Positions 1 to 64,000 of a stretch of 64,000 nt of DNA are shown one piece after another. Source of the DNA: Bacteroidota bacterium (GTDB taxonomy: Bacteria > Bacteroidota > Bacteroidia > UBA4408); contig CAUJCU010000002.1 of assembly GCA_963169745.1 (NCBI GenBank), positions 1-64,000 of the forward strand, given 5' to 3'. The position numbers and the translations under genes are program-made. Within the stretch, counting starts at the first letter, position 1; every line of letters starts with the position of its first letter. The notes beneath the pieces were generated by a model, which was given only the letters and a program-made list of their open reading frames with translations, did not search any database and was not told the origin of the DNA.

Positions 1-282
1 TGAGTATTTAGAAACTTATGACATTGACAACATCAAAGATGCAAAAGGATTACTAAAAGATGTAGTGGATTTATACAACAGCGAAAGACCTCACATGAGC
101 ATCAGCAACTTCACTCCAAATACTATTCATCATTCAAAAACTAAAATCAAAACAGAAAGATTATGGAAGAATTATTATCGAAAAAATCCTACTATTGTAA
201 ACCAATTACAGGACTAAAAATGAACTGTAAACTTATTGCAGGATTAATCAATTAAACTGTAAACTTTTTTTAGGACGAGTCA
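1..282 (+). mobile_element. Right end of an IS3-family insertion sequence (left part outside window)
   Basis: The segment holds the last codons of an IS3-type integrase followed by a short AT-rich terminal region. A 12-bp word AACTGTAAACTT occurs twice in direct orientation, at 223-234 and 255-266, 32 bp apart, and the element plausibly ends at ...GACGAGTCA (282), since IS3-family elements usually end in TCA. The exact end is inferred, because the left inverted repeat lies outside the window and the target duplication cannot be checked. Confidence 0.6.
2..217 (+). CDS. IS3-family transposase OrfB, C-terminal part (5' end outside window)
   Basis: Open from the window edge to TAA at 215-217, giving 71 residues. 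The reading LKDVVDLYNSERPHMSI followed by TPNTIHH is the C-terminal signature of IS3-type DDE integrases (rve fold), in which a Y-N-x-x-R-P-H motif follows the catalytic Glu. The catalytic Asp, Asp and Glu would lie upstream and are not seen, so activity cannot be judged. It is followed directly by the putative right end of the element. Confidence 0.75.
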   Translation, partial: EYLETYDIDNIKDAKGLLKDVVDLYNSERPHMSISNFTPNTIHHSKTKIKTERLWKNYYRKNPTIVNQLQD

Positions 283-619
283 CCGCACAAGCCCAATCTA
301 AAGCCAAGTTTTGCAAAAGAGCCACCAAGCCAACGCACAAAGGCAGACACGAAATGACAGCGAACAAACACAACAGAAAAGAAGGGCGCAGTGTTTCATA
401 TCAACATTGTGCCAATTTTTAACTTCGGTCCTCCGCTTGAGCTTTTGTGCTAAAAATCTACGCCTTCGCAAAGCCGTTTTTCGTAATTTATCGTTGAGAT
501 AAACTCCTTAATGATGATTTCTAAAATCACTAAAACATTTGTTATTTCTCACACTCTTTTTAGATTTAACAGAAGAAAATATCTTGTTGCTATACTTGTT
601 AAGTTAAACAACGGAGTCA
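283..619. other. Non-coding region after the IS end, holding a dispersed repeat copy
   Basis: No gene is supported. A 63-codon open frame at 311-502 lacks any recognisable protein feature and overlaps a repeat that is also found in the intergenic region near 16.5 kb, so I read it as non-coding. The last 100 bases before the Crp-like gene stop are AT-rich and featureless. Confidence 0.6.
395..476 (+). repeat. Dispersed non-coding repeat, copy A
   Basis: This 82-nt segment aligns with the reverse complement of 16463-16544, with shared blocks TATCAACATT, TTCGG, TCCG, GCTAAA and TCGCAAA in the same order and near-identical spacing (one compensating indel). Weaker similarity continues about 35 nt on its left side. 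It lies about 110 nt beyond the IS3 end. No inverted repeats or coding potential are evident. Confidence 0.6.
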
Positions 620-1231
620 TTATTTTTTGCTGACTTTTTTAGTACTCTTCTGATGTCCTTTACGTTTCAAACGGCTTAAGGATTCTGGGGTTATCCCGAG
701 ATAAGAGGCAATATGTTTTTGTGATACACGTTGCTCTATGTTCTTATGTTTTTGAATTAATTTTTCATGCTTTTCAGAAGCACTTAATGAATGGCTATGC
801 AGTAAGCGTTGCTGTAGCTCGACATAGCTGTGCTGAATTAATATCCGAAAAAAACGTTCAAATTTAGGTATTTCGTGATATACTAATTCCATATCGTTTC
901 GGTGAATTTGAAGAATAGCAGTAGTTTCCAATGCTTCAATATTATAGTTGGTTGGGTTGCCCGTTAAAAAACTATATAAGTCACCTGCCCAATAGTCTTC
1001 GGGCATAAATTGTAAAATATGCTCAACACCGTCCTTATCATGGGTAAAAGTTCTTAAACAGCCCAAATGAACAAATGATGTATAGTTACATACTTCTCCT
1101 TCATAAAGCAACATTTCTTTTTTAACTAGTTCTTTCTCTTGAAGCAAATGTGCAAAGAAATCAAACTCACGGTCATTTAACTCGATATATTTTTTTATAT
1201 TATTTTTAATATGAAGCAGGGAACTTCTCAT
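620..1231 (-). CDS. Crp/Fnr-family transcriptional regulator
   Basis: The 203-residue protein has an N-terminal cyclic-nucleotide-binding-type beta roll (about residues 15-115, with LLYEGEVCNYTSFVHLGCLR and FMPEDYWAGDL) and a C-terminal winged helix (about 165-192: VSQKHIASYLGITPESLSRL). These two parts define the Crp/Fnr superfamily. No Cys cluster for an Fnr-type Fe-S centre and no clear cAMP-binding Arg-Ser pair are visible, so the ligand is unknown. Many Bacteroidota have such short Crp-like proteins of unknown target. A TAnnTTTG-type box (TATTTTTG, 1252-1259, minus strand) lies 20 nt before the ATG. It is divergent from the outer-membrane protein gene at 1329. Confidence 0.85.
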   Translation of the reverse strand: MRSSLLHIKNNIKKYIELNDREFDFFAHLLQEKELVKKEMLLYEGEVCNYTSFVHLGCLRTFTHDKDGVEHILQFMPEDYWAGDLYSFLTGNPTNYNIEALETTAILQIHRNDMELVYHEIPKFERFFRILIQHSYVELQQRLLHSHSLSASEKHEKLIQKHKNIEQRVSQKHIASYLGITPESLSRLKRKGHQKSTKKVSKK

Positions 1232-1293
1232 TTAAATACTGCTGATTTTTTCAAAAATATTAGTTTTTTTGTTATAATAAAATTGCAGCACTT

Positions 1294-1301
1294 AATATTT
1301 G
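1294..1301 (+). promoter_or_regulatory. Possible -7 box of the 1329 gene
   Basis: AATATTTG matches TAnnTTTG at 7 of 8 positions, 27 nt before the ATG, with a TTTG about 22 nt upstream (1268-1271). This is a weak call. Confidence 0.3.
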
Positions 1302-1328
1302 AGTATATTTATACCATTAAATTATTCT

Positions 1329-2159
1329 ATGAGAAAACTTTTACTTGTAATCATAGGGGTTTCGGGAGCTGTTTTTTCGCATGCTTCAAATGATAATTTA
1401 CCTTTAGGCGCTCGAAGTTCAGGAATGGCTCATGCTAGTTTATGTATTTCGGATGTATGGGCGTCACAACAAAATCAGGCAGCATTAGCCGCTATTAAAA
1501 GTTCCGAAGCCGGAGTGTTTAGTCAGATAGTTTATCCAAATAGTGGCGTTTTGCTTAACGCTGCAGCCTTTGCCACACCTTTCAAATATGGTGTTGTTAG
1601 TGCTTCGTTTAGCCGCTTGGGGTTTAAAAATTTATATACCGAAAGCAAATATGGAGTAGGTTTTTCGCGCTTATTTGGAAAAACTGTAATGGCCGGCATG
1701 CAATTAAACTACCTAAATACTTTTATTGGTGATAATGTTTACGGTAGTCATAGCACCATAGCTATTGAGACTGGCTTTATTGTAGAGGTGGTAAAAGATT
1801 TAAAATTAGGGATGCATGTTTTCAATCCCACACGTTCAAAAATGGCTCAATATAATAATGAGCGTGTTCCTACCATTCTAAAATTGGGTATGCAATATAC
1901 CTTTTCAAACAATGTTTTTACTACTATTGAAGTTGAGAAAGATTTAGCCAATAAACCTGTATTAAAATTTGGTGCAGAGTATCATATAGTTAAGGAACTT
2001 TATTTACGTGGAGGATTATCTACAAAACCTACTTTAAATGCTGCTGGATTTGGAATTGAACTAAAGAAGTTTAATATTGATTTTGCAGCAGCCTTTCATC
2101 CACAATTAGGAATTAGCCCTCAAATAGGTTTACGCTATCGTTTTGAAAAAAATAAATAA
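1329..2159 (+). CDS. Outer-membrane beta-barrel protein, PorV/PorQ-like (FadL superfamily)
   Basis: From the ATG at 1329 the protein has 276 residues. A longer reading would begin at TTG 1299, but the ATG gives a clean signal peptide (MRKLLLVIIGVSGAVFSHAS). The mature part starts with LPLGARSSGMAHASLCISD, like the G-A-R-x-x-G-M-x-x-A motif near the N-terminus of PorV and PorQ barrels, and continues as alternating strands (FKYGVVSASFSRLGF, LKFGAEYHIVKELYLRGG) up to a terminal strand ending in F. PorV/PorQ proteins serve the T9SS attachment complex, but assignment to either is not supported here. It is also similar in style to generic Bacteroidota FadL-like proteins. It converges on gpsA with a 6-nt gap. 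Confidence 0.6.
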   Translation: MRKLLLVIIGVSGAVFSHASNDNLPLGARSSGMAHASLCISDVWASQQNQAALAAIKSSEAGVFSQIVYPNSGVLLNAAAFATPFKYGVVSASFSRLGFKNLYTESKYGVGFSRLFGKTVMAGMQLNYLNTFIGDNVYGSHSTIAIETGFIVEVVKDLKLGMHVFNPTRSKMAQYNNERVPTILKLGMQYTFSNNVFTTIEVEKDLANKPVLKFGAEYHIVKELYLRGGLSTKPTLNAAGFGIELKKFNIDFAAAFHPQLGISPQIGLRYRFEKNK

Positions 2160-2165
2160 TTACAA

Positions 2166-3164
2166 TTAGCTGAGTTTATCGGTTAATAATTTTATTTCAA
2201 TAGCAGGTGAAATTCTTTCGTAAATAATATTATACACGGCTTTTGTTATTGGCATTTCTACATTATAGCCTTTGTTAATTTCATATAAGCATCTTACGGC
2301 ATAATAGCCTTCAGCAATCATATTCATTTCAAACTGAGCCGATTTTACAGAATATCCTTTCCCTAACATCGTTCCAAAAACTCTGTTGCGGCTAAATTGC
2401 GAATAGGCCGTTACAAGCAAATCGCCCAAATAGGCCGAAAATTTAATGTCACGGTTAACTGGGTGCACAGCATTAACAAAGCGTTCCATTTCTTGAAGAG
2501 CATTTGAAACCAACACAGCCTGAAAATTATCACCATAACCTAAACCATGGCAAATGCCACTAGCTACAGCAAAAATATTTTTTAATACAGCAGCATATTC
2601 TGTTCCGTAAATATCATTAGATGTAGAACATTTAATATAGCGGCAAGTTAACATTTGTGACAAAGTTAGCGCATGGTTATTCTGTTGGCATGAAATGGTT
2701 AAATAAGAAAGTTTCTCAAGTGCAACCTCTTCTGCATGACATGGTCCGCTTATGACAACAATTTGATGGATGGGTATTTGGAATTGTTGGTGTAAGTAAT
2801 CACCTACTATTTTATTCTGTTCAGGAACTATTCCCTTAATTGCGCTAACCAAAATTTTTTGTTGAAAAAGGGATACAGGAATTTCTGCTAAAGTTTGATG
2901 TAAAAAAGCTGCTGGGATAGCTAAAATAATGATTGATGCTTCTGAAACTACATAGGACAATGAAGTATGAATAGAAACTTTATTCAAATCAATCTCAACG
3001 GCACTTAAATAATTGGGGTTATGACGATATTTCTGTATAAATTCGGCTGTATCTTTTTTTCGGATCCACCACAGTATTTCGTCACAGTTGTTACTTAGCA
3101 TCTTTATAATAGCAGTAGCCCAACTGCCACCACCAAGTACAGCAATTTTCTTATTTGTATTCAT
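2166..3164 (-). CDS. gpsA: NAD(P)H-dependent glycerol-3-phosphate dehydrogenase
   Basis: Reduces dihydroxyacetone phosphate to sn-glycerol 3-phosphate for phospholipid synthesis in the cytoplasm. The 332-residue length is normal for GpsA. The N-terminal Rossmann fold shows AVLGGGSWATAI (residues 9-20), equivalent to the GxGxxG nucleotide loop. The family signatures VVISGPCHAEEVA and YGTEYAAVLKNIFAVASGI (with the catalytic Lys of the KN pair) follow, as does the C-terminal helical domain with FSRNRVFGTMLGKG. The ATG at 3164 is the obvious start. It stands alone, with no operon partner on its strand. Confidence 0.95.
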   Translation of the reverse strand: MNTNKKIAVLGGGSWATAIIKMLSNNCDEILWWIRKKDTAEFIQKYRHNPNYLSAVEIDLNKVSIHTSLSYVVSEASIIILAIPAAFLHQTLAEIPVSLFQQKILVSAIKGIVPEQNKIVGDYLHQQFQIPIHQIVVISGPCHAEEVALEKLSYLTISCQQNNHALTLSQMLTCRYIKCSTSNDIYGTEYAAVLKNIFAVASGICHGLGYGDNFQAVLVSNALQEMERFVNAVHPVNRDIKFSAYLGDLLVTAYSQFSRNRVFGTMLGKGYSVKSAQFEMNMIAEGYYAVRCLYEINKGYNVEMPITKAVYNIIYERISPAIEIKLLTDKLS

Positions 3165-3231
3165 AATTTATTCAATGGTATAAAAGTAAGTTTAATTTTT
3201 AAAGAAACAGTATGAGTTTAAAAGTGTGTAT

Positions 3232-3239
3232 TACATTTG
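3232..3239 (+). promoter_or_regulatory. TAnnTTTG-type -7 box overlapping the presumed start of the 3237 gene
   Basis: TACATTTG matches the Bacteroidota -7 consensus perfectly, but no TTG/TTTG is seen at the -33 position. It coincides with the only near-upstream start codon (TTG 3237), so one of the two readings must be wrong. Confidence 0.35.
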
Positions 3240-4619
3240 CTTAAAAAATTAAACTTGTTACTATTTATAAAGCAGCACAAATTATTTATTGTAAGCACTC
3301 TATTATTTTGCTTTTGGTATATTGATATTTGGGAAAATGCTAACTCATGTTCACGTGTTTTACCTATTGTAACTTTTGCTGAACAAGGCAATTTTATTTT
3401 GGATAAGTACCAAGATAAGACTATTGATATAAGCTTTGTGAATGGTCATTATTACATGGATAAAGCGCCTTTGCCTAGTTTGTTAACCTTACCTTTTTTT
3501 TCTATTTTAAAAACAACCGGAATAGTAAAGCCCGTAAACAACAGTTATTATGGGTCGGCCGTTTATATAACAGGTGCAATTATATGTGGTATTCTTCCAT
3601 TTCTATTTATACTGTATAGCACTATAAAGCCGCTCGTTGAAAAAAAACGAGAGCAACTTGTGCTTATGGCTTTAATAAGCTATTTTAGTTCATTTCTATT
3701 TGTTTTTTCGGGAACTTTTTTTGCACACATACTGGCTGCCGCATTTGTATTAGCTGCCTACTTGCATTATTGTAAGCAAGGCTATCTTTTTTCAGGCCTT
3801 ATGCTTGGCTTGGCGTTTCTAACTGAGGTAACAAGCATTTGGGTACTCGTATCCTGGATTATAATTGAACTTTTTAAAAATAAGTCATTTAGGAATGTGT
3901 TCAAACTGTGCTTGGGTTTCTTTCCAGGAGCATTATTTATTATGGCCTATAACTATTATTTTACCGGAAATGCTTTTTCTATGTTGTATCTTTTTGTTGC
4001 AAATAATTTTGATGCGGCAACTAAATCTACTTATGGTATGGGAGTCCCAAAGTTAAGTGCACTCTATGGTTTAATATTTTCTGAAAATCGTGGAATACTT
4101 TTCTATGCACCTATTTTGCTTTATGGGTTCCTTTTATTTATTCGGCAACATACAGGGACACCTATTTTGAGAACATTGAAACAGGCGCTCTTAAACCCAC
4201 TATTTTTACCATTTCTTTTAACTACATTATTTATATCGTGTCATGTTGCCTGGGAAGGCGGGTGGAGCTATGGACCTCGCCACCTGAGTGCAGTATGCCT
4301 GTTGCTTCTTTATGGTGTAGTTACCTCATCAGGATTTGGACAGTTTAAAGTTTATTTTTGGATTCTATCTTTTTATGGACTATCATGTACCTTTCTAGCA
4401 AAACTTACGGTTTTATACTCGGTGCCTGAATTGGATGAAAATATTTTAAGTTACTTAATTTCAAAACTGCACGACCCACTCAATATAGGGAATTTGGTAA
4501 CACTTACTACAAAGCACAGTCCTTTATTGGGTTTTGTTATATTTATTGCTTTGTTTGTAACAATGATGATGAGTAGCCCAAAGAGAAGTTCTGAATTACT
4601 GCGCAATAGTAAATCGTAA
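3237..4619 (+). CDS. Polytopic membrane protein resembling GT-C glycosyltransferases
   Basis: The protein has about 460 residues with roughly ten hydrophobic segments. Family-like features are GHYYMDKAPLPSLLTLPF in the first periplasmic loop (residues about 70-87, like the D-K-x-P motif of GT-C lipid-phosphosugar transferases) and WEGGWSYGPRHLSAV (about 339-353), common in uncharacterised bacterial GT-C proteins. Donor and acceptor are unknown. There is no ATG near the N-terminus. TTG 3237 is the first usable codon after an in-frame stop at 3219, with TTG 3255 an alternative. The 3' end overlaps the convergent sprA gene by 24 bp. Confidence 0.6.
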   Translation: MLKKLNLLLFIKQHKLFIVSTLLFCFWYIDIWENANSCSRVLPIVTFAEQGNFILDKYQDKTIDISFVNGHYYMDKAPLPSLLTLPFFSILKTTGIVKPVNNSYYGSAVYITGAIICGILPFLFILYSTIKPLVEKKREQLVLMALISYFSSFLFVFSGTFFAHILAAAFVLAAYLHYCKQGYLFSGLMLGLAFLTEVTSIWVLVSWIIIELFKNKSFRNVFKLCLGFFPGALFIMAYNYYFTGNAFSMLYLFVANNFDAATKSTYGMGVPKLSALYGLIFSENRGILFYAPILLYGFLLFIRQHTGTPILRTLKQALLNPLFLPFLLTTLFISCHVAWEGGWSYGPRHLSAVCLLLLYGVVTSSGFGQFKVYFWILSFYGLSCTFLAKLTVLYSVPELDENILSYLISKLHDPLNIGNLVTLTTKHSPLLGFVIFIALFVTMMMSSPKRSSELLRNSKS

Positions 4620-7600
4620 ACTTATACCGCTATTGGTATTTGAAGTAGGGAAAGTAGTACTTATAAGTGGTGTGGTAATAATTCGATCATAGAAAATTCG
4701 AATATTTAAGCGGTCGTTTATGATATAGTCGGCTGATAGTTTTACAGATATTACATTTTGACCTGCTGTAGGTTGAGTTATATTTTCAACCACTTTACGA
4801 ATTAAGGTTTGATTTCTTCTAAATGACACGTCAGCACGTAAATTCAAATCACTCTTCACTTTAAACTTAAATTTCTTAGCAAAGGGGGGTACTACGTCTT
4901 TAAAGCGATAACCCAACCCTGTAACTATTTCGTTGGTGCGTAATTCTGTAAGTTGTGCATTAGTTAAACTCATAGATAAATTACGCTCCCGTTTTAGTTC
5001 AACTTTTGTAATAAGGCTGTTAGTCCAAGTCATATCAACTAAAAGGAAAGGAGAAAATTGTTCGGAAATGGTGACCACCTGAATTTCTTTTTGTGGTCTA
5101 AAGTTGTTATTCAGGTCTCTCCTACCAGTAAATCCATTTCCTAATGAATCTTTGTAAAATTGATTGGTTGTAAAAGATCCTACGTTATACGTGGAGCGGT
5201 AAGCATGACTAAGGGTAAATGATTTAAAATGTTTCTTTATTTTATCTAACTTAGTTAGACCATCATAGGTAATGCGCCAATTGGGCAAAGGCATTACCGG
5301 AAATTGGCTAATGCCTGATTCTTTAACACTTTTTCCGGTATAAGCTGCAATAAAGGCTGGTATTAATACCTCTTGTGAATTAGGTCCATATCCATTATAA
5401 AATCCGCCACTGTCAATACCTTCCGAGAAATTTCCAGGTTGTGTTCCAAGTAATTCCGATATTTCTTTTCTGTTTTGTCTTAAAGTTTGAAAGGTTTCAG
5501 AGTCATAGGTATCTTTATCTATTTTCTTAAACGCTGTTTTCCAAGTTATAATTGAAATACTATAATTTCCAGTTTCCATTGGGCTTTGGGTAATAAAACC
5601 ATATTGGTCGGCTTGTGTATCACTAGGGTCATAACGATATATCCCTGATTTATTTAGTGAAGAAGATTTGGTTGCGTTTAGCTCTATTTTAAAGTCTTTC
5701 AGAGGTTCTAAGTTCACACGAGCAGTAAAGTTCTTACTCTGTGAGTTCATAAAACTGGTATTTAAGTTTTGATTTTGTGTTATCCACCCGTTTTCTCGAG
5801 CTATTGCTAAAAAGGCCGGGTCTTGGTGGCCAAAAACATAGGGTAGTCCAGGTGCACTTTTATAACTATTATCGGCCATTCCCAAATATTTGGTAACCGG
5901 TAAAAAACCGGGTAATGAACTGCCGTTAGACTCTGTATAAGAAATAGAACCAGTACGAATAACCATTGCTAAACGCGCTAAGTTTTTCACTAGGAAATTT
6001 TCTTTCTTAGAGGTGTCTTCTTTAGCTTTTTGATTTTTATCTCCGGGCTTTCCTTCGTTTGTTGCGGGTTTTCCTTTATCATCCTTCTTAACCTCCTTAG
6101 GTTTTGCTTTTTTTCCCGATAGAACCTGTTTAAAGTAGGGAATATTATTGTATAAGGAAACCATATTAATATTTCCGTTTAGCTGTTTGCTATTGGAGTT
6201 TGAAATTGTGTTTCCAAGATTAAACTCAGCAGATGAAGGAGGAGCTGCTACCCAATCATAATTGCCCGAATATTTAGCGGTAGCTGTTGCCCAGTTAAAG
6301 TAGGGCAATTTATTAATAGGCACATTCCAATTCAAATTAGATGTTTGGTGGTAATTCGTAATGCGTCCTAAATTTTTAAGGTTGGTATTTAATGAATCTC
6401 TTATAATTTTTATAGTATCTGCATCATTAGGGCCTTTAAAATCTTTCCATCGTTTGCCCGCCACCTCATCAATACGGGCATTTGTAGTAGCCGTAAAATC
6501 AAATGTCAAGGATTTACTTAAATCGTATTTAAAGTCAAAGTTCCGAATATTTGAAAAAGACTTATTGTAGTTTCTGATTATAATAACATCAGAGTTTGGA
6601 GTGGTGTTTCGGGGTTTATTTACATTGTACATCCGGTCAAAATCGGTTCTAACACCAATTCGTGAAGGGAGCAGATTAAAGTTAAATTCATTTATAATTT
6701 TAAATACATCCTTTTTAAGGAAGGGAACTTTTGAAAGCGGTTTGTAATTTTTGGGGTTATTGTTAAAATTATAAGCTAAGCCACCTCGGTAACTAATGGT
6801 GCTGTCGGCTTCTATTAAAAAGCTAGACCGATAAATTTCGCTATATGCATAATTCAACGAAAAGTTTTCAATATCATAAATATGGTTCTTATTTTTTCCT
6901 TTCCCCTTGTTTTTCTTAATATTGGTAAAATTAATGCTTCTGCGTTTTGTGTAATCTCTGGTCATGTTAACAATTGAATCCCATCGGTCTTTATCAGCAT
7001 TATATATACTGCGGTAATTGCGCATAGATATGTCCGGATCCAACGGATTCCATTGTGGGTTAATAAAAGTTTCGGACAGGCCTACATACATAGGCAAAGA
7101 AAGATTATATGTTTCAGGGAAGAATTTCTGTAGTTTTACGGTAGAAGAAAGCTCGTAAGACAACAAATTGTCCATACTCCTTTCCATAATTTTTTGTTCT
7201 ACACCACCAAATCCCTGTGTACGATAATTTCCAGCGGCACTTACATCAGCAAAATCAGCAAGTTTTGCCTGCATTCGAGCTGTTGCAGCAAAGCCTCCTT
7301 TCTCATCAAAATCAGACAAACGCAATTCGTTAATCCACATTTCAGCACATTTTGAAGAACCGTCATCAGCATCTAGTGAGGTGTTTTTCTTAGGGTTCCT
7401 AATTCCAACCATAATGGTTTTAACAGCAGCTAAATTGGGATTGCCCACTACGGTAATATACCTATCACTGTTTGTACTGGTGCTATCTTTTACGCGGTAC
7501 GGTCTAGAGATGTCGTAGTTCATAAAATTTCTTCTTAACTTGGCATCAGTTAGTGTTTTAAAAACTATTTCTAAATCATTCTCACTAGGCCAAATTGCAT

Positions 7601-10600
7601 TAGGATCATTATTTCCCCATGAAGTAGGCGTAATAGGCATATCATATTCATAATAATTTTGCTCAAAGTCAGTACCTATACGCATAAAGAAGCGTACATC
7701 ACCTTGTTTTAGGGCGGTTTCTTCTCCTCTGGCTTCTAAGTGAACAAACATTTTTAGTCGCTTATATCTACGAACATCTATGGCAAGGTTTTTATATGCC
7801 GCTTTACTGTATCCATCTTGTAAGTTACATACTTTTAATACCAACGACTGTTCGTTTAACTGGCGTAAGTTGGTTGTGCTTTGGTCTATAACACGAGTAA
7901 TACCCGGAGGTACTACATAATTAATAGGAATTCTGTTCCCGTTTTCTTCAATATTTACTGCAGACACCTCAAACTCTGTTTGACTTTGATTGTCTTGTTG
8001 AACATATTCGCCTGGATTTTTTATGTCATAAATGTATTTCCTCCAATCACCTCTAATTAAATCTAAGCGACCTAAGCGGCATACAACGGGCTTATCAAAA
8101 CCTCTTAAAAAAATTCGCATAAAGCGTATTGATCTAAAATCTGAAATGCCCCCAACAATTTTTTCAGGATTTTTCAAAGGAACTTTAAACTGGTACCATT
8201 TTATGGAACGTGGACCGTTTTTGGTTTGCACTGTGGTACTTAAAACATCAGTAATATAATTTTGTCCCACCTGCATGCTATTGGGCTCAATCTTGATTTT
8301 ATACTGAAAATAAGCTTCGTTATAGGTTAAATTATTATCGCGGTTTATATCTTCAACATTGGGTAAAGTTGAAGAGGTAATTGGATAGCCATCGGGTTGT
8401 TCTACTGATGAGTTTCCTTCTAAGCCACGGTACTCTTTATATCGTTCCAAAACAGGAACTTTGTCAGCATCAAAAGAACTGCTTCTGAAATATTTAAAAT
8501 CATCTCCCGAAGGGTCGGAAATGGCTTGAGCTATGGCAGGGGCATTGGTATTAATACCCGAAAATTTATTTATAACTTTGGTTACATATGCCGTATCAAA
8601 AAACACCCTTTCATTTTCATTACTTAAACCATCCAAACCCACATCTTGATAAGATCGAGAAGAAGGATTATTATCAAAAGCATTAACCACTTGTTGTACC
8701 ACCGGAATTAAGCCAAACTTTGTCGTATCATACAAATTTGGATTGGCAATAGTAGAACCGGTAGGTAATCCATTTTCAAAAGATTTTCGAGAGTCTTTAA
8801 GTATATCTTCACTGATATCGCCCAAATTTATATACATTGACCCGGTTGAATTGGGGTCTTTGTTATCTTCATTAAAGGGATCCATAAGCCAAAACTGAAT
8901 ATACTCAATATTGGTAGTTTCGAAATCGGTATTGTCAATTTTGCGCATCATTCCACCCCATCGGGTACTTGGTGCCTCTAACTTGCCATCAATGTTTAGT
9001 CCAAAAGAGTATGCACCCGGGTTTACATCATAATTATAGGCTCCTCTTTCATTGGGGTAGAAAGCCAAATCAAGTACTGGAATATTGGTAATTTGGGGGT
9101 TTTGTGGGCTTCGATTAGGAAATATTTCTGTTTCTAAAACTTCTCGTGTAAAGTGATTGCTTTGAGCAACCAAGTCGTTTTTAATATGTGCCGGTGTTAA
9201 GCTGTTGTTCCGAAAAAATAAAGGGTCAATAACATACCAGGTTAGCTTGGCTCGATTCATGCCGCTGCGTAAATCGTTATTCAATGCCGCTTCGGGAAAT
9301 AAATCGGGTTGTCCTTGCGGAACGCTTGAAATATTCCAGTTTTGAACAGACTTGATATCAATTAAAGCTTGGCTTCCTTCAAAATCGTCAATATATGAAT
9401 TTCCTTCTTTAGTAACTGCTCGATTATGGCCAGGTATGAGGTGTGCAAATTCACCTTGTAGTGTAAGTGTCGATTTTTCTTTGGTATCAATAAAAGGAAT
9501 TTTATCAACTATTCGTGTAAGCCAAGGTACTTCTGTTTTATAGTTTGCATCAAGCCCCCAAATAGTATTGTTTATAGGCTCATCTCCCATGTTAACTTTT
9601 TGTGTAAGAGGTCGTTCGCTTAAGTTTATAATGGTACCGCCTAAGGTTAAATCCTTATTCACTTTGTGATCAACGTGCATACCTAACATTCTACGTCTTT
9701 GAATGTTGAATAGGCTCTGGCTTTCAAGTTGAACTTTAATAGGCTGGTTAGATGCCAAAATTCCCTGATTGATAATTTTTAAACGGCCTAATGAGTAATC
9801 TACCGTATAGTCAACATTCTCTTGAAGTACAGCACCACCAGCAGTTACCGTTACTGAACCTTGCGGAATATTGGTTGCATTTAAAGCAATATCTGATCCT
9901 GAGGCTGAAGAATACTGGCCTTTTATTTTAAATCTGTTTTTTGATGGAACCTGCTGTGCGGCCGTTTTTGTAGAGTCATAAAGCTCCTGAAAAACATATT
10001 TATTGGCTATACTTTGCTCGCTTGCGGCAAATTGTGAACGTAAGTAAGTTCCAAATGGTTCTATAACCGGGAAGTAAATACGCCCATTACTCTTATTAAT
10101 AGTCAATCCATCAATAAAATCGAAATACCCGTCAGGAATTCGTTCCTGTTGGTTGTTAATTTTATCCATACCCAAAACCTGAATTAAGACTTTTTTATTA
10201 ATTGAGCCTTCAGGAATATAGTTTAGGTCAACTCCTCGTTTCAGATTAGCATGATAAATATCTAATTTAAAATCTTTGGAATCAATATTATAGCCGCCTA
10301 TTGAATACACGTTCTTCATCATTAAATCCCAAATAGGCAGCTTCACACGAACATTTGAAGGCTTAATGAGTTTTACAAATAAAGCGCGTGGTGCCGAAAT
10401 TCCATCGGTACTAAACTCACCAACTTGATACGTTTGTGATCCAATTGTATATTGAAAAGCTACCCCAAGAACTTCGCCATTATTTAATGACTGGTTTAAG
10501 GAAATAAAGCCTAAGCGTGAATTAAACGTAAATTCAGTAGGTAAAAGTCTTTTAGCATTTTCTAATATTTCGTAGTCGCGCCCAGGTGAAAATGCCGGGT

Positions 10601-11942
10601 TCATACCTGTATTGTATGACGAAAGAATACTTGGAGCTTGATAAATGCTTCTTACGCTATCAAAAATTCCGGTAGTAGTGAGTTTTGTATATAAATTATT
10701 TGATCCCTGATTAGAAGGATAAGGCCCTGAGCTAGCAGTAACCGGGGGGTCAATAAACTGATCGGCATACCAAGTTTTATTTTGATTTTTAGGATTGGTA
10801 TAATCGGCTGTTCTGCGTGATTCTCCAAGGTCAGCCATAGCTACAATATTTCGTGTATTATCAACTGAACCGCTAATATTGGTTACCCAAACCTCTATTT
10901 TAGTAATATTTATATTTGAGGTTATTATGGGTAAATTCGACATTGCCGAATCATATTGATCTCTAAAGTATTGTGCTATGAAAAAGTGACGGTTTGCTTC
11001 ATAATTATCTCCATTTACTTCAAATTGTTGAATTTGTGCCCCTCCTTGAACATTTACTTCTTGCTTTTTACCCCTTTGCTCAGAGAATACAGTAGTTACA
11101 TTTGTTTTTCCAAATTTCATTTGAGTTTTTAGACCAAATAAGCTTTGGCTACCGGTAATTAATGACCCGGTTAGTGGTAAATTAACGTTTCCGGCTTCAA
11201 TTTTTTGAAGTATTTCATCTTCATATCCGGTGTATTCAAGTTTCATTTGGTTTTCAAAATCAAAAGCCGCCTCCGTATTGTAGTTTGTGGTTACTTTAAG
11301 TTTATCACCAATTTTTCCTAATAAGTTTATTTGTATTTTTTGATTAAAATCGAATGTGCTTAATTTTCGTTGATTTTCAGCAATAGCAGGGTTTTCAGTT
11401 CGTGATGTATTGACTCCAAAAATAAGTTCGGCTGCTCCTTGTGGCCTAATATCTACTGTATTTCCACCAAAAATACGGTCAAACATTTCATTGTTTATCA
11501 TTATTTTGGGTATGAGACCTTTGCTTTTATTTACTTTTTCGGCTTCATGACGTTGTTTCCAATAATTATCAATTTGCTTACTCATATCATAATCCATATA
11601 CTCTTTAAAGGTCATGTATGATGGATGCCGATAATCTAATGAGCCCATTTTTTGGCTAAACTCATAGTTCCCGGTTTTATAGTCGTATTGGATATCTGTT
11701 TTAAGGTTTGAAGGATCTTCCAACTGCAAAGTTTGATGCGGATCTATATCTGTTGGATCATAATTATTGTCAGTCCCTTGAAATCTGGGTTTCTCCTTTT
11801 TAGTAGTATCAGCAAGTTCGAATATAGCACGTGCATGGTGGGCAGTTGTTGGTTTTATAAAGGCAGCGGAAGCTAATACCATAGCAATTCCGGGTACCAC
11901 CATAAAAAACAATATTATATTTATACTTTTAACCGACCTCAC
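4596..11942 (-). CDS. sprA: T9SS outer-membrane translocon protein SprA (Sov)
   Basis: The 2448 residues match the usual SprA size of about 2400. SprA forms the very large outer-membrane barrel through which T9SS cargo leaves the periplasm, and it is needed for gliding in Flavobacterium. The N-terminal part carries the SprA signature (IPKIMINNEMFDRIFGG, then IRPQGAAELIFGV and repeated beta-rich blocks such as ITGSQSLFGLKTQMKFG). The rest is dense in amphipathic strands. A hydrophilic Lys/Asp-rich stretch (about residues 1940-1985) sits between strands and is probably a loop. The start taken is GTG at 11942, 11 nt after the ruvA stop; ATG 11903 is an alternative that still keeps a hydrophobic N-terminus. 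The ruvA-sprA pairing is common in Bacteroidota. Confidence 0.95.
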   Translation of the reverse strand: MRSVKSINIILFFMVVPGIAMVLASAAFIKPTTAHHARAIFELADTTKKEKPRFQGTDNNYDPTDIDPHQTLQLEDPSNLKTDIQYDYKTGNYEFSQKMGSLDYRHPSYMTFKEYMDYDMSKQIDNYWKQRHEAEKVNKSKGLIPKIMINNEMFDRIFGGNTVDIRPQGAAELIFGVNTSRTENPAIAENQRKLSTFDFNQKIQINLLGKIGDKLKVTTNYNTEAAFDFENQMKLEYTGYEDEILQKIEAGNVNLPLTGSLITGSQSLFGLKTQMKFGKTNVTTVFSEQRGKKQEVNVQGGAQIQQFEVNGDNYEANRHFFIAQYFRDQYDSAMSNLPIITSNINITKIEVWVTNISGSVDNTRNIVAMADLGESRRTADYTNPKNQNKTWYADQFIDPPVTASSGPYPSNQGSNNLYTKLTTTGIFDSVRSIYQAPSILSSYNTGMNPAFSPGRDYEILENAKRLLPTEFTFNSRLGFISLNQSLNNGEVLGVAFQYTIGSQTYQVGEFSTDGISAPRALFVKLIKPSNVRVKLPIWDLMMKNVYSIGGYNIDSKDFKLDIYHANLKRGVDLNYIPEGSINKKVLIQVLGMDKINNQQERIPDGYFDFIDGLTINKSNGRIYFPVIEPFGTYLRSQFAASEQSIANKYVFQELYDSTKTAAQQVPSKNRFKIKGQYSSASGSDIALNATNIPQGSVTVTAGGAVLQENVDYTVDYSLGRLKIINQGILASNQPIKVQLESQSLFNIQRRRMLGMHVDHKVNKDLTLGGTIINLSERPLTQKVNMGDEPINNTIWGLDANYKTEVPWLTRIVDKIPFIDTKEKSTLTLQGEFAHLIPGHNRAVTKEGNSYIDDFEGSQALIDIKSVQNWNISSVPQGQPDLFPEAALNNDLRSGMNRAKLTWYVIDPLFFRNNSLTPAHIKNDLVAQSNHFTREVLETEIFPNRSPQNPQITNIPVLDLAFYPNERGAYNYDVNPGAYSFGLNIDGKLEAPSTRWGGMMRKIDNTDFETTNIEYIQFWLMDPFNEDNKDPNSTGSMYINLGDISEDILKDSRKSFENGLPTGSTIANPNLYDTTKFGLIPVVQQVVNAFDNNPSSRSYQDVGLDGLSNENERVFFDTAYVTKVINKFSGINTNAPAIAQAISDPSGDDFKYFRSSSFDADKVPVLERYKEYRGLEGNSSVEQPDGYPITSSTLPNVEDINRDNNLTYNEAYFQYKIKIEPNSMQVGQNYITDVLSTTVQTKNGPRSIKWYQFKVPLKNPEKIVGGISDFRSIRFMRIFLRGFDKPVVCRLGRLDLIRGDWRKYIYDIKNPGEYVQQDNQSQTEFEVSAVNIEENGNRIPINYVVPPGITRVIDQSTTNLRQLNEQSLVLKVCNLQDGYSKAAYKNLAIDVRRYKRLKMFVHLEARGEETALKQGDVRFFMRIGTDFEQNYYEYDMPITPTSWGNNDPNAIWPSENDLEIVFKTLTDAKLRRNFMNYDISRPYRVKDSTSTNSDRYITVVGNPNLAAVKTIMVGIRNPKKNTSLDADDGSSKCAEMWINELRLSDFDEKGGFAATARMQAKLADFADVSAAGNYRTQGFGGVEQKIMERSMDNLLSYELSSTVKLQKFFPETYNLSLPMYVGLSETFINPQWNPLDPDISMRNYRSIYNADKDRWDSIVNMTRDYTKRRSINFTNIKKNKGKGKNKNHIYDIENFSLNYAYSEIYRSSFLIEADSTISYRGGLAYNFNNNPKNYKPLSKVPFLKKDVFKIINEFNFNLLPSRIGVRTDFDRMYNVNKPRNTTPNSDVIIIRNYNKSFSNIRNFDFKYDLSKSLTFDFTATTNARIDEVAGKRWKDFKGPNDADTIKIIRDSLNTNLKNLGRITNYHQTSNLNWNVPINKLPYFNWATATAKYSGNYDWVAAPPSSAEFNLGNTISNSNSKQLNGNINMVSLYNNIPYFKQVLSGKKAKPKEVKKDDKGKPATNEGKPGDKNQKAKEDTSKKENFLVKNLARLAMVIRTGSISYTESNGSSLPGFLPVTKYLGMADNSYKSAPGLPYVFGHQDPAFLAIARENGWITQNQNLNTSFMNSQSKNFTARVNLEPLKDFKIELNATKSSSLNKSGIYRYDPSDTQADQYGFITQSPMETGNYSISIITWKTAFKKIDKDTYDSETFQTLRQNRKEISELLGTQPGNFSEGIDSGGFYNGYGPNSQEVLIPAFIAAYTGKSVKESGISQFPVMPLPNWRITYDGLTKLDKIKKHFKSFTLSHAYRSTYNVGSFTTNQFYKDSLGNGFTGRRDLNNNFRPQKEIQVVTISEQFSPFLLVDMTWTNSLITKVELKRERNLSMSLTNAQLTELRTNEIVTGLGYRFKDVVPPFAKKFKFKVKSDLNLRADVSFRRNQTLIRKVVENITQPTAGQNVISVKLSADYIINDRLNIRIFYDRIITTPLISTTFPTSNTNSGISLRFTIAQ

Positions 11943-11953
11943 GCAATATTTAC

Positions 11954-12547
11954 CTACAGTGATTTAAGGGCAGTTTTAATAATATCTTCCACTGCGGCTG
12001 CTGTTGATAGCTGAGCAATAGCTTTATCTACTGCTTTTTCGGCTGTATTTTTTACAAATCCTAACATTATAAGAGCAGTTAACGCTTCTTGTTTAATTTT
12101 ATTGTTTGGATTAAAGGTAAAATCAGGTAAATTTTCGTTTTTCCCTACTTTGGCTTTTAAGTCCACAATAATTCGTTGAGCTGTTTTTTCACCTATCCCT
12201 TTCACGTTCTTTAGTGCCCCTACATTTCCATTAATGATATGCTGCGTTAACTCTAAAGGATTGTAGCTGGATAAAAACATACGGGCTGCCCCCGACCCAA
12301 CACCGGACACCGATATTAACTGTCGGAACAACTGTCGTTCACTTTCTTCAAAAAAACCAAATGCAGTTTGAGTAAAGTCGTTTTGATTTATAGAAATATG
12401 CGTTAATAATTTAATTGAATTATTTATTTCGGGTATTTTTGAATAGGTGTTTAGCGAAATATTGAGGATATAGCCCATTCCATTGCAGTCAATTACAATA
12501 TGAGTGGGCGATTTCTCGACCAAGGTTCCAACAATATGATTTAACAT
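11954..12547 (-). CDS. ruvA: Holliday junction branch migration protein RuvA
   Basis: The 197-residue protein binds Holliday junctions as a tetramer and loads the RuvB motor. An OB-fold N-terminus (MLNHIVGTLVEKSPTHIVID) is followed by two helix-hairpin-helix motifs (LISVSGVGSGAARMFL and LKNVKGIGEKTAQRIIVDLK) and a C-terminal three-helix domain (about 150-197) that contacts RuvB. Length and domain order are normal. It is immediately upstream of sprA on the same strand and likely co-transcribed with it. Confidence 0.97.
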   Translation of the reverse strand: MLNHIVGTLVEKSPTHIVIDCNGMGYILNISLNTYSKIPEINNSIKLLTHISINQNDFTQTAFGFFEESERQLFRQLISVSGVGSGAARMFLSSYNPLELTQHIINGNVGALKNVKGIGEKTAQRIIVDLKAKVGKNENLPDFTFNPNNKIKQEALTALIMLGFVKNTAEKAVDKAIAQLSTAAAVEDIIKTALKSL

Positions 12548-12658
12548 TATTTTTGTATATTATGAAAAAGGGTTCAAATATCTGAAATATTACTAAAGCT
12601 GTGAACTATTTATTAAAATATTAGTTCCATTAAAATATCATTTTTCCTGTCACTGAGT

Positions 12659-14368
12659 CTATTTAAGTAATTTAATTTGCATTTTCACAAAGTCAGCTAA
12701 TTCAGCGATCCATGATTCTGAAAATTCAAATTTAATTCCGGCTGTCTCGTATATATCTCCTATTGATTTCGTATAGCCCAGAGCCAATGCAGATTTATAC
12801 TGTTCCATAGCTTTTTTTCCTTGTTTCAAATAATTTCGCCATATAGCAATAGCCCCTAATTGTGCAAAACCATACTCAATATAATAAAAAGGCACCTCAT
12901 ATAAATGTAATTGCTTTTGCCACATATAAGCTTTGTTTGCTTCATAGTCCTTCCAGTTTGTATATTTTCCGCCAAATTCATTGTATATTTTAATCCATAC
13001 AATTTTTCGTTCTTCGGGCTTATGGTTATAGTTTGCGTACATCCAATGTTGAAATTTATCAATAGCAGCCACCCATGGAAGCGTGCGCAAAATGTCTTCG
13101 AGTTGTTCTAGTTGAGCTCTCTTGTATTCCTGTTTATCATTAAAAAAACACTGCCAATGTTGCATGCTTATCAGTTCCATGCTCATACTTGCCAGTTCAG
13201 CAACTTCTGATGGTGTATTTTTAAATTCATGAAGTTTTAAATGGGCACTTAAAAAAGAATGTATAGCGTGTCCGCTTTCATGAAGCATGGTAACCAAATC
13301 GCGCAAGGAACCAACAGCGTTCATAAAAATAAAGGGGACTCCACTTAAGGGTAAAGGATATAAATAGCCTCCGGGGGCTTTACCTTTGCGGCTTTCCAAA
13401 TCTAAAAGTTTTTGCTGCTGCATGGTGGATATGCAAGTGCCAAAATAGGGGTCAATCTGGTTTAAAACAAAAACGGTTTTCTCAATCAGCTCTGTGGTAT
13501 TTTCAAACGGTTTTAAAGGGTCTTTTCCGCTTGTATCTACTTCAAAATCGTAGGGTCTTAATTCGTCTAATTTTAAATTATTTTTTCGTTGTAAATCAAG
13601 CTCATCCAACAAGGGAATGATATACTTTTTTACCGATTCATGAAAATAAAAGCAATCTTCAGGTTTGTAGTCAAAGCGCCCTAAAGCATCAAACATGTAA
13701 TCACGAAAATTTTGATAACCTGCATTTGCAGCCACCTGATGCCGCAATTGTATCATTTTATTCATAATGTCATCCAGTTCTTCTCTGGATTCTGCTCTAC
13801 GAGCCGCAACCGCCTCATAAACTTGCTTACGTTTATCTCGATCATTGAGTTGTAATAATTTGGAGGCTTGCGGCAATGTCATTTCCTTCCCATCAATTTG
13901 TACTAACATAGCGCCTGATACTGTGCTAAACTGTTGTGACAAATTATTAAGCTCGGTAAACAAAGGAATATTCGTTTCACGATAAATTGCAATACTCATT
14001 CTAACTTGTCGTAAGTAGTTATGATAGAGTTGCGAATCTAAATTTTTTACAAAGGCACAGTCAATTAGCTTTTTGTCTAGTAAATTGCTGTATGGAGCTA
14101 TTTCAGGCTGTATTTGTTCCATAAAAAAACTGTAATCATCAGCAGCCTTTTTATTCCCTGTATCACAGGTCATGGCAATGTATCTCTTTCCAATATCTTC
14201 AGCAATAAAAGCTTCTAATTCATTTCGTTTAAGCATCCACTCTTCTAAGTCAGATAAGGAGTTAATTGCATTTTGGGTAAGCTCTTCAAAGTATGGTTTA
14301 ATATCTGGCCAAGTGTTTATGATGAGCCCGTCAGCAATAAAAATTCGTGTTTCTTGTATTTCTTTCAT
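12659..14368 (-). CDS. M3-family oligoendopeptidase
   Basis: This 569-residue cytosolic zinc metallopeptidase has the thimet/oligoendopeptidase F fold. The zinc motif HESGH is at about residues 363-367 inside TMLHESGHAIHSF, with the third ligand Glu expected in the following SEVAELASMSMEL helix. No signal peptide is present. The family degrades short peptides of roughly 6-20 residues. The C-terminal YIEYGFAQLGAIAIW block is typical of the PepF-like branch. It starts just downstream of a terminator for the preceding gene, so it probably has its own promoter in the short gap. Confidence 0.92.
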   Translation of the reverse strand: MKEIQETRIFIADGLIINTWPDIKPYFEELTQNAINSLSDLEEWMLKRNELEAFIAEDIGKRYIAMTCDTGNKKAADDYSFFMEQIQPEIAPYSNLLDKKLIDCAFVKNLDSQLYHNYLRQVRMSIAIYRETNIPLFTELNNLSQQFSTVSGAMLVQIDGKEMTLPQASKLLQLNDRDKRKQVYEAVAARRAESREELDDIMNKMIQLRHQVAANAGYQNFRDYMFDALGRFDYKPEDCFYFHESVKKYIIPLLDELDLQRKNNLKLDELRPYDFEVDTSGKDPLKPFENTTELIEKTVFVLNQIDPYFGTCISTMQQQKLLDLESRKGKAPGGYLYPLPLSGVPFIFMNAVGSLRDLVTMLHESGHAIHSFLSAHLKLHEFKNTPSEVAELASMSMELISMQHWQCFFNDKQEYKRAQLEQLEDILRTLPWVAAIDKFQHWMYANYNHKPEERKIVWIKIYNEFGGKYTNWKDYEANKAYMWQKQLHLYEVPFYYIEYGFAQLGAIAIWRNYLKQGKKAMEQYKSALALGYTKSIGDIYETAGIKFEFSESWIAELADFVKMQIKLLK

Positions 14369-14382
14369 TTACTATAAAAATA

Positions 14383-14411
14383 AAATGCTGTGACAAAGAA
14401 TCACAGCATTT
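14383..14411 (-). terminator. Rho-independent-type terminator after the DUF5606 gene
   Basis: An 11-bp perfect stem (AAATGCTGTGA / TCACAGCATTT) with a 7-nt loop. On the minus strand it is followed by a T-rich tract (TTTATTTTTATAG). It lies 27 nt after the stop of the gene ending at 14439 and before the oligoendopeptidase start. Confidence 0.75.
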
Positions 14412-14438
14412 GAAAAATAAAATTATGTGGAGTATCTT

Positions 14439-14996
14439 TTAGGCTCCGGTTTTTCTAACTGTAACTGTTTTTCGGGCTCCTTTTGTATTGGCAGCTCCTG
14501 CTTTTGTTGAAGCGGCATCAGCTTTGGGCTTGGAACCTGACTTTGCTGTTTTGTTTAATTTAGGTTTCTCTTCTTTTGGCTTATCTGTTGCTTCTGTTTG
14601 CGTTTCGGCTTCAGTCGTTTTTAGTAAGTCGTTTTGTTCTAGTAAATTATACCAAGTAATCAATTTTTTAATATCAGATACATGAACTCTATCCTCATCA
14701 TAATCAGGAAGTACTTTCTTTAAATAATTTTTCAATTCGTCATTTGAAGCCTTTGCATTAACAGCAGTTTGCCCTTTTTCTGATTTTAAAATTTTATCGA
14801 ATACTTCCTTAAGGGGCACATCATCGCCAGTTGTAAAAATACTGATATCTTCCAAAGCACTTATTTTAAAAGTACTAAAAGCTTGCATTCTTTTTTTGTC
14901 AATTAACGACTCTACAATAATTCCGTTGTGTGCTTGAGCAATTACTTTAAATAATCCCGGATAGCCTGAAATAGCAATAATTTTTGATAAATCCAT
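14439..14996 (-). CDS. DUF5606-domain protein
   Basis: The 185-residue protein has a conserved N-terminal domain (about 1-125: KIIAISGYPGLFKVIAQ, then FKISALEDISIFTTGD, ending in DIKKLITWYNLL) matching the Bacteroidota-specific family DUF5606. The tail (about 130-185) is low-complexity and rich in Lys, Ala, Thr and Pro. The function is unknown. No signal peptide or membrane segment is present, so it is presumably cytoplasmic, and the basic tail could contact nucleic acid (speculation). It is a single-gene unit with its own promoter and terminator. Confidence 0.8.
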   Translation of the reverse strand: MDLSKIIAISGYPGLFKVIAQAHNGIIVESLIDKKRMQAFSTFKISALEDISIFTTGDDVPLKEVFDKILKSEKGQTAVNAKASNDELKNYLKKVLPDYDEDRVHVSDIKKLITWYNLLEQNDLLKTTEAETQTEATDKPKEEKPKLNKTAKSGSKPKADAASTKAGAANTKGARKTVTVRKTGA

Positions 14997-15018
14997 ATTT
15001 ATATGATATAATAAAACG

Positions 15019-15049
15019 CAAACGTAAAATTTTTTTTGTATAAATCCAA
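15019..15049 (-). promoter_or_regulatory. Promoter of the DUF5606 gene
   Basis: On the minus strand TTG (15049-15047) is followed after 20 nt by TACGTTTG (15026-15019), a perfect TAnnTTTG, 22 nt before the ATG at 14996. This is the primary sigma factor pattern known from Bacteroidota. Confidence 0.6.
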
Positions 15050-15227
15050 CCTATCAAGAAAATTACCTTATCTCTATTTTCTTGTTGCTTATAAGAATGT
15101 ATGAAGAACATAATGTCTCTCTATTCTTAATTTTCTTATGGATATAGCATAGCACTCATTTATTATCATAATCTGTTTAATTAGCTAAAATTTTAATGAG
15201 ATTTATTTGAAAAGTGGTTGAAACAAT

Positions 15228-16130
15228 TTATGGTTGTTTACTCGGTTTTTCTATCACTCTAAAAAATTCCTTGTCAAATACCCCAAAATATGTTTTTGCA
15301 TCAAATTCTTCGTAATAAGGAATGAACTTTCTGAGGTTTTTTCTTACGTTTTCTTCATAAGCCATCAAGTATTTCATTTTCACATCTGCAACTTCCAATA
15401 TTTCAATTTGTGTGGTTGGTTCAGGCATTCCATCTATTTTATACATTTCGTTAGCCATATTAATTGTGTTAGGATTAGCCCACTTTTTCATCCGCTCTGC
15501 AAGCCATTTATCGATAATTTCTTTTTCCATATGGTTAGTATAAACCGATTGATACACTCTTTGACAATCAGTCTTATGCTCTGTAAAAAGATCAAGTACC
15601 AATTGGCTGATAAAAATATGTTCCGGATGTCCATATCCACCTTTTAAATTATCAAGTGTAAAAATTACTGAAGGTTTAAAATTATTGATTTTACTAATGA
15701 GAATGTTTGATACTTTCTCGGTAAGGAATTGTTTTTTAATTGCCTCGTAAGGTACAGGTAAATATGGTTTTTTCATGGTATCTAAACTTATTCGATAAAA
15801 GCCATCTGCCAATATTAGTTCGTTTCCTGAACAAATAATACCTGAAGGATTTTTTCCCGATTTTTCCAAAACATGGTTTTGAAGGCTTAGTTGTTTGATA
15901 TACCATCCCTTAGCGGTCAATTTAGCTATTGTGCCAGACATAATACAGTCATCATCATCATGAGCGACAACAACAAGTGCTCTTTTATTACTAACTGTAT
16001 CTAAAAAGACATCATAGGGATATGTTTCTGTTGCTACAAACTTTTTAAGATCATCAACAGTTACCTTTTCTTGGCATCCTATGATGTTAAGTAAAAAAAG
16101 TATCATTAAAATTCTTTGGAGTTGTTTCAT
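15228..16130 (-). CDS. PIG-L-family (LmbE-like) deacetylase, lipoprotein
   Basis: The 300-residue protein has a lipoprotein signal peptide with lipobox LNIIGC (Cys19), so it is exported and membrane-anchored. The PIG-L core begins with ALVVVAHDDDDCIMSGTIAKL (His57). The usual A-H-P-D-D-E motif is varied to A-H-D-D-D-D, but the metal-binding His and Asp are kept, as is the third ligand in GYGHPEH (residues 165-171). The family are zinc-dependent N-acetylglucosaminyl or other amide deacetylases; the substrate is unknown. It is flanked by long AT-rich spacers and by a dispersed repeat, so it may be accessory DNA. Confidence 0.8.
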   Translation of the reverse strand: MKQLQRILMILFLLNIIGCQEKVTVDDLKKFVATETYPYDVFLDTVSNKRALVVVAHDDDDCIMSGTIAKLTAKGWYIKQLSLQNHVLEKSGKNPSGIICSGNELILADGFYRISLDTMKKPYLPVPYEAIKKQFLTEKVSNILISKINNFKPSVIFTLDNLKGGYGHPEHIFISQLVLDLFTEHKTDCQRVYQSVYTNHMEKEIIDKWLAERMKKWANPNTINMANEMYKIDGMPEPTTQIEILEVADVKMKYLMAYEENVRKNLRKFIPYYEEFDAKTYFGVFDKEFFRVIEKPSKQP

Positions 16131-16625
16131 ATACTAAACTCAATTATTGTTTTATAAAGATTTCATTGTCGTAGTGTTATTTTCGAAAAAACGAATAATC
16201 GGATAACCCATTAGAAATTATATTACTATCAGCATAACTTGTTCAGCACCCCTTTAACAAATTTACTACAATTTTTTTCTACATTATTTTTTATTATTTT
16301 TCTTTACTAGAAACATTAGTTGTTTTCTTAATACAATACTTAACCACAAGCATATGTCGATAAATAAACTTTAACTTAAAAAAAAAATTACCACAGTAAG
16401 GTTATTCTTTACTACAGAAAATTGCATTTTGCCCTCAAATGTCACAATTGCTAAAACCAACTCGGGTTTTGCGAGAGAGCGGATTTAGCTCTAACACTAA
16501 ATCGGAAGCCCGAACTATAAATTTAACAAAAATGTTGATACGAAGAACTTCACCCGCACACTTGCAAAAACGTTTGTTGTGGGCTGAGGTAAATTATTTT
16601 GTCGTTATTTTTTTATGTTCTATCG
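16131..16625. other. Non-coding region between the deacetylase and histidine kinase genes
   Basis: 495 bases without a convincing gene. It is AT-rich with homopolymer runs to about 16430, then a more GC-balanced block that contains repeat copy B. An open frame at 16439-16687 crosses this repeat and runs into the kinase gene antisense; it has no protein-like features. Confidence 0.6.
16463..16544 (-). repeat. Dispersed non-coding repeat, copy B
   Basis: The reverse complement aligns over 82 nt with 395-476 (shared TATCAACATT, TTCGG, TCCG, GCTAAA, TCGCAAA). Similarity weakly extends to about 16585, where a CACAACAAACG-like block matches the flank of copy A. The two copies are in opposite orientation 16 kb apart, each beside accessory-looking DNA. 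Confidence 0.6.
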
Positions 16626-18335
16626 TTATTTTCTCAAATGAAACAAAAATTCCAAACCTCCTTCTTTTCTGTTTTTCACAAGAATAGAGCCGCCATGAAT
16701 GAGAACAGCATTTTTTACAATAGAAAGTCCTAAACCTGACCCCCCAACAGATCTTGCTCGTCCTTCATCTACTCTGTAAAATCGTTCAAATATTCGGGTT
16801 AAATGTTTTTCATCTTTGATGCCTTTTCCGGTATCATAGAATGAAAAATAATAAAATTCCGCATCTGTTTTATATATTGATATGCTAATGTCAATATCCT
16901 TCCCAGCATATCTAATCGCATTGTCTATCAAATTTCTAAAGATAGAATGTACTAAACTTTCATTAGCGTTTATCATTGTATTTTCCGGAATGGAAAATAC
17001 AAGTTTTGCGTTGTTTTCTTTTAGAATGTATGAATATTCTTTCCAAATTTTTTCAAAAAATAAAAACAAATTAAACTCTTCCTTTTTTAGTGAATAACCT
17101 GCTTCGTCCAGCTTGTTGATAAGGCTCATGTCTTGTAACAATTCAGTGAGTACTTTTGTTTGATTAAATGCTTGACGGATAAAATGTTGTTTTGTTTCAT
17201 CATCTAATGGTTTTTCCAAAATAGTTTCTAAATATCCACTAATACCGGTAACTGGTGTTCTTAATTCATGTGCAATATTACTTATCATTTGTTGTTTAAG
17301 TTCTTTAATTTTTTCTTGTTTTGAAATGTCGTTCATAATCACTTCAAAACTACCATCTTCGAACATTACTATTCGTATAGAAAATGTTTTTCCTTGTTTA
17401 CTCAAATGATATTCTTTGAAAGGAGATTTTGCATTTTCCAAAAAATGTTGAAGTTCGATAAAGGTTTTATCCGAAAAAATTGTGGAAGTATCTGCACTTG
17501 TTTTATCAGTAATGTTGTGTATAAACTGTAAAAATAATCCATTATGAAACTCGGCAGTTTTATGCTGCGAAAAGAAACAGATTCCTTCCTGTGAATTATG
17601 AATGTGTAGTAAAAGCTTTTCTTGTTCAAGCTCTATTTTTTCCTTACTTTTTCTAAGTGCTGTATAATTTATGGCTATTTCCCTTCCTATTTCACCAATT
17701 TCATTTTTAGGAAAACTAAATGGTGTATTTTTTTTTGGAGCGAGTGCAAAATCCCGCAATTCAATAATCGATTTAGAAAAATTGTTGCTGATTTTATTTA
17801 AAATTAGTAAAACTGTTAGAAACAAAAGGATAATGACATATAGAAAAACATTGTCAGTTTTGAAAAATTGTTGCAACTGAATATCATAAGGTAATGCAAC
17901 TCTTACAAAAAGATTCCCATCATTTTTAGCGTAGTACAAATATTTTTTATTCGTAGAGAGAGATGTGCGAATGTCCGTCCCTGTTTTATTTTTTTGTGCC
18001 GATACTATTTCGGGGCGGTTCAAGTGATTTTCCAAATTATCCCAACCGGAGACATCGTTATCAAATATTACTTTCCCTCCTGGTTCAATTATGGAGAGGC
18101 GCAAATTTTGAGGAAGAATTGAATCTAATATTTGAAGAAGTTTAGTATAATTTTCTACGGGTTGATTATTGATGGATTTTTGTACAATATTAGTGTATGC
18201 ATCCAATTTTTCTTCAATTGCTTTTGTTTTAAATTTTTTCTCGCGATTTTGTTCAATGAAAAATACGCTCAATGTAAACAGCGTGGTAGGAAGTGCAACA
18301 TAAAGGAATAACCGCAATCTATAATTCAGCTTCAT
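16626..18335 (-). CDS. phoR: PhoR-like sensor histidine kinase
   Basis: The 569-residue inner-membrane kinase is paired with the response regulator upstream. Two membrane helices (about 8-25 and 163-183) enclose a periplasmic segment, then come a HAMP-like linker, a PAS-like region (about 235-345), the HisKA box HELRTPVTGISGY (His356) and a full HATPase: RNLIDNAIRYAG (N), DTGKGI (G1), FERFYRVDEGR (F), GGSGLGLSIVK (G2). The gene overlaps the regulator by 4 nt (ATGA), so the pair is translationally coupled. The position at the end of the pst-phoU operon is the main reason for the PhoR name. Confidence 0.88.
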   Translation of the reverse strand: MKLNYRLRLFLYVALPTTLFTLSVFFIEQNREKKFKTKAIEEKLDAYTNIVQKSINNQPVENYTKLLQILDSILPQNLRLSIIEPGGKVIFDNDVSGWDNLENHLNRPEIVSAQKNKTGTDIRTSLSTNKKYLYYAKNDGNLFVRVALPYDIQLQQFFKTDNVFLYVIILLFLTVLLILNKISNNFSKSIIELRDFALAPKKNTPFSFPKNEIGEIGREIAINYTALRKSKEKIELEQEKLLLHIHNSQEGICFFSQHKTAEFHNGLFLQFIHNITDKTSADTSTIFSDKTFIELQHFLENAKSPFKEYHLSKQGKTFSIRIVMFEDGSFEVIMNDISKQEKIKELKQQMISNIAHELRTPVTGISGYLETILEKPLDDETKQHFIRQAFNQTKVLTELLQDMSLINKLDEAGYSLKKEEFNLFLFFEKIWKEYSYILKENNAKLVFSIPENTMINANESLVHSIFRNLIDNAIRYAGKDIDISISIYKTDAEFYYFSFYDTGKGIKDEKHLTRIFERFYRVDEGRARSVGGSGLGLSIVKNAVLIHGGSILVKNRKEGGLEFLFHLRK

Positions 18336-19018
18336 AAATTTTGCAAATCAAATTTATAGCCAAAACCAACTTTATTTGTAATTAGAACACCATACTCTCC
18401 CAATTTTTTTCTTAATCGTGTGATATGCACATCTACAGTTCGTTCAGTAATAAAAACATCATCACCCCATACACTTTCAATAATTTCCTGTCTTGAAAAG
18501 TTACGGTTAGGTCTTTCACAAAATTTCTTGAGAATATCGAATTCTGTTTTGGTTAAATTGATATTTTCTTTTTTGATGCTAACTTCTTTATTCTCAATGT
18601 CAATTTCTAAATCTTTAAAGGTTAAAAACTGTTTCACATCTTTTAAAGAAATAGTTTGTGTTCTTTTTAAAATTGCTTTAACTCTAGCTATAACCTCTTT
18701 AATAGAAAAAGGCTTTGAAATATAATCATCTGCGCCTACAGAAAAACCAGTTAGCATATCGTTTTCAGTTTCTTTGGCTGTGAGAAAAATAACGGGAGTC
18801 AAATTACCATCGCTTCTTATTTTTTCCAACATTTTATAGCCCGACATTTCCTGCATCATCACATCCAACAAAATGAGCTGTGTTTTTTCGTTCAATTTTC
18901 TCAAAGCTTCTTCAGCGGAATAAGCCAATTCCACAGAATATCCTTCGCTTTTCAGATTAAACTCCAAAATCTCACAAATACTCTTATCGTCATCTACCAA
19001 CAGGATATTTTCATTCAT
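18332..19018 (-). CDS. phoB: PhoB-like response regulator (OmpR family)
   Basis: The 228-residue protein has a receiver domain (acidic pair DD at 9-10, phospho-acceptor Asp52 in LILLDVMM, Thr in FLTAKE, Lys in YISKPFS) and a C-terminal OmpR-type winged helix (FDILKKFCERPNRNFSRQE, then TVDVHITRLRKKLG). It likely activates the phosphate genes when phosphorylated by the adjacent kinase. The 11-bp repeats upstream of pstS and of the porin gene are its candidate binding sites. PhoU precedes it with a 41-nt gap. Confidence 0.9.
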   Translation of the reverse strand: MNENILLVDDDKSICEILEFNLKSEGYSVELAYSAEEALRKLNEKTQLILLDVMMQEMSGYKMLEKIRSDGNLTPVIFLTAKETENDMLTGFSVGADDYISKPFSIKEVIARVKAILKRTQTISLKDVKQFLTFKDLEIDIENKEVSIKKENINLTKTEFDILKKFCERPNRNFSRQEIIESVWGDDVFITERTVDVHITRLRKKLGEYGVLITNKVGFGYKFDLQNL

Positions 19019-19059
19019 GTTTTTAAACCAATTTATTACAAAGATACTTAATCCTCACT

Positions 19060-19731
19060 TTATCCTTCTTTCTTCCCTGAATGTTTTAAAACTCTTGCTT
19101 CCACAAAAAAAACAATTTCCTCAATAATATTATTGTTGTGGTCGCCAATTCTTTCTAATTTTCGAACCAGTAACATAGTTTTTAATAAGCAAACAGCCTT
19201 TTCTGGATGTATTTTAATGTAATCACCTAAAATATTGAAAACTTGATGATAAATTTCATCCACCTTGTCGTCTTTTAAAATAATTCGCTCCGATACTTTA
19301 GTTTGCTCAGTTTCAAAAGCCACAAAGCCATCCAACAACATTCCGATTAAAATGTCAAACATCTTTTCTATTTCTAATTTTTCAATAAGCTGAGCATCCA
19401 TATTTTCACATTCTTTTTTGAAAACAAACCGGGCAATTCCTTCAGCGAAATCGCTGATTCTCTCTAATTCGGAGCTGATTTTTATTAATGATAATGCCAT
19501 GCGTAAATCTATGGCAACAGGGCTGTACAAAGCGATGAAATTTTCACAGTTGGAATCAATTTTCAACTCGAAAGTATTAACATCAATTTCCGTTTTAATG
19601 ATTTGCGATGCTATTTCCATATCATTTTTCAGCAATGCTTTTTTGGCATTTTCAACTTGTGAAATCACCAATTTCCACATGAGTTTTACTTCTTCTTTCA
19701 AGAGAAGAATTTCTTTTTCTGTATGTTTCAT
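19060..19731 (-). CDS. phoU: Phosphate signalling protein PhoU
   Basis: The 223-residue, entirely helical cytoplasmic protein is built of two similar three-helix repeats, as in PhoU, with the metal-binding-type motifs ERISDFAEGIARF in the first and ERIGDHNNNIIEE in the second (E-R-x-x-D pattern). PhoU links the PstSCAB transporter to PhoR and damps signalling when phosphate is plentiful. Its start overlaps the mgsA stop by 4 nt (ATGA). Confidence 0.95.
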   Translation of the reverse strand: MKHTEKEILLLKEEVKLMWKLVISQVENAKKALLKNDMEIASQIIKTEIDVNTFELKIDSNCENFIALYSPVAIDLRMALSLIKISSELERISDFAEGIARFVFKKECENMDAQLIEKLEIEKMFDILIGMLLDGFVAFETEQTKVSERIILKDDKVDEIYHQVFNILGDYIKIHPEKAVCLLKTMLLVRKLERIGDHNNNIIEEIVFFVEARVLKHSGKKEG

Positions 19732-20201
19732 TTTAATTTTCGATTTTGATACATAGTAATTTGCTCGGGTAATTTTGGTTTGTAATCCGTGGCCATAAGC
19801 GGAGAGGAAATAAAGAAATCGGCAGAGGAGCGGGAGCAGGCATAAACAATGTTGTATAAAGTAGCAATTCGCAACAATGCTTTAATATCTACATCGTGTG
19901 GTTGTGGTTCCATAGCATCCCAAAAGAAGATGAGAATATCCACTTCGTTATTGCTAATTAAAGCTCCTAATTGTTGATCGCCTCCTAAAGGTCCTGATTT
20001 CAGTTTTGTAATGTTCAGATGATATTTTTCTATATCTCTGTTCATATAGTTTTTTAACTTATTTTCAACCAAATTGCCGGTGGTTCCAGTACATATTAAT
20101 TGATTTTCTATTAATTTTACCCAATGCTCACTCACCCATTCAATTAAATCTTGTTTACAATTATCGTGTGCAACGATAGCTATTTTCTTTTCTTTATTCA
20201 T
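19728..20201 (-). CDS. mgsA: Methylglyoxal synthase
   Basis: Converts dihydroxyacetone phosphate to methylglyoxal and phosphate. The 157 residues match the family length, and the fingerprints are intact: VAHDNCKQ (His12), CTGTTGNL, SGPLGGDQQLGALI (catalytic Asp75), DILIFFWD and PHDVDIKALLR (His102, Asp105). The family enzyme from E. coli is strongly inhibited by phosphate, so it acts when phosphate is scarce and triose phosphates accumulate. Here the gene sits between pstB (9-nt gap) and phoU (4-nt overlap), so it must be co-expressed with phosphate uptake. I know of no general rule that mgsA belongs to pst operons. Confidence 0.95.
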   Translation of the reverse strand: MNKEKKIAIVAHDNCKQDLIEWVSEHWVKLIENQLICTGTTGNLVENKLKNYMNRDIEKYHLNITKLKSGPLGGDQQLGALISNNEVDILIFFWDAMEPQPHDVDIKALLRIATLYNIVYACSRSSADFFISSPLMATDYKPKLPEQITMYQNRKLK

Positions 20202-20210
20202 ATTCTGTTG

Positions 20211-20957
20211 TTAACCGAATCTTCCGGTAATATAATTTTGTGTTTCTTCTTTTTCAGGTGCTAAAAACATCTTCTTGGTATCGGAATACTCAACTAATTC
20301 TCCGTACATAAAAAAAGCTGTTTTATCGCTAACCCTTGCTGCCTGTTGCATATTATGAGTAACGATAACGATGGTATATTGCTGTTTCAATACATGAATC
20401 AACTCTTCGATTTTAGCAGTTGAAATAGGATCAAGGGCAGAAGCCGGTTCATCCATCAAAAGTATTGACGGAGAAACAGCCAAGGCGCGAGCGATACACA
20501 ATCTTTGTTGCTGTCCTCCCGATAATTCAAAGGCAGATTTATTGAGTTTATATTTCACTTCGTCCCAAAGTGCTGCAGCAGTTAAGGATTCTTCTACTTT
20601 TTTAGTTATGAAAGCTCTATCTTTTATACCATTAACTTTTAGTCCATAAGCTACATTTTCAAAAATACTTTTTGGGAATGGATTTGGCTTTTGAAAGACC
20701 ATTCCTACATTCTTTCGCAACATATCAACCTGAGTATGTTTTGTATAAATATCTTTACCGTTTATCCAACATTCGCCTTCCAATTTTGCTCCTGGAATTT
20801 CGTCATTCATGCGGTTAAACAGCCGTAAAAAAGTGGATTTTCCACAACCAGAAGGCCCTATAAGCGCTATTGCGGAATTGGATTTCATTTTCATATTGAC
20901 ATTTTTGATGGCATGAAAAGAGCCGTAATAAAAATTTACATTCTTTGTTTCTATCAT
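20211..20957 (-). CDS. pstB: Phosphate ABC transporter ATP-binding protein
   Basis: The 248-residue ATPase energises phosphate import. It has Walker [10 protein letters not shown] (34-42), Q-loop [19 protein letters not shown], signature [15 protein letters not shown] (145-159), Walker [14 protein letters not shown] and the switch His in VTHNMQQA. The FQKPNPFP sequence is diagnostic for PstB. Its ATG overlaps the pstA stop by one base (TAATG). Confidence 0.97.
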
Positions 20958-21808
20958 TATTTATTTTTTTCAAATCGTTTTTTAATAATTACAGCTAAGG
21001 AGTTCATCAACAGCACAATGAATATTAATACCAATGCCGTTCCGTACGCAATTGGACGTGCGGCTTCAATATCCGTTCCGCTGGTTGCCAAAACATACAA
21101 ATGGTAAGGAAGTGCCATTACCTGATCAAAAATGCTATGAGGTAATTTGGGTAGAAAGTAAGCAGCAACGGTAAACAATATGGGTGCTGTTTCCCCAGAC
21201 ACCCTTCCTATAGAAAGGATTAATCCGGTAATGATATTCGGAAAGGCTGTGGGCAAAACCACTCTTTTAATAGTCTGTATCTTATTAGCACCCAATGCGG
21301 TACTGCCTAATCGATAGGTTTTTGGAACAGCTTTTAATGCTTCTTCCGTTGTTCTGATGACCACCGGTAGAATAAGCAAACCCAATGTGAGTGAACCTGC
21401 AATAATGGAATCGCCAAAACCTAAGGTGTTTACAAACAAAGTCATTCCAAACAAACCAAAAACAATCGAAGGAATACTTGCAAGGTTATTGGTCATGATA
21501 CGGATACATTTTGTCAGCCAATTATTTTTGGTATATTCTACCGTATAAATAGCGGACATTATTCCCAACGGAAAAGCAAATAAAGTACTCCCGATGATTA
21601 AATAAAATGTTCCTACTATTGCTGGGAAAATGCCGCCTCCTGTCATTCCATCCGTTGGAGCAGAAAATATAAACTCCCAACTGATGACACTTATTCCGTT
21701 GTAAACAATAAAACCCAATATCCATAACAATACGCCCAAAACCAAAAACCCGAGTAGGCGGAATACAGTAAAGGCAATTTGTTCTTGTATTTTTTTTGTT
21801 TGCATCAT
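20957..21808 (-). CDS. pstA: Phosphate ABC transporter permease PstA
   Basis: From ATG 21808 the protein has 283 residues and about six membrane helices, with the EAA-like loop [28 protein letters not shown] that docks to PstB. An open frame extends to 21883, but that reading overlaps pstC by 79 nt and adds an implausible hydrophilic lead. The 21808 ATG makes a standard ATGA junction with the pstC stop and is therefore chosen. Confidence 0.95.
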
Positions 21809-23001
21809 TCTTTTATAATTTTTCGTGATGAGATAACTTCTGCTACAATACTGATAATTAAGGTAATGATAAACAGTACACATCCCAACATAAACAAAGC
21901 CTGATAATGTGCTCCGCCTCCGGGTGCTTCACCCAATTCTGCCGCAATAGTAGCCGGAATCGTTCTCACTGATTCAAAAATTGAATTGGGGATTACGGCT
22001 GCATTACCAGTAACCATCAGCACCGCCATGGTTTCGCCTATTGCCCGTCCAATGCCTAAAACAACGGCTGCAGCTATACCTGATGAGGCAAAAGGAATAA
22101 TAACTTTGTAAATGGTTTGCCATTTTGTAGCACCTAAGGCCAGGCTGGCATCTCGCATTGCTTTTGGAATAGTGCGCATAGCATCCTCAGCAATGGAAAT
22201 TATAGTTGGTAACGCCATTATAGCCAATACCAAACTACCGGCAAAAGCCGTTTCGCCCAAATCGAGACCACCTATTTTTTGGATAATAGGAGCTATAACA
22301 ACCAATCCAAAAAAACCATACACTACCGAAGGAATACCTGCTAATAGTTCAATGGCGGGTTTCAGCAATTTCCTAACTCGTTCATTGGCAATTTCCGCCA
22401 AGTAAATTGCAACACCTACACCCAACGGGATGGCAATCAGAATAGCAATAAAACTTACTAAAAGCGTTCCAAGCAATAATGGCAATATTCCAAACAATGG
22501 AGCGGGTGTTGCCGTTGGTATCCATTCTTTTCCTATGTAAAAGTCTGTTAAGCTAATATTCATTTTGGCTAATTCTTTAATTCCCTGAAGATTTGTAGGA
22601 AGATATTTTTGCGGTATATAAGCAATGATGGTAGGATCGGCACTGATAACTTCTTCCAATTTTTCGGGTAATAAGACATAATCCTTTCCTAATTCATCTT
22701 CCGTATATATTGAAAATATTTCGTCAAATCGGAATATGCGAATCGCTTCGTCTTTACCGCCTAATTTTTCCCAATTTTCAATATTACCGTCAAAAACTTC
22801 TTTTAATTCTTTTGGCGAAAGTCTTTCCACCGTATTTTCTGAATGTACTAATACAGTATATCCTTTTTCCACTTCGGATGCATTAAACAAACCGGCTCCT
22901 TCTTTAAACAAAAAAACGATAATAAGCAGTACCGTTATTTCGGTAACGGCACCGCTCATTTTTATTAATTGTTCAATCAGAGTATCTATTAATCTCTTCA
23001 T
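21805..23001 (-). CDS. pstC: Phosphate ABC transporter permease PstC with a PstS-like periplasmic insertion
   Basis: At 398 residues it is about 80-100 longer than ordinary PstC. After the first membrane helix (about 18-33) comes a hydrophilic stretch (about 45-145) before the other five helices. Residues 48-93 align with 101-146 of the neighbouring PstS: LSPKELKEVFDGNIENW against LTREQLEGIFTGKIKNW. A second block, IIAYIPQKYLPTNLQGIKEL, resembles AIGYVGFAYLNDNVKALHI of PstS. So a partial binding-protein lobe is probably tethered to the permease. The C-terminal part is canonical, with EDAMRTIPKAMRDASLALGA as the coupling loop. It overlaps pstA by 4 nt. Confidence 0.93.
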   Translation of the reverse strand: MKRLIDTLIEQLIKMSGAVTEITVLLIIVFLFKEGAGLFNASEVEKGYTVLVHSENTVERLSPKELKEVFDGNIENWEKLGGKDEAIRIFRFDEIFSIYTEDELGKDYVLLPEKLEEVISADPTIIAYIPQKYLPTNLQGIKELAKMNISLTDFYIGKEWIPTATPAPLFGILPLLLGTLLVSFIAILIAIPLGVGVAIYLAEIANERVRKLLKPAIELLAGIPSVVYGFFGLVVIAPIIQKIGGLDLGETAFAGSLVLAIMALPTIISIAEDAMRTIPKAMRDASLALGATKWQTIYKVIIPFASSGIAAAVVLGIGRAIGETMAVLMVTGNAAVIPNSIFESVRTIPATIAAELGEAPGGGAHYQALFMLGCVLFIITLIISIVAEVISSRKIIKE

Positions 23002-23015
23002 ATAATAGTAATGGA

Positions 23016-23828
23016 TTATTCCACGGAAATATATCCTGCGTCAGACACTACTTTTTGACCTTTGGGAGTGAGAACAAAATCAATGAAGGCTTTACATGTT
23101 GCGTTAATTATGGTATAGTAATAATAAAGCGGTCTTACGATGGGATAACTTTTGTTTTTGGCATTTTCAATGGTTGGAGCAATGAATGTTTTTCCTTTGT
23201 CGTATGAAATGTGTAATGCTTTTACGTTATCGTTTAGATAAGCAAAACCCACATACCCTATAGCTCCTTTTGTCTGGCTGACTGATTGTATGATTCCCCC
23301 TGTTGCAGGCATACTCAAAATCCCGTTCATGTAGTTCTTGTTTTTCAATACACTTTCTTTGAAGAACTCATACGTCCCTGATGACGTTTCTCTTGAATAC
23401 GGAATTATTTTCAAATCCTCGCCTCCGACTTCTTTCCAGTTTTTTATCTTTCCGGTAAAGATTCCTTCTAATTGTTCCCTTGTCAATTTAGTTACCTTGT
23501 TTGCAGGATGTACCACTACACTCAAAGCGTCATATGCTATAATTACTTCTTTGACCTGTTTGCCTGCTTCAGCAAATTTTTGTTTTTCATCAAATTTAAT
23601 TTTTCGTGAAGACTGCGCAATATCAGTACTTCCGCTGAGCAGAGATGAAATTCCTACACCGCTTCCACCTCCGGTAACGGAGATTGCAACCGACTTATTC
23701 TCTTTTTTGTAGGTTTCCAATGCCTTTTGAGTAAGCGGTAAAACCGTGTCTGATCCTTTGATTTTTTGTGCGTATATCGATGTTCCAAACAATGCACATG
23801 TTAATGTTGTTAAAATTATTTTTTTCAT
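23016..23828 (-). CDS. pstS: Periplasmic phosphate-binding protein PstS
   Basis: The 270-residue protein has a cleavable signal peptide (MKKIILTTLTCALFGTSIYA). The mature protein starts at once with the phosphate-binding loop KIKGSDTVLP, followed by VTGGGSGVGI (51-60), STDIAQSSR and YSRETSSGTYEFF (144-156), the set of loops that hold phosphate in PstS. The gap to pstC is 14 nt. Upstream, in the 84-nt space behind the porin gene, lies an 11-bp-periodic repeat array, so pstS probably has a second, phosphate-controlled promoter of its own. Confidence 0.96.
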   Translation of the reverse strand: MKKIILTTLTCALFGTSIYAQKIKGSDTVLPLTQKALETYKKENKSVAISVTGGGSGVGISSLLSGSTDIAQSSRKIKFDEKQKFAEAGKQVKEVIIAYDALSVVVHPANKVTKLTREQLEGIFTGKIKNWKEVGGEDLKIIPYSRETSSGTYEFFKESVLKNKNYMNGILSMPATGGIIQSVSQTKGAIGYVGFAYLNDNVKALHISYDKGKTFIAPTIENAKNKSYPIVRPLYYYYTIINATCKAFIDFVLTPKGQKVVSDAGYISVE

Positions 23829-23871
23829 TTTTTTTATTTCTTTATTCTTTGTGCAAAGAAAGTAGTATAGT

Positions 23872-23911
23872 GTTTCAACCTAATTTCAATGCGGTTACAA
23901 TTCTGTTACGA
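23872..23911 (-). promoter_or_regulatory. Candidate Pho box upstream of pstS: four heptamers every 11 bp
   Basis: On the minus strand, TCGTAAC, TTGTAAC, TTGAAAT and TTGAAAC follow one another separated by exactly 4 nt (period 11). The last ends 43 nt before the pstS ATG. The 7+4 layout equals that of the E. coli Pho box, while the heptamer sequence differs. A similar array with the same spacing lies before the porin gene. Binding by the PhoB-like regulator is an inference. Confidence 0.7.
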
Positions 23912-23912
23912 T

Positions 23913-25193
23913 TTAGAATTTATACTGCAATCTCAAAGTGAATACATTGTCTTTTCTGTCTGATTCGTAGCCTTTGAGATATTTTGAAGTTTCATTTTTT
24001 ACTATCTCATAATAAGCTGTCATACGAAAACTGCTGTTCATCTTCCATTGTAAACCTAAACCAAGTGTATTAAATTCGATATCACCGGAATTGGTTTGAT
24101 TCATTCCAATATCATTTATTTTTCCTTTTACTTTAATATTTGGATCATACCAATCGTATTTTACAATGGCGGAAAATGGAAGCGAACCTAAATCCTGTAC
24201 CAACATGGCATAACCGCCTTGAAAATTCCGAATATACACATCACTTGTTGGAAGCACCGATGTGTTGGGGCTTTTACTATCCTTTAATCCAGCTGGTTGA
24301 GTTCCAAACAGGTATTCCGTAGTGAATTTTGTTAACCCTATTTTACTTAAAACAGTGAGTTGAAAATCTAATCCGAAATATTCCCTTTTTGCATATTTCC
24401 CGATGTTGTTTGTGTCTGAATTTAATGAAAAACCATTACCATTGTTTTGATAAACTTTTTTAGAGCCTTGATATACCCCTCCGTTATAATAGGAAACTCC
24501 ACCACCTATTTTAAGATTGTCATTTAAAGTCTTATTGACGCCTAAATGCCCGATAAAATCCTTGCTGTTATCGGTTTCCATTTTTATCCCGTTACCCGTA
24601 AATAATCCCGCATCTAATTTCAAGATGCTCCAAGGTGATGTTTTTGGTGCTTGCAAAGTAATTTTTGCCCCCAAATCTCGTTCTTCAGGAAATAAGGTTT
24701 GGAAAATGGTAGAGCGTTCAGGAGTTTCTCGTTGTGAAGAAGAATATGAAATTTCATAACCAAATGGTCGGTCAAAAACGCCAATAGTAGTAGAAATAGA
24801 ATTGAGCCATGGGTCGGTTAATTTCAGATAAGCATCCTTAATTCCTACTCCTTTTTCGGTGATATCTAATTGAAAAACTCCCGAGCCAATGTGTTTGGAA
24901 TATGAAAATTTTATTCTTCCTCGTCTAATGCCTAATCGGTTGAAATCTTTTGTTTTGTCCTCATTTGAGCCACCTACCTTTAATAAAGCGTCTTTTTCTC
25001 CATATTGAAATTGGGTTTGAACGTATCCACTTATTTTAATGTTATTTAGTTCATTGAATCCATCTTCGAGTTCTGTAATTTTCTGAATCAATAGCGGATC
25101 ACTTGGTGGTGGCTCTTGACAAATTGTATCTTGTTGAGCTAATAAAATGTTGCCCATTATTAAGCAACCTGCAAATACTAAAATTTTCTTCAT
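23913..25193 (-). CDS. Phosphate-selective porin of the OprO/OprP family
   Basis: The 426-residue outer-membrane protein has signal peptide MKKILVFAGCLIMGNILLAQ, a short coiled segment (LIQKITELEDGFNELNN) and a 16-stranded-type barrel beginning ISGYVQTQFQYG. Family blocks RLGIRRGRIKFSYSKHIG, FQLDITEKGVGIKDAYLKL and GVFDRPFGYEISYSSSQRE match the OprP/OprO porin family, and the chain ends in aromatic F (RLQYKF). Its position at the head of the pst operon supports phosphate uptake across the outer membrane, though other anions are possible. Confidence 0.9.
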   Translation of the reverse strand: MKKILVFAGCLIMGNILLAQQDTICQEPPPSDPLLIQKITELEDGFNELNNIKISGYVQTQFQYGEKDALLKVGGSNEDKTKDFNRLGIRRGRIKFSYSKHIGSGVFQLDITEKGVGIKDAYLKLTDPWLNSISTTIGVFDRPFGYEISYSSSQRETPERSTIFQTLFPEERDLGAKITLQAPKTSPWSILKLDAGLFTGNGIKMETDNSKDFIGHLGVNKTLNDNLKIGGGVSYYNGGVYQGSKKVYQNNGNGFSLNSDTNNIGKYAKREYFGLDFQLTVLSKIGLTKFTTEYLFGTQPAGLKDSKSPNTSVLPTSDVYIRNFQGGYAMLVQDLGSLPFSAIVKYDWYDPNIKVKGKINDIGMNQTNSGDIEFNTLGLGLQWKMNSSFRMTAYYEIVKNETSKYLKGYESDRKDNVFTLRLQYKF

Positions 25194-25206
25194 TTCTTTT
25201 GTTTTT

Positions 25207-25214
25207 AAAATTTA
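25207..25214 (-). promoter_or_regulatory. Possible -7 box of the porin-pst operon
   Basis: TAAATTTT on the minus strand matches TAnnTTTG at 7 of 8 positions. It lies 21 nt after the last 11-bp repeat and 13 nt before the ATG. No -33 element is obvious, as would fit an activator-dependent promoter. Confidence 0.35.
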
Positions 25215-25235
25215 CAGCAAAAAAACTGTTGCCAT

Positions 25236-25264
25236 ATTTCAAAAGCATTTCGTTGAAATTACAA
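25236..25264 (-). promoter_or_regulatory. Candidate Pho box upstream of the porin gene: three heptamers every 11 bp
   Basis: On the minus strand TTGTAAT, ACGAAAT and TTGAAAT are separated by exactly 4 nt. A weaker unit (ACTTAAC, 25275-25269) precedes in the same phase. The last heptamer ends 42 nt before the ATG, against 43 nt for the pstS array. Shared consensus: TTG(T/A)AA(T/C)N4. Confidence 0.7.
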
Positions 25265-25347
25265 TGTAGTTAAGTTTTAATATGAGAAGAGCAATCTTTA
25301 AGTCGTAAACCATCAAATTATCTAAAATCTAAAAAATAAAGCAATTG

Positions 25348-25377
25348 TTGCTATGATACGCGGAGTCCTTATCTTTG
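25348..25377 (+). promoter_or_regulatory. Promoter of the HAD-GNAT-CAT gene group
   Basis: TTG (25348-25350), 19 nt, then TATCTTTG (25370-25377), a perfect TAnnTTTG. It implies a leader of roughly 100 nt before the ATG at 25486. It is divergent from the porin promoter. Confidence 0.5.
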
Positions 25378-25485
25378 AAAAAATTATATATTCGATTCTC
25401 GGAAGGTTTGTTTTTTGTTATTAGACAGACTGACGTAATTGATCTGACTACTACAACATCTCACAATTAGAATTTAATCAGACAA

Positions 25486-26177
25486 ATGAACAATAAAATA
25501 ACAACCATAGCATTTGACGCAGATGATACCTTATGGGTAAACGAACCTTATTTTCAAGAAGCCGAAAAACAATTTTGTGCCTTACTTGAAAATTATCATC
25601 GCAACACACGATTTCGCAAGAGCTTTTTAAAACCGAAATGAAGAATTTACATCTATACGGTTACGGTATTAAAGGCTTTTTGCTGTGTATGATTGAAACT
25701 GCAAACAGAGTTTCGGACAGAACCGTTTCCTTAAATGTCATTGACAAAATCATTGAAATTGGACATGACTTGCTTCAAAAACCGATTGAACTTCTGCAAG
25801 GCGTTCAGGAAACATTGGAAACCTTGAATGGTGATTATAAGTTGGTGGTTGCCACTAAAGGCGATTTATTAGACCATGAAAGGAAATTGAAAAATTCAGG
25901 GTTAGAACACTACTTCCACCACATAGAAATTATGAGCGACAAGAAAGAAAGAGATTATCAAAAATTGTTTAAACATTTAGACTGTAAACCTGAAAACCTT
26001 TTAATGTTGGGCAATTCCATTAAATCCGACATTATTCCTGTTATAGAATTAGGCGGAAATGCTGCTCATATTCCATACTATGTAACTTGGACACACGAGC
26101 AACAAGAAACTAGTTTGAAACACGAGAATTTCATACAGTTGAAATCTATTGATGAAATTTTAGATTATTTGAAGTAA
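25486..26177 (+). pseudogene. HAD-family hydrolase with a frameshift (two overlapping frames)
   Basis: The first frame (ATG 25486) reads 51 residues with HAD motif I TIAFDADDTLWVNE and then stops at 25639-25641. The rest of a HAD protein continues in another frame: ISQELFKTEMKNLHLYGYG from about 25599, with motif II VVATKGD, motif III Lys and motif IV LMLGNSIKSD, ending at 26177. Joining needs one extra nucleotide within about 25591-25601. Without it the product lacks either its catalytic Asp or its body. It could be a true decay product, a sequencing error or, less likely, programmed. It overlaps the next gene by 1 nt (TAATG). Confidence 0.75.
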
Positions 26178-26707
26178 TGGAGATTAACATTAGGCAAGAA
26201 GTTCAAGCCGATTACCAAATAGTATTTGATTTGATAGAACAGGCATTTCGTAATGAAATGATGAGCAATAAAAAAGAACAATTTTTGGTAGAACGACTAA
26301 GAAAATCCGATGGATTTATTCCGGAATTATCAATAATTGCAACAACAAACAACAAAATTGTTGGCTACATTCTGCTAACGAAAATCATCATTGCAACCAA
26401 TACAGAAAGTATCACTTCTTTAGCATTGGCACCGGTTGCTGTTTTGCCAGCCTTTCAAAAGAAAGGAATAGGTGGAAGATTGATTGAGGAAGCGCATGGC
26501 ATTGCAACAGAGTTAGGATACAAGTCTGTTATTTTATTGGGACACGAAAAGTATTATCCCAGGTTTGGATATCAACCTTTACACCATTTCAATATTTCAC
26601 TTCCGTTTGAAGCACCTAAAGAAAATTGTATGGCTATAGAACTTGTGCCTGATGCCTTAAAAAACAAGAAAGGAAAAGTTATTTACCCAAGAGAATTTTT
26701 TGAATGA
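26177..26707 (+). CDS. GNAT-family N-acetyltransferase
   Basis: The 176-residue protein has the GNAT acetyl-CoA fold: SLALAPVAVLPAFQKKGIGGRLIEEA (about 80-105) contains the Q-K-x-G-I-G pyrophosphate loop, followed by VILLGHEKYYPRFGYQPL, a block typical of the YhbS-like subgroup. The substrate is unknown. It is translationally linked to both neighbours (TAATG upstream, ATGA downstream), forming a tight three-gene unit. Confidence 0.85.
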   Translation: MEINIRQEVQADYQIVFDLIEQAFRNEMMSNKKEQFLVERLRKSDGFIPELSIIATTNNKIVGYILLTKIIIATNTESITSLALAPVAVLPAFQKKGIGGRLIEEAHGIATELGYKSVILLGHEKYYPRFGYQPLHHFNISLPFEAPKENCMAIELVPDALKNKKGKVIYPREFFE

Positions 26708-27330
26708 AAAAATTAATAGAGCTCGACAACTGGAACAGAAAAGAACATTTCCTTTTCTTCTCAAAATTTGAAGAGCCATTTTTTGGTGTAACGGTAAAAG
26801 TAAATTGCACCACTGCCTACCATAAAGCAAAAGAAAAAGGCGTTTCTTTTTTCTTGTATTACTTATACAGAGCTTTGAAAGCAGCTAATGAAGTAGAAAA
26901 TTTCAGATACAGAATAATTGAAAATAAGGTGTATGATTTTGCAACCATAAATGCTTCGCCAACCATCAACCGACCTGACGGAACATTTGGTTTTGCGTAT
27001 ATGGACTATTTTGAAGATGAAAAACAATTTTATGAAAAAGCATTGCAGGAAATTGAAAATGTAAAAAACACCAACAGTTTATTACCGGCAGTTTCAGGAG
27101 AAAATGTTATCCATTTTTCTGCCATTCTGTGGATTGACTTTACAAGCATTTCACACGCAAGAAGTTTTTCGCACCCCGACAGTTGTCCAAAAATTTCATT
27201 TGGCAAAATGACCGACAACAATGGTGTGAAAGAAATGCCTGTTTCCATTCACGGACACCACGCACTAATGGACGGCTATCATGTAGGACTGTTTATAGAC
27301 AAATTTCAAGACCTTTTAAATGAAGCATGA
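26704..27330 (+). CDS. Chloramphenicol acetyltransferase-like protein (CAT type A family)
   Basis: The 208-residue length fits trimeric CAT enzymes (about 210-220). The active-site signature HHALMDG (185-191; family H-H-A-x-x-D-G) is present, as are an aromatic N-terminal region (DNWNRKEHFLFFSKF) and FSAILWIDFTSISH, close to the family's W-x-x-F-x-S block. The catalytic His is kept, so it may be active. Whether it acetylates chloramphenicol or another acyl acceptor is not visible from the sequence. It sits in an accessory segment ending in a transposase remnant, which fits acquisition. Confidence 0.82.
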   Translation: MKKLIELDNWNRKEHFLFFSKFEEPFFGVTVKVNCTTAYHKAKEKGVSFFLYYLYRALKAANEVENFRYRIIENKVYDFATINASPTINRPDGTFGFAYMDYFEDEKQFYEKALQEIENVKNTNSLLPAVSGENVIHFSAILWIDFTSISHARSFSHPDSCPKISFGKMTDNNGVKEMPVSIHGHHALMDGYHVGLFIDKFQDLLNEA

Positions 27331-27360
27331 TAAGAGTCGGAAACAATAACCTTATGACGA

Positions 27361-27492
27361 ACTATTGTAAGTTCTGAGCATTGGATAGGGACTTCTGCTA
27401 TTAGTGCTACTGCCAAAAAACTTGGAGAAATTATATGGAATAAGGCTGTAAACGGTATGCCATACATCAACCCTGAGGATTATTTATTTTAG
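27361..27492 (+). pseudogene. C-terminal remnant of an IS110-type transposase
   Basis: In the frame ending at TAG 27490-27492, the reading is SATAKKLGEIIWNKAVNG, then MPYINPEDYLF and stop. This resembles the end of IS110-family transposases, where an A-x-K-L-A-x-I-I-W helix is followed by a Y-x-P-P-x-x-Y-x-F end. Stops in the same frame at 27328-27333 and 27355 exclude a longer gene. It is only about 43 codons and is too short for gene callers. Confidence 0.5.
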
Positions 27493-27597
27493 ACCAAAAA
27501 AGAAAATTTGGGATTGTTGCTAATTGATATACAATGCCTATTTTTACCTTAGTCAGAATAATATAACCGAAGTTTTCTTATTGAATAGATTCGGTAT

Positions 27598-28977
27598 TTA
27601 TTTTGCCCAACGAATTAAAAAGTCGGGGGCAAGAGCCAGGAATAATAAAAGGAAGATAGAGGCTATATAAAGGAAGCGATGTGCCGGTGAAAGCTCAATT
27701 GGAGCTTTATTGGATTTGTGATAATAGGCTGCAATAATTATTTTAAAGTAATAATAAACACTAATTAAAGAGGCAATTACGGCCAATATTACCAATTTAT
27801 AACGACCCGCTTCTAAAGCGGCTGTGAAAACATAATACTTCCCAAAGAAACCTGCAAGTGGCGGAATTCCGGCTAAAGATAACATAGAAACAGTGATGCC
27901 TAAAGCCATTAATGGATTTCTTTTGGCCAAGCCATTAAAAGCTTCAAAGCCTACACCTTCATTTTTATTATCAGAAACTATATACAAGATATGAAACGCC
28001 ATTAATGTTGCTATGCTATACACCAAAGTATAATAAAATATTGCACCACCCGACAAATTTGTTAAGGCCACTAAAGCTATAAGTAAATAACCAGCATGAG
28101 CTACACCAGAATAAGCCAACATGCGCTTTACATTTTGCTGAAAAACTGCTGTAACATTACCAATATACATAGTTAATACTGTAATAACAGAAATTATTGC
28201 TTGCCATGTTCCCGGAATATAACCAAAAGCAGCAAAAAACAAACGTAAAAAGGCAACAATTGCAGCTGTTTTAACAACAGTAATCATAAATGAGGCGACC
28301 ATAGTAGGTGACCCGGTATATACATCAGGTGCCCAAAAGTGAAAAGGTGCAGCAGACACCTTAAAAGCTAAGCCTACAATAATTAAAACTATGGCCGCAA
28401 CAAACATAGTAGGTATATTTCCAGCATTGGCTCTACAGTACTCGCCTACCACATCAATATGAAATGATCCTGTAACTCCATATATTAATGCAATGCCAAA
28501 TAATAAAAAGCCAGTGGCAAAAGACCCCATTAAGAAGTATTTTAAGGCTGCTTCATTTGAAAACAAGTCGTTTTTCTTACTGCCTGCTAAAACATAAAGA
28601 GAAATGCTTAATATTTCAATTCCAATAAAAAGCATGGTAAAGTTGTTATAGCTAACCATGATAAAAGCACCTAACAAAGTGAACATAGTAAGTGCATATT
28701 TATCAGAAATACTGGTTTCCGTTTCAATATATTTTTTGGCTCCTATAAGCCACAACAAGGTAATTAAAGATAAAGAGGCCGTAAAAAGCAGAGCAAAATT
28801 ATCCAATCTTAGCATGTTGTTGAATAGGTGTATGTCGGTATTCCAGTCGTAAATACTTACACCAATCGTAGCAATTAATCCCAAGCAAACCAATGGGAAC
28901 AGAAACCTTTTAATATTAATTAGTTCTGCAACCATGGCACCAACACCTAAACCTGATAAAAGCAATAATGACTTCAT
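27598..28977 (-). CDS. nuoN: NADH-quinone oxidoreductase subunit N
   Basis: Proton-pumping antiporter-like subunit of complex I, 459 residues, about 14 membrane helices. Landmarks are the TM5 Glu region FIGIEILSISLYVLAG, the conserved Lys in FKVSAAPFHFWAPDVYTGSPT and VKRMLAYSGVAHAGY, which identify the Nqo14/NuoN branch. It is last in the nuoG-N run, 56 nt after nuoM. The accessory segment with the transposase remnant begins just beyond its 3' end. Confidence 0.95.
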   Translation of the reverse strand: MKSLLLLSGLGVGAMVAELINIKRFLFPLVCLGLIATIGVSIYDWNTDIHLFNNMLRLDNFALLFTASLSLITLLWLIGAKKYIETETSISDKYALTMFTLLGAFIMVSYNNFTMLFIGIEILSISLYVLAGSKKNDLFSNEAALKYFLMGSFATGFLLFGIALIYGVTGSFHIDVVGEYCRANAGNIPTMFVAAIVLIIVGLAFKVSAAPFHFWAPDVYTGSPTMVASFMITVVKTAAIVAFLRLFFAAFGYIPGTWQAIISVITVLTMYIGNVTAVFQQNVKRMLAYSGVAHAGYLLIALVALTNLSGGAIFYYTLVYSIATLMAFHILYIVSDNKNEGVGFEAFNGLAKRNPLMALGITVSMLSLAGIPPLAGFFGKYYVFTAALEAGRYKLVILAVIASLISVYYYFKIIIAAYYHKSNKAPIELSPAHRFLYIASIFLLLFLALAPDFLIRWAK

Positions 28978-29033
28978 TTCTCTATTTTAACTGTGTTTGG
29001 ATATTCAAATATCTTTTACGTTGAACAATTTTA

Positions 29034-30485
29034 TTATCTCATTAACTCCAAAATGTGTTGTATAGATGGCTCGGCTATACTGAATATGGGTTTGGGAAAT
29101 ATTCCCAATGCAATTACTAAAGCGCCACAAATGAGTAATATAATATTCTCGTGACCTTGTGGTTCTTCAAATTTTTCAGTTGCTGCATTTAGTTCTCCTA
29201 GCATAGTTTTTTGATAGGCTCCAAACATATACACCACTCCTAGAATGATAGTAACACCAGCAAATAGAGCATACATAGAACTTACTTGATACACGCCATT
29301 CAATAGTAAAAATTCACCCGGAAATCCATTTGTTAAAGGTAAAGCCACACTACCCATCATAACAATCATAAAGACAGTAGCAAAACGAGGCGCAATGCTT
29401 CTAATGCCTCCCAAGTTGCCTAACAGTCTTGTTTTTGTTTGTCTTTCAATAATATCGCTAATAAAGAAAAGTGCAAATACGTTAATTCCATGTGATAACA
29501 TTTGAAAAACTGCTCCTTGAAGACCTTGTGCATTGGCACTAAAAACACCGGCTGCTATCAATCCTACGTGAGCAATAGAAGAATAGGCAATAAGGCGTTT
29601 AAAATCAACTTGCGACCAAGCAATAAGCGAGGCATAAATAATACCTGTTATAGCTAAAATCATTACAACTTGAGCATAGGCATCTACACCTTGCGGAACC
29701 ATAGGCAATAACCATCTTATAGCAGCATATATCCCCATTTTAAGCATAATACTTGACAAGAGCATGGTTCCTTGAGTTGGAGCCACTACATAAGTATCTG
29801 GTTGCCACGTGTGTAAAGGGAATACAGGCATTTTAATGGCAAAGGCTAAAAATAAGCCCCAAAATAAAGTACGCTGTGCAGGGAGACTTAAAGAGTGTCC
29901 GGCTGCATATAAGGCTTCAATATTAAAACTGTGTGCCCCGGGCGTGTGTACATACAAGTATATTAGGGCAACAAGCATAAATAAGCTGCCCACCATAGTG
30001 TATAGAAAAAACTTAAAGGTAATTTTTGCCCGGTTTTCACCTCCCCAAAGCAAACATATAAAGTAAATAGGAATAAGTGCTAATTCCCAAAATATATAAA
30101 ACAAGAACCCATCTAAGGCTGTGAAGACGCCTATTAAAGCCATTTGCATTATTAATATGAGACCGTAGAAACTTTGTGGTTTCTCATAATTATGGCTAAA
30201 GGAAGAATAAATAATTAAAGGAGTTAATACTGTAGTCAGCAAAACCATAAGTAAGGAAATGCCGTCCATAGCCACATGGAAGCTAATTCCTAAGGAGCTA
30301 ACCCAAGGAATATTCAGCACGAATTGGCTTTCGGCATTAATTTGAAACTGACCTAAGGCAATCAATGAAATAAGCAACTCAATAAGAGAGGCAGCCAAAG
30401 CTATGCGTCTAGAACTTGCACCTCCAGCGGTTATTATAAAAAGCCCTGCTATTAAGGGCAAAGCAATAAGTATTGCTGTTAACAT
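29034..30485 (-). CDS. nuoM: NADH-quinone oxidoreductase subunit M
   Basis: 483-residue antiporter-like membrane subunit of complex I. It shows FYIFWELALIPIYFICLLWGG with the conserved Glu, AFAIKMPVFPLHTWQPDTYVVAPTQG with the pump Lys, and FKRLIAYSSIAHVG. These blocks and the order L-M-N place it as NuoM. The gap to nuoL is 17 nt. Confidence 0.96.
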   Translation of the reverse strand: MLTAILIALPLIAGLFIITAGGASSRRIALAASLIELLISLIALGQFQINAESQFVLNIPWVSSLGISFHVAMDGISLLMVLLTTVLTPLIIYSSFSHNYEKPQSFYGLILIMQMALIGVFTALDGFLFYIFWELALIPIYFICLLWGGENRAKITFKFFLYTMVGSLFMLVALIYLYVHTPGAHSFNIEALYAAGHSLSLPAQRTLFWGLFLAFAIKMPVFPLHTWQPDTYVVAPTQGTMLLSSIMLKMGIYAAIRWLLPMVPQGVDAYAQVVMILAITGIIYASLIAWSQVDFKRLIAYSSIAHVGLIAAGVFSANAQGLQGAVFQMLSHGINVFALFFISDIIERQTKTRLLGNLGGIRSIAPRFATVFMIVMMGSVALPLTNGFPGEFLLLNGVYQVSSMYALFAGVTIILGVVYMFGAYQKTMLGELNAATEKFEEPQGHENIILLICGALVIALGIFPKPIFSIAEPSIQHILELMR

Positions 30486-30502
30486 ATCTTTTAATTCAAA
30501 AC

Positions 30503-32404
30503 TTAATAACTAATATATAACAATAACAAAGCTACTGAAAGCACCATTACAAAAACGTAATATCCAATTTTTCCGGTTTGAATAAGACGTACTCGATCAC
30601 TTGACCAAACTGTAGCCTTTCCTACAAAATTAACCAAAGCATCAATAACTTGAATATCCATAAATCGATAAAATATAGTACCAATCCAATGTAATGGCTT
30701 TACAATAAACGAATCGTAAATTTCATCCACATAATATTTATGTGCAATAAGTTTTGGCAAAGCAGTCATTGGGGCACCATCTTGCAAGGGCAATTCGCCT
30801 TTAACAACATATTTGTTTCGAGCTAGCAATACAACAACTATAACAATAATTATAGCTAAAGCCATAAGCGCATATTCTGTAGCATGCGTTATTTCGGCTG
30901 GCAGCATGCGTAGGTCTGAGTCGGCAAAAACAGGGCTGAGGAAAGACTTTAGCAAATGTTTGGTGTGGAATGCTTCGGGTAGGCCAATAAAACCACCCAC
31001 AACAGAAAGCGCTGCAAGAACTATTAAAGGGATGGTTATGGATTTAGGTGATTCGTGTAAATGTTGTTGTTGATGGTGTGTGCCTCTGAACGAACCAAAA
31101 AATGTTAGATACAAAAGTCGAAACATATAGAAAGCTGTAAGTACCGAGCCTCCCAAGCCTAATAACCAAAATATTTTATTGTGTGCAAAAGCGTGAGCTA
31201 AAATCTCGTCTTTTGAAAAGAATCCGGCAAATGGTGGGATGCCCGAAATAGCTATTGTACCAATTAGAAACGTTAAGTATGTGGTAGGTAAGTGTGATTT
31301 TAGCCCTCCCATTTTGCGTATATCTTGCTCCCCTCCCATAGCATGTATTACACTGCCAGCACCTAAGAACAATAAAGCTTTAAAGAAGGCATGTGTTACC
31401 ACATGAAATACAGCAGTGGTATAAGCTCCCATACCCAAAGCCAAAAACATATAACCTAACTGTGATACAGTAGAATATGCCAATACCTTTTTAATATCAT
31501 TTTGCAGCAGGCCAATTGTTGCAGCAAAAACTGCTGTAATAACCCCAATTAAGGCTACAATATGTAAGCTAGTTGGAGCTAAAGTATATAAAATATTACT
31601 ACGTGCCACCATATAAATACCTGCAGTAACCATTGTAGCAGCATGTATTAAAGCCGATACCGGTGTTGGCCCTGCCATGGCATCGGGCAACCAAGTATAT
31701 AAAGGAAGCTGGGCGCTTTTACCTACAGCTCCAACAAAAAGTAATAAGGTAATAGCTATAAGTACGGGCTCATCAGACACATAAAATTTAGCTTGCGAAA
31801 ATACTTCGCTATAATTTAAAGACCCAAAGGTAACGTATATCAAAAACATTCCTAGTAAAAAGCCCAAATCACCAATTCTATTCACAATAAAGGCTTTCTT
31901 TGCAGCGTTATTATAGCTGTTGTTCTTATGCCAAAATCCAATAAGCAAATAGGAACATAAACCTACCCCTTCCCAACCAACATACATTACCAAGAAGTTG
32001 CTTCCCATTACCAGCAAAAGCATGAAAAAAACAAAAAGATTCAAATAAGAAAAGAATTTATTATGCCCTTCATCATCATGCATATATCCTATTGAATATA
32101 AGTGAATTAAAAAGCCAACTCCGGTAATTACCAGTAAAAAAATGGACGTAAGTGGGTCAACCATTAAAGTTAAGTCGGCCGAAAATCGTCCGGCTGCAAT
32201 CCAGTCAAAAAGTTTTATACTTACTTCTTGTTCCGAATTTTGGTTTAAATGGAAAAATAAGATTAAAGAAACAACAAACGAGATTAAGACTACACCGCTA
32301 GCGATCCACCCAGACAGGCTTTTACTTAGTTTTTTTCCTCCTAGCCCAACAATAACAAACCCTAAGAGTGGAAGTATTGGAACTAATGCTACTAATTTTG
32401 TCAT
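30503..32404 (-). CDS. nuoL: NADH-quinone oxidoreductase subunit L
   Basis: 633-residue antiporter-like subunit with the C-terminal extension that gives NuoL its lateral helix (helices after about residue 500, including FYRFMDIQVIDALVN). Core blocks are VMYVGWEGVGLCSYLLIGFW, LPDAMAGPTPVSALIHAATMVTAG and DIKKVLAYSTVSQLGYM. Length and order are normal. Confidence 0.97.
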   Translation of the reverse strand: MTKLVALVPILPLLGFVIVGLGGKKLSKSLSGWIASGVVLISFVVSLILFFHLNQNSEQEVSIKLFDWIAAGRFSADLTLMVDPLTSIFLLVITGVGFLIHLYSIGYMHDDEGHNKFFSYLNLFVFFMLLLVMGSNFLVMYVGWEGVGLCSYLLIGFWHKNNSYNNAAKKAFIVNRIGDLGFLLGMFLIYVTFGSLNYSEVFSQAKFYVSDEPVLIAITLLLFVGAVGKSAQLPLYTWLPDAMAGPTPVSALIHAATMVTAGIYMVARSNILYTLAPTSLHIVALIGVITAVFAATIGLLQNDIKKVLAYSTVSQLGYMFLALGMGAYTTAVFHVVTHAFFKALLFLGAGSVIHAMGGEQDIRKMGGLKSHLPTTYLTFLIGTIAISGIPPFAGFFSKDEILAHAFAHNKIFWLLGLGGSVLTAFYMFRLLYLTFFGSFRGTHHQQQHLHESPKSITIPLIVLAALSVVGGFIGLPEAFHTKHLLKSFLSPVFADSDLRMLPAEITHATEYALMALAIIIVIVVVLLARNKYVVKGELPLQDGAPMTALPKLIAHKYYVDEIYDSFIVKPLHWIGTIFYRFMDIQVIDALVNFVGKATVWSSDRVRLIQTGKIGYYVFVMVLSVALLLLYISY

Positions 32405-32435
32405 GTAAGTTTATTTATTTGCTCTATAAATTTAA

Positions 32436-32771
32436 CTACCACTTTAATTTACTCATATTGTCAATATCCGTATTTTTAGTATTTCGGTAAATCATCACTA
32501 AAATAGCTAACCCAACAGCCACTTCAGCAGCAGCAACTGCCATTATAAAAAATACAAATATTTGTCCGTTACTATCTCCGCGAAATGCTCCAAAGGCGGC
32601 CATTAGTAAATTAACAGCATTAAGCATCAACTCAATACACATTAAGATAATAATAATATTTCTACGGTAAAGCACGCCTAAAACACCAATACTAAAAAGT
32701 ACTGCACTTAACAAAATATAAGCATTAAGAGGTATTCCGTACAGTGTTTGTGCTACAATTTGTTGCTCCAT
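32436..32771 (-). CDS. nuoK: NADH-quinone oxidoreductase subunit K
   Basis: 111-residue protein of three membrane helices, part of the proton path near the quinone chamber. It carries the conserved membrane Glu in [13 protein letters not shown] and the second in [11 protein letters not shown]. It is about ten residues longer than the E. coli protein, at the N-terminus. The gap to nuoJ is 8 nt. Confidence 0.97.
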
Positions 32772-32779
32772 ATAACTTC

Positions 32780-33277
32780 TTACTTTAATTCATTTTTCCC
32801 TAAAAATACGGCTCCAACCATAGCTGACAAGAAGAGAATAGAGGCCATTTCAAAAGGTAACATATAATCGCGATAAAGTACATTGCCTAAATTTTTTATA
32901 AGCCCGGCACTTTGATTGGGAGTATTCAGGTTTTCAATATGTTCTACTCCTTTTAAGCTACCTATCAGAACAATCATAAATATACCTCCAGCTATAGTAG
33001 CTGCCAGCTTAATATAGGCATCTTTATGCGGTTCTGCTTCTTTATTCAAATTAAACATCATGATTACATACAGAAACAAAACCATAATAGCACCGGCATA
33101 CACAATAATATGTACTGCTGCTAAAAACTGTGCATTTAATAAAATATAGTGTCCGGCTATAGAAAAAAAAGTTACTATTAAATAAAGTACGCTGTGAACC
33201 GGATTTTTGGAGTAAACCACCATAAAGGCACTAAGTACAGCTAAGAAAGATAAAAAGTAGAAAATATAGAGTGTCAT
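32780..33277 (-). CDS. nuoJ: NADH-quinone oxidoreductase subunit J
   Basis: 165 residues with five membrane helices. The family block [20 protein letters not shown] (helix 3 with the pi-bulge) and [11 protein letters not shown] are clear. The gap to nuoI is 73 nt, the largest inside the run. Confidence 0.95.
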
Positions 33278-33350
33278 TCTTACTTAAATTGCGGCCGAAA
33301 ATATAAATAATAAGTGAATTTTTATGATAAAATTGTATTTTATTTTCATT

Positions 33351-33944
33351 CTAAAATGAATCGCTTTTTCCTAAAACATTATGTCGAAGGTCTTTGTTCT
33401 TGGTCTCTGCCTTAAAAGCAGCAACCTCTTCAGTTTGTCTTTTCTTAATAGGCACCTCATTAAAATGTTTTTCGGTTAGTTTGTCCTTACCGTAAATCAT
33501 ATCGTCTCTGGTAGCCGATACAGGAACTAATATATCTGTCAAAAATATAGCTTCTTTAGGGCAGGCATCTTCACAGAGCCCGCAATAGATACAACGAAGC
33601 ATATTTATTTCATAAATTGCAGCATATTTTTCTTCACGGTATTTGTTTTCTTCTCCAGGAGCTCTTTCGGCAGCCGTCATAGAAATGGCTTCAGCAGGAC
33701 AGGCCACAGCACAAAGCCCACAAGCCACACAGCGTTCGGCACCATTCTCATCAACCTTTAAAACATGCTGTCCTCGGTATATTTGACTATACTCACGAAC
33801 TTCTTTGGGATAATCAATAGTGGTTTTCTTTCTGAAAAAATGTTTGATGGTTATTAACAAACCTCCAGCAATGGCAGGGAGGTATATCCTTTCCCAAAAG
33901 GACATTTTTTTGTTTACTACAACTTTAGAACGGTTTGTAAGCAT
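33351..33944 (-). CDS. nuoI: NADH-quinone oxidoreductase subunit I
   Basis: 197 residues with two 4Fe-4S motifs, CVACGLCAVACPAEAI and CIYCGLCEDACPKEAI, which hold clusters N6a and N6b and pass electrons toward the quinone site. An N-terminal amphipathic helix (ERIYLPAIAGGLLITIKHFF) anchors it to the membrane arm. The charged C-terminal tail is slightly longer than usual. Confidence 0.96.
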   Translation of the reverse strand: MLTNRSKVVVNKKMSFWERIYLPAIAGGLLITIKHFFRKKTTIDYPKEVREYSQIYRGQHVLKVDENGAERCVACGLCAVACPAEAISMTAAERAPGEENKYREEKYAAIYEINMLRCIYCGLCEDACPKEAIFLTDILVPVSATRDDMIYGKDKLTEKHFNEVPIKKRQTEEVAAFKAETKNKDLRHNVLGKSDSF

Positions 33945-33981
33945 ATCTTATATTTATAAGTTTAACTTATAATATTAAAAA

Positions 33982-35010
33982 TCATTTATTAAAAACTAAT
34001 ATTCCTAATCCGGTTAATACAATGTTTAGGATAGAAAGTGGAATAAAAATTCTCCAACCTAAGTGCATTAATTGGTCGTATCTGAATCGTGGTACAGTCC
34101 AGCGAATCCACATAAAGAAAAAGATAAAGAAAAAGATTTTTCCGAAGAAGAACACTAAACCTAAAATACTTAATATATTAGGATCAGTAACAAAACGACC
34201 TATTAGTGGCATATTATAACCACCAAAGTACAAAGTACTAATAATAGCGGCAGAAATAAACATGTTTATGTATTCAGCAAATAAATAAAAACCCAGCTTC
34301 ATAGAACTGTACTCAGTGTGATAACCTCCCACCAACTCTGTTTCACACTCCGGAAGGTCAAAAGGCGTTCGGTTACATTCTGCAAATGCACAAGTAATAA
34401 AAATTATGAAGCCCAAGGGTTGATAAAAAACATTCCAATGCCAGCCACTTTGCTGTGCTGCTATTTCTTGTAAACTAATGGTACCGGTAAGCATAACCAA
34501 GGCAATAATCGAAAGTCCCATGGCTATTTCGTAACTTATCATTTGTGCCGAGGCCCGCAGTGCTCCTAATAGTGAAAACTTGTTATTACTGGCCCATCCT
34601 CCAATCATAATACCATAAACCCCAATAGATACTACACCAAAAACATACAATATTCCAATATTAATATCTGTAATTTGAAGTGGGTAGCTTACCCCATTAA
34701 TAACAAGCGGGGTACTCCACGGAATTACAGCTCCGGTCATACAAGCCGTAAGCATAGCAATGCTTGGACCTAAAATAAAAAGAAATTTATTACTAACATC
34801 GGGTATTATTTCTTCTTTCATAAACATTTTTACCCCATCTGCAATAGGCTGTAGCAAGCCATACGGGCCGGCTTTGTTAGGACCAAGTCGGTCTTGTAAA
34901 AAGGCAGCCACTTTTCGTTCGGCATAAGTACTATAGGCAGCTATTCCTAAACCAACAAGAAATACGATGACTACAATAATAGCTTTGTAAATTAAATATC
35001 CACTTACCAT
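33982..35010 (-). CDS. nuoH: NADH-quinone oxidoreductase subunit H
   Basis: 342 residues with about eight membrane helices, forming the quinone chamber at the arm junction. Conserved blocks: AAYSTYAERKVAAFLQDRLGPNKAGPYGLLQPIADGVKMFMKE (quoted in parts) and FAECNRTPFDLPECETELVGG, with its run of Glu residues. It starts 5 nt after nuoG. Confidence 0.97.
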   Translation of the reverse strand: MVSGYLIYKAIIVVIVFLVGLGIAAYSTYAERKVAAFLQDRLGPNKAGPYGLLQPIADGVKMFMKEEIIPDVSNKFLFILGPSIAMLTACMTGAVIPWSTPLVINGVSYPLQITDINIGILYVFGVVSIGVYGIMIGGWASNNKFSLLGALRASAQMISYEIAMGLSIIALVMLTGTISLQEIAAQQSGWHWNVFYQPLGFIIFITCAFAECNRTPFDLPECETELVGGYHTEYSSMKLGFYLFAEYINMFISAAIISTLYFGGYNMPLIGRFVTDPNILSILGLVFFFGKIFFFIFFFMWIRWTVPRFRYDQLMHLGWRIFIPLSILNIVLTGLGILVFNK

Positions 35011-35015
35011 AAAAA

Positions 35016-36062
35016 TTATCTTTTAGCTGATTCTAAGGCCTTTTTTGATTTCTCTTCAAACTGGGCACGGGAGCTGTGCTCGTTAATATCTTTGCCTCCT
35101 TGAAACTTAATTTGTCGCGTTACATCCATTTTAAGCCTTTGCAAATCTATATTCTCATAGTGATTCTGTGAGATAACAGAATGTCTTTTAATATGTCTTG
35201 GTCCTTCAATAACCCAATTATCTTTATTTTTATTTTCAAATCGGCAATCATTACAAATCCATTCTTCTACTTCACCCCATTGATCTTTTCGAGCTGTTAC
35301 ACGAAGAATCTCATCACCTTTCATCCACAAAGCCACTTTACCACAACATTTGGAGCAATCACGATGGGCATCCATGGGTTTGGTAAACCAAACACGGCTT
35401 TGAAAGCGGAATGTTTTGTCGGTTAATGCCCCAACTGGGCAAACATCTATAACATTTCCTGAAAAATCGTTTTCAATCACATTGCTGATATAGGTACTAA
35501 TTTCTGATACATCGCCCCTATACAACACTCCGTGAACACGCTTATCGGTAAGCTGATCGGCCACTTTTACACAACGATAGCAGAGTATGCAACGGGTCAT
35601 GTGCAGTTTTATCTTACTTCCAATATCAATTTTTTTAAATGTTCTGCGTACAAACTGGGTGCGCATATTTTGCACTCCGTGATTGTAGGACAAATCCTGA
35701 AGGTCACACTCTCCGGCTTGATCGCAAATTGGGCAATCTAAAGGATGATTCAGGAGCAGAAATTCTACCACCCCTTTGCGTGCTTCGAGAATTTCAGGAG
35801 ACGTAGTGTTCTGCACAACCATACCATCCATAACGGTTGTACGGCAACTTGCTACAGGTTTTGGCATAGGGCGCGGATCTTTTGCGCTTCCCTGCGAAAC
35901 TTTAACCAGACAGGTACGGCAATAACCTCCGCTTGTTTCGAGCGGGGTGTAAAAGCACATGGCCGGAGGGACAATATCTCCACCAATCATTCGTGCGGCT
36001 TGTAAAATAGTAGTTCCTTCCGGAACCTCTATTTCGTAATTATCAATAGTTACTTTAGGCAT
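35016..36062 (-). CDS. nuoG: NADH-quinone oxidoreductase subunit G, short form
   Basis: Only 348 residues against about 700-900 for full NuoG. The N-terminal 2Fe-2S ferredoxin domain (Cys in MCFYTPLETSGGYCRTCLVKV) is followed by the His/Cys 4Fe-4S motif (CPICDQAGECDLQDLSYNHG) and the 4Fe-4S pair (CILCYRCVKV and DVCPVGALTDK). A rudimentary Cys-containing piece of the molybdopterin-type domain (CSKCCGKVALWMKGDEI) and a Lys-rich tail end the protein. So clusters N1b, N4 and N5 are retained and the large molybdopterin-like domain is absent. It is the first gene of the run; nuoA-F are not in this window. Confidence 0.9.
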   Translation of the reverse strand: MPKVTIDNYEIEVPEGTTILQAARMIGGDIVPPAMCFYTPLETSGGYCRTCLVKVSQGSAKDPRPMPKPVASCRTTVMDGMVVQNTTSPEILEARKGVVEFLLLNHPLDCPICDQAGECDLQDLSYNHGVQNMRTQFVRRTFKKIDIGSKIKLHMTRCILCYRCVKVADQLTDKRVHGVLYRGDVSEISTYISNVIENDFSGNVIDVCPVGALTDKTFRFQSRVWFTKPMDAHRDCSKCCGKVALWMKGDEILRVTARKDQWGEVEEWICNDCRFENKNKDNWVIEGPRHIKRHSVISQNHYENIDLQRLKMDVTRQIKFQGGKDINEHSSRAQFEEKSKKALESAKR

Positions 36063-36289
36063 AAATCATGTTTTAATTCAACCGGTCGTATATTTAAAAA
36101 ATATACCTAATCTTTAGGCTTAAAACGGTTGGGCGAAATTAATAAGTTTTTCATTAACAAAATAGAAAAATCATTAACATTATACAAAATGCCCATTTTA
36201 AACTGTAAAGCGCTCTTTATAACGTCTTATTATTTCAAATCTAGGCGCAGCAAGCTACTTATAATATATTTAAGAAAGCACTATTCTGT

Positions 36290-36297
36290 TACCTTTG
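36290..36297 (+). promoter_or_regulatory. -7 box of the DNA methyltransferase gene
   Basis: TACCTTTG matches TAnnTTTG fully, 58 nt before the ATG. No clear TTG is seen 19-21 nt upstream. Confidence 0.4.
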
Positions 36298-36355
36298 TAC
36301 TTTTCAAAAATATTGAACTGTAATTTACGCTAAATAGTATTAATAAAAACCTGTA

Positions 36356-37648
36356 ATGCCCTTACACTCCCAGCATACTTTAATAAATGGTGACAGCCGG
36401 CAAATGAACGATATTAACGATGAAAGTATTCATTTAGTTATTACTTCACCTCCATATTGGCAATTAAAAGACTATGGATCAGAAGAACAAATAGGTTTTG
36501 ATAATGATTACGAAACATATATTAACAACCTTAATTTAACTTGGCAGGAGTGTTTCAGGGTGTTGCATAAAGGCTGTCGTTTGTGTATTAATATTGGCGA
36601 TCAGTTTGCCCGAGCTGCTTATTACGGCAGATATAAAATTATTCCTATTCACACCGAAATTATCAAGTTTTGTGAAATTATTGGTTTTGACTTTATGGGT
36701 CAAATAATATGGCAAAAAGCAACCACTATGAATACTTCTGGCGGTGCCAGTATTATGGGAAGTTACCCTTACCCCAGAAACGGAATTGTAAAACTTGATT
36801 ATGAGTTTATACTGCTTTTCAAAAAGCCGGGAAATGGTCCAAAACCATCTCAAAAGCAAAAAGAAAAATCGGCTATGACTACAAAAGAATGGAATACATA
36901 CTTTAACGGTCATTGGAATTTTCCTGGTGTTAAACAAGACAAACATTTAGCCATGTTTCCGGTTGAACTGCCTTATCGGTTAATTAAAATGTTTTCGTTT
37001 GCAGAGGAAACTGTTCTAGACCCATTTTTGGGAAGTGGCACTACAGCCTTAGCTGCTAAAAAACTGGGGCGCAACTCTATTGGTTATGAAATAAACAGCA
37101 ACTTTAATAAGATTATTGAAAGCAAATTAGAACAGGCTAATTTAGAGGAAAAAAGGCCTATTCGATTAGTCACAAACCAGATTCAAAATATTGATTTTAA
37201 ACAAAAAATAGAAGCCTTGCCCTATCAGTTTAAAGACACTCATAAACTAAATAAACAGATTGATGTAAAAAAGAAAACATTTGGGTCAAAGTTTGATCAA
37301 AAAAAGAACGAAGACAAACTCGAATATTTTTCTGTAAAAAAGATAATAAGTCCTGAACAGTTACTACTAAACAATCAAAAAACAATTAAACTGTTGGGTA
37401 TTAAAACTAATCCTGTGGTTTTTTCAAAAGCTGTTGATTATTTAACACAAAAATTAAAAAACCAGAAAGTGTATTTAAAGTACGATGATTTAATACCTTT
37501 AAATGAAAAGCAAAACGATGTTTACGTATATCTGAAAAATAAAACATTTATCAATGCGCATCTACTAAAAAAAGGATTGGCATTTCCTGACAACAATGTA
37601 GATTTTAAGTTCAAAGACAAATTTCAAAAACTTACTCAAAAAGCCTGA
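36356..37648 (+). CDS. DNA methyltransferase (beta-class order) with C-terminal SNase-like domain
   Basis: 430 residues. The catalytic motif TSPPYW (30-35) comes before the AdoMet motif DPFLGSGTT (222-230), the beta-class order; S-P-P-Y is typical of N4-cytosine enzymes but does not exclude N6-adenine. Between them are CINIGD and a variable target-recognition region. After a charged linker (about 262-322), residues 324-428 resemble staphylococcal nuclease: TIKLLGIKTNP, an Ala-containing helix, QKVYLKYDD, VYVYLKNKTFINAHLLKKGLAF. The nuclease positions Arg35, Asp40, Glu43 and Arg87 appear replaced (Lys345, Lys350, others), so cleavage is unlikely. No restriction enzyme is adjacent. Confidence 0.82.
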   Translation: MPLHSQHTLINGDSRQMNDINDESIHLVITSPPYWQLKDYGSEEQIGFDNDYETYINNLNLTWQECFRVLHKGCRLCINIGDQFARAAYYGRYKIIPIHTEIIKFCEIIGFDFMGQIIWQKATTMNTSGGASIMGSYPYPRNGIVKLDYEFILLFKKPGNGPKPSQKQKEKSAMTTKEWNTYFNGHWNFPGVKQDKHLAMFPVELPYRLIKMFSFAEETVLDPFLGSGTTALAAKKLGRNSIGYEINSNFNKIIESKLEQANLEEKRPIRLVTNQIQNIDFKQKIEALPYQFKDTHKLNKQIDVKKKTFGSKFDQKKNEDKLEYFSVKKIISPEQLLLNNQKTIKLLGIKTNPVVFSKAVDYLTQKLKNQKVYLKYDDLIPLNEKQNDVYVYLKNKTFINAHLLKKGLAFPDNNVDFKFKDKFQKLTQKA

Positions 37649-37790
37649 CTACAAGGTTTTTCACAGAATATACACAGGTATTTTCAAAAGTAATTACTAT
37701 CATTTTCAAAGGTTTTATTGCAATAAGGTGCCAAGTTTAAGTATTCCTTTTGCTTAGGAGATTCCTACTAAAGTTCTCATTTTATTTTAT

Positions 37791-37798
37791 TTCCTTTG
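37791..37798 (+). promoter_or_regulatory. Possible -7 box of polA
   Basis: TTCCTTTG matches TAnnTTTG at 7 of 8 positions, 19 nt before the ATG. No -33 element is evident. Confidence 0.3.
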
Positions 37799-37817
37799 TA
37801 TAGATAATAAGTCATTT

Positions 37818-40658
37818 ATGAGTGATAAAAAACTATTCCTTCTTGATGCTATGGCTCTGATATACAGAGCATATTACGCATTAATCCGAAACCCTCGTTT
37901 AACCTCATCGGGAAAAAACACCAATGCCCAATTTGGATTTACCAATACACTCATCGAGTTGTTGAACAAAGAGAAACCCAGTCATATTGCAGTAGCATTT
38001 GACACACAAGCACCTACCGATCGTCATGTTGAGTTTGAAGCATACAAAGCGAACCGGCAAGCAGCACCTGAAGATTTAATAAATGCCATACCCGATATAA
38101 AGAAAATTATTAAAGGTTTTAATATACCCGTAATTGAGTACGATGGTTTTGAGGCTGATGATGTAATTGGCGCTTTAGCCAAACAAGCCGAAAAAGTTGG
38201 GTACACCGTTTTTATGGTTACTCCCGATAAAGATTACGGACAATTGGTAAGCGATAATATATTTATATACAAACCTCCTGCATTTGGTAATAAGGCTGAA
38301 ATTATAGGGCCAAAAGAAGTATGTGAAAAATGGAATATTAAAAGTATTTCTCAGGTTATTGACATTCTCGGATTAATGGGTGATGCCTCTGACAATATTC
38401 CCGGAATACCCGGAGTTGGTGAAAAAACGGCTGCAAAACTACTGGCCGAATACGGAACTTTAGAAAATGTACTCGATCAATCTTTTATGATAAAAGGAAG
38501 TTTGGGAGAAAAAATAAGAAATGGAAAAGAATTAGCTTTAATGAGTAAAAAACTGGCTACCATAATACTTGATGTGCCTGTTCATTTTCATGAGCGTAAT
38601 TTTGAAGTATCGGCATTAAACTCCGATGCCTTAAATGATATTTTTACTGAACTTGAATTTAAGAGTTTAGGAAAACGTATTTTAGGGAATGATTTTAGTG
38701 TTGTCAATACGGTACCAAGCCTGCCCGCTCCAAAAGCTGCTCATGATTTATTTTCCGGACAAGATGAGGAAAGCTTAGAGCAAAAAACTTCACAAGACAT
38801 AAAAGTACTTGATTTATTTGAAGATGGCTTGATTGCCGCTAACAATATAAGCAATACGCCACACGAATACTTTGTTGCTAACACTATTCCTGAATTGTTT
38901 CAACTGCTCGAAGTTTTAAGCGCTTATACTGAAATTTGTATTGACACTGAAACAACCGGATTAGATGCTAACCGGGCTCAATTGGTTGGAGCCAGCTTTT
39001 CGGTGCGTGAACATCAGGCATGGTACGTTCCTTTCCCTAACAGCTATGAGGGTTGCGTTGAACGCTTGGCTGTTCTGAAACCACTGTTTGAACAAAAAAA
39101 TATTTTATGGATTGGTCATAATATTAAATACGATATTTTAATTCTAAAAAGATATGGTATAAGCTTGGAAGGTAATTTGTTTGACACCATGTTGGCTCAC
39201 TACCTTGTAGAGCCGGAAAGCAGAAGAAATATGGACTTGTTGAGTGTAAAATATTTAAACTATCAACCCGTTTCAATTGAAGACTTGATAGGAAAAAAAG
39301 GGAAAAATCAAATCAAAATGAGTGAAGTTTCACTCGAAAAAATAGCAAATTATGCTGCTGAAGATGCTGATGTTACATTACAGCTCAAAAATAAATTTGA
39401 ACCTTTAGTAACCCAAAAAGAAGTTTCGTTAATCTGTCACTCCATTGAAAATCCATTGGTAAAAGTGCTCGCACAAATGGAATACGAAGGGGTAAAAATA
39501 GATTCATCTTTCTTGTCGGGTTATTCTAAGGAACTTGAAGCACAAGCATTGGAGTATCAAGAAAAAGTTTACACTCAAGCTGGCGCACGTTTTAATTTGG
39601 CTTCACCTAAGCAACTTGGAGAAATTTTGTTTGAACATTTAAAATTAGATAGTAAAGCTAAAAAAACGAAAACAGGCCAATATGCCACCGGTGAAGAAGT
39701 TCTGCAAAAACTGGCTAATGAACATAATATAGCACATGATATATTGGCTTTTAGAGAACTGATGAAATTAAAAAGCACATATGTAGATGCGTTTCCTCAA
39801 CTAATTAACCCGCTTACGGGTCGAGTACATACCTCATACAATCAAGCTGTAGTAGTTACCGGACGTTTAAGTTCCAACAACCCAAACTTACAGAACATAC
39901 CCATTCGTACTGCCTTAGGACGCGAAATTCGGAAAGCATTTATAACCTCAAGTGATGATTATATGCTATTGTCTGCCGACTATTCACAAATAGAACTTCG
40001 AATAGTAGCAGCTATTAGTGGTGACGAAAATATGTGTCAAGCATTTCGAAACAAAGAAGATGTGCACAGTGCCACGGCAGCAAAAGTTTATGGAGTTGCT
40101 TTAAATGAAGTAACAAAAGAAATGCGCTACAAAGCTAAAAGTGTAAACTTTGGTCTTATTTATGGACAAGGTGTATTCGGGCTTGCTCAAAATATCGGAG
40201 TTACGCGTACTGAAGCCAAGCAACTTATAGAAAACTACTTTAAACAATATCCGGCTATTAAAACATATATGGATCAGCAAATTATACGTGCAAAGGAAAA
40301 AGGGTATGTTGAAACTATTTTAGGTCGTAAAAGATGGTTGCCTGATATTCACTCGGCCAATGCAGTTGTTAGGGGTTTTGCCGAAAGAAATGCCATCAAT
40401 ATGCCCATTCAAGGGAGTGCTGCTGATATGATAAAACTCGCCATGATTCAAATCCACAATCAAATCCAAAAACAAAAATTAAAGTCAAAAATGCTTTTGC
40501 AAGTACACGATGAATTAGTTTTTGAGGTACACCTTTCAGAGCTTGATCTCTTAAAGCATATAATTATTGAAGAGATGCAAAATGCTATGCCTCTTCCTAA
40601 TAATGTACCTGTTGAAGCCGAAGTGGGAATAGGTAAGAATTGGCTAGAGGCACATTAG
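37818..40658 (+). CDS. polA: DNA polymerase I
   Basis: 946 residues with all three PolA activities. The 5' nuclease domain occupies about 1-290 (LDAMALIYRAYYAL, YDGFEADDVIGALA, GDASDNIPGIPGVGEKTA). The 3'-5' proofreading domain starts near 370, and its Asp376 and Glu378 (CIDTETTGLD) are intact, unlike the dead version in Taq. The polymerase domain fills the C-terminal half: SADYSQIELRI (motif A), RYKAKSVNFGLIYGQG (O helix/motif B) and LLQVHDELVFEV (motif C). It functions in Okazaki-fragment processing and repair. It is convergent with the MerC-like gene, with 9 nt between. Confidence 0.98.
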   Translation: MSDKKLFLLDAMALIYRAYYALIRNPRLTSSGKNTNAQFGFTNTLIELLNKEKPSHIAVAFDTQAPTDRHVEFEAYKANRQAAPEDLINAIPDIKKIIKGFNIPVIEYDGFEADDVIGALAKQAEKVGYTVFMVTPDKDYGQLVSDNIFIYKPPAFGNKAEIIGPKEVCEKWNIKSISQVIDILGLMGDASDNIPGIPGVGEKTAAKLLAEYGTLENVLDQSFMIKGSLGEKIRNGKELALMSKKLATIILDVPVHFHERNFEVSALNSDALNDIFTELEFKSLGKRILGNDFSVVNTVPSLPAPKAAHDLFSGQDEESLEQKTSQDIKVLDLFEDGLIAANNISNTPHEYFVANTIPELFQLLEVLSAYTEICIDTETTGLDANRAQLVGASFSVREHQAWYVPFPNSYEGCVERLAVLKPLFEQKNILWIGHNIKYDILILKRYGISLEGNLFDTMLAHYLVEPESRRNMDLLSVKYLNYQPVSIEDLIGKKGKNQIKMSEVSLEKIANYAAEDADVTLQLKNKFEPLVTQKEVSLICHSIENPLVKVLAQMEYEGVKIDSSFLSGYSKELEAQALEYQEKVYTQAGARFNLASPKQLGEILFEHLKLDSKAKKTKTGQYATGEEVLQKLANEHNIAHDILAFRELMKLKSTYVDAFPQLINPLTGRVHTSYNQAVVVTGRLSSNNPNLQNIPIRTALGREIRKAFITSSDDYMLLSADYSQIELRIVAAISGDENMCQAFRNKEDVHSATAAKVYGVALNEVTKEMRYKAKSVNFGLIYGQGVFGLAQNIGVTRTEAKQLIENYFKQYPAIKTYMDQQIIRAKEKGYVETILGRKRWLPDIHSANAVVRGFAERNAINMPIQGSAADMIKLAMIQIHNQIQKQKLKSKMLLQVHDELVFEVHLSELDLLKHIIIEEMQNAMPLPNNVPVEAEVGIGKNWLEAH

Positions 40659-40667
40659 CTTAACATA

Positions 40668-41264
40668 TTATGAACAACAACTTTTTCCGGTTTGTACAGG
40701 TGGACATTTAACCGTACCATAACTACAAAAAACACAACAATCACCCTTTTTAGGCTTTATTAAGTGGTGGCAATTGGAGCATTCATAAAAGAACTGGCAA
40801 GAATCATTAGGCATTTGCTCTTCTTTTCTAAAACTGCAAATAGGACAAGTAATTATTGACATTGATAAAGCCCTATCATGATTCTCATAAGCATTACATA
40901 AACGATGTTTCTTAATAAGAAAATAATTATACCCTGATGCAACCAGTAATCCAAGCATTGCCGCATAAATAATAAAAGCATTAAACTCTTGATGATAGGT
41001 ATAAAAGATAAGAAAACCGCTTAGGAGAGAAATTATTAAAGGAAAGTAGTTTTTATGCTGGCGAAAAGCCATAAAGACACCTAATATTGAAATGAGTGCC
41101 ATTGTTTTAAAAACATAAGGCGTCCACGACCCTAAAAGCTCTTTAGTACCCAATCCAAGTGCTGTTAACACAAAGGCAAAGAGAGGGAAACAGCAGGGGC
41201 TTAAAACAACCGCAATCAGAATTCCTAAAACTCCTATTCTATCTATACTTTCCTTTAACTTCAT
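40668..41264 (-). CDS. MerC-like membrane protein with C-terminal Cys-rich module
   Basis: From ATG 41264 it has 198 residues; an upstream TTG (41282) would add six. About four membrane helices start with DRIGVLGILIAVVLSPCCFPLFAFVLTALGLG, quoted in parts: the Cys pair in the first helix and the G-L-G turn resemble MerC. The cytoplasmic tail has CPICSF plus CSNCHHL, a probable zinc ribbon, and GDCCVFCSYGTVKCPP with a terminal CC. MerC proteins carry mercuric ions, but no mer operon genes are nearby. The Cys-rich tail could serve another soft metal. Confidence 0.65.
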   Translation of the reverse strand: MKLKESIDRIGVLGILIAVVLSPCCFPLFAFVLTALGLGTKELLGSWTPYVFKTMALISILGVFMAFRQHKNYFPLIISLLSGFLIFYTYHQEFNAFIIYAAMLGLLVASGYNYFLIKKHRLCNAYENHDRALSMSIITCPICSFRKEEQMPNDSCQFFYECSNCHHLIKPKKGDCCVFCSYGTVKCPPVQTGKSCCS

Positions 41265-41391
41265 ACCTGAAAAAACTCTCAAATTTATGCATAATGGAAT
41301 CTTTTAAGTTGAAAAACTTGCTTTTTTTTAATCCCCTTCAAGTAATCTTGAATACACGGCTATTATATCCCTTTAGTTTCATGATTTTTTA

Positions 41392-41399
41392 TACTTTTG
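41392..41399 (+). promoter_or_regulatory. -7 box of the PaaE-like reductase gene
   Basis: TACTTTTG is a perfect TAnnTTTG, 21 nt before the ATG at 41421. No clear -33 element. Confidence 0.45.
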
Positions 41400-41420
41400 C
41401 TACTCAACTTAAAATAGGCT

Positions 41421-42491
41421 ATGCTTAAATTTTATTCGCTTACTGTAAAAGATATTACTCAAGAAACTGCTGATTGTGTGTCAATTGCATTTGAAATTCC
41501 ACAAGAACTTAAACAAGAGTTTTCATACCTTCAGGGGCAGTATATAACTTTTCGGTTAAATATAGATGGAAAAGAATTAAGAAGGTCGTATTCTCTGTGC
41601 AGTAGTGCATTAACTGATGCCGATGTTCGTGTGGCAGTTAAAATGGTAAAAGGAGGTTTAGGCTCTACATTCTTAAACAAGCAAGTGCGTGTTGGAGACA
41701 AGCTGGAAGTTATGTCGCCAAGAGGTAATTTCCATACCCCCATAGATGCGAATCACCAAAAAGAGTATATATTATTTGCAGGAGGTAGTGGAATTACGCC
41801 CATGATGAGTATTATTAAGACTGTATTAAAGGCTGAGCCCAAAAGTAATATTCAATTATTTTATGGGAACGAAAGTGAAAGCTCTATAATTTTTCATAAG
41901 CACTTAAATCAGCTAGAGCTTGAGTCAGAAGGGCGATTAAAAGTGCATCATATCATTAATCAGGCTCCCGTTAATTTTCCTGAATTGAATAAAGGTATCT
42001 TAACTCAAGAGAAAGTAACCACCTTAATGAGTTATTTTGTAAACACACAGGAACAAACTGAATTTTTTATATGTGGGCCTACACCTATGATGAAAAATGT
42101 GGAAGAAACTTTAAAAATTTTAAATATACCTAAAAACCAAATTCATATTGAATATTTTAAAGCCCCTTCCGACAATGTTGCACATCCAGTAATAGCTGAA
42201 GAAGCTCCTAACGCTACACTAACAATAATTTTAGATGGCGACCGTATTGTAACCCAAATGCTGCCCGATGAAACTGTTTTGGAAGCTGCCTTACGTTTAA
42301 ATCTAGATGCACCTTACGCCTGCCAGGGTGGTTCCTGCTGTACTTGTCGTGCCTTGTTAGAGGAAGGTGAAGTAAAAATGACTGTAAACTATGCCTTGCT
42401 TGACGAAGAGGTAAAACAAGGCTATATTTTAACCTGTCAGTCACACCCTGTTACCGGAAATTTGGTTGTAAATTATGACAAAGCTAACTAA
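41421..42491 (+). CDS. PaaE-like flavin/2Fe-2S oxidoreductase
   Basis: 356 residues in the order FAD domain (RRSYSLCSS, residues 54-62), NAD(P) domain (FAGGSGITPMMSIIKT, and CGPTPMM) and C-terminal plant-type 2Fe-2S ferredoxin (YACQGGSCCTCRALLEEGEV with the distal Cys in ILTCQSHP). This is the layout of PaaE, the reductase of phenylacetyl-CoA epoxygenase, and of related ring-hydroxylase reductases. No paaABCD genes are next to it, so its partner oxygenase is unknown and the gene symbol is withheld. Confidence 0.8.
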   Translation: MLKFYSLTVKDITQETADCVSIAFEIPQELKQEFSYLQGQYITFRLNIDGKELRRSYSLCSSALTDADVRVAVKMVKGGLGSTFLNKQVRVGDKLEVMSPRGNFHTPIDANHQKEYILFAGGSGITPMMSIIKTVLKAEPKSNIQLFYGNESESSIIFHKHLNQLELESEGRLKVHHIINQAPVNFPELNKGILTQEKVTTLMSYFVNTQEQTEFFICGPTPMMKNVEETLKILNIPKNQIHIEYFKAPSDNVAHPVIAEEAPNATLTIILDGDRIVTQMLPDETVLEAALRLNLDAPYACQGGSCCTCRALLEEGEVKMTVNYALLDEEVKQGYILTCQSHPVTGNLVVNYDKAN

Positions 42492-42535
42492 TACACCACC
42501 TAGCTTAATAAGTGCCTAAAACCGGTAGGTTTGTG

Positions 42536-43711
42536 TTAATGAGCGTACAGATATTCAAATACCTTTCTATCGGCATCTGAAAAATTTAATTTTCTTCTTT
42601 CAAAAACTTTTGTGGCCACTTCAATTGCTTTTTCCAGTTCAAACTTAGTAGCATTGGATTGCCCACCCCAGCTATATGACTTGATAAACTTGGGAGGAAA
42701 TCCCCCATCAAAAATATTAGCGCTAAAACCCACAACTGTACCTGTGTTAAACATCGTGTTAATGCCGGACTTACTGTGATCTCCCATCATTAAGCCACAA
42801 AACTGCAAACCGGTTGATTGCCATTCATCTTGAGCCATATTCCAAATTTTCACTTGTCCGTAATTGTTTTTAAGATTTGAATTATTGGTATCAGCTCCTA
42901 AATTGCACCATTCCCCAATAACACTATTTCCTAGAAACCCATCATGTGCCTTGTTAGAATAGCCAAAAATTACTGAATTGTTTACCTCCCCTCCTACTTT
43001 GCATTCGGGACCTATGGTAGTTGGGCCATAAATTTTTGATCCCATTTTTAATACCGCGTGTTCTCCTAAAGCAAAGGGCCCCCTAATCATACACCCCTCC
43101 ATAACTTCTGCAAATTTACCTATATAAACAGGCCCCGTTGATGCATTTATAATACAACATTGCAAACCAGCTCCTTCTTCAATAAAAATATTTTCACTCC
43201 CAATTACTTTGTTGCTACTATCAATTGTAGCACTTTTTCGTCCAATTGTTAAAAGGTCAAAATCAGCTTGTATGTTTTGGGCATTATTAGAAAAGATTTC
43301 CCATGGCTTTTGCAACTGACTTACAGTACCAAGAAATTTTTTGGAATTAAACTTATGATTTTCAACACGAAAAGATTTTTGATAAGAAGAGCATGACACT
43401 GCTAAAATTGTGTTTTCGTTATGCAAAGCACTATCCTGCGGAAGTTGCTTAATACTTTCTAACAATTCGGGGCTGGGGAACAGGGAACTGTTAATATAAA
43501 TAACCGGAACGCCTTCACTGCTCTCCGGAAGTGGTTGATACTTTTCTTGCAAATAAGATATTGTTTGAGAGTAGCAATGCTCTTTTAAAAGCATCTCCCA
43601 TTTTTCTCTTAAAGTCAAAATACCTGCTCTTATTTCGGCAATAGGACGACTTAGGGTAAAAGGAAAAAGTGCCTGGCGAATATTTTCATCATCAAACAAA
43701 ATATAGTTCAT
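42536..43711 (-). CDS. Alternative GlmU-type UDP-GlcNAc pyrophosphorylase/acetyltransferase
   Basis: 391 residues. The N-terminal segment MNYILFDDENIRQALFPFTLSRPIAEIRAG (quoted in parts) is the hallmark of the Bacteroidota GlmU-like family with a divergent nucleotidyltransferase domain. The C-terminal half is a left-handed beta helix of hexapeptide repeats (about 170-330: IEEGAGLQCCIINASTGPVYIG onward). It would make UDP-GlcNAc for peptidoglycan and envelope sugars. The assignment rests on family recognition; the biochemical role of this branch is largely predicted. Confidence 0.8.
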   Translation of the reverse strand: MNYILFDDENIRQALFPFTLSRPIAEIRAGILTLREKWEMLLKEHCYSQTISYLQEKYQPLPESSEGVPVIYINSSLFPSPELLESIKQLPQDSALHNENTILAVSCSSYQKSFRVENHKFNSKKFLGTVSQLQKPWEIFSNNAQNIQADFDLLTIGRKSATIDSSNKVIGSENIFIEEGAGLQCCIINASTGPVYIGKFAEVMEGCMIRGPFALGEHAVLKMGSKIYGPTTIGPECKVGGEVNNSVIFGYSNKAHDGFLGNSVIGEWCNLGADTNNSNLKNNYGQVKIWNMAQDEWQSTGLQFCGLMMGDHSKSGINTMFNTGTVVGFSANIFDGGFPPKFIKSYSWGGQSNATKFELEKAIEVATKVFERRKLNFSDADRKVFEYLYAH

Positions 43712-44021
43712 AGCATATTTATTTTGCTGTAAACATAAAAATTTACTTGTTGAAACTCAAAAGAAGTATGGTGAGGTAAAAAAATTATCTCTAATTGTTG
43801 TATTAATTTCCCCAACATGCAGCGTATTTCAGTCTATAAAAGTTGAAATAATAGCATTTAAAAAGCTGACTCTATCATAAGCTACGAGGGTATTTGCAGC
43901 TGTTTTCTCTGCCAGCATACTAAAAAAAGATTCTATTGCAATTTATTTAGAAAACAAAAAACCCTTCGTTCTCGAAGGGTTTTTGTTCATTATAATTAAT
44001 GGATTAATTAAAAAATAATGA
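43712..44021. other. Intergenic region between the GlmU-like and L31 genes
   Basis: 310 bases with no open frame of interest. Apart from the strong terminator near 43957-43984, I see no structured element in it. Confidence 0.6.
43957..43984 (-). terminator. Terminator after rpmE2
   Basis: A 12-bp stem (AAAAACCCTTCG with CGAAGGGTTTTT) and a TTCT/AGAA tetraloop. Read on the minus strand it is followed by TTTTTTG-rich sequence, 38 nt after the L31 stop. Because both flanks are A/T runs it could also work in the other direction. Confidence 0.85.
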
Positions 44022-44288
44022 TTATCCTTTGGCTCCTTCAGCCTTTTTCGAATAACGGCTGCGAAATCTGTCAACGCGTCCTGCTGTATCTACCAACTTC
44101 ACTTTTCCTGTATAAAAAGGATGCGAAGTATGTGAGATTTCCAATTTAATTAATGGATATTCATTTCCATCTTCCCATACAATGGTATCCTTTGTTTCGG
44201 CTGCGGAACGTGTTAAAAACGCATAATCGTTTGATAAGTCTTTAAAAACTACAAATCTGTAATTATCCGGATGTGTATTCTTTTTCAT
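44022..44288 (-). CDS. rpmE2: 50S ribosomal protein L31 type B
   Basis: 88 residues, beginning [17 protein letters not shown] and containing [24 protein letters not shown], the L31 signature. The zinc-binding Cys residues of type A L31 are absent, which makes this the type B (Cys-minus) form. Type B proteins sit in the large subunit and in some bacteria replace the zinc form when zinc is low, but many Bacteroidota have only type B. Single gene with promoter and terminator. Confidence 0.97.
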
Positions 44289-44308
44289 AATGTTTATTTA
44301 AGGGAGTG

Positions 44309-44339
44309 CAAAATTACAAATCTTGAAGGAAAGCCCAAA
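44309..44339 (-). promoter_or_regulatory. Promoter of rpmE2
   Basis: On the minus strand TTTG (44339-44336), 19 nt, then TAATTTTG (44316-44309), a textbook Bacteroidota -33/-7 pair. The -7 box ends 20 nt before the ATG. This is the cleanest primary promoter in the window. Confidence 0.7.
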
Positions 44340-44463
44340 AGATTTTTTAAAATAATAACTATAATATTGATTTTTAACAAAATAGCTTTGACTTTTAACA
44401 AAGTACTTTATTTATATTTAAAGCAAAAAAGTTATCTCTAAAAAAGATTTTTTTAAGATACTA

Positions 44464-45336
44464 TTAGTAGCTTGGGCAGCGCCCCCTATTATCATCAATA
44501 CGCCACACAATATGAAGCCCCACAAAACTGTACCAATCTTTTGTATTTGAATTACCACGCTGCCTGTATAAATTAGAATAAATTGCCCCATCTTCCAGTA
44601 CATTGTTTGCGCTTCTGTCACTTAATAGGGCAGCCTCAACACCTCTTTCGCGAACAAGCACCGCTGGATAAATATAGCTTTTACTCACATCATCTATATA
44701 GTCTGTATAGAGCTTTCGAATACCCCATTCAATACCAAACCCCACTTTCTTATTTATGGAAGCCTTAAACCCCAAGCCTAAAGGCATTGCAAACTGAACA
44801 GCCGAAGCTCTTCTTCGCTGATATGCCACAGTACCTTGTCCTTCGGTGTCCATATCACGTAAATTGTAATACACCCCATTTAACTCTGCTTTTGGAATAA
44901 AATAGTACCCTCCTAAACCAGCAAAAACATAAGGCGTAAAGGGAAATTTCAAACCTGCTGTATTCCCCCCAATCTCGTAGGGTAAAAAGTTAAACACAAC
45001 TTGTGAAGATGCCTCTGCGACAAAGCAACGTACCGAAAGATTTCTATTTTGAAGGTATGTATTCGTTGAATTTTTATCTGAAGCACTAAAGCGTCCGGCA
45101 CTTATGGTATTGCGCCAACCCCAGCGTAAATTGGCTGAATTTCTTTGCACTAGAATACTAGCTCCAGGGCCTATATTGTGAATGATATTAAAACGCTGAT
45201 TCAAATCGCCAGCATAATGTAATCCTCCAAGTAGCAATCCAATCTCGGTATGTTTGTAAAATTTACCTTGACTATATGCTGTAATGTTAAAATAAGAAAC
45301 AAAACTAAATACTAATATGAATTTGATTCCTTTCAA
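44464..45336 (-). CDS. DUF6089/PorG-like outer-membrane protein
   Basis: 290 residues with signal peptide (ILVFSFVSYFNITAYSQ). The opening EIGLLLGGLHYAGDLN and the late block GFGIEWGIRKLYTDYIDDVS match the DUF6089 family, which includes PorG of the T9SS. PorG is an outer-membrane partner of the PorK-N ring; equivalence is not proven here. The C-terminus is not a canonical aromatic strand end. The only start in frame is TTG 45336. An ATG at 45355 lies in another frame separated by a run of seven A/T bases, so a homopolymer length error would give a longer ATG-started protein. It is 26 nt after the TPR gene. Confidence 0.65.
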   Translation of the reverse strand: MKGIKFILVFSFVSYFNITAYSQGKFYKHTEIGLLLGGLHYAGDLNQRFNIIHNIGPGASILVQRNSANLRWGWRNTISAGRFSASDKNSTNTYLQNRNLSVRCFVAEASSQVVFNFLPYEIGGNTAGLKFPFTPYVFAGLGGYYFIPKAELNGVYYNLRDMDTEGQGTVAYQRRRASAVQFAMPLGLGFKASINKKVGFGIEWGIRKLYTDYIDDVSKSYIYPAVLVRERGVEAALLSDRSANNVLEDGAIYSNLYRQRGNSNTKDWYSFVGLHIVWRIDDNRGRCPSY

Positions 45337-45362
45337 GAAAAAAATATTTATTCATAATCTTA

Positions 45363-46958
45363 TTACTTAAGGCTTTCGAGAGCCTTTTGTGCTTTCACGT
45401 TAGCAGGATCTACCTCTTTGAGTTTTAACCATGTTTCTTTAGCTTTAGCATTATCTTTTACCAACGCATAATAATACCCTAAATACTCGTAGGCCTCTGT
45501 TAGCTCTTTTACATATTTCTTAGCATCGGTTGTTAATTCAACGTATTTTTCGTAACTAGGTTTTGCTAAACCTAATTTACTATCCGGGTCTAATTGTACA
45601 CATGCTTTTGCTTTCCATAAATAGCCAATTGGTAAGGTGTTTTGTAATTTAATTACTGATCCAAAACACGTATCGGCATTTACAAAATCTTTATTAAAAT
45701 AATAAGCTCTTCCCATACTAAAGTAATCGTTTGCATTAAGCTTTTCAGATACTTTTAATTTTCTTTCATAAGACTGAACGGCCATATCATACTTTTTCAT
45801 TCTAAAATATACGGTCCCCATTTCGCTAAACAAATCAACTTTACTGGAGTCCATTTTTAGAGCTGTTTCATAATCCAAAATGGCTAATGAATCTTTTCCT
45901 GTTTTTGAAAATAATTTTCCTCTATATTCATAATCTGAAGCTATAATTTTGGTATTTTCTAATGGTGCCCTGTTAAAAAAGCGATTAATGTAGCTGGTAC
46001 CTGTGGTATAATCACCGGTTTCATATAAAGAATAAGCCAACAATCTATTAACAAAATTTTTGGAGGTGTCTTGTTTTTGCAGTTCATTAAAAAGTACAAT
46101 ACTTTCTTTATAATCTTTATTCAAAAATAAGAATGAAGCATATCTTTGTTTTGCACTAAAGTTATTTCCTGACAAATCTAAGTATCGTTTGTATTTCTGC
46201 TTTGCCTTTTCATATTGTTTAGCCATATAATATAGTTCTCCTTGCTCGCGATAGGCTGGAGCAAATGAGGAATCAATTTTTGCAGCATCTTGATACTTGT
46301 CTAAGGCCAAGGTATAATTTTTAGCTCGTCCGTATAACTGCCCTACTCTTAATACCGCTTTTACTGATTTCTTATCTAAATCTTGGGCCTTTTTATAGTT
46401 TGCAATCGCATTATTTCCATCTGTTTTTTCCAAATACATATCTCCGGTTAGAATATAAACTTCTGGATTTTTAGGGTCTAATTTCGTAGCAATTCCCAAA
46501 AGTTTATCGGCTTGGTCTAAATCATTTTTTGGGGATTTGATTAAAGCCTCGGATACTTTTAACAATACCATAATATTTTTATTAGCTCCTATGCTTAAGG
46601 CTTTATCAAACTGTGTTTGTGCATCCTTAGTTTTACCTTCGTACATCAATAATTTTCCTATACCAATATAATTTAACGGATTACTGACTCCAACTTCAAT
46701 TCCCTTCTGGTAATAATAACGGGCACTATCTTCATTATCGTTATTAAAATAGTTCTCTCCTAAGAAAAAATAATAATCTGCATTATGGGGTTGGTTTTTA
46801 AGCAAGGTCTTAAAGGCTCTGGTTGCATTTTCAAATTGTTCATTTTCAGTATATTTTACTGCTTCAGATAAAGTTTGTGCTTTAAGTGTTAAAGACCCAA
46901 AAGTTAGGGATAATGCAAAAATAAAAAAGGTTGTTTTTGTAATTGATGCTCTTTTCAT
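45363..46958 (-). CDS. Exported tetratricopeptide-repeat protein
   Basis: 531 residues with a signal peptide (ITKTTFFIFALSLTFGSLTLKAQ), then tandem TPR units through the whole chain: ATRAFKTLLKNQPHNADYYFFLG, KDAQTQFDKALSI, NAIANYKKAQDLDKKSVKA, KARQY-type helices and KAKETWLKLKEVDPANVKA at the end (about 13 units by eye). It is periplasmic or outer-membrane-associated and likely a scaffold. It lies between the PstS-like lipoprotein (24-nt gap) and the PorG-like gene, in a four-gene run. Confidence 0.88.
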   Translation of the reverse strand: MKRASITKTTFFIFALSLTFGSLTLKAQTLSEAVKYTENEQFENATRAFKTLLKNQPHNADYYFFLGENYFNNDNEDSARYYYQKGIEVGVSNPLNYIGIGKLLMYEGKTKDAQTQFDKALSIGANKNIMVLLKVSEALIKSPKNDLDQADKLLGIATKLDPKNPEVYILTGDMYLEKTDGNNAIANYKKAQDLDKKSVKAVLRVGQLYGRAKNYTLALDKYQDAAKIDSSFAPAYREQGELYYMAKQYEKAKQKYKRYLDLSGNNFSAKQRYASFLFLNKDYKESIVLFNELQKQDTSKNFVNRLLAYSLYETGDYTTGTSYINRFFNRAPLENTKIIASDYEYRGKLFSKTGKDSLAILDYETALKMDSSKVDLFSEMGTVYFRMKKYDMAVQSYERKLKVSEKLNANDYFSMGRAYYFNKDFVNADTCFGSVIKLQNTLPIGYLWKAKACVQLDPDSKLGLAKPSYEKYVELTTDAKKYVKELTEAYEYLGYYYALVKDNAKAKETWLKLKEVDPANVKAQKALESLK

Positions 46959-46982
46959 GCTTATGGTACTTTTTATAAATTC

Positions 46983-47942
46983 TTAATTAAGAGGTTTATT
47001 GGTAATTTGTATAAGTCGAACTTGAATTGTAGCAGGAACAAGTCCGGCAAGCTTCATTATTCTTTGGCCTTTCTCTCCGGCAACAAAAGAAACAAATCCT
47101 GTGCCAAGTCCTGCACGCGTTTGCCTGTTAATCATATAAACACTTCTACTTAAAGGGTATGATTTATTAGCAATATAGGCCTGCATAGGCTTTCGAAATT
47201 TAGTAAGTTCATTAGGGTATGCTTCATCAGTAAGGCTAACTACAGTAATTTCTTTTAAAAAACTTTGAGTTAACGTGTCGTCTAAATCACTTATCCAATT
47301 TACACCAATAATTCCCATTGCATTTTCATGTGTACTAACATAAGATATTACCTCAGTATTAGAATGTACAGCAAATACATTTTGCCCAAAACCCTGATTC
47401 TCAATGAGATTTTTCATAAATCTATAATTCGCAGAGTTTGCATTGTCAAACACAATATGTAAGGGTTTTTCTTTTGAAGATGGCCAAATTGTATCTTCTC
47501 CGGCAAGAAAGCGTTTAATTTGTTTGACACTAAATAATGTGTCATGATTTTTATTGTTCACGATGAGAGCTACAGCATCTTCTGCAATTTTTGTAGTAAC
47601 CGGATAAATATTAGCCTTTTGAAACATTTTCGTTTCTTGCTGAGTTAATTCTCTATTTATTATGGCTACTTTAGAAGAATCGGTCATCAAGTCTTTCAAG
47701 GCCTCTGGTTCTGTTCGGTATTTAACATGTACTTTGGCATTGGGATACAAAGCTTCAAATGTATAGATCTGTGTATCAAAAAGCATTGTATATGATTCAT
47801 CAACAGATATAGTCACTTCACCTGATGTGGCCGTGTCGGTGTAATCAGCTCCAACCGGATTATGGTTACATGCGCCAATAACAAATAAGAAAGCTATAGC
47901 TACTACATTCTTCGAAAAATTAATCTTTCCAATGATTTTCAT
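46983..47942 (-). CDS. PstS-like substrate-binding lipoprotein
   Basis: From ATG 47942 the protein has 319 residues; a TTG four codons earlier is rejected. The lipobox FVIGAC marks a lipoprotein. The fold is PBP-like type 2 of the PstS group: GEVTISVDESYTMLF at the first ligand loop, SVKQIKRFLAGEDTIW, VFDNANSANYRFM and AMGIIGVNWISD. The phosphate loops G-S-D-T and S-R-x-x-S-S-G-T of PstS are not preserved, so phosphate is unlikely as ligand. Such proteins often accompany TonB/ExbD and TPR genes in Bacteroidota. No permease is adjacent. Confidence 0.8.
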   Translation of the reverse strand: MKIIGKINFSKNVVAIAFLFVIGACNHNPVGADYTDTATSGEVTISVDESYTMLFDTQIYTFEALYPNAKVHVKYRTEPEALKDLMTDSSKVAIINRELTQQETKMFQKANIYPVTTKIAEDAVALIVNNKNHDTLFSVKQIKRFLAGEDTIWPSSKEKPLHIVFDNANSANYRFMKNLIENQGFGQNVFAVHSNTEVISYVSTHENAMGIIGVNWISDLDDTLTQSFLKEITVVSLTDEAYPNELTKFRKPMQAYIANKSYPLSRSVYMINRQTRAGLGTGFVSFVAGEKGQRIMKLAGLVPATIQVRLIQITNKPLN

Positions 47943-47967
47943 TTTTATTGACAATACCTTTAGGGGA

Positions 47968-48186
47968 TTAAGTTCCGGGCTCCCTTTTTATTCGTAACGA
48001 CATATACAAACGAAATATTGCATAAAGTATGATAAAGCACCCAAAGGGCACTCTGTAACGGGGGATTAAATCAATTAATACATTGGTAAAAATTAGGCTC
48101 AGGCCCATTAAAAAATAAACACCCACCATAACAATTCCCACATAATATGCCATTTTTTTTAGCGTAATATTAGAGTCGTTTGCCAT
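47968..48186 (-). CDS. Small two-helix membrane protein
   Basis: 72 residues from ATG 48186 (a TTG eight codons upstream is less likely). Two hydrophobic helices (MAYYVGIVMVGVYFLMGLSLIF and VPFGCFIILYAIFRLYM) separated by LIDLIPRYR. I do not recognise the family. It heads the run with the PstS-like lipoprotein (25 nt downstream), the TPR protein and the PorG-like protein. A weak TTAATTTG box lies 21 nt before the ATG. Confidence 0.65.
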   Translation of the reverse strand: MANDSNITLKKMAYYVGIVMVGVYFLMGLSLIFTNVLIDLIPRYRVPFGCFIILYAIFRLYMSLRIKREPGT

Positions 48187-48267
48187 ATAAATTATAATTA
48201 TAGGATACAAATTAACAAAAAAAGAGTTTAATAAAGCTTCTAAAAAAGTAAAAGAAGTATAAAAAAA

Positions 48268-48298
48268 GCGGCCTTACCATTTTTAATGGTAAGGCCGC
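48268..48298 (-). terminator. Terminator after the giant T9SS cargo gene
   Basis: A 14-bp perfect stem (GCGGCCTTACCATT with AATGGTAAGGCCGC) with a 3-nt loop, 20 nt after the stop. On the minus strand it runs into TTTTTTTATAC. It is one of the strongest hairpins in the window. Confidence 0.9.
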
Positions 48299-48318
48299 AG
48301 CAATAATTTACTTTCGTT

Positions 48319-51300
48319 TTAATTGCGGAATAAAGTTATTCTTTGTGTAAACACATTCTGTTTCCCGGTCACTTTCATAATATACTGGCCTAGTGCGTAA
48401 TTGTTAAACAGATACTCTTTGGTTCCCGTTAAGAGTACATTATCTTGAACAAAAACACGTTCGCCAATTAAATTAAATAATTCAATTCGACCCGATCCTT
48501 CTGTTTTACCAAAGTTAATAAGAACACGGCTTCCATCTGTTATAATTGATATACCTGTATTGATATTCTCTTTTACTCCGGTAGTATTATTAACTTCAAT
48601 ATTGGTAGTAGAAGTATTTGTACAAACACCGTTTCCAGCAGTTAAAGAAACCGTATAACTACCTGCTTGGGTATATGTATGTGAAATATTGAGGGGTCCA
48701 TTTTGAATACTAGTTCCATCACCAAAGTTCCAATCTACAGTTGTGGCACCATTAGTTGTTGCAATGAAATTTACCACTCCTCCGTTTACAATATCAATAA
48801 CAGATTGACTAGAAGACACAGAAGATGTTACACTATTGCTCGAGGTAATAGTAAAGTAATCAATAGCAGTATAAGTATTTGGAGCCGTTCCAAAAGTTAA
48901 TTCGGCCGAATAATTTCCACCACTTAAATTATTAACTGTATAGGTTCCTGACAGATTATTTTGTGTATTGATAACATTTCCATTCTGATCTTTAATACTC
49001 AAATTAAATGTCAATGAATCAGATGGATAATTTAATGTAACACTTCCGTCATTACCGGCACATGTTTCACCAACAGGTGTAAAAGAAACTGGTGGATGAA
49101 AGTGCAATAAGAATCTGTTTTGGAAAATACCCACAGGTAAAGTAAAGGAATAAGAAGTCTGATTTCTTAAATTAATCATTGCTCCGGTTTGTTTATCCTC
49201 AAGATAAACCACAACCGATGGGTCAAAGCTACTGATATCAGTAAGTACAATAGAGTAAGTAGCAGCAGCTTGTGATTTAACACCTACCTGAACTATCTTA
49301 TCAGAATTAAATGCTCCCATTACGTTAATATCTAGCTGGTGAGTTTCAACAATAGTGAAAATATTAGGGACACCAGGAGATGGAGAAAATAAAATAGTTG
49401 CATCGCGGCTTGATTCATAACCATCAGTTGCAGTAGGGTCAAAATAAACTACCATTTGTCCGGCAAACCCATTACCCTGTATATCTAACCTCAGCAAGTT
49501 AGGAACATTGCCTCCATCAGCATAGAAATTATCATTCAAATCAGCATAGCTTGTATTTCGTATAGAGTTGGCAACATTTATTACTCCGGCATTGCTAGCT
49601 GTTACCATAAATCCTTGCGAAGAGGCTATAGCATCATTAACTCCCATAGTACCAACTATACCATTCCATGAACCATAATTACCCGTATACCCCCCGTTGG
49701 TAACAAAAGCTTTATAAGTTGTGCTTAAGATAGAACTGTTTAAAGCCTGAAGGGCATTCCAGCTAATTGGTGACGGATATGGATTACCGATAAGATTAAT
49801 ACCGTCTGAAGCTTTAGTAACATTGTAACCACCCGGTATTGTACCGTTGTTAAGCGGACCTTTAACATCGACTAAAGTATTTCCAGGAATAATACAAGCA
49901 AAGCCTTTTAATGGGGTAATTGGAGTAGTCGAGCCTGTAGCACCAATCCATCCATACTCAGGGATAGGATTAAGGTTGGTTTCATCATACTCCCACACGG
50001 TAGCTAATTGTGAGTATATAGTACCCGGAATAAAAATCTGCCCATTTAAAGCAGCATTAATGGTAAAGTTATCACGCCAACCGTTTGTTACATTGTTTAC
50101 AAAGGCTCCAGATACCGGAGAAGATAAATAGTGATAACCACTTGTTGGGCCAATTTTCCGTTCTACAGTTACATCACCTGTAATATTTCCGGCTACAGGA
50201 TCAACTAATGCCGTTTTCCCTAGTACAGACTTTAACACTAAATTACCATTCGAAACTAAAGTACCGGTAGTTGTTTTTAAAACTCCTTTAACGTTTGTTT
50301 TGTTCATTAATGTAACAGATCCAGAGCTATTATTAATGGTAAGGTTATTAAAGGTATTTTTTCCACTCACGGACTGAGCCCCACCGGTACTGTTAAAAAT
50401 TACAGCTCCTGGTGTAAGGGTAGGGTCGGCAATGTTGACAGTTGAATTTGGGCTACCTCCTACCTGCCAATTACCCTTTATATTTAAATTATACCCATTT
50501 GTATTAATACCATTAGAAGCGAAATATGGGCCACTCGTTTGGAACGTAATGTTTTTACATGTAGCATCACAATTTAACTGTATTTGTGGCGTCCCAGCAG
50601 GTATAACAACATCTATAGAGCCATTTGGAATGGTGTTACAAGCCCAGTTACTGGCTGTGCACCAATCATTGGTACCACCTATCCATGTTCCATAACCAGT
50701 TCCGGTTACGTTTAGTGTATATTCTTCAATCTCACCGCTATTATAGGCCATGGCATCACATGCATCATAACTTGGAATAACATTGGTTACCATTACTCTT
50801 AAGCGAACTGAACCTGATATTCCGGTACACGGAATGGTAATAATATGAGAAGTGGTTCCCGCAACCGGAGTTTGAGGAAGTAAAACATTTTCTCCCGGAT
50901 CGTTAAAGTCATTATCTCCGTTCAAGTCTATCCATGCCACTCGTCCTAATTGGGCAGCTCCAAAAGTTTTAATTTTTAACTCATAAGAGAAACCTTTCTG
51001 TACAGTTGTGTTAACTGACTGGAAGTTTTGGTAATTATCACCACTTGGGTCATAGGTAGAATTGTTGTTTATGGTGTTAAACGAAACATTAGTAATATAA
51101 TGCGTACTAATAGCCGGGCTGTTTGAAATTGTAGAAGCACAGCGAGGCGTTATGGTAATTACTGGAGTAGTTTGAACGGTACACCCAGGGCCATTTTGTA
51201 CTTTTGCACGGGCATACAGATTTCCATTAATCCTATTAATTACCACTAAATCATTATTGCCATCTGAAGGTTCAGTTCCACTTACAGTTCCGAAGTTATT

Positions 51301-54300
51301 AAGTGAAAATTCCCATAAGGTAACATCACCTGTATTTCCATTTAAGGCTAAAGTGAAGGCATCATTCACGGTACTCGAAGAAGGTGTTGGGCTTACATTA
51401 ATAGTACCGGCAACTGTAGGCAATAAACAAGGGAAACACTCTAACTTTAATTGAAAAATGCCTTGTGCTCCACCAAGACCCCCAACTAGTATATAGTATT
51501 CAATTCCATTTGTTGTTTGCCATGATACTTTTGACTGTGTTCCATCTCCGCAACCAGAAAAATCATCATTTGAAGCAATACAACTTAACGTATTACAGTC
51601 GCCACTGTAAACGGCTACTTTGGTATTAAATGTTGTTCCATTACAGGTACTTACTCTGAAGAAATCACCTGTTCCTGTTGTACGATACCATATACCGTTG
51701 ATACCTGCAACCGACATAGCACTACATATTGCCACAGGATCACCTAAAGAGGTTCCACCATTAGAATTTTGACCATAGGCAACATCACCACAATAAATAG
51801 GAATTGCATCATCACATAAATCGTTAGTAGGAACTGGTGGTGGAATAACATTTACAACACAAATGGATAAGTTCGTATTATTAGGTAATCCGGAAGCATA
51901 ATCGTAAAGGCGTAAAAAATACGTTTGACCAATTGTTAAACCATTTAAAGTAAGGGTTTCAGTTTGTCCTTGGCCGTTATTATTCACACAATCTAAATAA
52001 TTAATAGTAACGCATGATCCACTATAAGCAGCTATTACCATATCATAATTTCCTTGTCCGGTGGCTTGAATAATTGAAGATGTTTGAGCAGCGGTAAACT
52101 TATACCATACATCATCATTCAGGTCTCCTCCGCAAATTGGTGATGACTGTGGAGACAAAGTAGCTCCGGCAACATTTTGTAAATAAGAGGAACATGTATT
52201 CCCAGGGATTAAACTAATAGCACCTGAACAATTATCATTTGCAGGTGGGCTAGGAATAGTTGGACTGGTTACACAAATACTAAAAGTAAGGGTAGCCGGA
52301 GCTCCTGCCCCATAATCAAACACGCGAACATAATATGTATTTGAAGGAATTAGACCTGTTAAAGTTAAAATCTCTGTGCCTCCGTTAGCAGTATTGTCCA
52401 TACAGGAAATTCCTGATGCTCCACAAGCTCCATTAAAAGCCTCTACAACGGCATCAAACTGAGCCGAGCCTGTTACAATCACATTATGAATAGACTGGGT
52501 AGCTACAAATTTATACCAAACATCATCATTATTGGTTCCTAAACAAGTACTAGCAGGAGTTGATTGCGTTGCATTGAGCACAGTCCCACTTGTAGGAGAT
52601 CCACATATAGGTGTAGGACTAGGAGTTATCGAAATAGCCCCAGAGCAATTATCGTTAGCAGGCCCAGGGGTTACAATGCCATCTACAACACATACATCAA
52701 AAGAGCCTTGAGTGGCATAACCTACACCACGTCCATAAATTCTTATTCTGTAAGTATTTCCTATCGTTAATCCTTGCATACTTAAAGTTTCTGTTCCTCC
52801 TATTCCGGCACCATCAACACACTGAATTAAAGATCCATTACAGCCGGCTGTTCTTATTTCTAAAACAGCATTTAAAGGAGCTGATGGTGTTGCTATAATG
52901 TCGTGTGCAGTTGAAGTAGCTACAAAACTATACCATACATCATCATCCGGATTTCCAACAAATCCACTACACAAACTTCCAGGCAAAGCAGTATTTGTAG
53001 CTCCTAATGTAGTTCCTGAAGTAGGCACGCAAGTTGGATTTGAAGTTAGAGAAATGGCATTCCCACATAAATCGTTTGGCGGTGGTGGGTAAAGTACTGC
53101 CTGATTAACTACACATATATCAAAATTACTATTTAACGGATATCCAGATCCATAGTCATACAGTCTAATATAATAAGTATTGCCAATAGTTAAGCCCCCT
53201 TGTGTAATTACCTCAGTTCCTCCTGACCCGGATAAGTTAGCACAAGCTATACTCGTTAAAGACCCACAAGTACCTTCTAATAGCTCCAAAACAACATCCA
53301 TTCCTAAAGCTCCTACGCTTGTAATGCTAACCGAGGTAGATGTTGCAGCAAACTTATACCATACATCATCGTTTGCGTTTCCACCGCATAAAGCCGCTGG
53401 AGTAGACAACGTAGCATTTTCAACTGTGCCACTCGTATTCGAGCATGAAACTCCCGGTGATAATGGAAATGCTCCGGAACAATTATCGTTAGCAGGTGGA
53501 GGTGGGATATAAGTAACGCATATATTAAATGTTCCTGTTGAACCCGTATTCTTGTCGTACAATCTAACTCTATATGTATTCCCAATTGTTAGGGTGTTTA
53601 TGTTTAAAACTTCTGTTCCGCCCGAAAAAGTATTATCCACACAAGAAACTTGTGTTGGATTAGCGCATCCGTTATCTTGATAGCAAGCTAAAACAATATC
53701 AATACCTGATGTTGCTTGCGCAGAAATAGTAACATTCGTTGAAGGGGCTACAAACTCATACCAAACATCATCATCTGGATCTCCTCCACAAGAAGCAGCT
53801 GGGACTCCTGAGGGTGTAGCATTTACGGTTGTTCCTGCTGTATAACTACATGTAATTGCCGGTGTAAGAACAGCACCTGGACAACCATCATTTGCAGGAG
53901 GAGGAGCTAATGTTGTAAACGGTTGAAATGCTGACCAAGGGCTTAACGGACCACCACAATTTGTTCTTACTCTAAAATGATAATTGGTAGCTGGTGCTAA
54001 GCTTCCAATACTTGTTGAGTATACATTTCCTAAATTTAACAGCGTATAAGGCCCTGATGGTGCAGGACCATATTCTACATCAAAAGCAGATGCTCCGCAA
54101 CCAATAGTATTCCAATTTAGAGTTGCTGTGTTAAACCCTACAGGTGAAGCTGTTAAAGAATTAACTGTGGGACAGGCATTCTCAATCGTTATTTCGTCAA
54201 CAGCCATACTAAAACCATTTTGTCCTGTTGCTCTTAGAGCCAGTCTAACATTAGGATTACCTGCATAAGCAGAAAGACAAGCCTGATAATCTTGCCAGAA

Positions 54301-56016
54301 CATAGTACCTGCGCTGGCATTGTAGCGCGAGCAGGTAGGTGCACCCGTTACATACGACCATGTGTTTCCACCATCTGTTGAAACCTCAAAGCGCAAGCGA
54401 TCATTGGCAAATGGAGCATTGTTATCTTGCGCCATACTTATTGTAATTACGGGAGACAACAGTGAGCTAAAGTCCATACAAGGAAGAATCAAACGGGCTT
54501 CCGTTCCGGCAGGGTAAACATAACTTGAGAAAATTGCAAATCCATTGTTATTGGTATTTAGAGAAGGCGGTGGTGTAGCACCCGGAACAAAGTTTGTTCC
54601 AAACAGAATAGCCCAATTATTTGACACATTGGGGGCAATAGTTTGTGTCACATACATGGGATTAGGGGTAGCAGCAAATGTTTCGTTATAAGGAAATGTA
54701 GAGTTTTTGGATATGATACGTGATGGTGTAGTTAACGCATCATTTAGTGAGTTCCCATCAGCAACTGTAGAATGCGAGCAGTTAAAATTGTATGTTCCAT
54801 TGGTAGTCATATTTATAGTTGGACTGCAATTTACATTTAATGTTGCTCCAACTCCCAGTGTTCCGGTGCTAACAGTTGCTGTAACTGTAGCTGTTATGGC
54901 ACCCGTAATATTTACTGTTACAGTAGTAGGGTTAACACTAAAATCATGAGGTAAAGAACCTTCATTTTTTAACTGAACGGTTACAGTCTGAGATGCATTT
55001 CCACAACTAACACCAGGATTAACTAAATCGTTTAAAGCGATATCAACTGGAGATGGAGGTGGTGGTGTCCACTTATAGGTACGGCCAGAAGTAGGTGCTG
55101 TAGAGGATGCATTTATGGCCAATGTTCTGCTATTAGTACTTCCTGCAACACTCGTGTTCCAGTTATTGCCTCCGTTCAAGTTATCTGTCCATCTATTGTT
55201 ATAATCTGTCTGTGAATTTCCACGTAAACCCACCTGTGGTCCAGGGTTAACAACCTTACCCACAAAGCGTACTGCTCCATATACAACCTCCACAGAATTA
55301 TCACTCTCATTTAATCTTATTTGAAAGTTATAGCTTTGATCATTTACAGTTGGTGTTGGGGCTACTTTAGCATTCTTCCATTGTACAACCAAAGTTCTAT
55401 TGGGAGCAATTCCGATGGTTTTGTATTGAATTTCTCCGGTGTATTGAGTAAAAATAGCATTTGATGCAGTCATAGTACAATTAGCCGAAAGTGTAACGGA
55501 ATTGGCTGTTTTTGATATTACAGTGGTACCTACTGGTACATTTGGGGGAGGAAATAACCGAGATCCTATTTCAATACCTCCGGTTTCTGAAATTCCTGTA
55601 ATAACCGGACTTCCATTAGTTGTATTACCTACAAAAGTATGAGATCCTACAAGATTTCTACCCATAGCAGAAATTACATTATTGGTACCTGATACATTAG
55701 AAATAGGAGTGGTTAATCTAATTACAGAACTTCCCATGGCAATATATCCATCTGCACACAAACTAAAATCAGTATAATTAACTCCGTTATATTTAAATGT
55801 AAAACCAATTGGAAGTGCATTTACCGTTTGGTCATCCCAGGGCGTTTGAGTATTTTCATCAGAGGCTAAAGCAACGGTTCCTCCAGTAATAGGAGAATAG
55901 GTTCCTACCGAAGTAGAAAAAACATAATTTGGGGAAGCAACTTGTGAAAAAGCCAAAATTGGAAATAAAAGAAAACCAATGGCATAAAAATATCTTAAGT
56001 ATAAGTTCTTATTCAT
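48319..56016 (-). CDS. Giant T9SS-secreted surface protein with tandem PPC-type repeats
   Basis: 2565 residues. The signal peptide (YFYAIGFLLFPILAFS) is followed by a beta-rich N-terminal part and a fibronectin-III-like domain (about 610-700: ATLNWNTIGCGASAFDVEYG). Six tandem units of about 138 residues follow (about 700-1530), each opening with P-x-N-D-x-C and containing a DDVWY(K/E)F motif and a GLTIGNTYYIRLYD-type strand, as in bacterial pre-peptidase C-terminal domains. Then come a GEVED domain (about 1680-1775, ending EIEEYTLNV), a long middle region, a PKD domain (VDWNFGDGTSI) and a C-terminal T9SS type A sorting domain (IELFNLIGERV, then LGQYIMKVTG). It is probably adhesive or matrix-binding. 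Translation is coupled to the gene upstream. Confidence 0.9.
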   Translation of the reverse strand: MNKNLYLRYFYAIGFLLFPILAFSQVASPNYVFSTSVGTYSPITGGTVALASDENTQTPWDDQTVNALPIGFTFKYNGVNYTDFSLCADGYIAMGSSVIRLTTPISNVSGTNNVISAMGRNLVGSHTFVGNTTNGSPVITGISETGGIEIGSRLFPPPNVPVGTTVISKTANSVTLSANCTMTASNAIFTQYTGEIQYKTIGIAPNRTLVVQWKNAKVAPTPTVNDQSYNFQIRLNESDNSVEVVYGAVRFVGKVVNPGPQVGLRGNSQTDYNNRWTDNLNGGNNWNTSVAGSTNSRTLAINASSTAPTSGRTYKWTPPPPSPVDIALNDLVNPGVSCGNASQTVTVQLKNEGSLPHDFSVNPTTVTVNITGAITATVTATVSTGTLGVGATLNVNCSPTINMTTNGTYNFNCSHSTVADGNSLNDALTTPSRIISKNSTFPYNETFAATPNPMYVTQTIAPNVSNNWAILFGTNFVPGATPPPSLNTNNNGFAIFSSYVYPAGTEARLILPCMDFSSLLSPVITISMAQDNNAPFANDRLRFEVSTDGGNTWSYVTGAPTCSRYNASAGTMFWQDYQACLSAYAGNPNVRLALRATGQNGFSMAVDEITIENACPTVNSLTASPVGFNTATLNWNTIGCGASAFDVEYGPAPSGPYTLLNLGNVYSTSIGSLAPATNYHFRVRTNCGGPLSPWSAFQPFTTLAPPPANDGCPGAVLTPAITCSYTAGTTVNATPSGVPAASCGGDPDDDVWYEFVAPSTNVTISAQATSGIDIVLACYQDNGCANPTQVSCVDNTFSGGTEVLNINTLTIGNTYRVRLYDKNTGSTGTFNICVTYIPPPPANDNCSGAFPLSPGVSCSNTSGTVENATLSTPAALCGGNANDDVWYKFAATSTSVSITSVGALGMDVVLELLEGTCGSLTSIACANLSGSGGTEVITQGGLTIGNTYYIRLYDYGSGYPLNSNFDICVVNQAVLYPPPPNDLCGNAISLTSNPTCVPTSGTTLGATNTALPGSLCSGFVGNPDDDVWYSFVATSTAHDIIATPSAPLNAVLEIRTAGCNGSLIQCVDGAGIGGTETLSMQGLTIGNTYRIRIYGRGVGYATQGSFDVCVVDGIVTPGPANDNCSGAISITPSPTPICGSPTSGTVLNATQSTPASTCLGTNNDDVWYKFVATQSIHNVIVTGSAQFDAVVEAFNGACGASGISCMDNTANGGTEILTLTGLIPSNTYYVRVFDYGAGAPATLTFSICVTSPTIPSPPANDNCSGAISLIPGNTCSSYLQNVAGATLSPQSSPICGGDLNDDVWYKFTAAQTSSIIQATGQGNYDMVIAAYSGSCVTINYLDCVNNNGQGQTETLTLNGLTIGQTYFLRLYDYASGLPNNTNLSICVVNVIPPPVPTNDLCDDAIPIYCGDVAYGQNSNGGTSLGDPVAICSAMSVAGINGIWYRTTGTGDFFRVSTCNGTTFNTKVAVYSGDCNTLSCIASNDDFSGCGDGTQSKVSWQTTNGIEYYILVGGLGGAQGIFQLKLECFPCLLPTVAGTINVSPTPSSSTVNDAFTLALNGNTGDVTLWEFSLNNFGTVSGTEPSDGNNDLVVINRINGNLYARAKVQNGPGCTVQTTPVITITPRCASTISNSPAISTHYITNVSFNTINNNSTYDPSGDNYQNFQSVNTTVQKGFSYELKIKTFGAAQLGRVAWIDLNGDNDFNDPGENVLLPQTPVAGTTSHIITIPCTGISGSVRLRVMVTNVIPSYDACDAMAYNSGEIEEYTLNVTGTGYGTWIGGTNDWCTASNWACNTIPNGSIDVVIPAGTPQIQLNCDATCKNITFQTSGPYFASNGINTNGYNLNIKGNWQVGGSPNSTVNIADPTLTPGAVIFNSTGGAQSVSGKNTFNNLTINNSSGSVTLMNKTNVKGVLKTTTGTLVSNGNLVLKSVLGKTALVDPVAGNITGDVTVERKIGPTSGYHYLSSPVSGAFVNNVTNGWRDNFTINAALNGQIFIPGTIYSQLATVWEYDETNLNPIPEYGWIGATGSTTPITPLKGFACIIPGNTLVDVKGPLNNGTIPGGYNVTKASDGINLIGNPYPSPISWNALQALNSSILSTTYKAFVTNGGYTGNYGSWNGIVGTMGVNDAIASSQGFMVTASNAGVINVANSIRNTSYADLNDNFYADGGNVPNLLRLDIQGNGFAGQMVVYFDPTATDGYESSRDATILFSPSPGVPNIFTIVETHQLDINVMGAFNSDKIVQVGVKSQAAATYSIVLTDISSFDPSVVVYLEDKQTGAMINLRNQTSYSFTLPVGIFQNRFLLHFHPPVSFTPVGETCAGNDGSVTLNYPSDSLTFNLSIKDQNGNVINTQNNLSGTYTVNNLSGGNYSAELTFGTAPNTYTAIDYFTITSSNSVTSSVSSSQSVIDIVNGGVVNFIATTNGATTVDWNFGDGTSIQNGPLNISHTYTQAGSYTVSLTAGNGVCTNTSTTNIEVNNTTGVKENINTGISIITDGSRVLINFGKTEGSGRIELFNLIGERVFVQDNVLLTGTKEYLFNNYALGQYIMKVTGKQNVFTQRITLFRN
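51430..53905 (-). repeat. Six tandem coding repeats (PPC-type) of about 400-420 bp
   Basis: Unit starts, marked by the codons for P-x-N-D-x-C, fall near 53890, 53485, 53070, 52650, 52235 and 51825, so the period is 403-420 bp. The nucleotide word encoding D-D-V-W-Y is nearly the same in all units. The sixth unit is divergent (GIWYRTT in place of DVWYKF). Confidence 0.8.
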
Positions 56017-56395
56017 GGTTACCTCCTTTTTTTGAATTTAATGTAGTTCTTTTAAAATGTCCCATTTCGAATAAAATTTGAGTCAATTCGTAAAATTGCT
56101 TTTGTGCTATTAAATCCTTGTTAGACTGGTCAATCTGATTAAGTATTTCAGGATGTTTTGCCAAGCATTCGTTTAATTCATTTTCAAACAAAGTCAGTTC
56201 AAATCCGTTTTCATTAAGTATCGGCATAGGTAATTGTCGAAGAGCCTTTTGTTGAGGAGTAATTCTTGTTATGGGCATTTCCTCTTGATTGTTGTAGGTG
56301 GGAACCGGAACAATTGCGTTTTGAGCAGTTCCAATGGGGATCCAGCCAACACTTCCCAGTAAGAGAAGCAGAAAGTTTAAATTAATTTTTTTCAT
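56009..56395 (-). CDS. Small exported protein of unknown function
   Basis: 128 residues with a clear signal peptide (MKKINLNFLLLLLGSVGWIPIGTAQ). The mature part is hydrophilic and mostly helical (ENELNECLAKHPEILNQIDQ, then DLIAQKQFYELTQILFEM). I do not recognise the family. It overlaps the giant cargo gene by 8 nt, and its last codons (KKGGNHE) contain that gene's Shine-Dalgarno sequence, so the two products are likely made together. A partner or chaperone role is only a guess. Confidence 0.7.
   Translation of the reverse strand: MKKINLNFLLLLLGSVGWIPIGTAQNAIVPVPTYNNQEEMPITRITPQQKALRQLPMPILNENGFELTLFENELNECLAKHPEILNQIDQSNKDLIAQKQFYELTQILFEMGHFKRTTLNSKKGGNHE
56021..56027 (-). promoter_or_regulatory. 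Perfect Shine-Dalgarno sequence before the giant cargo gene
   Basis: AGGAGGT on the minus strand, 4 nt before the ATG at 56016, inside the final codons of the upstream gene. Bacteroidota genes normally lack such a site and most genes here show only A-rich leaders. Confidence 0.7.
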
Positions 56396-56674
56396 TTTAG
56401 TATATATTTAGTTATTTATTTTTCTATTGTGTATGAAACTTTTAATTATGACAAATAGTTTATCTTGAAAAGATCAAAAACTTTAAAAATTGGATATAAT
56501 ATAAAAATTAAACAAACATTTTAACTTACTTTTTTTAATAAATGTTTCAACCAATCATACTTTTTTGTAGATTTCTCAATAAAAACAACCCACAAAAATA
56601 AATATTTTTTTCAACCTTGTTGCAATTTTTTTATTAACTAAACTTTGTTTATCGGAAATATTTGAACGAAGCCA

Positions 56675-56682
56675 TATATTTG
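56675..56682 (+). promoter_or_regulatory. -7 box of the GT39 gene
   Basis: TATATTTG is a perfect TAnnTTTG, 11 nt before the ATG at 56694, so the leader would be very short. A TTTG lies 27 nt upstream, farther than usual. Confidence 0.4.
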
Positions 56683-56693
56683 TAATTCTCTAT

Positions 56694-58667
56694 ATGTTAA
56701 AGAATTATTCGGAAAAACACCTTTTATGGCTAATAATGCTTTTTGCAGCAGCCACTCGTTTTTATAATTATGCTCAATGGTCATTAACTAACGATGAACT
56801 TAGTGCTTTATTAGGATATAGTTACGGCAGCTTATATAACAATATTACGCAATATGTTAGCACCGATTTTCACCCTGCCGGAGTACAAGTCTTGTTATTT
56901 TTTTGGTGTACCGTTTTCGGAACTTCTGAAATTTCACTACGTTTTCCATTTGTTGTAATGGGAATTCTATCTGTATTTTTAGTATATAAAACATCTGAAA
57001 AATGGTTTAATACCCAAGTTGCTTTACTTTGTTCGGCAACAATAGCTGTTTCTCAGTTTGCAATTCTTTATAGTCAAATAGCACGTCCATACGGTTCGGG
57101 TTTATTTTTTGTACTTTTTTGCTTATGGGGTTGGAACGGTTTTGTCTTTTTAAAAGACAATGATAAAGTTGGGATAAAAAACATTATCCTTTTTATTTCG
57201 GGTATGGTTTTGAGCATGTACAATCATTATTTTAGCTTTTTAATGGTAGCGATTATTGGATTTTTTGGGCTCTTTTTAGTTCCTAAGTCAATTTTAAAGT
57301 CTTATATAATTTGTGGCTTAATAGCTGTTGTTCTTTTTCTACCTCATTTAGGAATTACAATTAAACAATTCACAGCTGGTGGTTTAGGGTGGTTGAGCCC
57401 TCCGGATAGTAGTTATTTTGCAACCTATCTTCAATATATATTTAACCAATCATGGGGTTATTTTATCTTTATTATAGGTATAGCGGTTCTTGCAATTTAT
57501 AAAACTCCGCCTAAGGCTCCAAATAACAAATGGCCACTTATAGCTTTAAGTTGGTTCCTAATCCCATTAATTACAGCCTATCTTTATAGCTTATATGTTA
57601 GTCCGGTTTTACAGCATAGTATTCTAATTTTTTCATTTCCCTTCGTCCTTTTCTTTATTTTTTCATGCACTCCTCCACAAAAACAAAAGAGACTCCTTTT
57701 TTTAATTCCTTTTATATTACTTGTAGGTACAATTCAAATTTATGCCCTAAATAAATTCAACGGGAGCAATGAATTTGCTCGGTTTAAAGAAATAGCTCAA
57801 CATATTAATATGGCTGATGAAGAATATGGAGCATCACAAATTACTCGTGCAATAAATGTAACTGACTCTAGCTATATTAATTATTATTTAAAAAGATACC
57901 ACCATAATTATCCTTTTTCGTTTTATCATAATGCAGGACGTGAAGATGCTGCTCGAGTGCTGGAAATTGTAGAACAAGCGCAAACCCCTTATTTTATGTA
58001 CTGTTGGAGTAATTCGGATTGTCCACCAGAAATCAATCAAATTATTCAAAGCAAATACCCATACTTAATTGAAAGGTATCTTTATTTTAATTGTGAATAC
58101 TATTTATACAGCAAAAAAAGTGTAGATATAAAACGGGCACTAAAAACAAATGTTAAAGAATTTAATCAAGATTATAAAGTCAGTACGTCCTTTTTCAGTA
58201 CTCCATCAACAATCAATATTGACAGCTCCTTAAAAGTACAAACCCCTTTTGCCGAATATTTGAGTAATAAGACTGAATACAGCTCTACTTTCAGAATAAA
58301 ACTTAAAGATTTAGTTAAAAGTAGCTCTGATATTATCGAAGCTTTTGTTAAGATAAAGCCCGAAGATAATCACAAAGATTTATTGTTAGTTTTTAGTATC
58401 AATCAAGGTGATGAAAACTATTTTTGGTCGGGAGTTAATATAAAGTCATTTTTTAAAAACCCTATGGAATGGGATTCATGTTATGGTGCTATAAGACTTC
58501 CCATAATAAAGTCTGCTGATGATGTGCTGAGTGTTTATATTTTTAATCAAGGGAAAGGGGGCTTATGGATAAGAGATTTCAAGGTAAAATCAGTTAGCGG
58601 GAATGAAAATTTATATGGAAAAAGAAAAGACGCTGCTCTCTTTGAGTTTTCATCAGCATCTCATTAA
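56694..58667 (+). CDS. Glycosyltransferase family 39-type membrane protein
   Basis: 657 residues. The N-terminal two thirds have about ten membrane helices with the GT-C acidic motif in the first periplasmic loop (WSLTNDELSALLGY, about 28-41) and the following TDFHPAGVQVLLFFW, as in GT39 and ArnT-like enzymes that transfer sugars from polyprenyl phosphate in the periplasm. The C-terminal part (about 380-657) is soluble, with a lectin-like beta-rich end (VYIFNQGKGGLWIRDFKV). The acceptor is unknown; protein O-glycosylation or surface polysaccharide are possibilities. Confidence 0.8.
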   Translation: MLKNYSEKHLLWLIMLFAAATRFYNYAQWSLTNDELSALLGYSYGSLYNNITQYVSTDFHPAGVQVLLFFWCTVFGTSEISLRFPFVVMGILSVFLVYKTSEKWFNTQVALLCSATIAVSQFAILYSQIARPYGSGLFFVLFCLWGWNGFVFLKDNDKVGIKNIILFISGMVLSMYNHYFSFLMVAIIGFFGLFLVPKSILKSYIICGLIAVVLFLPHLGITIKQFTAGGLGWLSPPDSSYFATYLQYIFNQSWGYFIFIIGIAVLAIYKTPPKAPNNKWPLIALSWFLIPLITAYLYSLYVSPVLQHSILIFSFPFVLFFIFSCTPPQKQKRLLFLIPFILLVGTIQIYALNKFNGSNEFARFKEIAQHINMADEEYGASQITRAINVTDSSYINYYLKRYHHNYPFSFYHNAGREDAARVLEIVEQAQTPYFMYCWSNSDCPPEINQIIQSKYPYLIERYLYFNCEYYLYSKKSVDIKRALKTNVKEFNQDYKVSTSFFSTPSTINIDSSLKVQTPFAEYLSNKTEYSSTFRIKLKDLVKSSSDIIEAFVKIKPEDNHKDLLLVFSINQGDENYFWSGVNIKSFFKNPMEWDSCYGAIRLPIIKSADDVLSVYIFNQGKGGLWIRDFKVKSVSGNENLYGKRKDAALFEFSSASH

Positions 58668-58697
58668 CATCAAAAAAACATATTAACTTCTCAATGC

Positions 58698-59090
58698 TTA
58701 CAGGTCGCCTCTAAGTGCCGAAATTTTTCTTCGATCTTTTTTAGTTGGTCGCGCCTGTTTGTTATTTCGTTTGCCGCTATTAAAATAAAAAGCGCTAATT
58801 AGTTTTTCTTTCTCTTTTTCTTCGGGTGGTGTAATATCTATAAAACACTCCGCAGCAAGCTGGGCGCTAACTCTTTTATCAATAATTTTTTGAACTTTAA
58901 TATCAATACGTTTCCCATCTTTTCGAATTCTATATTCTTCTCCTATCTGTACCACTCGCGATGGTTTAACTGTTGTTTCACCCATATATTTTATTTTCCC
59001 TTCTGAGCAAGCAGAGACTGCCGCAGATCGGGTTTTAAAAATACGGATTGCCCATAAATATTTATCAATTCTTATTTTTGAATTTTCCAT
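58698..59090 (-). CDS. S4-domain RNA-binding protein, Hsp15-like
   Basis: 130 residues from ATG 59090 (a GTG four codons earlier is less likely). The S4 fold is clear: IRIDKYLWAIRIFKTRSAAVSACSEGKI (quoted in parts), then SRVVQIGEEYRI. A basic tail (KRNNKQARPTKKDRRKISALRG) follows. This matches Hsp15 (HslR), which rescues 50S subunits carrying a blocked nascent chain. A TAATTTTG box (59109-59102) lies just upstream. Confidence 0.88.
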   Translation of the reverse strand: MENSKIRIDKYLWAIRIFKTRSAAVSACSEGKIKYMGETTVKPSRVVQIGEEYRIRKDGKRIDIKVQKIIDKRVSAQLAAECFIDITPPEEKEKEKLISAFYFNSGKRNNKQARPTKKDRRKISALRGDL

Positions 59091-59169
59091 TATATGGGTC
59101 ACAAAATTAAATTCAGGCCTTCATACAAAAGTATAACAATGTCTGTGATTAGTTTTTAATAACAATTAC

Positions 59170-59177
59170 TACTTTTG
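59170..59177 (+). promoter_or_regulatory. -7 box of the saccharopine-dehydrogenase-like gene
   Basis: TACTTTTG is a perfect TAnnTTTG, 38 nt before the ATG at 59216. No clear -33 element. Confidence 0.4.
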
Positions 59178-59215
59178 TTCTCTTGTAAAGTCACAAAGAT
59201 AATATAGTAATCATA

Positions 59216-60412
59216 ATGAAAATTGGAATTTTAAAAGAAGGGAAAGTACCGCCAGACAAAAGAGTGCCTTTTACTCCGGAACAATGTAAGTTTATTGAAG
59301 AGAATTTTAAAGACACAAAAGTTTATGTTCAAAAAAGCAATATCAGATGTTATAGTGACAAGGAATATGCTGAGCAGGGTATTACTTTAGTTGATGAACT
59401 CCATCATTGCGATATTTTAGTAGGTGTTAAGGAAGTTCCTAAAGAAGAATTAATTTCGGGTAAAAAGTATATGTTTTTTTCACATACAATAAAAAAGCAA
59501 CCCCACAATCAAAAATTAATTCAGGAAATTATAAAAAAAAGAATCCAATTAATTGACTATGAATGTTTGGTTGATACGGATTACAATAGAATAATTGGTT
59601 TTGGACATTATGCCGGAATTGTAGGAACATACAATGGTTTAATGGGCTATGGGCTTAAATACAACTTGTATGATTTAAAACCGGCACATCTTTGTCGCGA
59701 CCGAAAGGAAATGATGATTGAAATTCAGAAGGTAAGACTTCCAAACATTAAAATTATAGTTACAGGAAACGGTCGTGTAGCCAATGGTGCTGTAGAATTA
59801 TTAGGAGCTATGCAAATGCGTAGAGTTACTCCATTTGAATTTGCAAAATACTCCTTTAGAGAACCCACTTATGTTCAGCTTCATAGTAATAACTACAATG
59901 AAGCAATTGATGGTTCAGGGTGGAATATTCAGACTTTTTATAAGCACCCTGAGAAATTTCGTTCTACTTTTACAAAATATACTAAATCCTGCGATTTATT
60001 ACTACACTGTAGTTATTGGAATCCGGCAGCTCCTATTTTATTTACGAAAGAAGAAATGCGATCACCCGAATTTCATATTAGTGTTATTGCTGATATTACG
60101 TGCGATATAAATGGCTCAATTCCATCAACATACAAAGCCAGTACTATAGAGGACAAATTTTACGGATATAATCCAAAAACTGAAGAGATTGCTGAACCTT
60201 TCGACAACAAGACAATAACAGTAATGGCTGTAGATAATTTGCCTTGTGAATTACCACGCGATGCTTCGGAAGATTTTGGGAAAGAGCTTATTGAAAAAGT
60301 ACTTCCTGCATTCCTTAATGATGACAGTGATGGAGTTATTGAAAGAGCTTCCATTACCATTGATGGTAAACTTACCCAACGATTTGAATACCTAGCTGAT
60401 TATGCTTATTAG
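59216..60412 (+). CDS. Saccharopine dehydrogenase-like NAD(P)-dependent oxidoreductase
   Basis: 398 residues of the AlaDH/PNT superfamily. The N-terminal half starts MKIGILKEGKVPPDKRVPFTPEQ (quoted in part), with the R-V-P motif of alanine and lysine-forming saccharopine dehydrogenases, and has FGHYAGIVGTYNGL. The Rossmann loop is atypical: KIIVTGNGRVANGAVELL (about 179-196), a G-x-G-x-V-A-x-G form as in LYS1. The substrate is not fixed by the sequence; lysine or another amino acid catabolite is likely. The tryptophan dioxygenase gene follows after 37 nt on the same strand. Confidence 0.75.
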   Translation: MKIGILKEGKVPPDKRVPFTPEQCKFIEENFKDTKVYVQKSNIRCYSDKEYAEQGITLVDELHHCDILVGVKEVPKEELISGKKYMFFSHTIKKQPHNQKLIQEIIKKRIQLIDYECLVDTDYNRIIGFGHYAGIVGTYNGLMGYGLKYNLYDLKPAHLCRDRKEMMIEIQKVRLPNIKIIVTGNGRVANGAVELLGAMQMRRVTPFEFAKYSFREPTYVQLHSNNYNEAIDGSGWNIQTFYKHPEKFRSTFTKYTKSCDLLLHCSYWNPAAPILFTKEEMRSPEFHISVIADITCDINGSIPSTYKASTIEDKFYGYNPKTEEIAEPFDNKTITVMAVDNLPCELPRDASEDFGKELIEKVLPAFLNDDSDGVIERASITIDGKLTQRFEYLADYAY

Positions 60413-60449
60413 AAAGTCATAAATAATATAAACTTAAAAATCAATTGTC

Positions 60450-61367
60450 ATGCTAAACAATACACAAGAGGAGCTATTAAAAAGAATAAACAAAAAATTC
60501 GAATCTATTGACCAACAGACTGATGTTCATTTAGAGGGCTTAATTTGGGCTAAACCCATTACCTATTGGGATTATATTATGCCCGATGCTTTGTTGAGTT
60601 TACAGGTGCAAAGAACTACTTTACCCGATGAAATGGTTTTTATTATGTATCATCAAATTAATGAATTGTTGTTTAAGATGATACTTTGGGAAATCAATCA
60701 AGTAAGCGATCATGAAAAGTTGGAAGCGTCATTTTTTATTGAGAAACTTATGCGTGTAAGTCGTTATTTTGATATGCTTTCTTCTTCTTTTGATATTATG
60801 GGAGATGGGATGCAACATGAACAATTTATGAAATTTAGAAATACACTAACCCCTGCAAGCGGTTTCCAAAGTGCCCAATACCGATTAATTGAGTTTTCTT
60901 CTACAGAATTAATTAATCTAATTGACAATCGTTTCCGAACTACTATTGACCGAAATACCCCTTATGAACACGCATTTGAGCACCTATACTGGCAGGCAGC
61001 AGGAAAAGATTACAAAACCGGGAAAAAAAGTACCCTCTTAGTTCTTTTTGAAGAAAGGTATAAAAAACTCTTTTTGGAAAAAATGGAAAAGTACAACACA
61101 ACAAACCTTTGGACCCGCTTTAAACAACTTCCCAAAGAAGTTAAAGAAGATGCCGAATTAATAAAAGCCATGCGTCATTATGACTATACGGTTAATATAT
61201 CTTGGGTAATGGCTCATTATAATGCTGCCGGGAAATATCTAGGAGCCGGAGAGGCTACCGGAGGAAGTGATTGGAGAACATATATGCACCCCAAATACCA
61301 ACGTAGAATATTCTTCCCTGAATTATGGAGTGAAGAAGAGTTGAAAAATTGGGGACATAATGTATAA
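60450..61367 (+). CDS. kynA: Tryptophan 2,3-dioxygenase
   Basis: 305 residues. This haem enzyme opens the indole ring of tryptophan to N-formylkynurenine. Family blocks: FIMYHQINELLFKMILWE (distal pocket), LTPASGFQSAQYRLIEF, and GEATGGSDWRTYM near the C-terminus, with the proximal His expected in ISWVMAHYN. No other kynurenine-pathway gene is in the window. The preceding dehydrogenase-like gene is probably co-transcribed. Confidence 0.93.
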   Translation: MLNNTQEELLKRINKKFESIDQQTDVHLEGLIWAKPITYWDYIMPDALLSLQVQRTTLPDEMVFIMYHQINELLFKMILWEINQVSDHEKLEASFFIEKLMRVSRYFDMLSSSFDIMGDGMQHEQFMKFRNTLTPASGFQSAQYRLIEFSSTELINLIDNRFRTTIDRNTPYEHAFEHLYWQAAGKDYKTGKKSTLLVLFEERYKKLFLEKMEKYNTTNLWTRFKQLPKEVKEDAELIKAMRHYDYTVNISWVMAHYNAAGKYLGAGEATGGSDWRTYMHPKYQRRIFFPELWSEEELKNWGHNV

Positions 61368-61436
61368 GCTATCCTTCAAAACCAAATATAGTGTGCATAC
61401 AAATGCTTCTATTTTATAAAGAACATTGCAGTAGTT

Positions 61437-64000
61437 TTACCTGATAAGAGTTACACTGCCTGTCTTTTCGCGATATACACCTTTATTATCTTTCAAAGAT
61501 ACGCGCCATACATAATTATCTTGGGGAAGACCAACGCCATCCCAAGGTTGGTTTATGTTAGTTGATTTATGAACTATTATTCCCCATCGGTTGTAAATTT
61601 CCATAGTAAATTCTTCAACCCCAGCACCTAATGGCTGAAACAAATCGTTAAGTCCATCTCCATTAGGGGTAAAAGAGGTGGGGAAATAAATTAAATAATT
61701 ATCTTCTATTAAAACAGAGTCCTTGATATGTTCTATGCAACCATCGGTTGTAGTTACCGTTAATTCAAACGGGAAAGTTCCTGTGTTTTCATAGTTAAAA
61801 CTAAAATTCTGATTGTATGTATTAAATAAATTATCTGATACCCAATGTTGAATTGCCGTATTTGAGGTGTTATTACTAAAAACAACCGAAGCATTCAGCA
61901 AATCAGTTACTTTAGGAGTTACAGTATAGTTTATTTCTACCGGAGGGAATATTTTAATGTAATCTTGTCTGCTTTTTGTATGCCTACAACCATTATTATC
62001 AAAAACGGTAAGGCTTACAGTATATAAGCCCGAAAACTGATAGGCATGATTGGGACTTAATTCTTGACTAATAGTACCATCTCCAAAGCTCCACAAACTA
62101 TTTACAATACCTGAGCTCGTATTAATAAAATTAATGCTCGATGGAAGGCAATCAACTAAAGTTAAGGCATTAAAACTTGCTGTAGGGTTAGGATTGATAG
62201 TAATATTTACTGATGCACTTGGTATTATAGGATTACACACATCAGTTACCATAACCGTATAAGTGCCGGCTGCTTTAATAGTGAGTGTTGGGGAAGTGCT
62301 GCCTGTGTTCCATAGATATGTTTGCGCTTGTGAGCAGGTTAAAACAACACTATCATTTTGACAAAAGGTAGTAGGGCCACTTGCCGTAATTGTTGGTGTT
62401 GGGGCTAGTGGAATAACAGTTACAGAAACAGGATTTGATGGTAAAGATGTACAATTATTAATATCCGTATAGGTTAAAGTGTAGTTCCCTGTTGTGTTTA
62501 CTGTTATGCTGTTTGCTGTACTGCCGGTTGACCATAAATTTCCATTAGTTTGGCTCGATTCAAGAACAACACTTGAACCCGAACAGAATGAAACCGGCCC
62601 AAGAGCTGTAATTAAAGGTGGCTGTGGCAAAGGATACACTGTAACAACCACATCTTGTGAAGGAGGTGAAGGACATCCATTGGCATCAATAATACTTAAA
62701 TTATATGTCCCCGACTGAAGAATTGTAATGTTTTGTGTGATGTATGTGTTGTTCCAATTATAGGCTGCAGCCGGGGTACTTGTCAATACCACATTGTTCC
62801 CATTGCAAAAAGTAAGAGTCCCCGAAGCTGTAATAACTGGAGGCGGTGGTACCGGAAACATATTTGTATTAATTACTGCAGAACTTGGTGTAACACAGCC
62901 CCCAGCATTGGTATTAGTTACTGTATAGCTTCCTGAGGCATTAACTGTAATACTTTGTGTTGTTGCACCATTACTCCATAAATAGCTTGCCGCAGGTGAA
63001 CTCGTTAGCACAACACTACCTCCGGTACAAAACGACAAAGAACCATTAGCAGTTATAGTAGGAGCAACCGGAGGGGGTAATACTGTAAAAATTGTATTCA
63101 CTGAAGTGGCTGTACAGCCGTTCGCATCTGTAACAGTCACACTATAATTGCCAGAACTTGTTACAGTAATACTCTGACTGGTTTCTCCTGTTGACCAATT
63201 ATAGGCAGTTGCTCCTGTTGATGTTAAAGTAACAGTTCCTCCATCACATACAGTAAGCGGACCCGAAGCTGAAACAATAGGTACTGCCGGAAGGTTATAA
63301 ACCAATACGGATGTTGGAGCCGATACAACTGAGCTACATGAGTTGGCATCTGTGTAATAAACAGTATATGTTCCTGATGTATTTACCGTAATCGCATTTG
63401 TAGTTGCTCCATTACTCCAAACGTTATTTGTTGGATTGGATGAAGAAAGCACTACACTATTTCCCTGACAAAAAGAAATAGGACCATTTGCAGTAATTGT
63501 TGGAGCAGCCGGTTGATTGTGAACCGTAACAGTAATAGGTGCTGATGGCAATGAAGTACAGTTGCCATTTGAAACAGTTAAGGTATACGTTGTTGTAACA
63601 GCCGGAGTACAAGTAGGATTGGCTATATTAGCGTTGTTCAACCCTGTTGCAGGTGACCATACAAAAGAGGTTCCTCCTGCCCCGTTTAGTGTGGTGGTAC
63701 CCCCAGGGCACACTGCAGCATTAACTCCAGGATTAGCAACTGGAAGAGGGGTTACATTTACCGTAATTGTATCTGAATTGGTACACCCATTTATATCGGT
63801 TACATGAAGTGTATATGTTTGTGTATTTGAAAGAGACACTATAGGATTGTTAATATTAGAAGCCGATAGTCCGGTTGTAGGTGTCCAAGAATAAGTTACT
63901 CCACCGCCTGCATTTAATGCCACACTAGCCCCGCTGCAAATAGTTTCATCGGCTCCGGCATTTGCAATGGGTAATTGGTTAACCTGAATACTTGCTGTTT
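61437..64000 (-). CDS. Ig/PKD-repeat surface protein with CHU_C sorting domain (5' end outside window)
   Basis: The frame stays open to the window edge (…ADETICSGASVALNAGGG), so about 854 residues of a larger protein are seen; a GTG at 63923 is internal. Repeats of about 75-80 residues recur, each with a Y-x-W-(S/N)-x-G or Y-S-W-T-P core, an S-I-T-V-x-x-S-G-x-Y-x-V strand and a D-x-x-G-C turn, the SprB/Ig-like pattern of Bacteroidota adhesins. A PKD domain (SLWSFGDGTIS) and the gliding-motility-associated C-terminal domain follow (SFTPNGDGLNDLF, MEIYNRWGIIVH, QPWDG), a T9SS type B signal. It is likely a cell-surface adhesin. Confidence 0.88.
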   Translation of the reverse strand, partial: TASIQVNQLPIANAGADETICSGASVALNAGGGVTYSWTPTTGLSASNINNPIVSLSNTQTYTLHVTDINGCTNSDTITVNVTPLPVANPGVNAAVCPGGTTTLNGAGGTSFVWSPATGLNNANIANPTCTPAVTTTYTLTVSNGNCTSLPSAPITVTVHNQPAAPTITANGPISFCQGNSVVLSSSNPTNNVWSNGATTNAITVNTSGTYTVYYTDANSCSSVVSAPTSVLVYNLPAVPIVSASGPLTVCDGGTVTLTSTGATAYNWSTGETSQSITVTSSGNYSVTVTDANGCTATSVNTIFTVLPPPVAPTITANGSLSFCTGGSVVLTSSPAASYLWSNGATTQSITVNASGSYTVTNTNAGGCVTPSSAVINTNMFPVPPPPVITASGTLTFCNGNNVVLTSTPAAAYNWNNTYITQNITILQSGTYNLSIIDANGCPSPPSQDVVVTVYPLPQPPLITALGPVSFCSGSSVVLESSQTNGNLWSTGSTANSITVNTTGNYTLTYTDINNCTSLPSNPVSVTVIPLAPTPTITASGPTTFCQNDSVVLTCSQAQTYLWNTGSTSPTLTIKAAGTYTVMVTDVCNPIIPSASVNITINPNPTASFNALTLVDCLPSSINFINTSSGIVNSLWSFGDGTISQELSPNHAYQFSGLYTVSLTVFDNNGCRHTKSRQDYIKIFPPVEINYTVTPKVTDLLNASVVFSNNTSNTAIQHWVSDNLFNTYNQNFSFNYENTGTFPFELTVTTTDGCIEHIKDSVLIEDNYLIYFPTSFTPNGDGLNDLFQPLGAGVEEFTMEIYNRWGIIVHKSTNINQPWDGVGLPQDNYVWRVSLKDNKGVYREKTGSVTLIR

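Follow-up and report, generated by a model that had tools for sequence, protein, structure and literature searches.

The 64-kb stretch of DNA analysed here, hereafter the window, carries on its minus strand a pst cluster in which pstS is followed downstream by pstC, pstA, pstB, a methylglyoxal synthase gene, phoU, phoB and phoR, and is preceded by a porin gene. The gene pstS (23016-23828) codes for a phosphate-binding protein (PF12849, E 1.8e-43; over the cut-off of TIGR02136), pstC (21805-23001) and pstA (20957-21883) for permeases and pstB (20211-20957) for an ATPase, and these last three, together with phoU (19060-19731), score over the cut-offs of TIGR02138, TIGR00974, TIGR00972 and TIGR02135, respectively. 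Further downstream lie phoB (18332-19018), which encodes an OmpR-family response regulator, and phoR (16626-18335), which encodes a sensor kinase (NCBIfam NF053855, 570.3 against a cut-off of 500). The upstream gene (23913-25193) specifies a phosphate-selective porin O/P-like outer-membrane protein (Pfam PF07396, E 4.5e-5). The methylglyoxal synthase gene (19728-20201, minus strand), lodged between pstB and phoU, recurs in the locus of 11 of the 56 pstB-bearing relatives; as this enzyme is inhibited by phosphate, its membership of a Pho operon makes sense. Close to its N-terminus, PstC includes a stretch of about 45 PstS-like residues (22738-22860, minus strand; PBP_like_2, TIGR02136), which we also observed in the PstC proteins of several relatives. 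The window further encodes a chloramphenicol acetyltransferase-family protein near the pst cluster (PF00302; 26704-27330, plus strand) and a distant PstS-like protein with 26% identity (47037-47702, minus strand).

The porin stop codon and pstS are separated by a gap of 84 nt with a G+C content of 27%, and this gap houses an array of four heptamers (23872-23911, minus strand) that starts 1 nt past the porin stop and leaves 43 nt between its last heptamer and the pstS ATG at 23828. Read from 23911 to 23872, it runs TCGTAAC AGAA TTGTAAC CGCA TTGAAAT TAGG TTGAAAC, the uniform 4-nt spacers giving a period of 11. The first-pass annotation had described these heptamers, their exact spacing and their placement in the porin-pstS gap, and had likened the 7+4 periodicity to that of the Escherichia coli Pho box while noting a different heptamer; all of this holds on re-reading of the spacers and coordinates, the E. 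coli pstS heptamer being CTGTCAT at the same period of 11. A Pho box is made up of at least two direct repeats of 11-nt units, each with seven conserved and four less conserved positions, and the array has precisely this composition. Three copies of TTGNAA at period 11 occur just once in the 2.99-Mb genome, in the pstS array, and the reversed pattern used as a control does not occur at all.

Two further features at this locus were absent from the earlier annotation. The first is a -7-type promoter element, TTTCTTTG (23854-23861, minus strand), which the 10-nt spacer ACTATACTAC joins to the last heptamer of the pstS array. It departs from TAnnTTTG, the consensus of the Bacteroidota promoter element, in that T replaces A. 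The second is another array upstream of the porin gene (25236-25275, minus strand), which reads ACTTAAC TACA TTGTAAT TTCA ACGAAAT GCTT TTGAAAT from 25275 to 25236 and is likewise followed, 10 nt after its last heptamer, by a -7-type element, TTTTTTTG (25218-25225, minus strand). Other searches of the region gave sigma-70-type promoters in a number equal to that in shuffled sequences, no riboswitch or other RNA element matched in Rfam, and only two terminator-like stems, both inside the porin gene.

We then examined the upstream regions of pstS in relatives. PstS relatives led to 80 loci, from which 77 pstS upstream regions, comprising the window and 76 relatives, were analysed. The distances between TTG trinucleotides in these regions peak at 22, with 38 cases against about six at most other distances. 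An expectation-maximisation fit that took the window site as its start recovered a four-heptamer array of period 11, followed after exactly 10 nt by TAnnTTTG, in 60 of the 77 regions. The 37-bit consensus consists of TCTTAAC or TCGTAAC, TTGTAAC, a weak box and [TC]TGWAA[TC], each separated by 4 nt, and then, 10 nt on, TAnnTTTG (columns 50-57 of the pstS-array matrix). The array is conserved across families, with unchanged spacing between its boxes. The interval from the boxes to TAnnTTTG is likewise constant, whereas the ATG follows at distances of 8 to 81 nt among loci, so that the array and the promoter element act as a single unit. Pho boxes replace the upstream promoter element and stand at a fixed spacing from the equivalent of the -10 element; in the conserved arrays this spacing is the 10 nt to TAnnTTTG. 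Arrays upstream of porin genes, which lay outside the training set, are present in the window and most relatives; of the 17 loci that lack an array at pstS, 10 show one with a score above 20 close to the start of the porin gene. With the pstS-array matrix applied to whole loci, the porin array of the window scored 32.5, and the maximum in a reversed-sequence control of 2.27 Mb was 12.4. A lack of conservation upstream of orthologous genes had been named as grounds for abandoning the candidate; instead, the period-11 heptamers recur in those 60 of 77 pstS regions and also at porin, phoB, PiT and other phosphate genes of other genera. The uniform heptamer model TTGWAAY that had been put forward stands as regards the period-11 array, but not for every box, since most pstS arrays have a weak box 3 and box 1 is usually TCTTAAC; the strongest signature is formed by TTGTAAC (box 2), [TC]TGWAA[TC] (box 4) and TAnnTTTG, all at fixed spacing.

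The genes behind such arrays elsewhere are informative with respect to function. A model built from the pst-cluster arrays (R1) was run on 60 genomes of a genus from a different family (g36) and gave matches in 46 of them. Among the 88 loci examined in this genus, the site is directly followed by phoB in 36 and by a PiT transporter gene (PF01384) in 29; polyphosphate kinase, group-1 glycosyltransferase and TonB-dependent receptor genes account for five each, a type I phosphodiesterase/phosphatase, a porin O/P and pstC for one each, and five are unassigned. Here, BLAST served to identify phoB, PiT, porin and pstC. One representative each of the PiT, polyphosphate kinase, glycosyltransferase, receptor, phosphatase and porin genes was checked against Pfam, and the rest of the smaller groups were placed by visual comparison of their similar N-termini. 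Pho boxes reside in promoters of phosphate-acquisition genes, and the arrays do likewise, preceding pstS and the porin gene in the window and phoB, PiT, ppk and pstC elsewhere. At five g36 loci (L267, L270, L272, L273 and L307) the array-like sites precede a conserved group-1 glycosyltransferase gene and have a poor box 1; these sites might perhaps relate to lipid remodelling at low phosphate.

Scans of the window and of its genome show how sharply the arrays stand out. When the genome was scanned, the two pst-cluster arrays ranked first and second, at 39.7 (pstS) and 31.8 bits, the next match scoring 18.8; both window arrays were part of the training alignment, so these scores are not independent, and the independent test is the scan of the window with leave-out and g36 models. 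The third match (C13:102851, 18.8 bits) was discarded as it lies inside an open reading frame. A leave-out matrix derived from the pstS arrays of 54 other genomes, with the window excluded, gave 46.2 for the pstS array and 32.4 for the porin array, the best unrelated position in the 64 kb scoring -0.3 and the best in 40 Markov-shuffled windows 12.0. A model trained solely on the phoB and PiT arrays of g36, sites found via R1 itself yet lying before other genes in another family, likewise gave its two highest scores over both strands of the 64 kb to the pstS array (21.9) and then the porin array (9.7), ahead of the next window position at -1.4 and a maximum of 5.5 over 40 shuffled windows.

The array also travels with a particular type of regulator. 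The PhoB protein of the window passes the model for Bacteroidota PhoB (NF053854, 313.9 against a cut-off of 270) and falls below the cut-off of the general model (TIGR02154, 214.9 against 296.2). In a sample from the class that comprised 296 genomes, 12 contain an array at E 1e-4 and 15 a PhoB above the NF053854 cut-off, with both in 10 (Fisher p 2.6e-12 with the window genome left out, genomes being treated as independent though related). Two genomes have an array without an NF053854 PhoB, and five have such a PhoB without an array match at E 1e-4; a direct scan upstream of phoB in the latter five gave scores of 20-38 in three. In a same-genus relative (G002), which has neither a close PstS nor an NF053854 PhoB, a strong array at the edge of a contig (L132, C8:252-297) precedes a porin-like gene.

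Comparison with characterized systems places the array within a wider kind of element. The E. coli K-12 pstS promoter reads CTGTCAT AAAA CTGTCAT ATTC CTTACAT ATAA CTGTCAC and then, after 10 nt, TATTTT. Both promoters thus have four period-11 heptamers, a deviant third one and exactly 10 nt to the -10 hexamer or its counterpart, and CTGTCAT and TTGTAAC share T2, G3, T4 and A6; they differ in the heptamer itself (CTGTCAT as against TTGTAAC/TTGAAAY), in the promoter element (TATAAT as against TAnnTTTG) and in the regulator, that of the window lying below the TIGR02154 cut-off. Given the same repeats, deviant third heptamer and gap, the Bacteroidota array shares its architecture with that of E. 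coli, whereas its heptamer and promoter element are different. The wing of the DNA-binding domain in the window type of PhoB is also unlike that of E. coli PhoB, and details of DNA recognition in E. coli therefore need not carry over. The window array, with its TTGTAAC/TTGAAAY heptamers, does not contain the E. coli consensus CTGTCAT, but as the known boxes have lineage-specific heptamers (PMC4415409) this mismatch excludes an E. coli-type box and not the wider kind. Such boxes include that of Streptomyces PhoP (GTTCACC; PMC4415409), which, along with the other lineage-specific PHO boxes, shares the 11-nt direct repeat units of seven conserved and four less conserved positions and differs in heptamer, phylum and promoter. 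Within the Bacteroidota, PhoB of Bacteroides fragilis binds a 512-bp pstC promoter fragment for which no consensus box was given, and its dependent genes comprise pst, a PiT-like permease, polyphosphate kinase, porin O and alkaline phosphatases (PMC3547664). The gene classes of this PhoRB regulon equal those behind the arrays, and where the site was mapped as a 512-bp fragment the array supplies a candidate sequence. In the open-licence literature we found no description of a Bacteroidota Pho box, apart from the related Riemerella PhoP motif discussed below, nor the binding sequence of Bacteroides PhoB, and the 20 best of 992 matches to the heptamer itself were unrelated to PhoB.

Based on these comparisons at the sequence level, we propose with considerable confidence that the array is a Bacteroidota Pho box, an operator at a pst promoter that depends on an activator, with PhoB as its candidate binder; the pstS array is very probably a PhoB docking site. 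The first-pass annotation had offered the array as a candidate box of this kind, and its conservation, its association with phosphate genes and its co-occurrence with the Bacteroidota-type PhoB all lend that proposal support.

The strongest competing explanation is that another OmpR-family regulator binds the arrays, period-11 repeats being generic to the family. The genome encodes several OmpR-family regulators, one of which is a second PhoB-like response regulator outside the window (C9:170493-171146, locus L231) with a different recognition helix, HIRKLREK. Genomes with this helix or a relative of it have TTAAC-type period-11 boxes before pst or porin genes, including those where only the HIRKLREK type occurs. 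Furthermore, PhoP of Riemerella anatipestifer, a regulator from the Flavobacteriia, yielded the DAP-seq motif TTTAACA (PMC9603813); this Bacteroidota OmpR-family protein thus has a TTAAC-type motif like that of the HIRKLREK-helix genomes, although the motif is without the G3 of TTGTAAC and was not presented as a phosphate box, and the regulon reported for PhoP is one of virulence and redox genes (PMC9603813). However, base 3 of the heptamer follows the recognition-helix type: 96 of the 129 boxes in the TTGTAAC (class-a) set have G there, compared with 5 of 37 boxes in the TTAAC (class-b) set, as counted with a scorer neutral at base 3 (p 2e-11, uncorrected for relatedness). Arrays with G3 accompany NF053854 PhoB in 10 of the 12 array genomes, and those of g36 most often precede phoB itself. 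As both regulator types are present in the genome of the window, we leave binding by the other regulator a small probability.

Much less probable still is an ordinary constitutive Bacteroidota promoter, in which AT-rich DNA carries -33 and -7 elements and no regulator takes part. The TAnnTTTG-type element after the array, and the resemblance of the TTG boxes to a -33 element, would suit such a promoter. However, the -33 and -7 elements of Bacteroidota are 17-23 nt apart, and the last TTG of the array stands 14 nt before the TA, below that spacing, while the four conserved boxes reach about 40 nt upstream. Moreover, with the promoter element removed from the g36 model, the boxes alone keep both window arrays on top, which a model of the -7 element alone does not, and the matches are concentrated on phosphate genes. 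A chance repeat or artefact of the AT-rich intergenic DNA, to which the low G+C content might point, is refuted by the conservation at pstS loci, with the array kept across families at constant internal spacing, and by shuffled and reversed controls whose scores do not exceed about 12, compared with 46 and 32 at the window arrays, and we accord it practically no likelihood.

Returning to the array as a Pho box, we posit the following mechanism. Under phosphate limitation, PhoR would phosphorylate PhoB, both being encoded downstream in the same cluster. The effector domains of PhoB would then bind in tandem, head-to-tail, one per 11-bp repeat and on the same face of the DNA, with the boxes occupying the place of the -33 element. 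From its position 10 nt before TAnnTTTG, the last PhoB would recruit the holoenzyme of the primary sigma factor and thereby activate transcription of pstS and the downstream genes from TAnnTTTG, with a predicted start a few nucleotides downstream of 23854. The porin array would act in the same way for the phosphate porin.

In Bacteroides, PhoB controls hundreds of genes and affects abscess survival (PMC3547664). The array represents a concrete operator that can be scanned for in genomes and has its promoter element attached, which would make Pho regulons predictable in Bacteroidota from the gut, the mouth and the environment. The principal sigma factor of this phylum reads -33/-7 elements, and the fixed 10-nt spacing to an element different from that of E. 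coli lets one ask whether PhoB recruits RNA polymerase in a like manner. We also raise the prospect, to which we give even chances, of a phylum-wide Bacteroidota Pho box in two versions, with TTGTAAC corresponding to the helices HITRLRKK and NITRLRKK and TTAAC to HIRKLREK, both keeping the exact geometry of four 11-nt repeats plus 10 nt. If this is true, the geometry of the PhoB-sigma contact would be conserved across promoter types, as that of E. coli pstS would have been kept despite another -10 element and another sigma factor.
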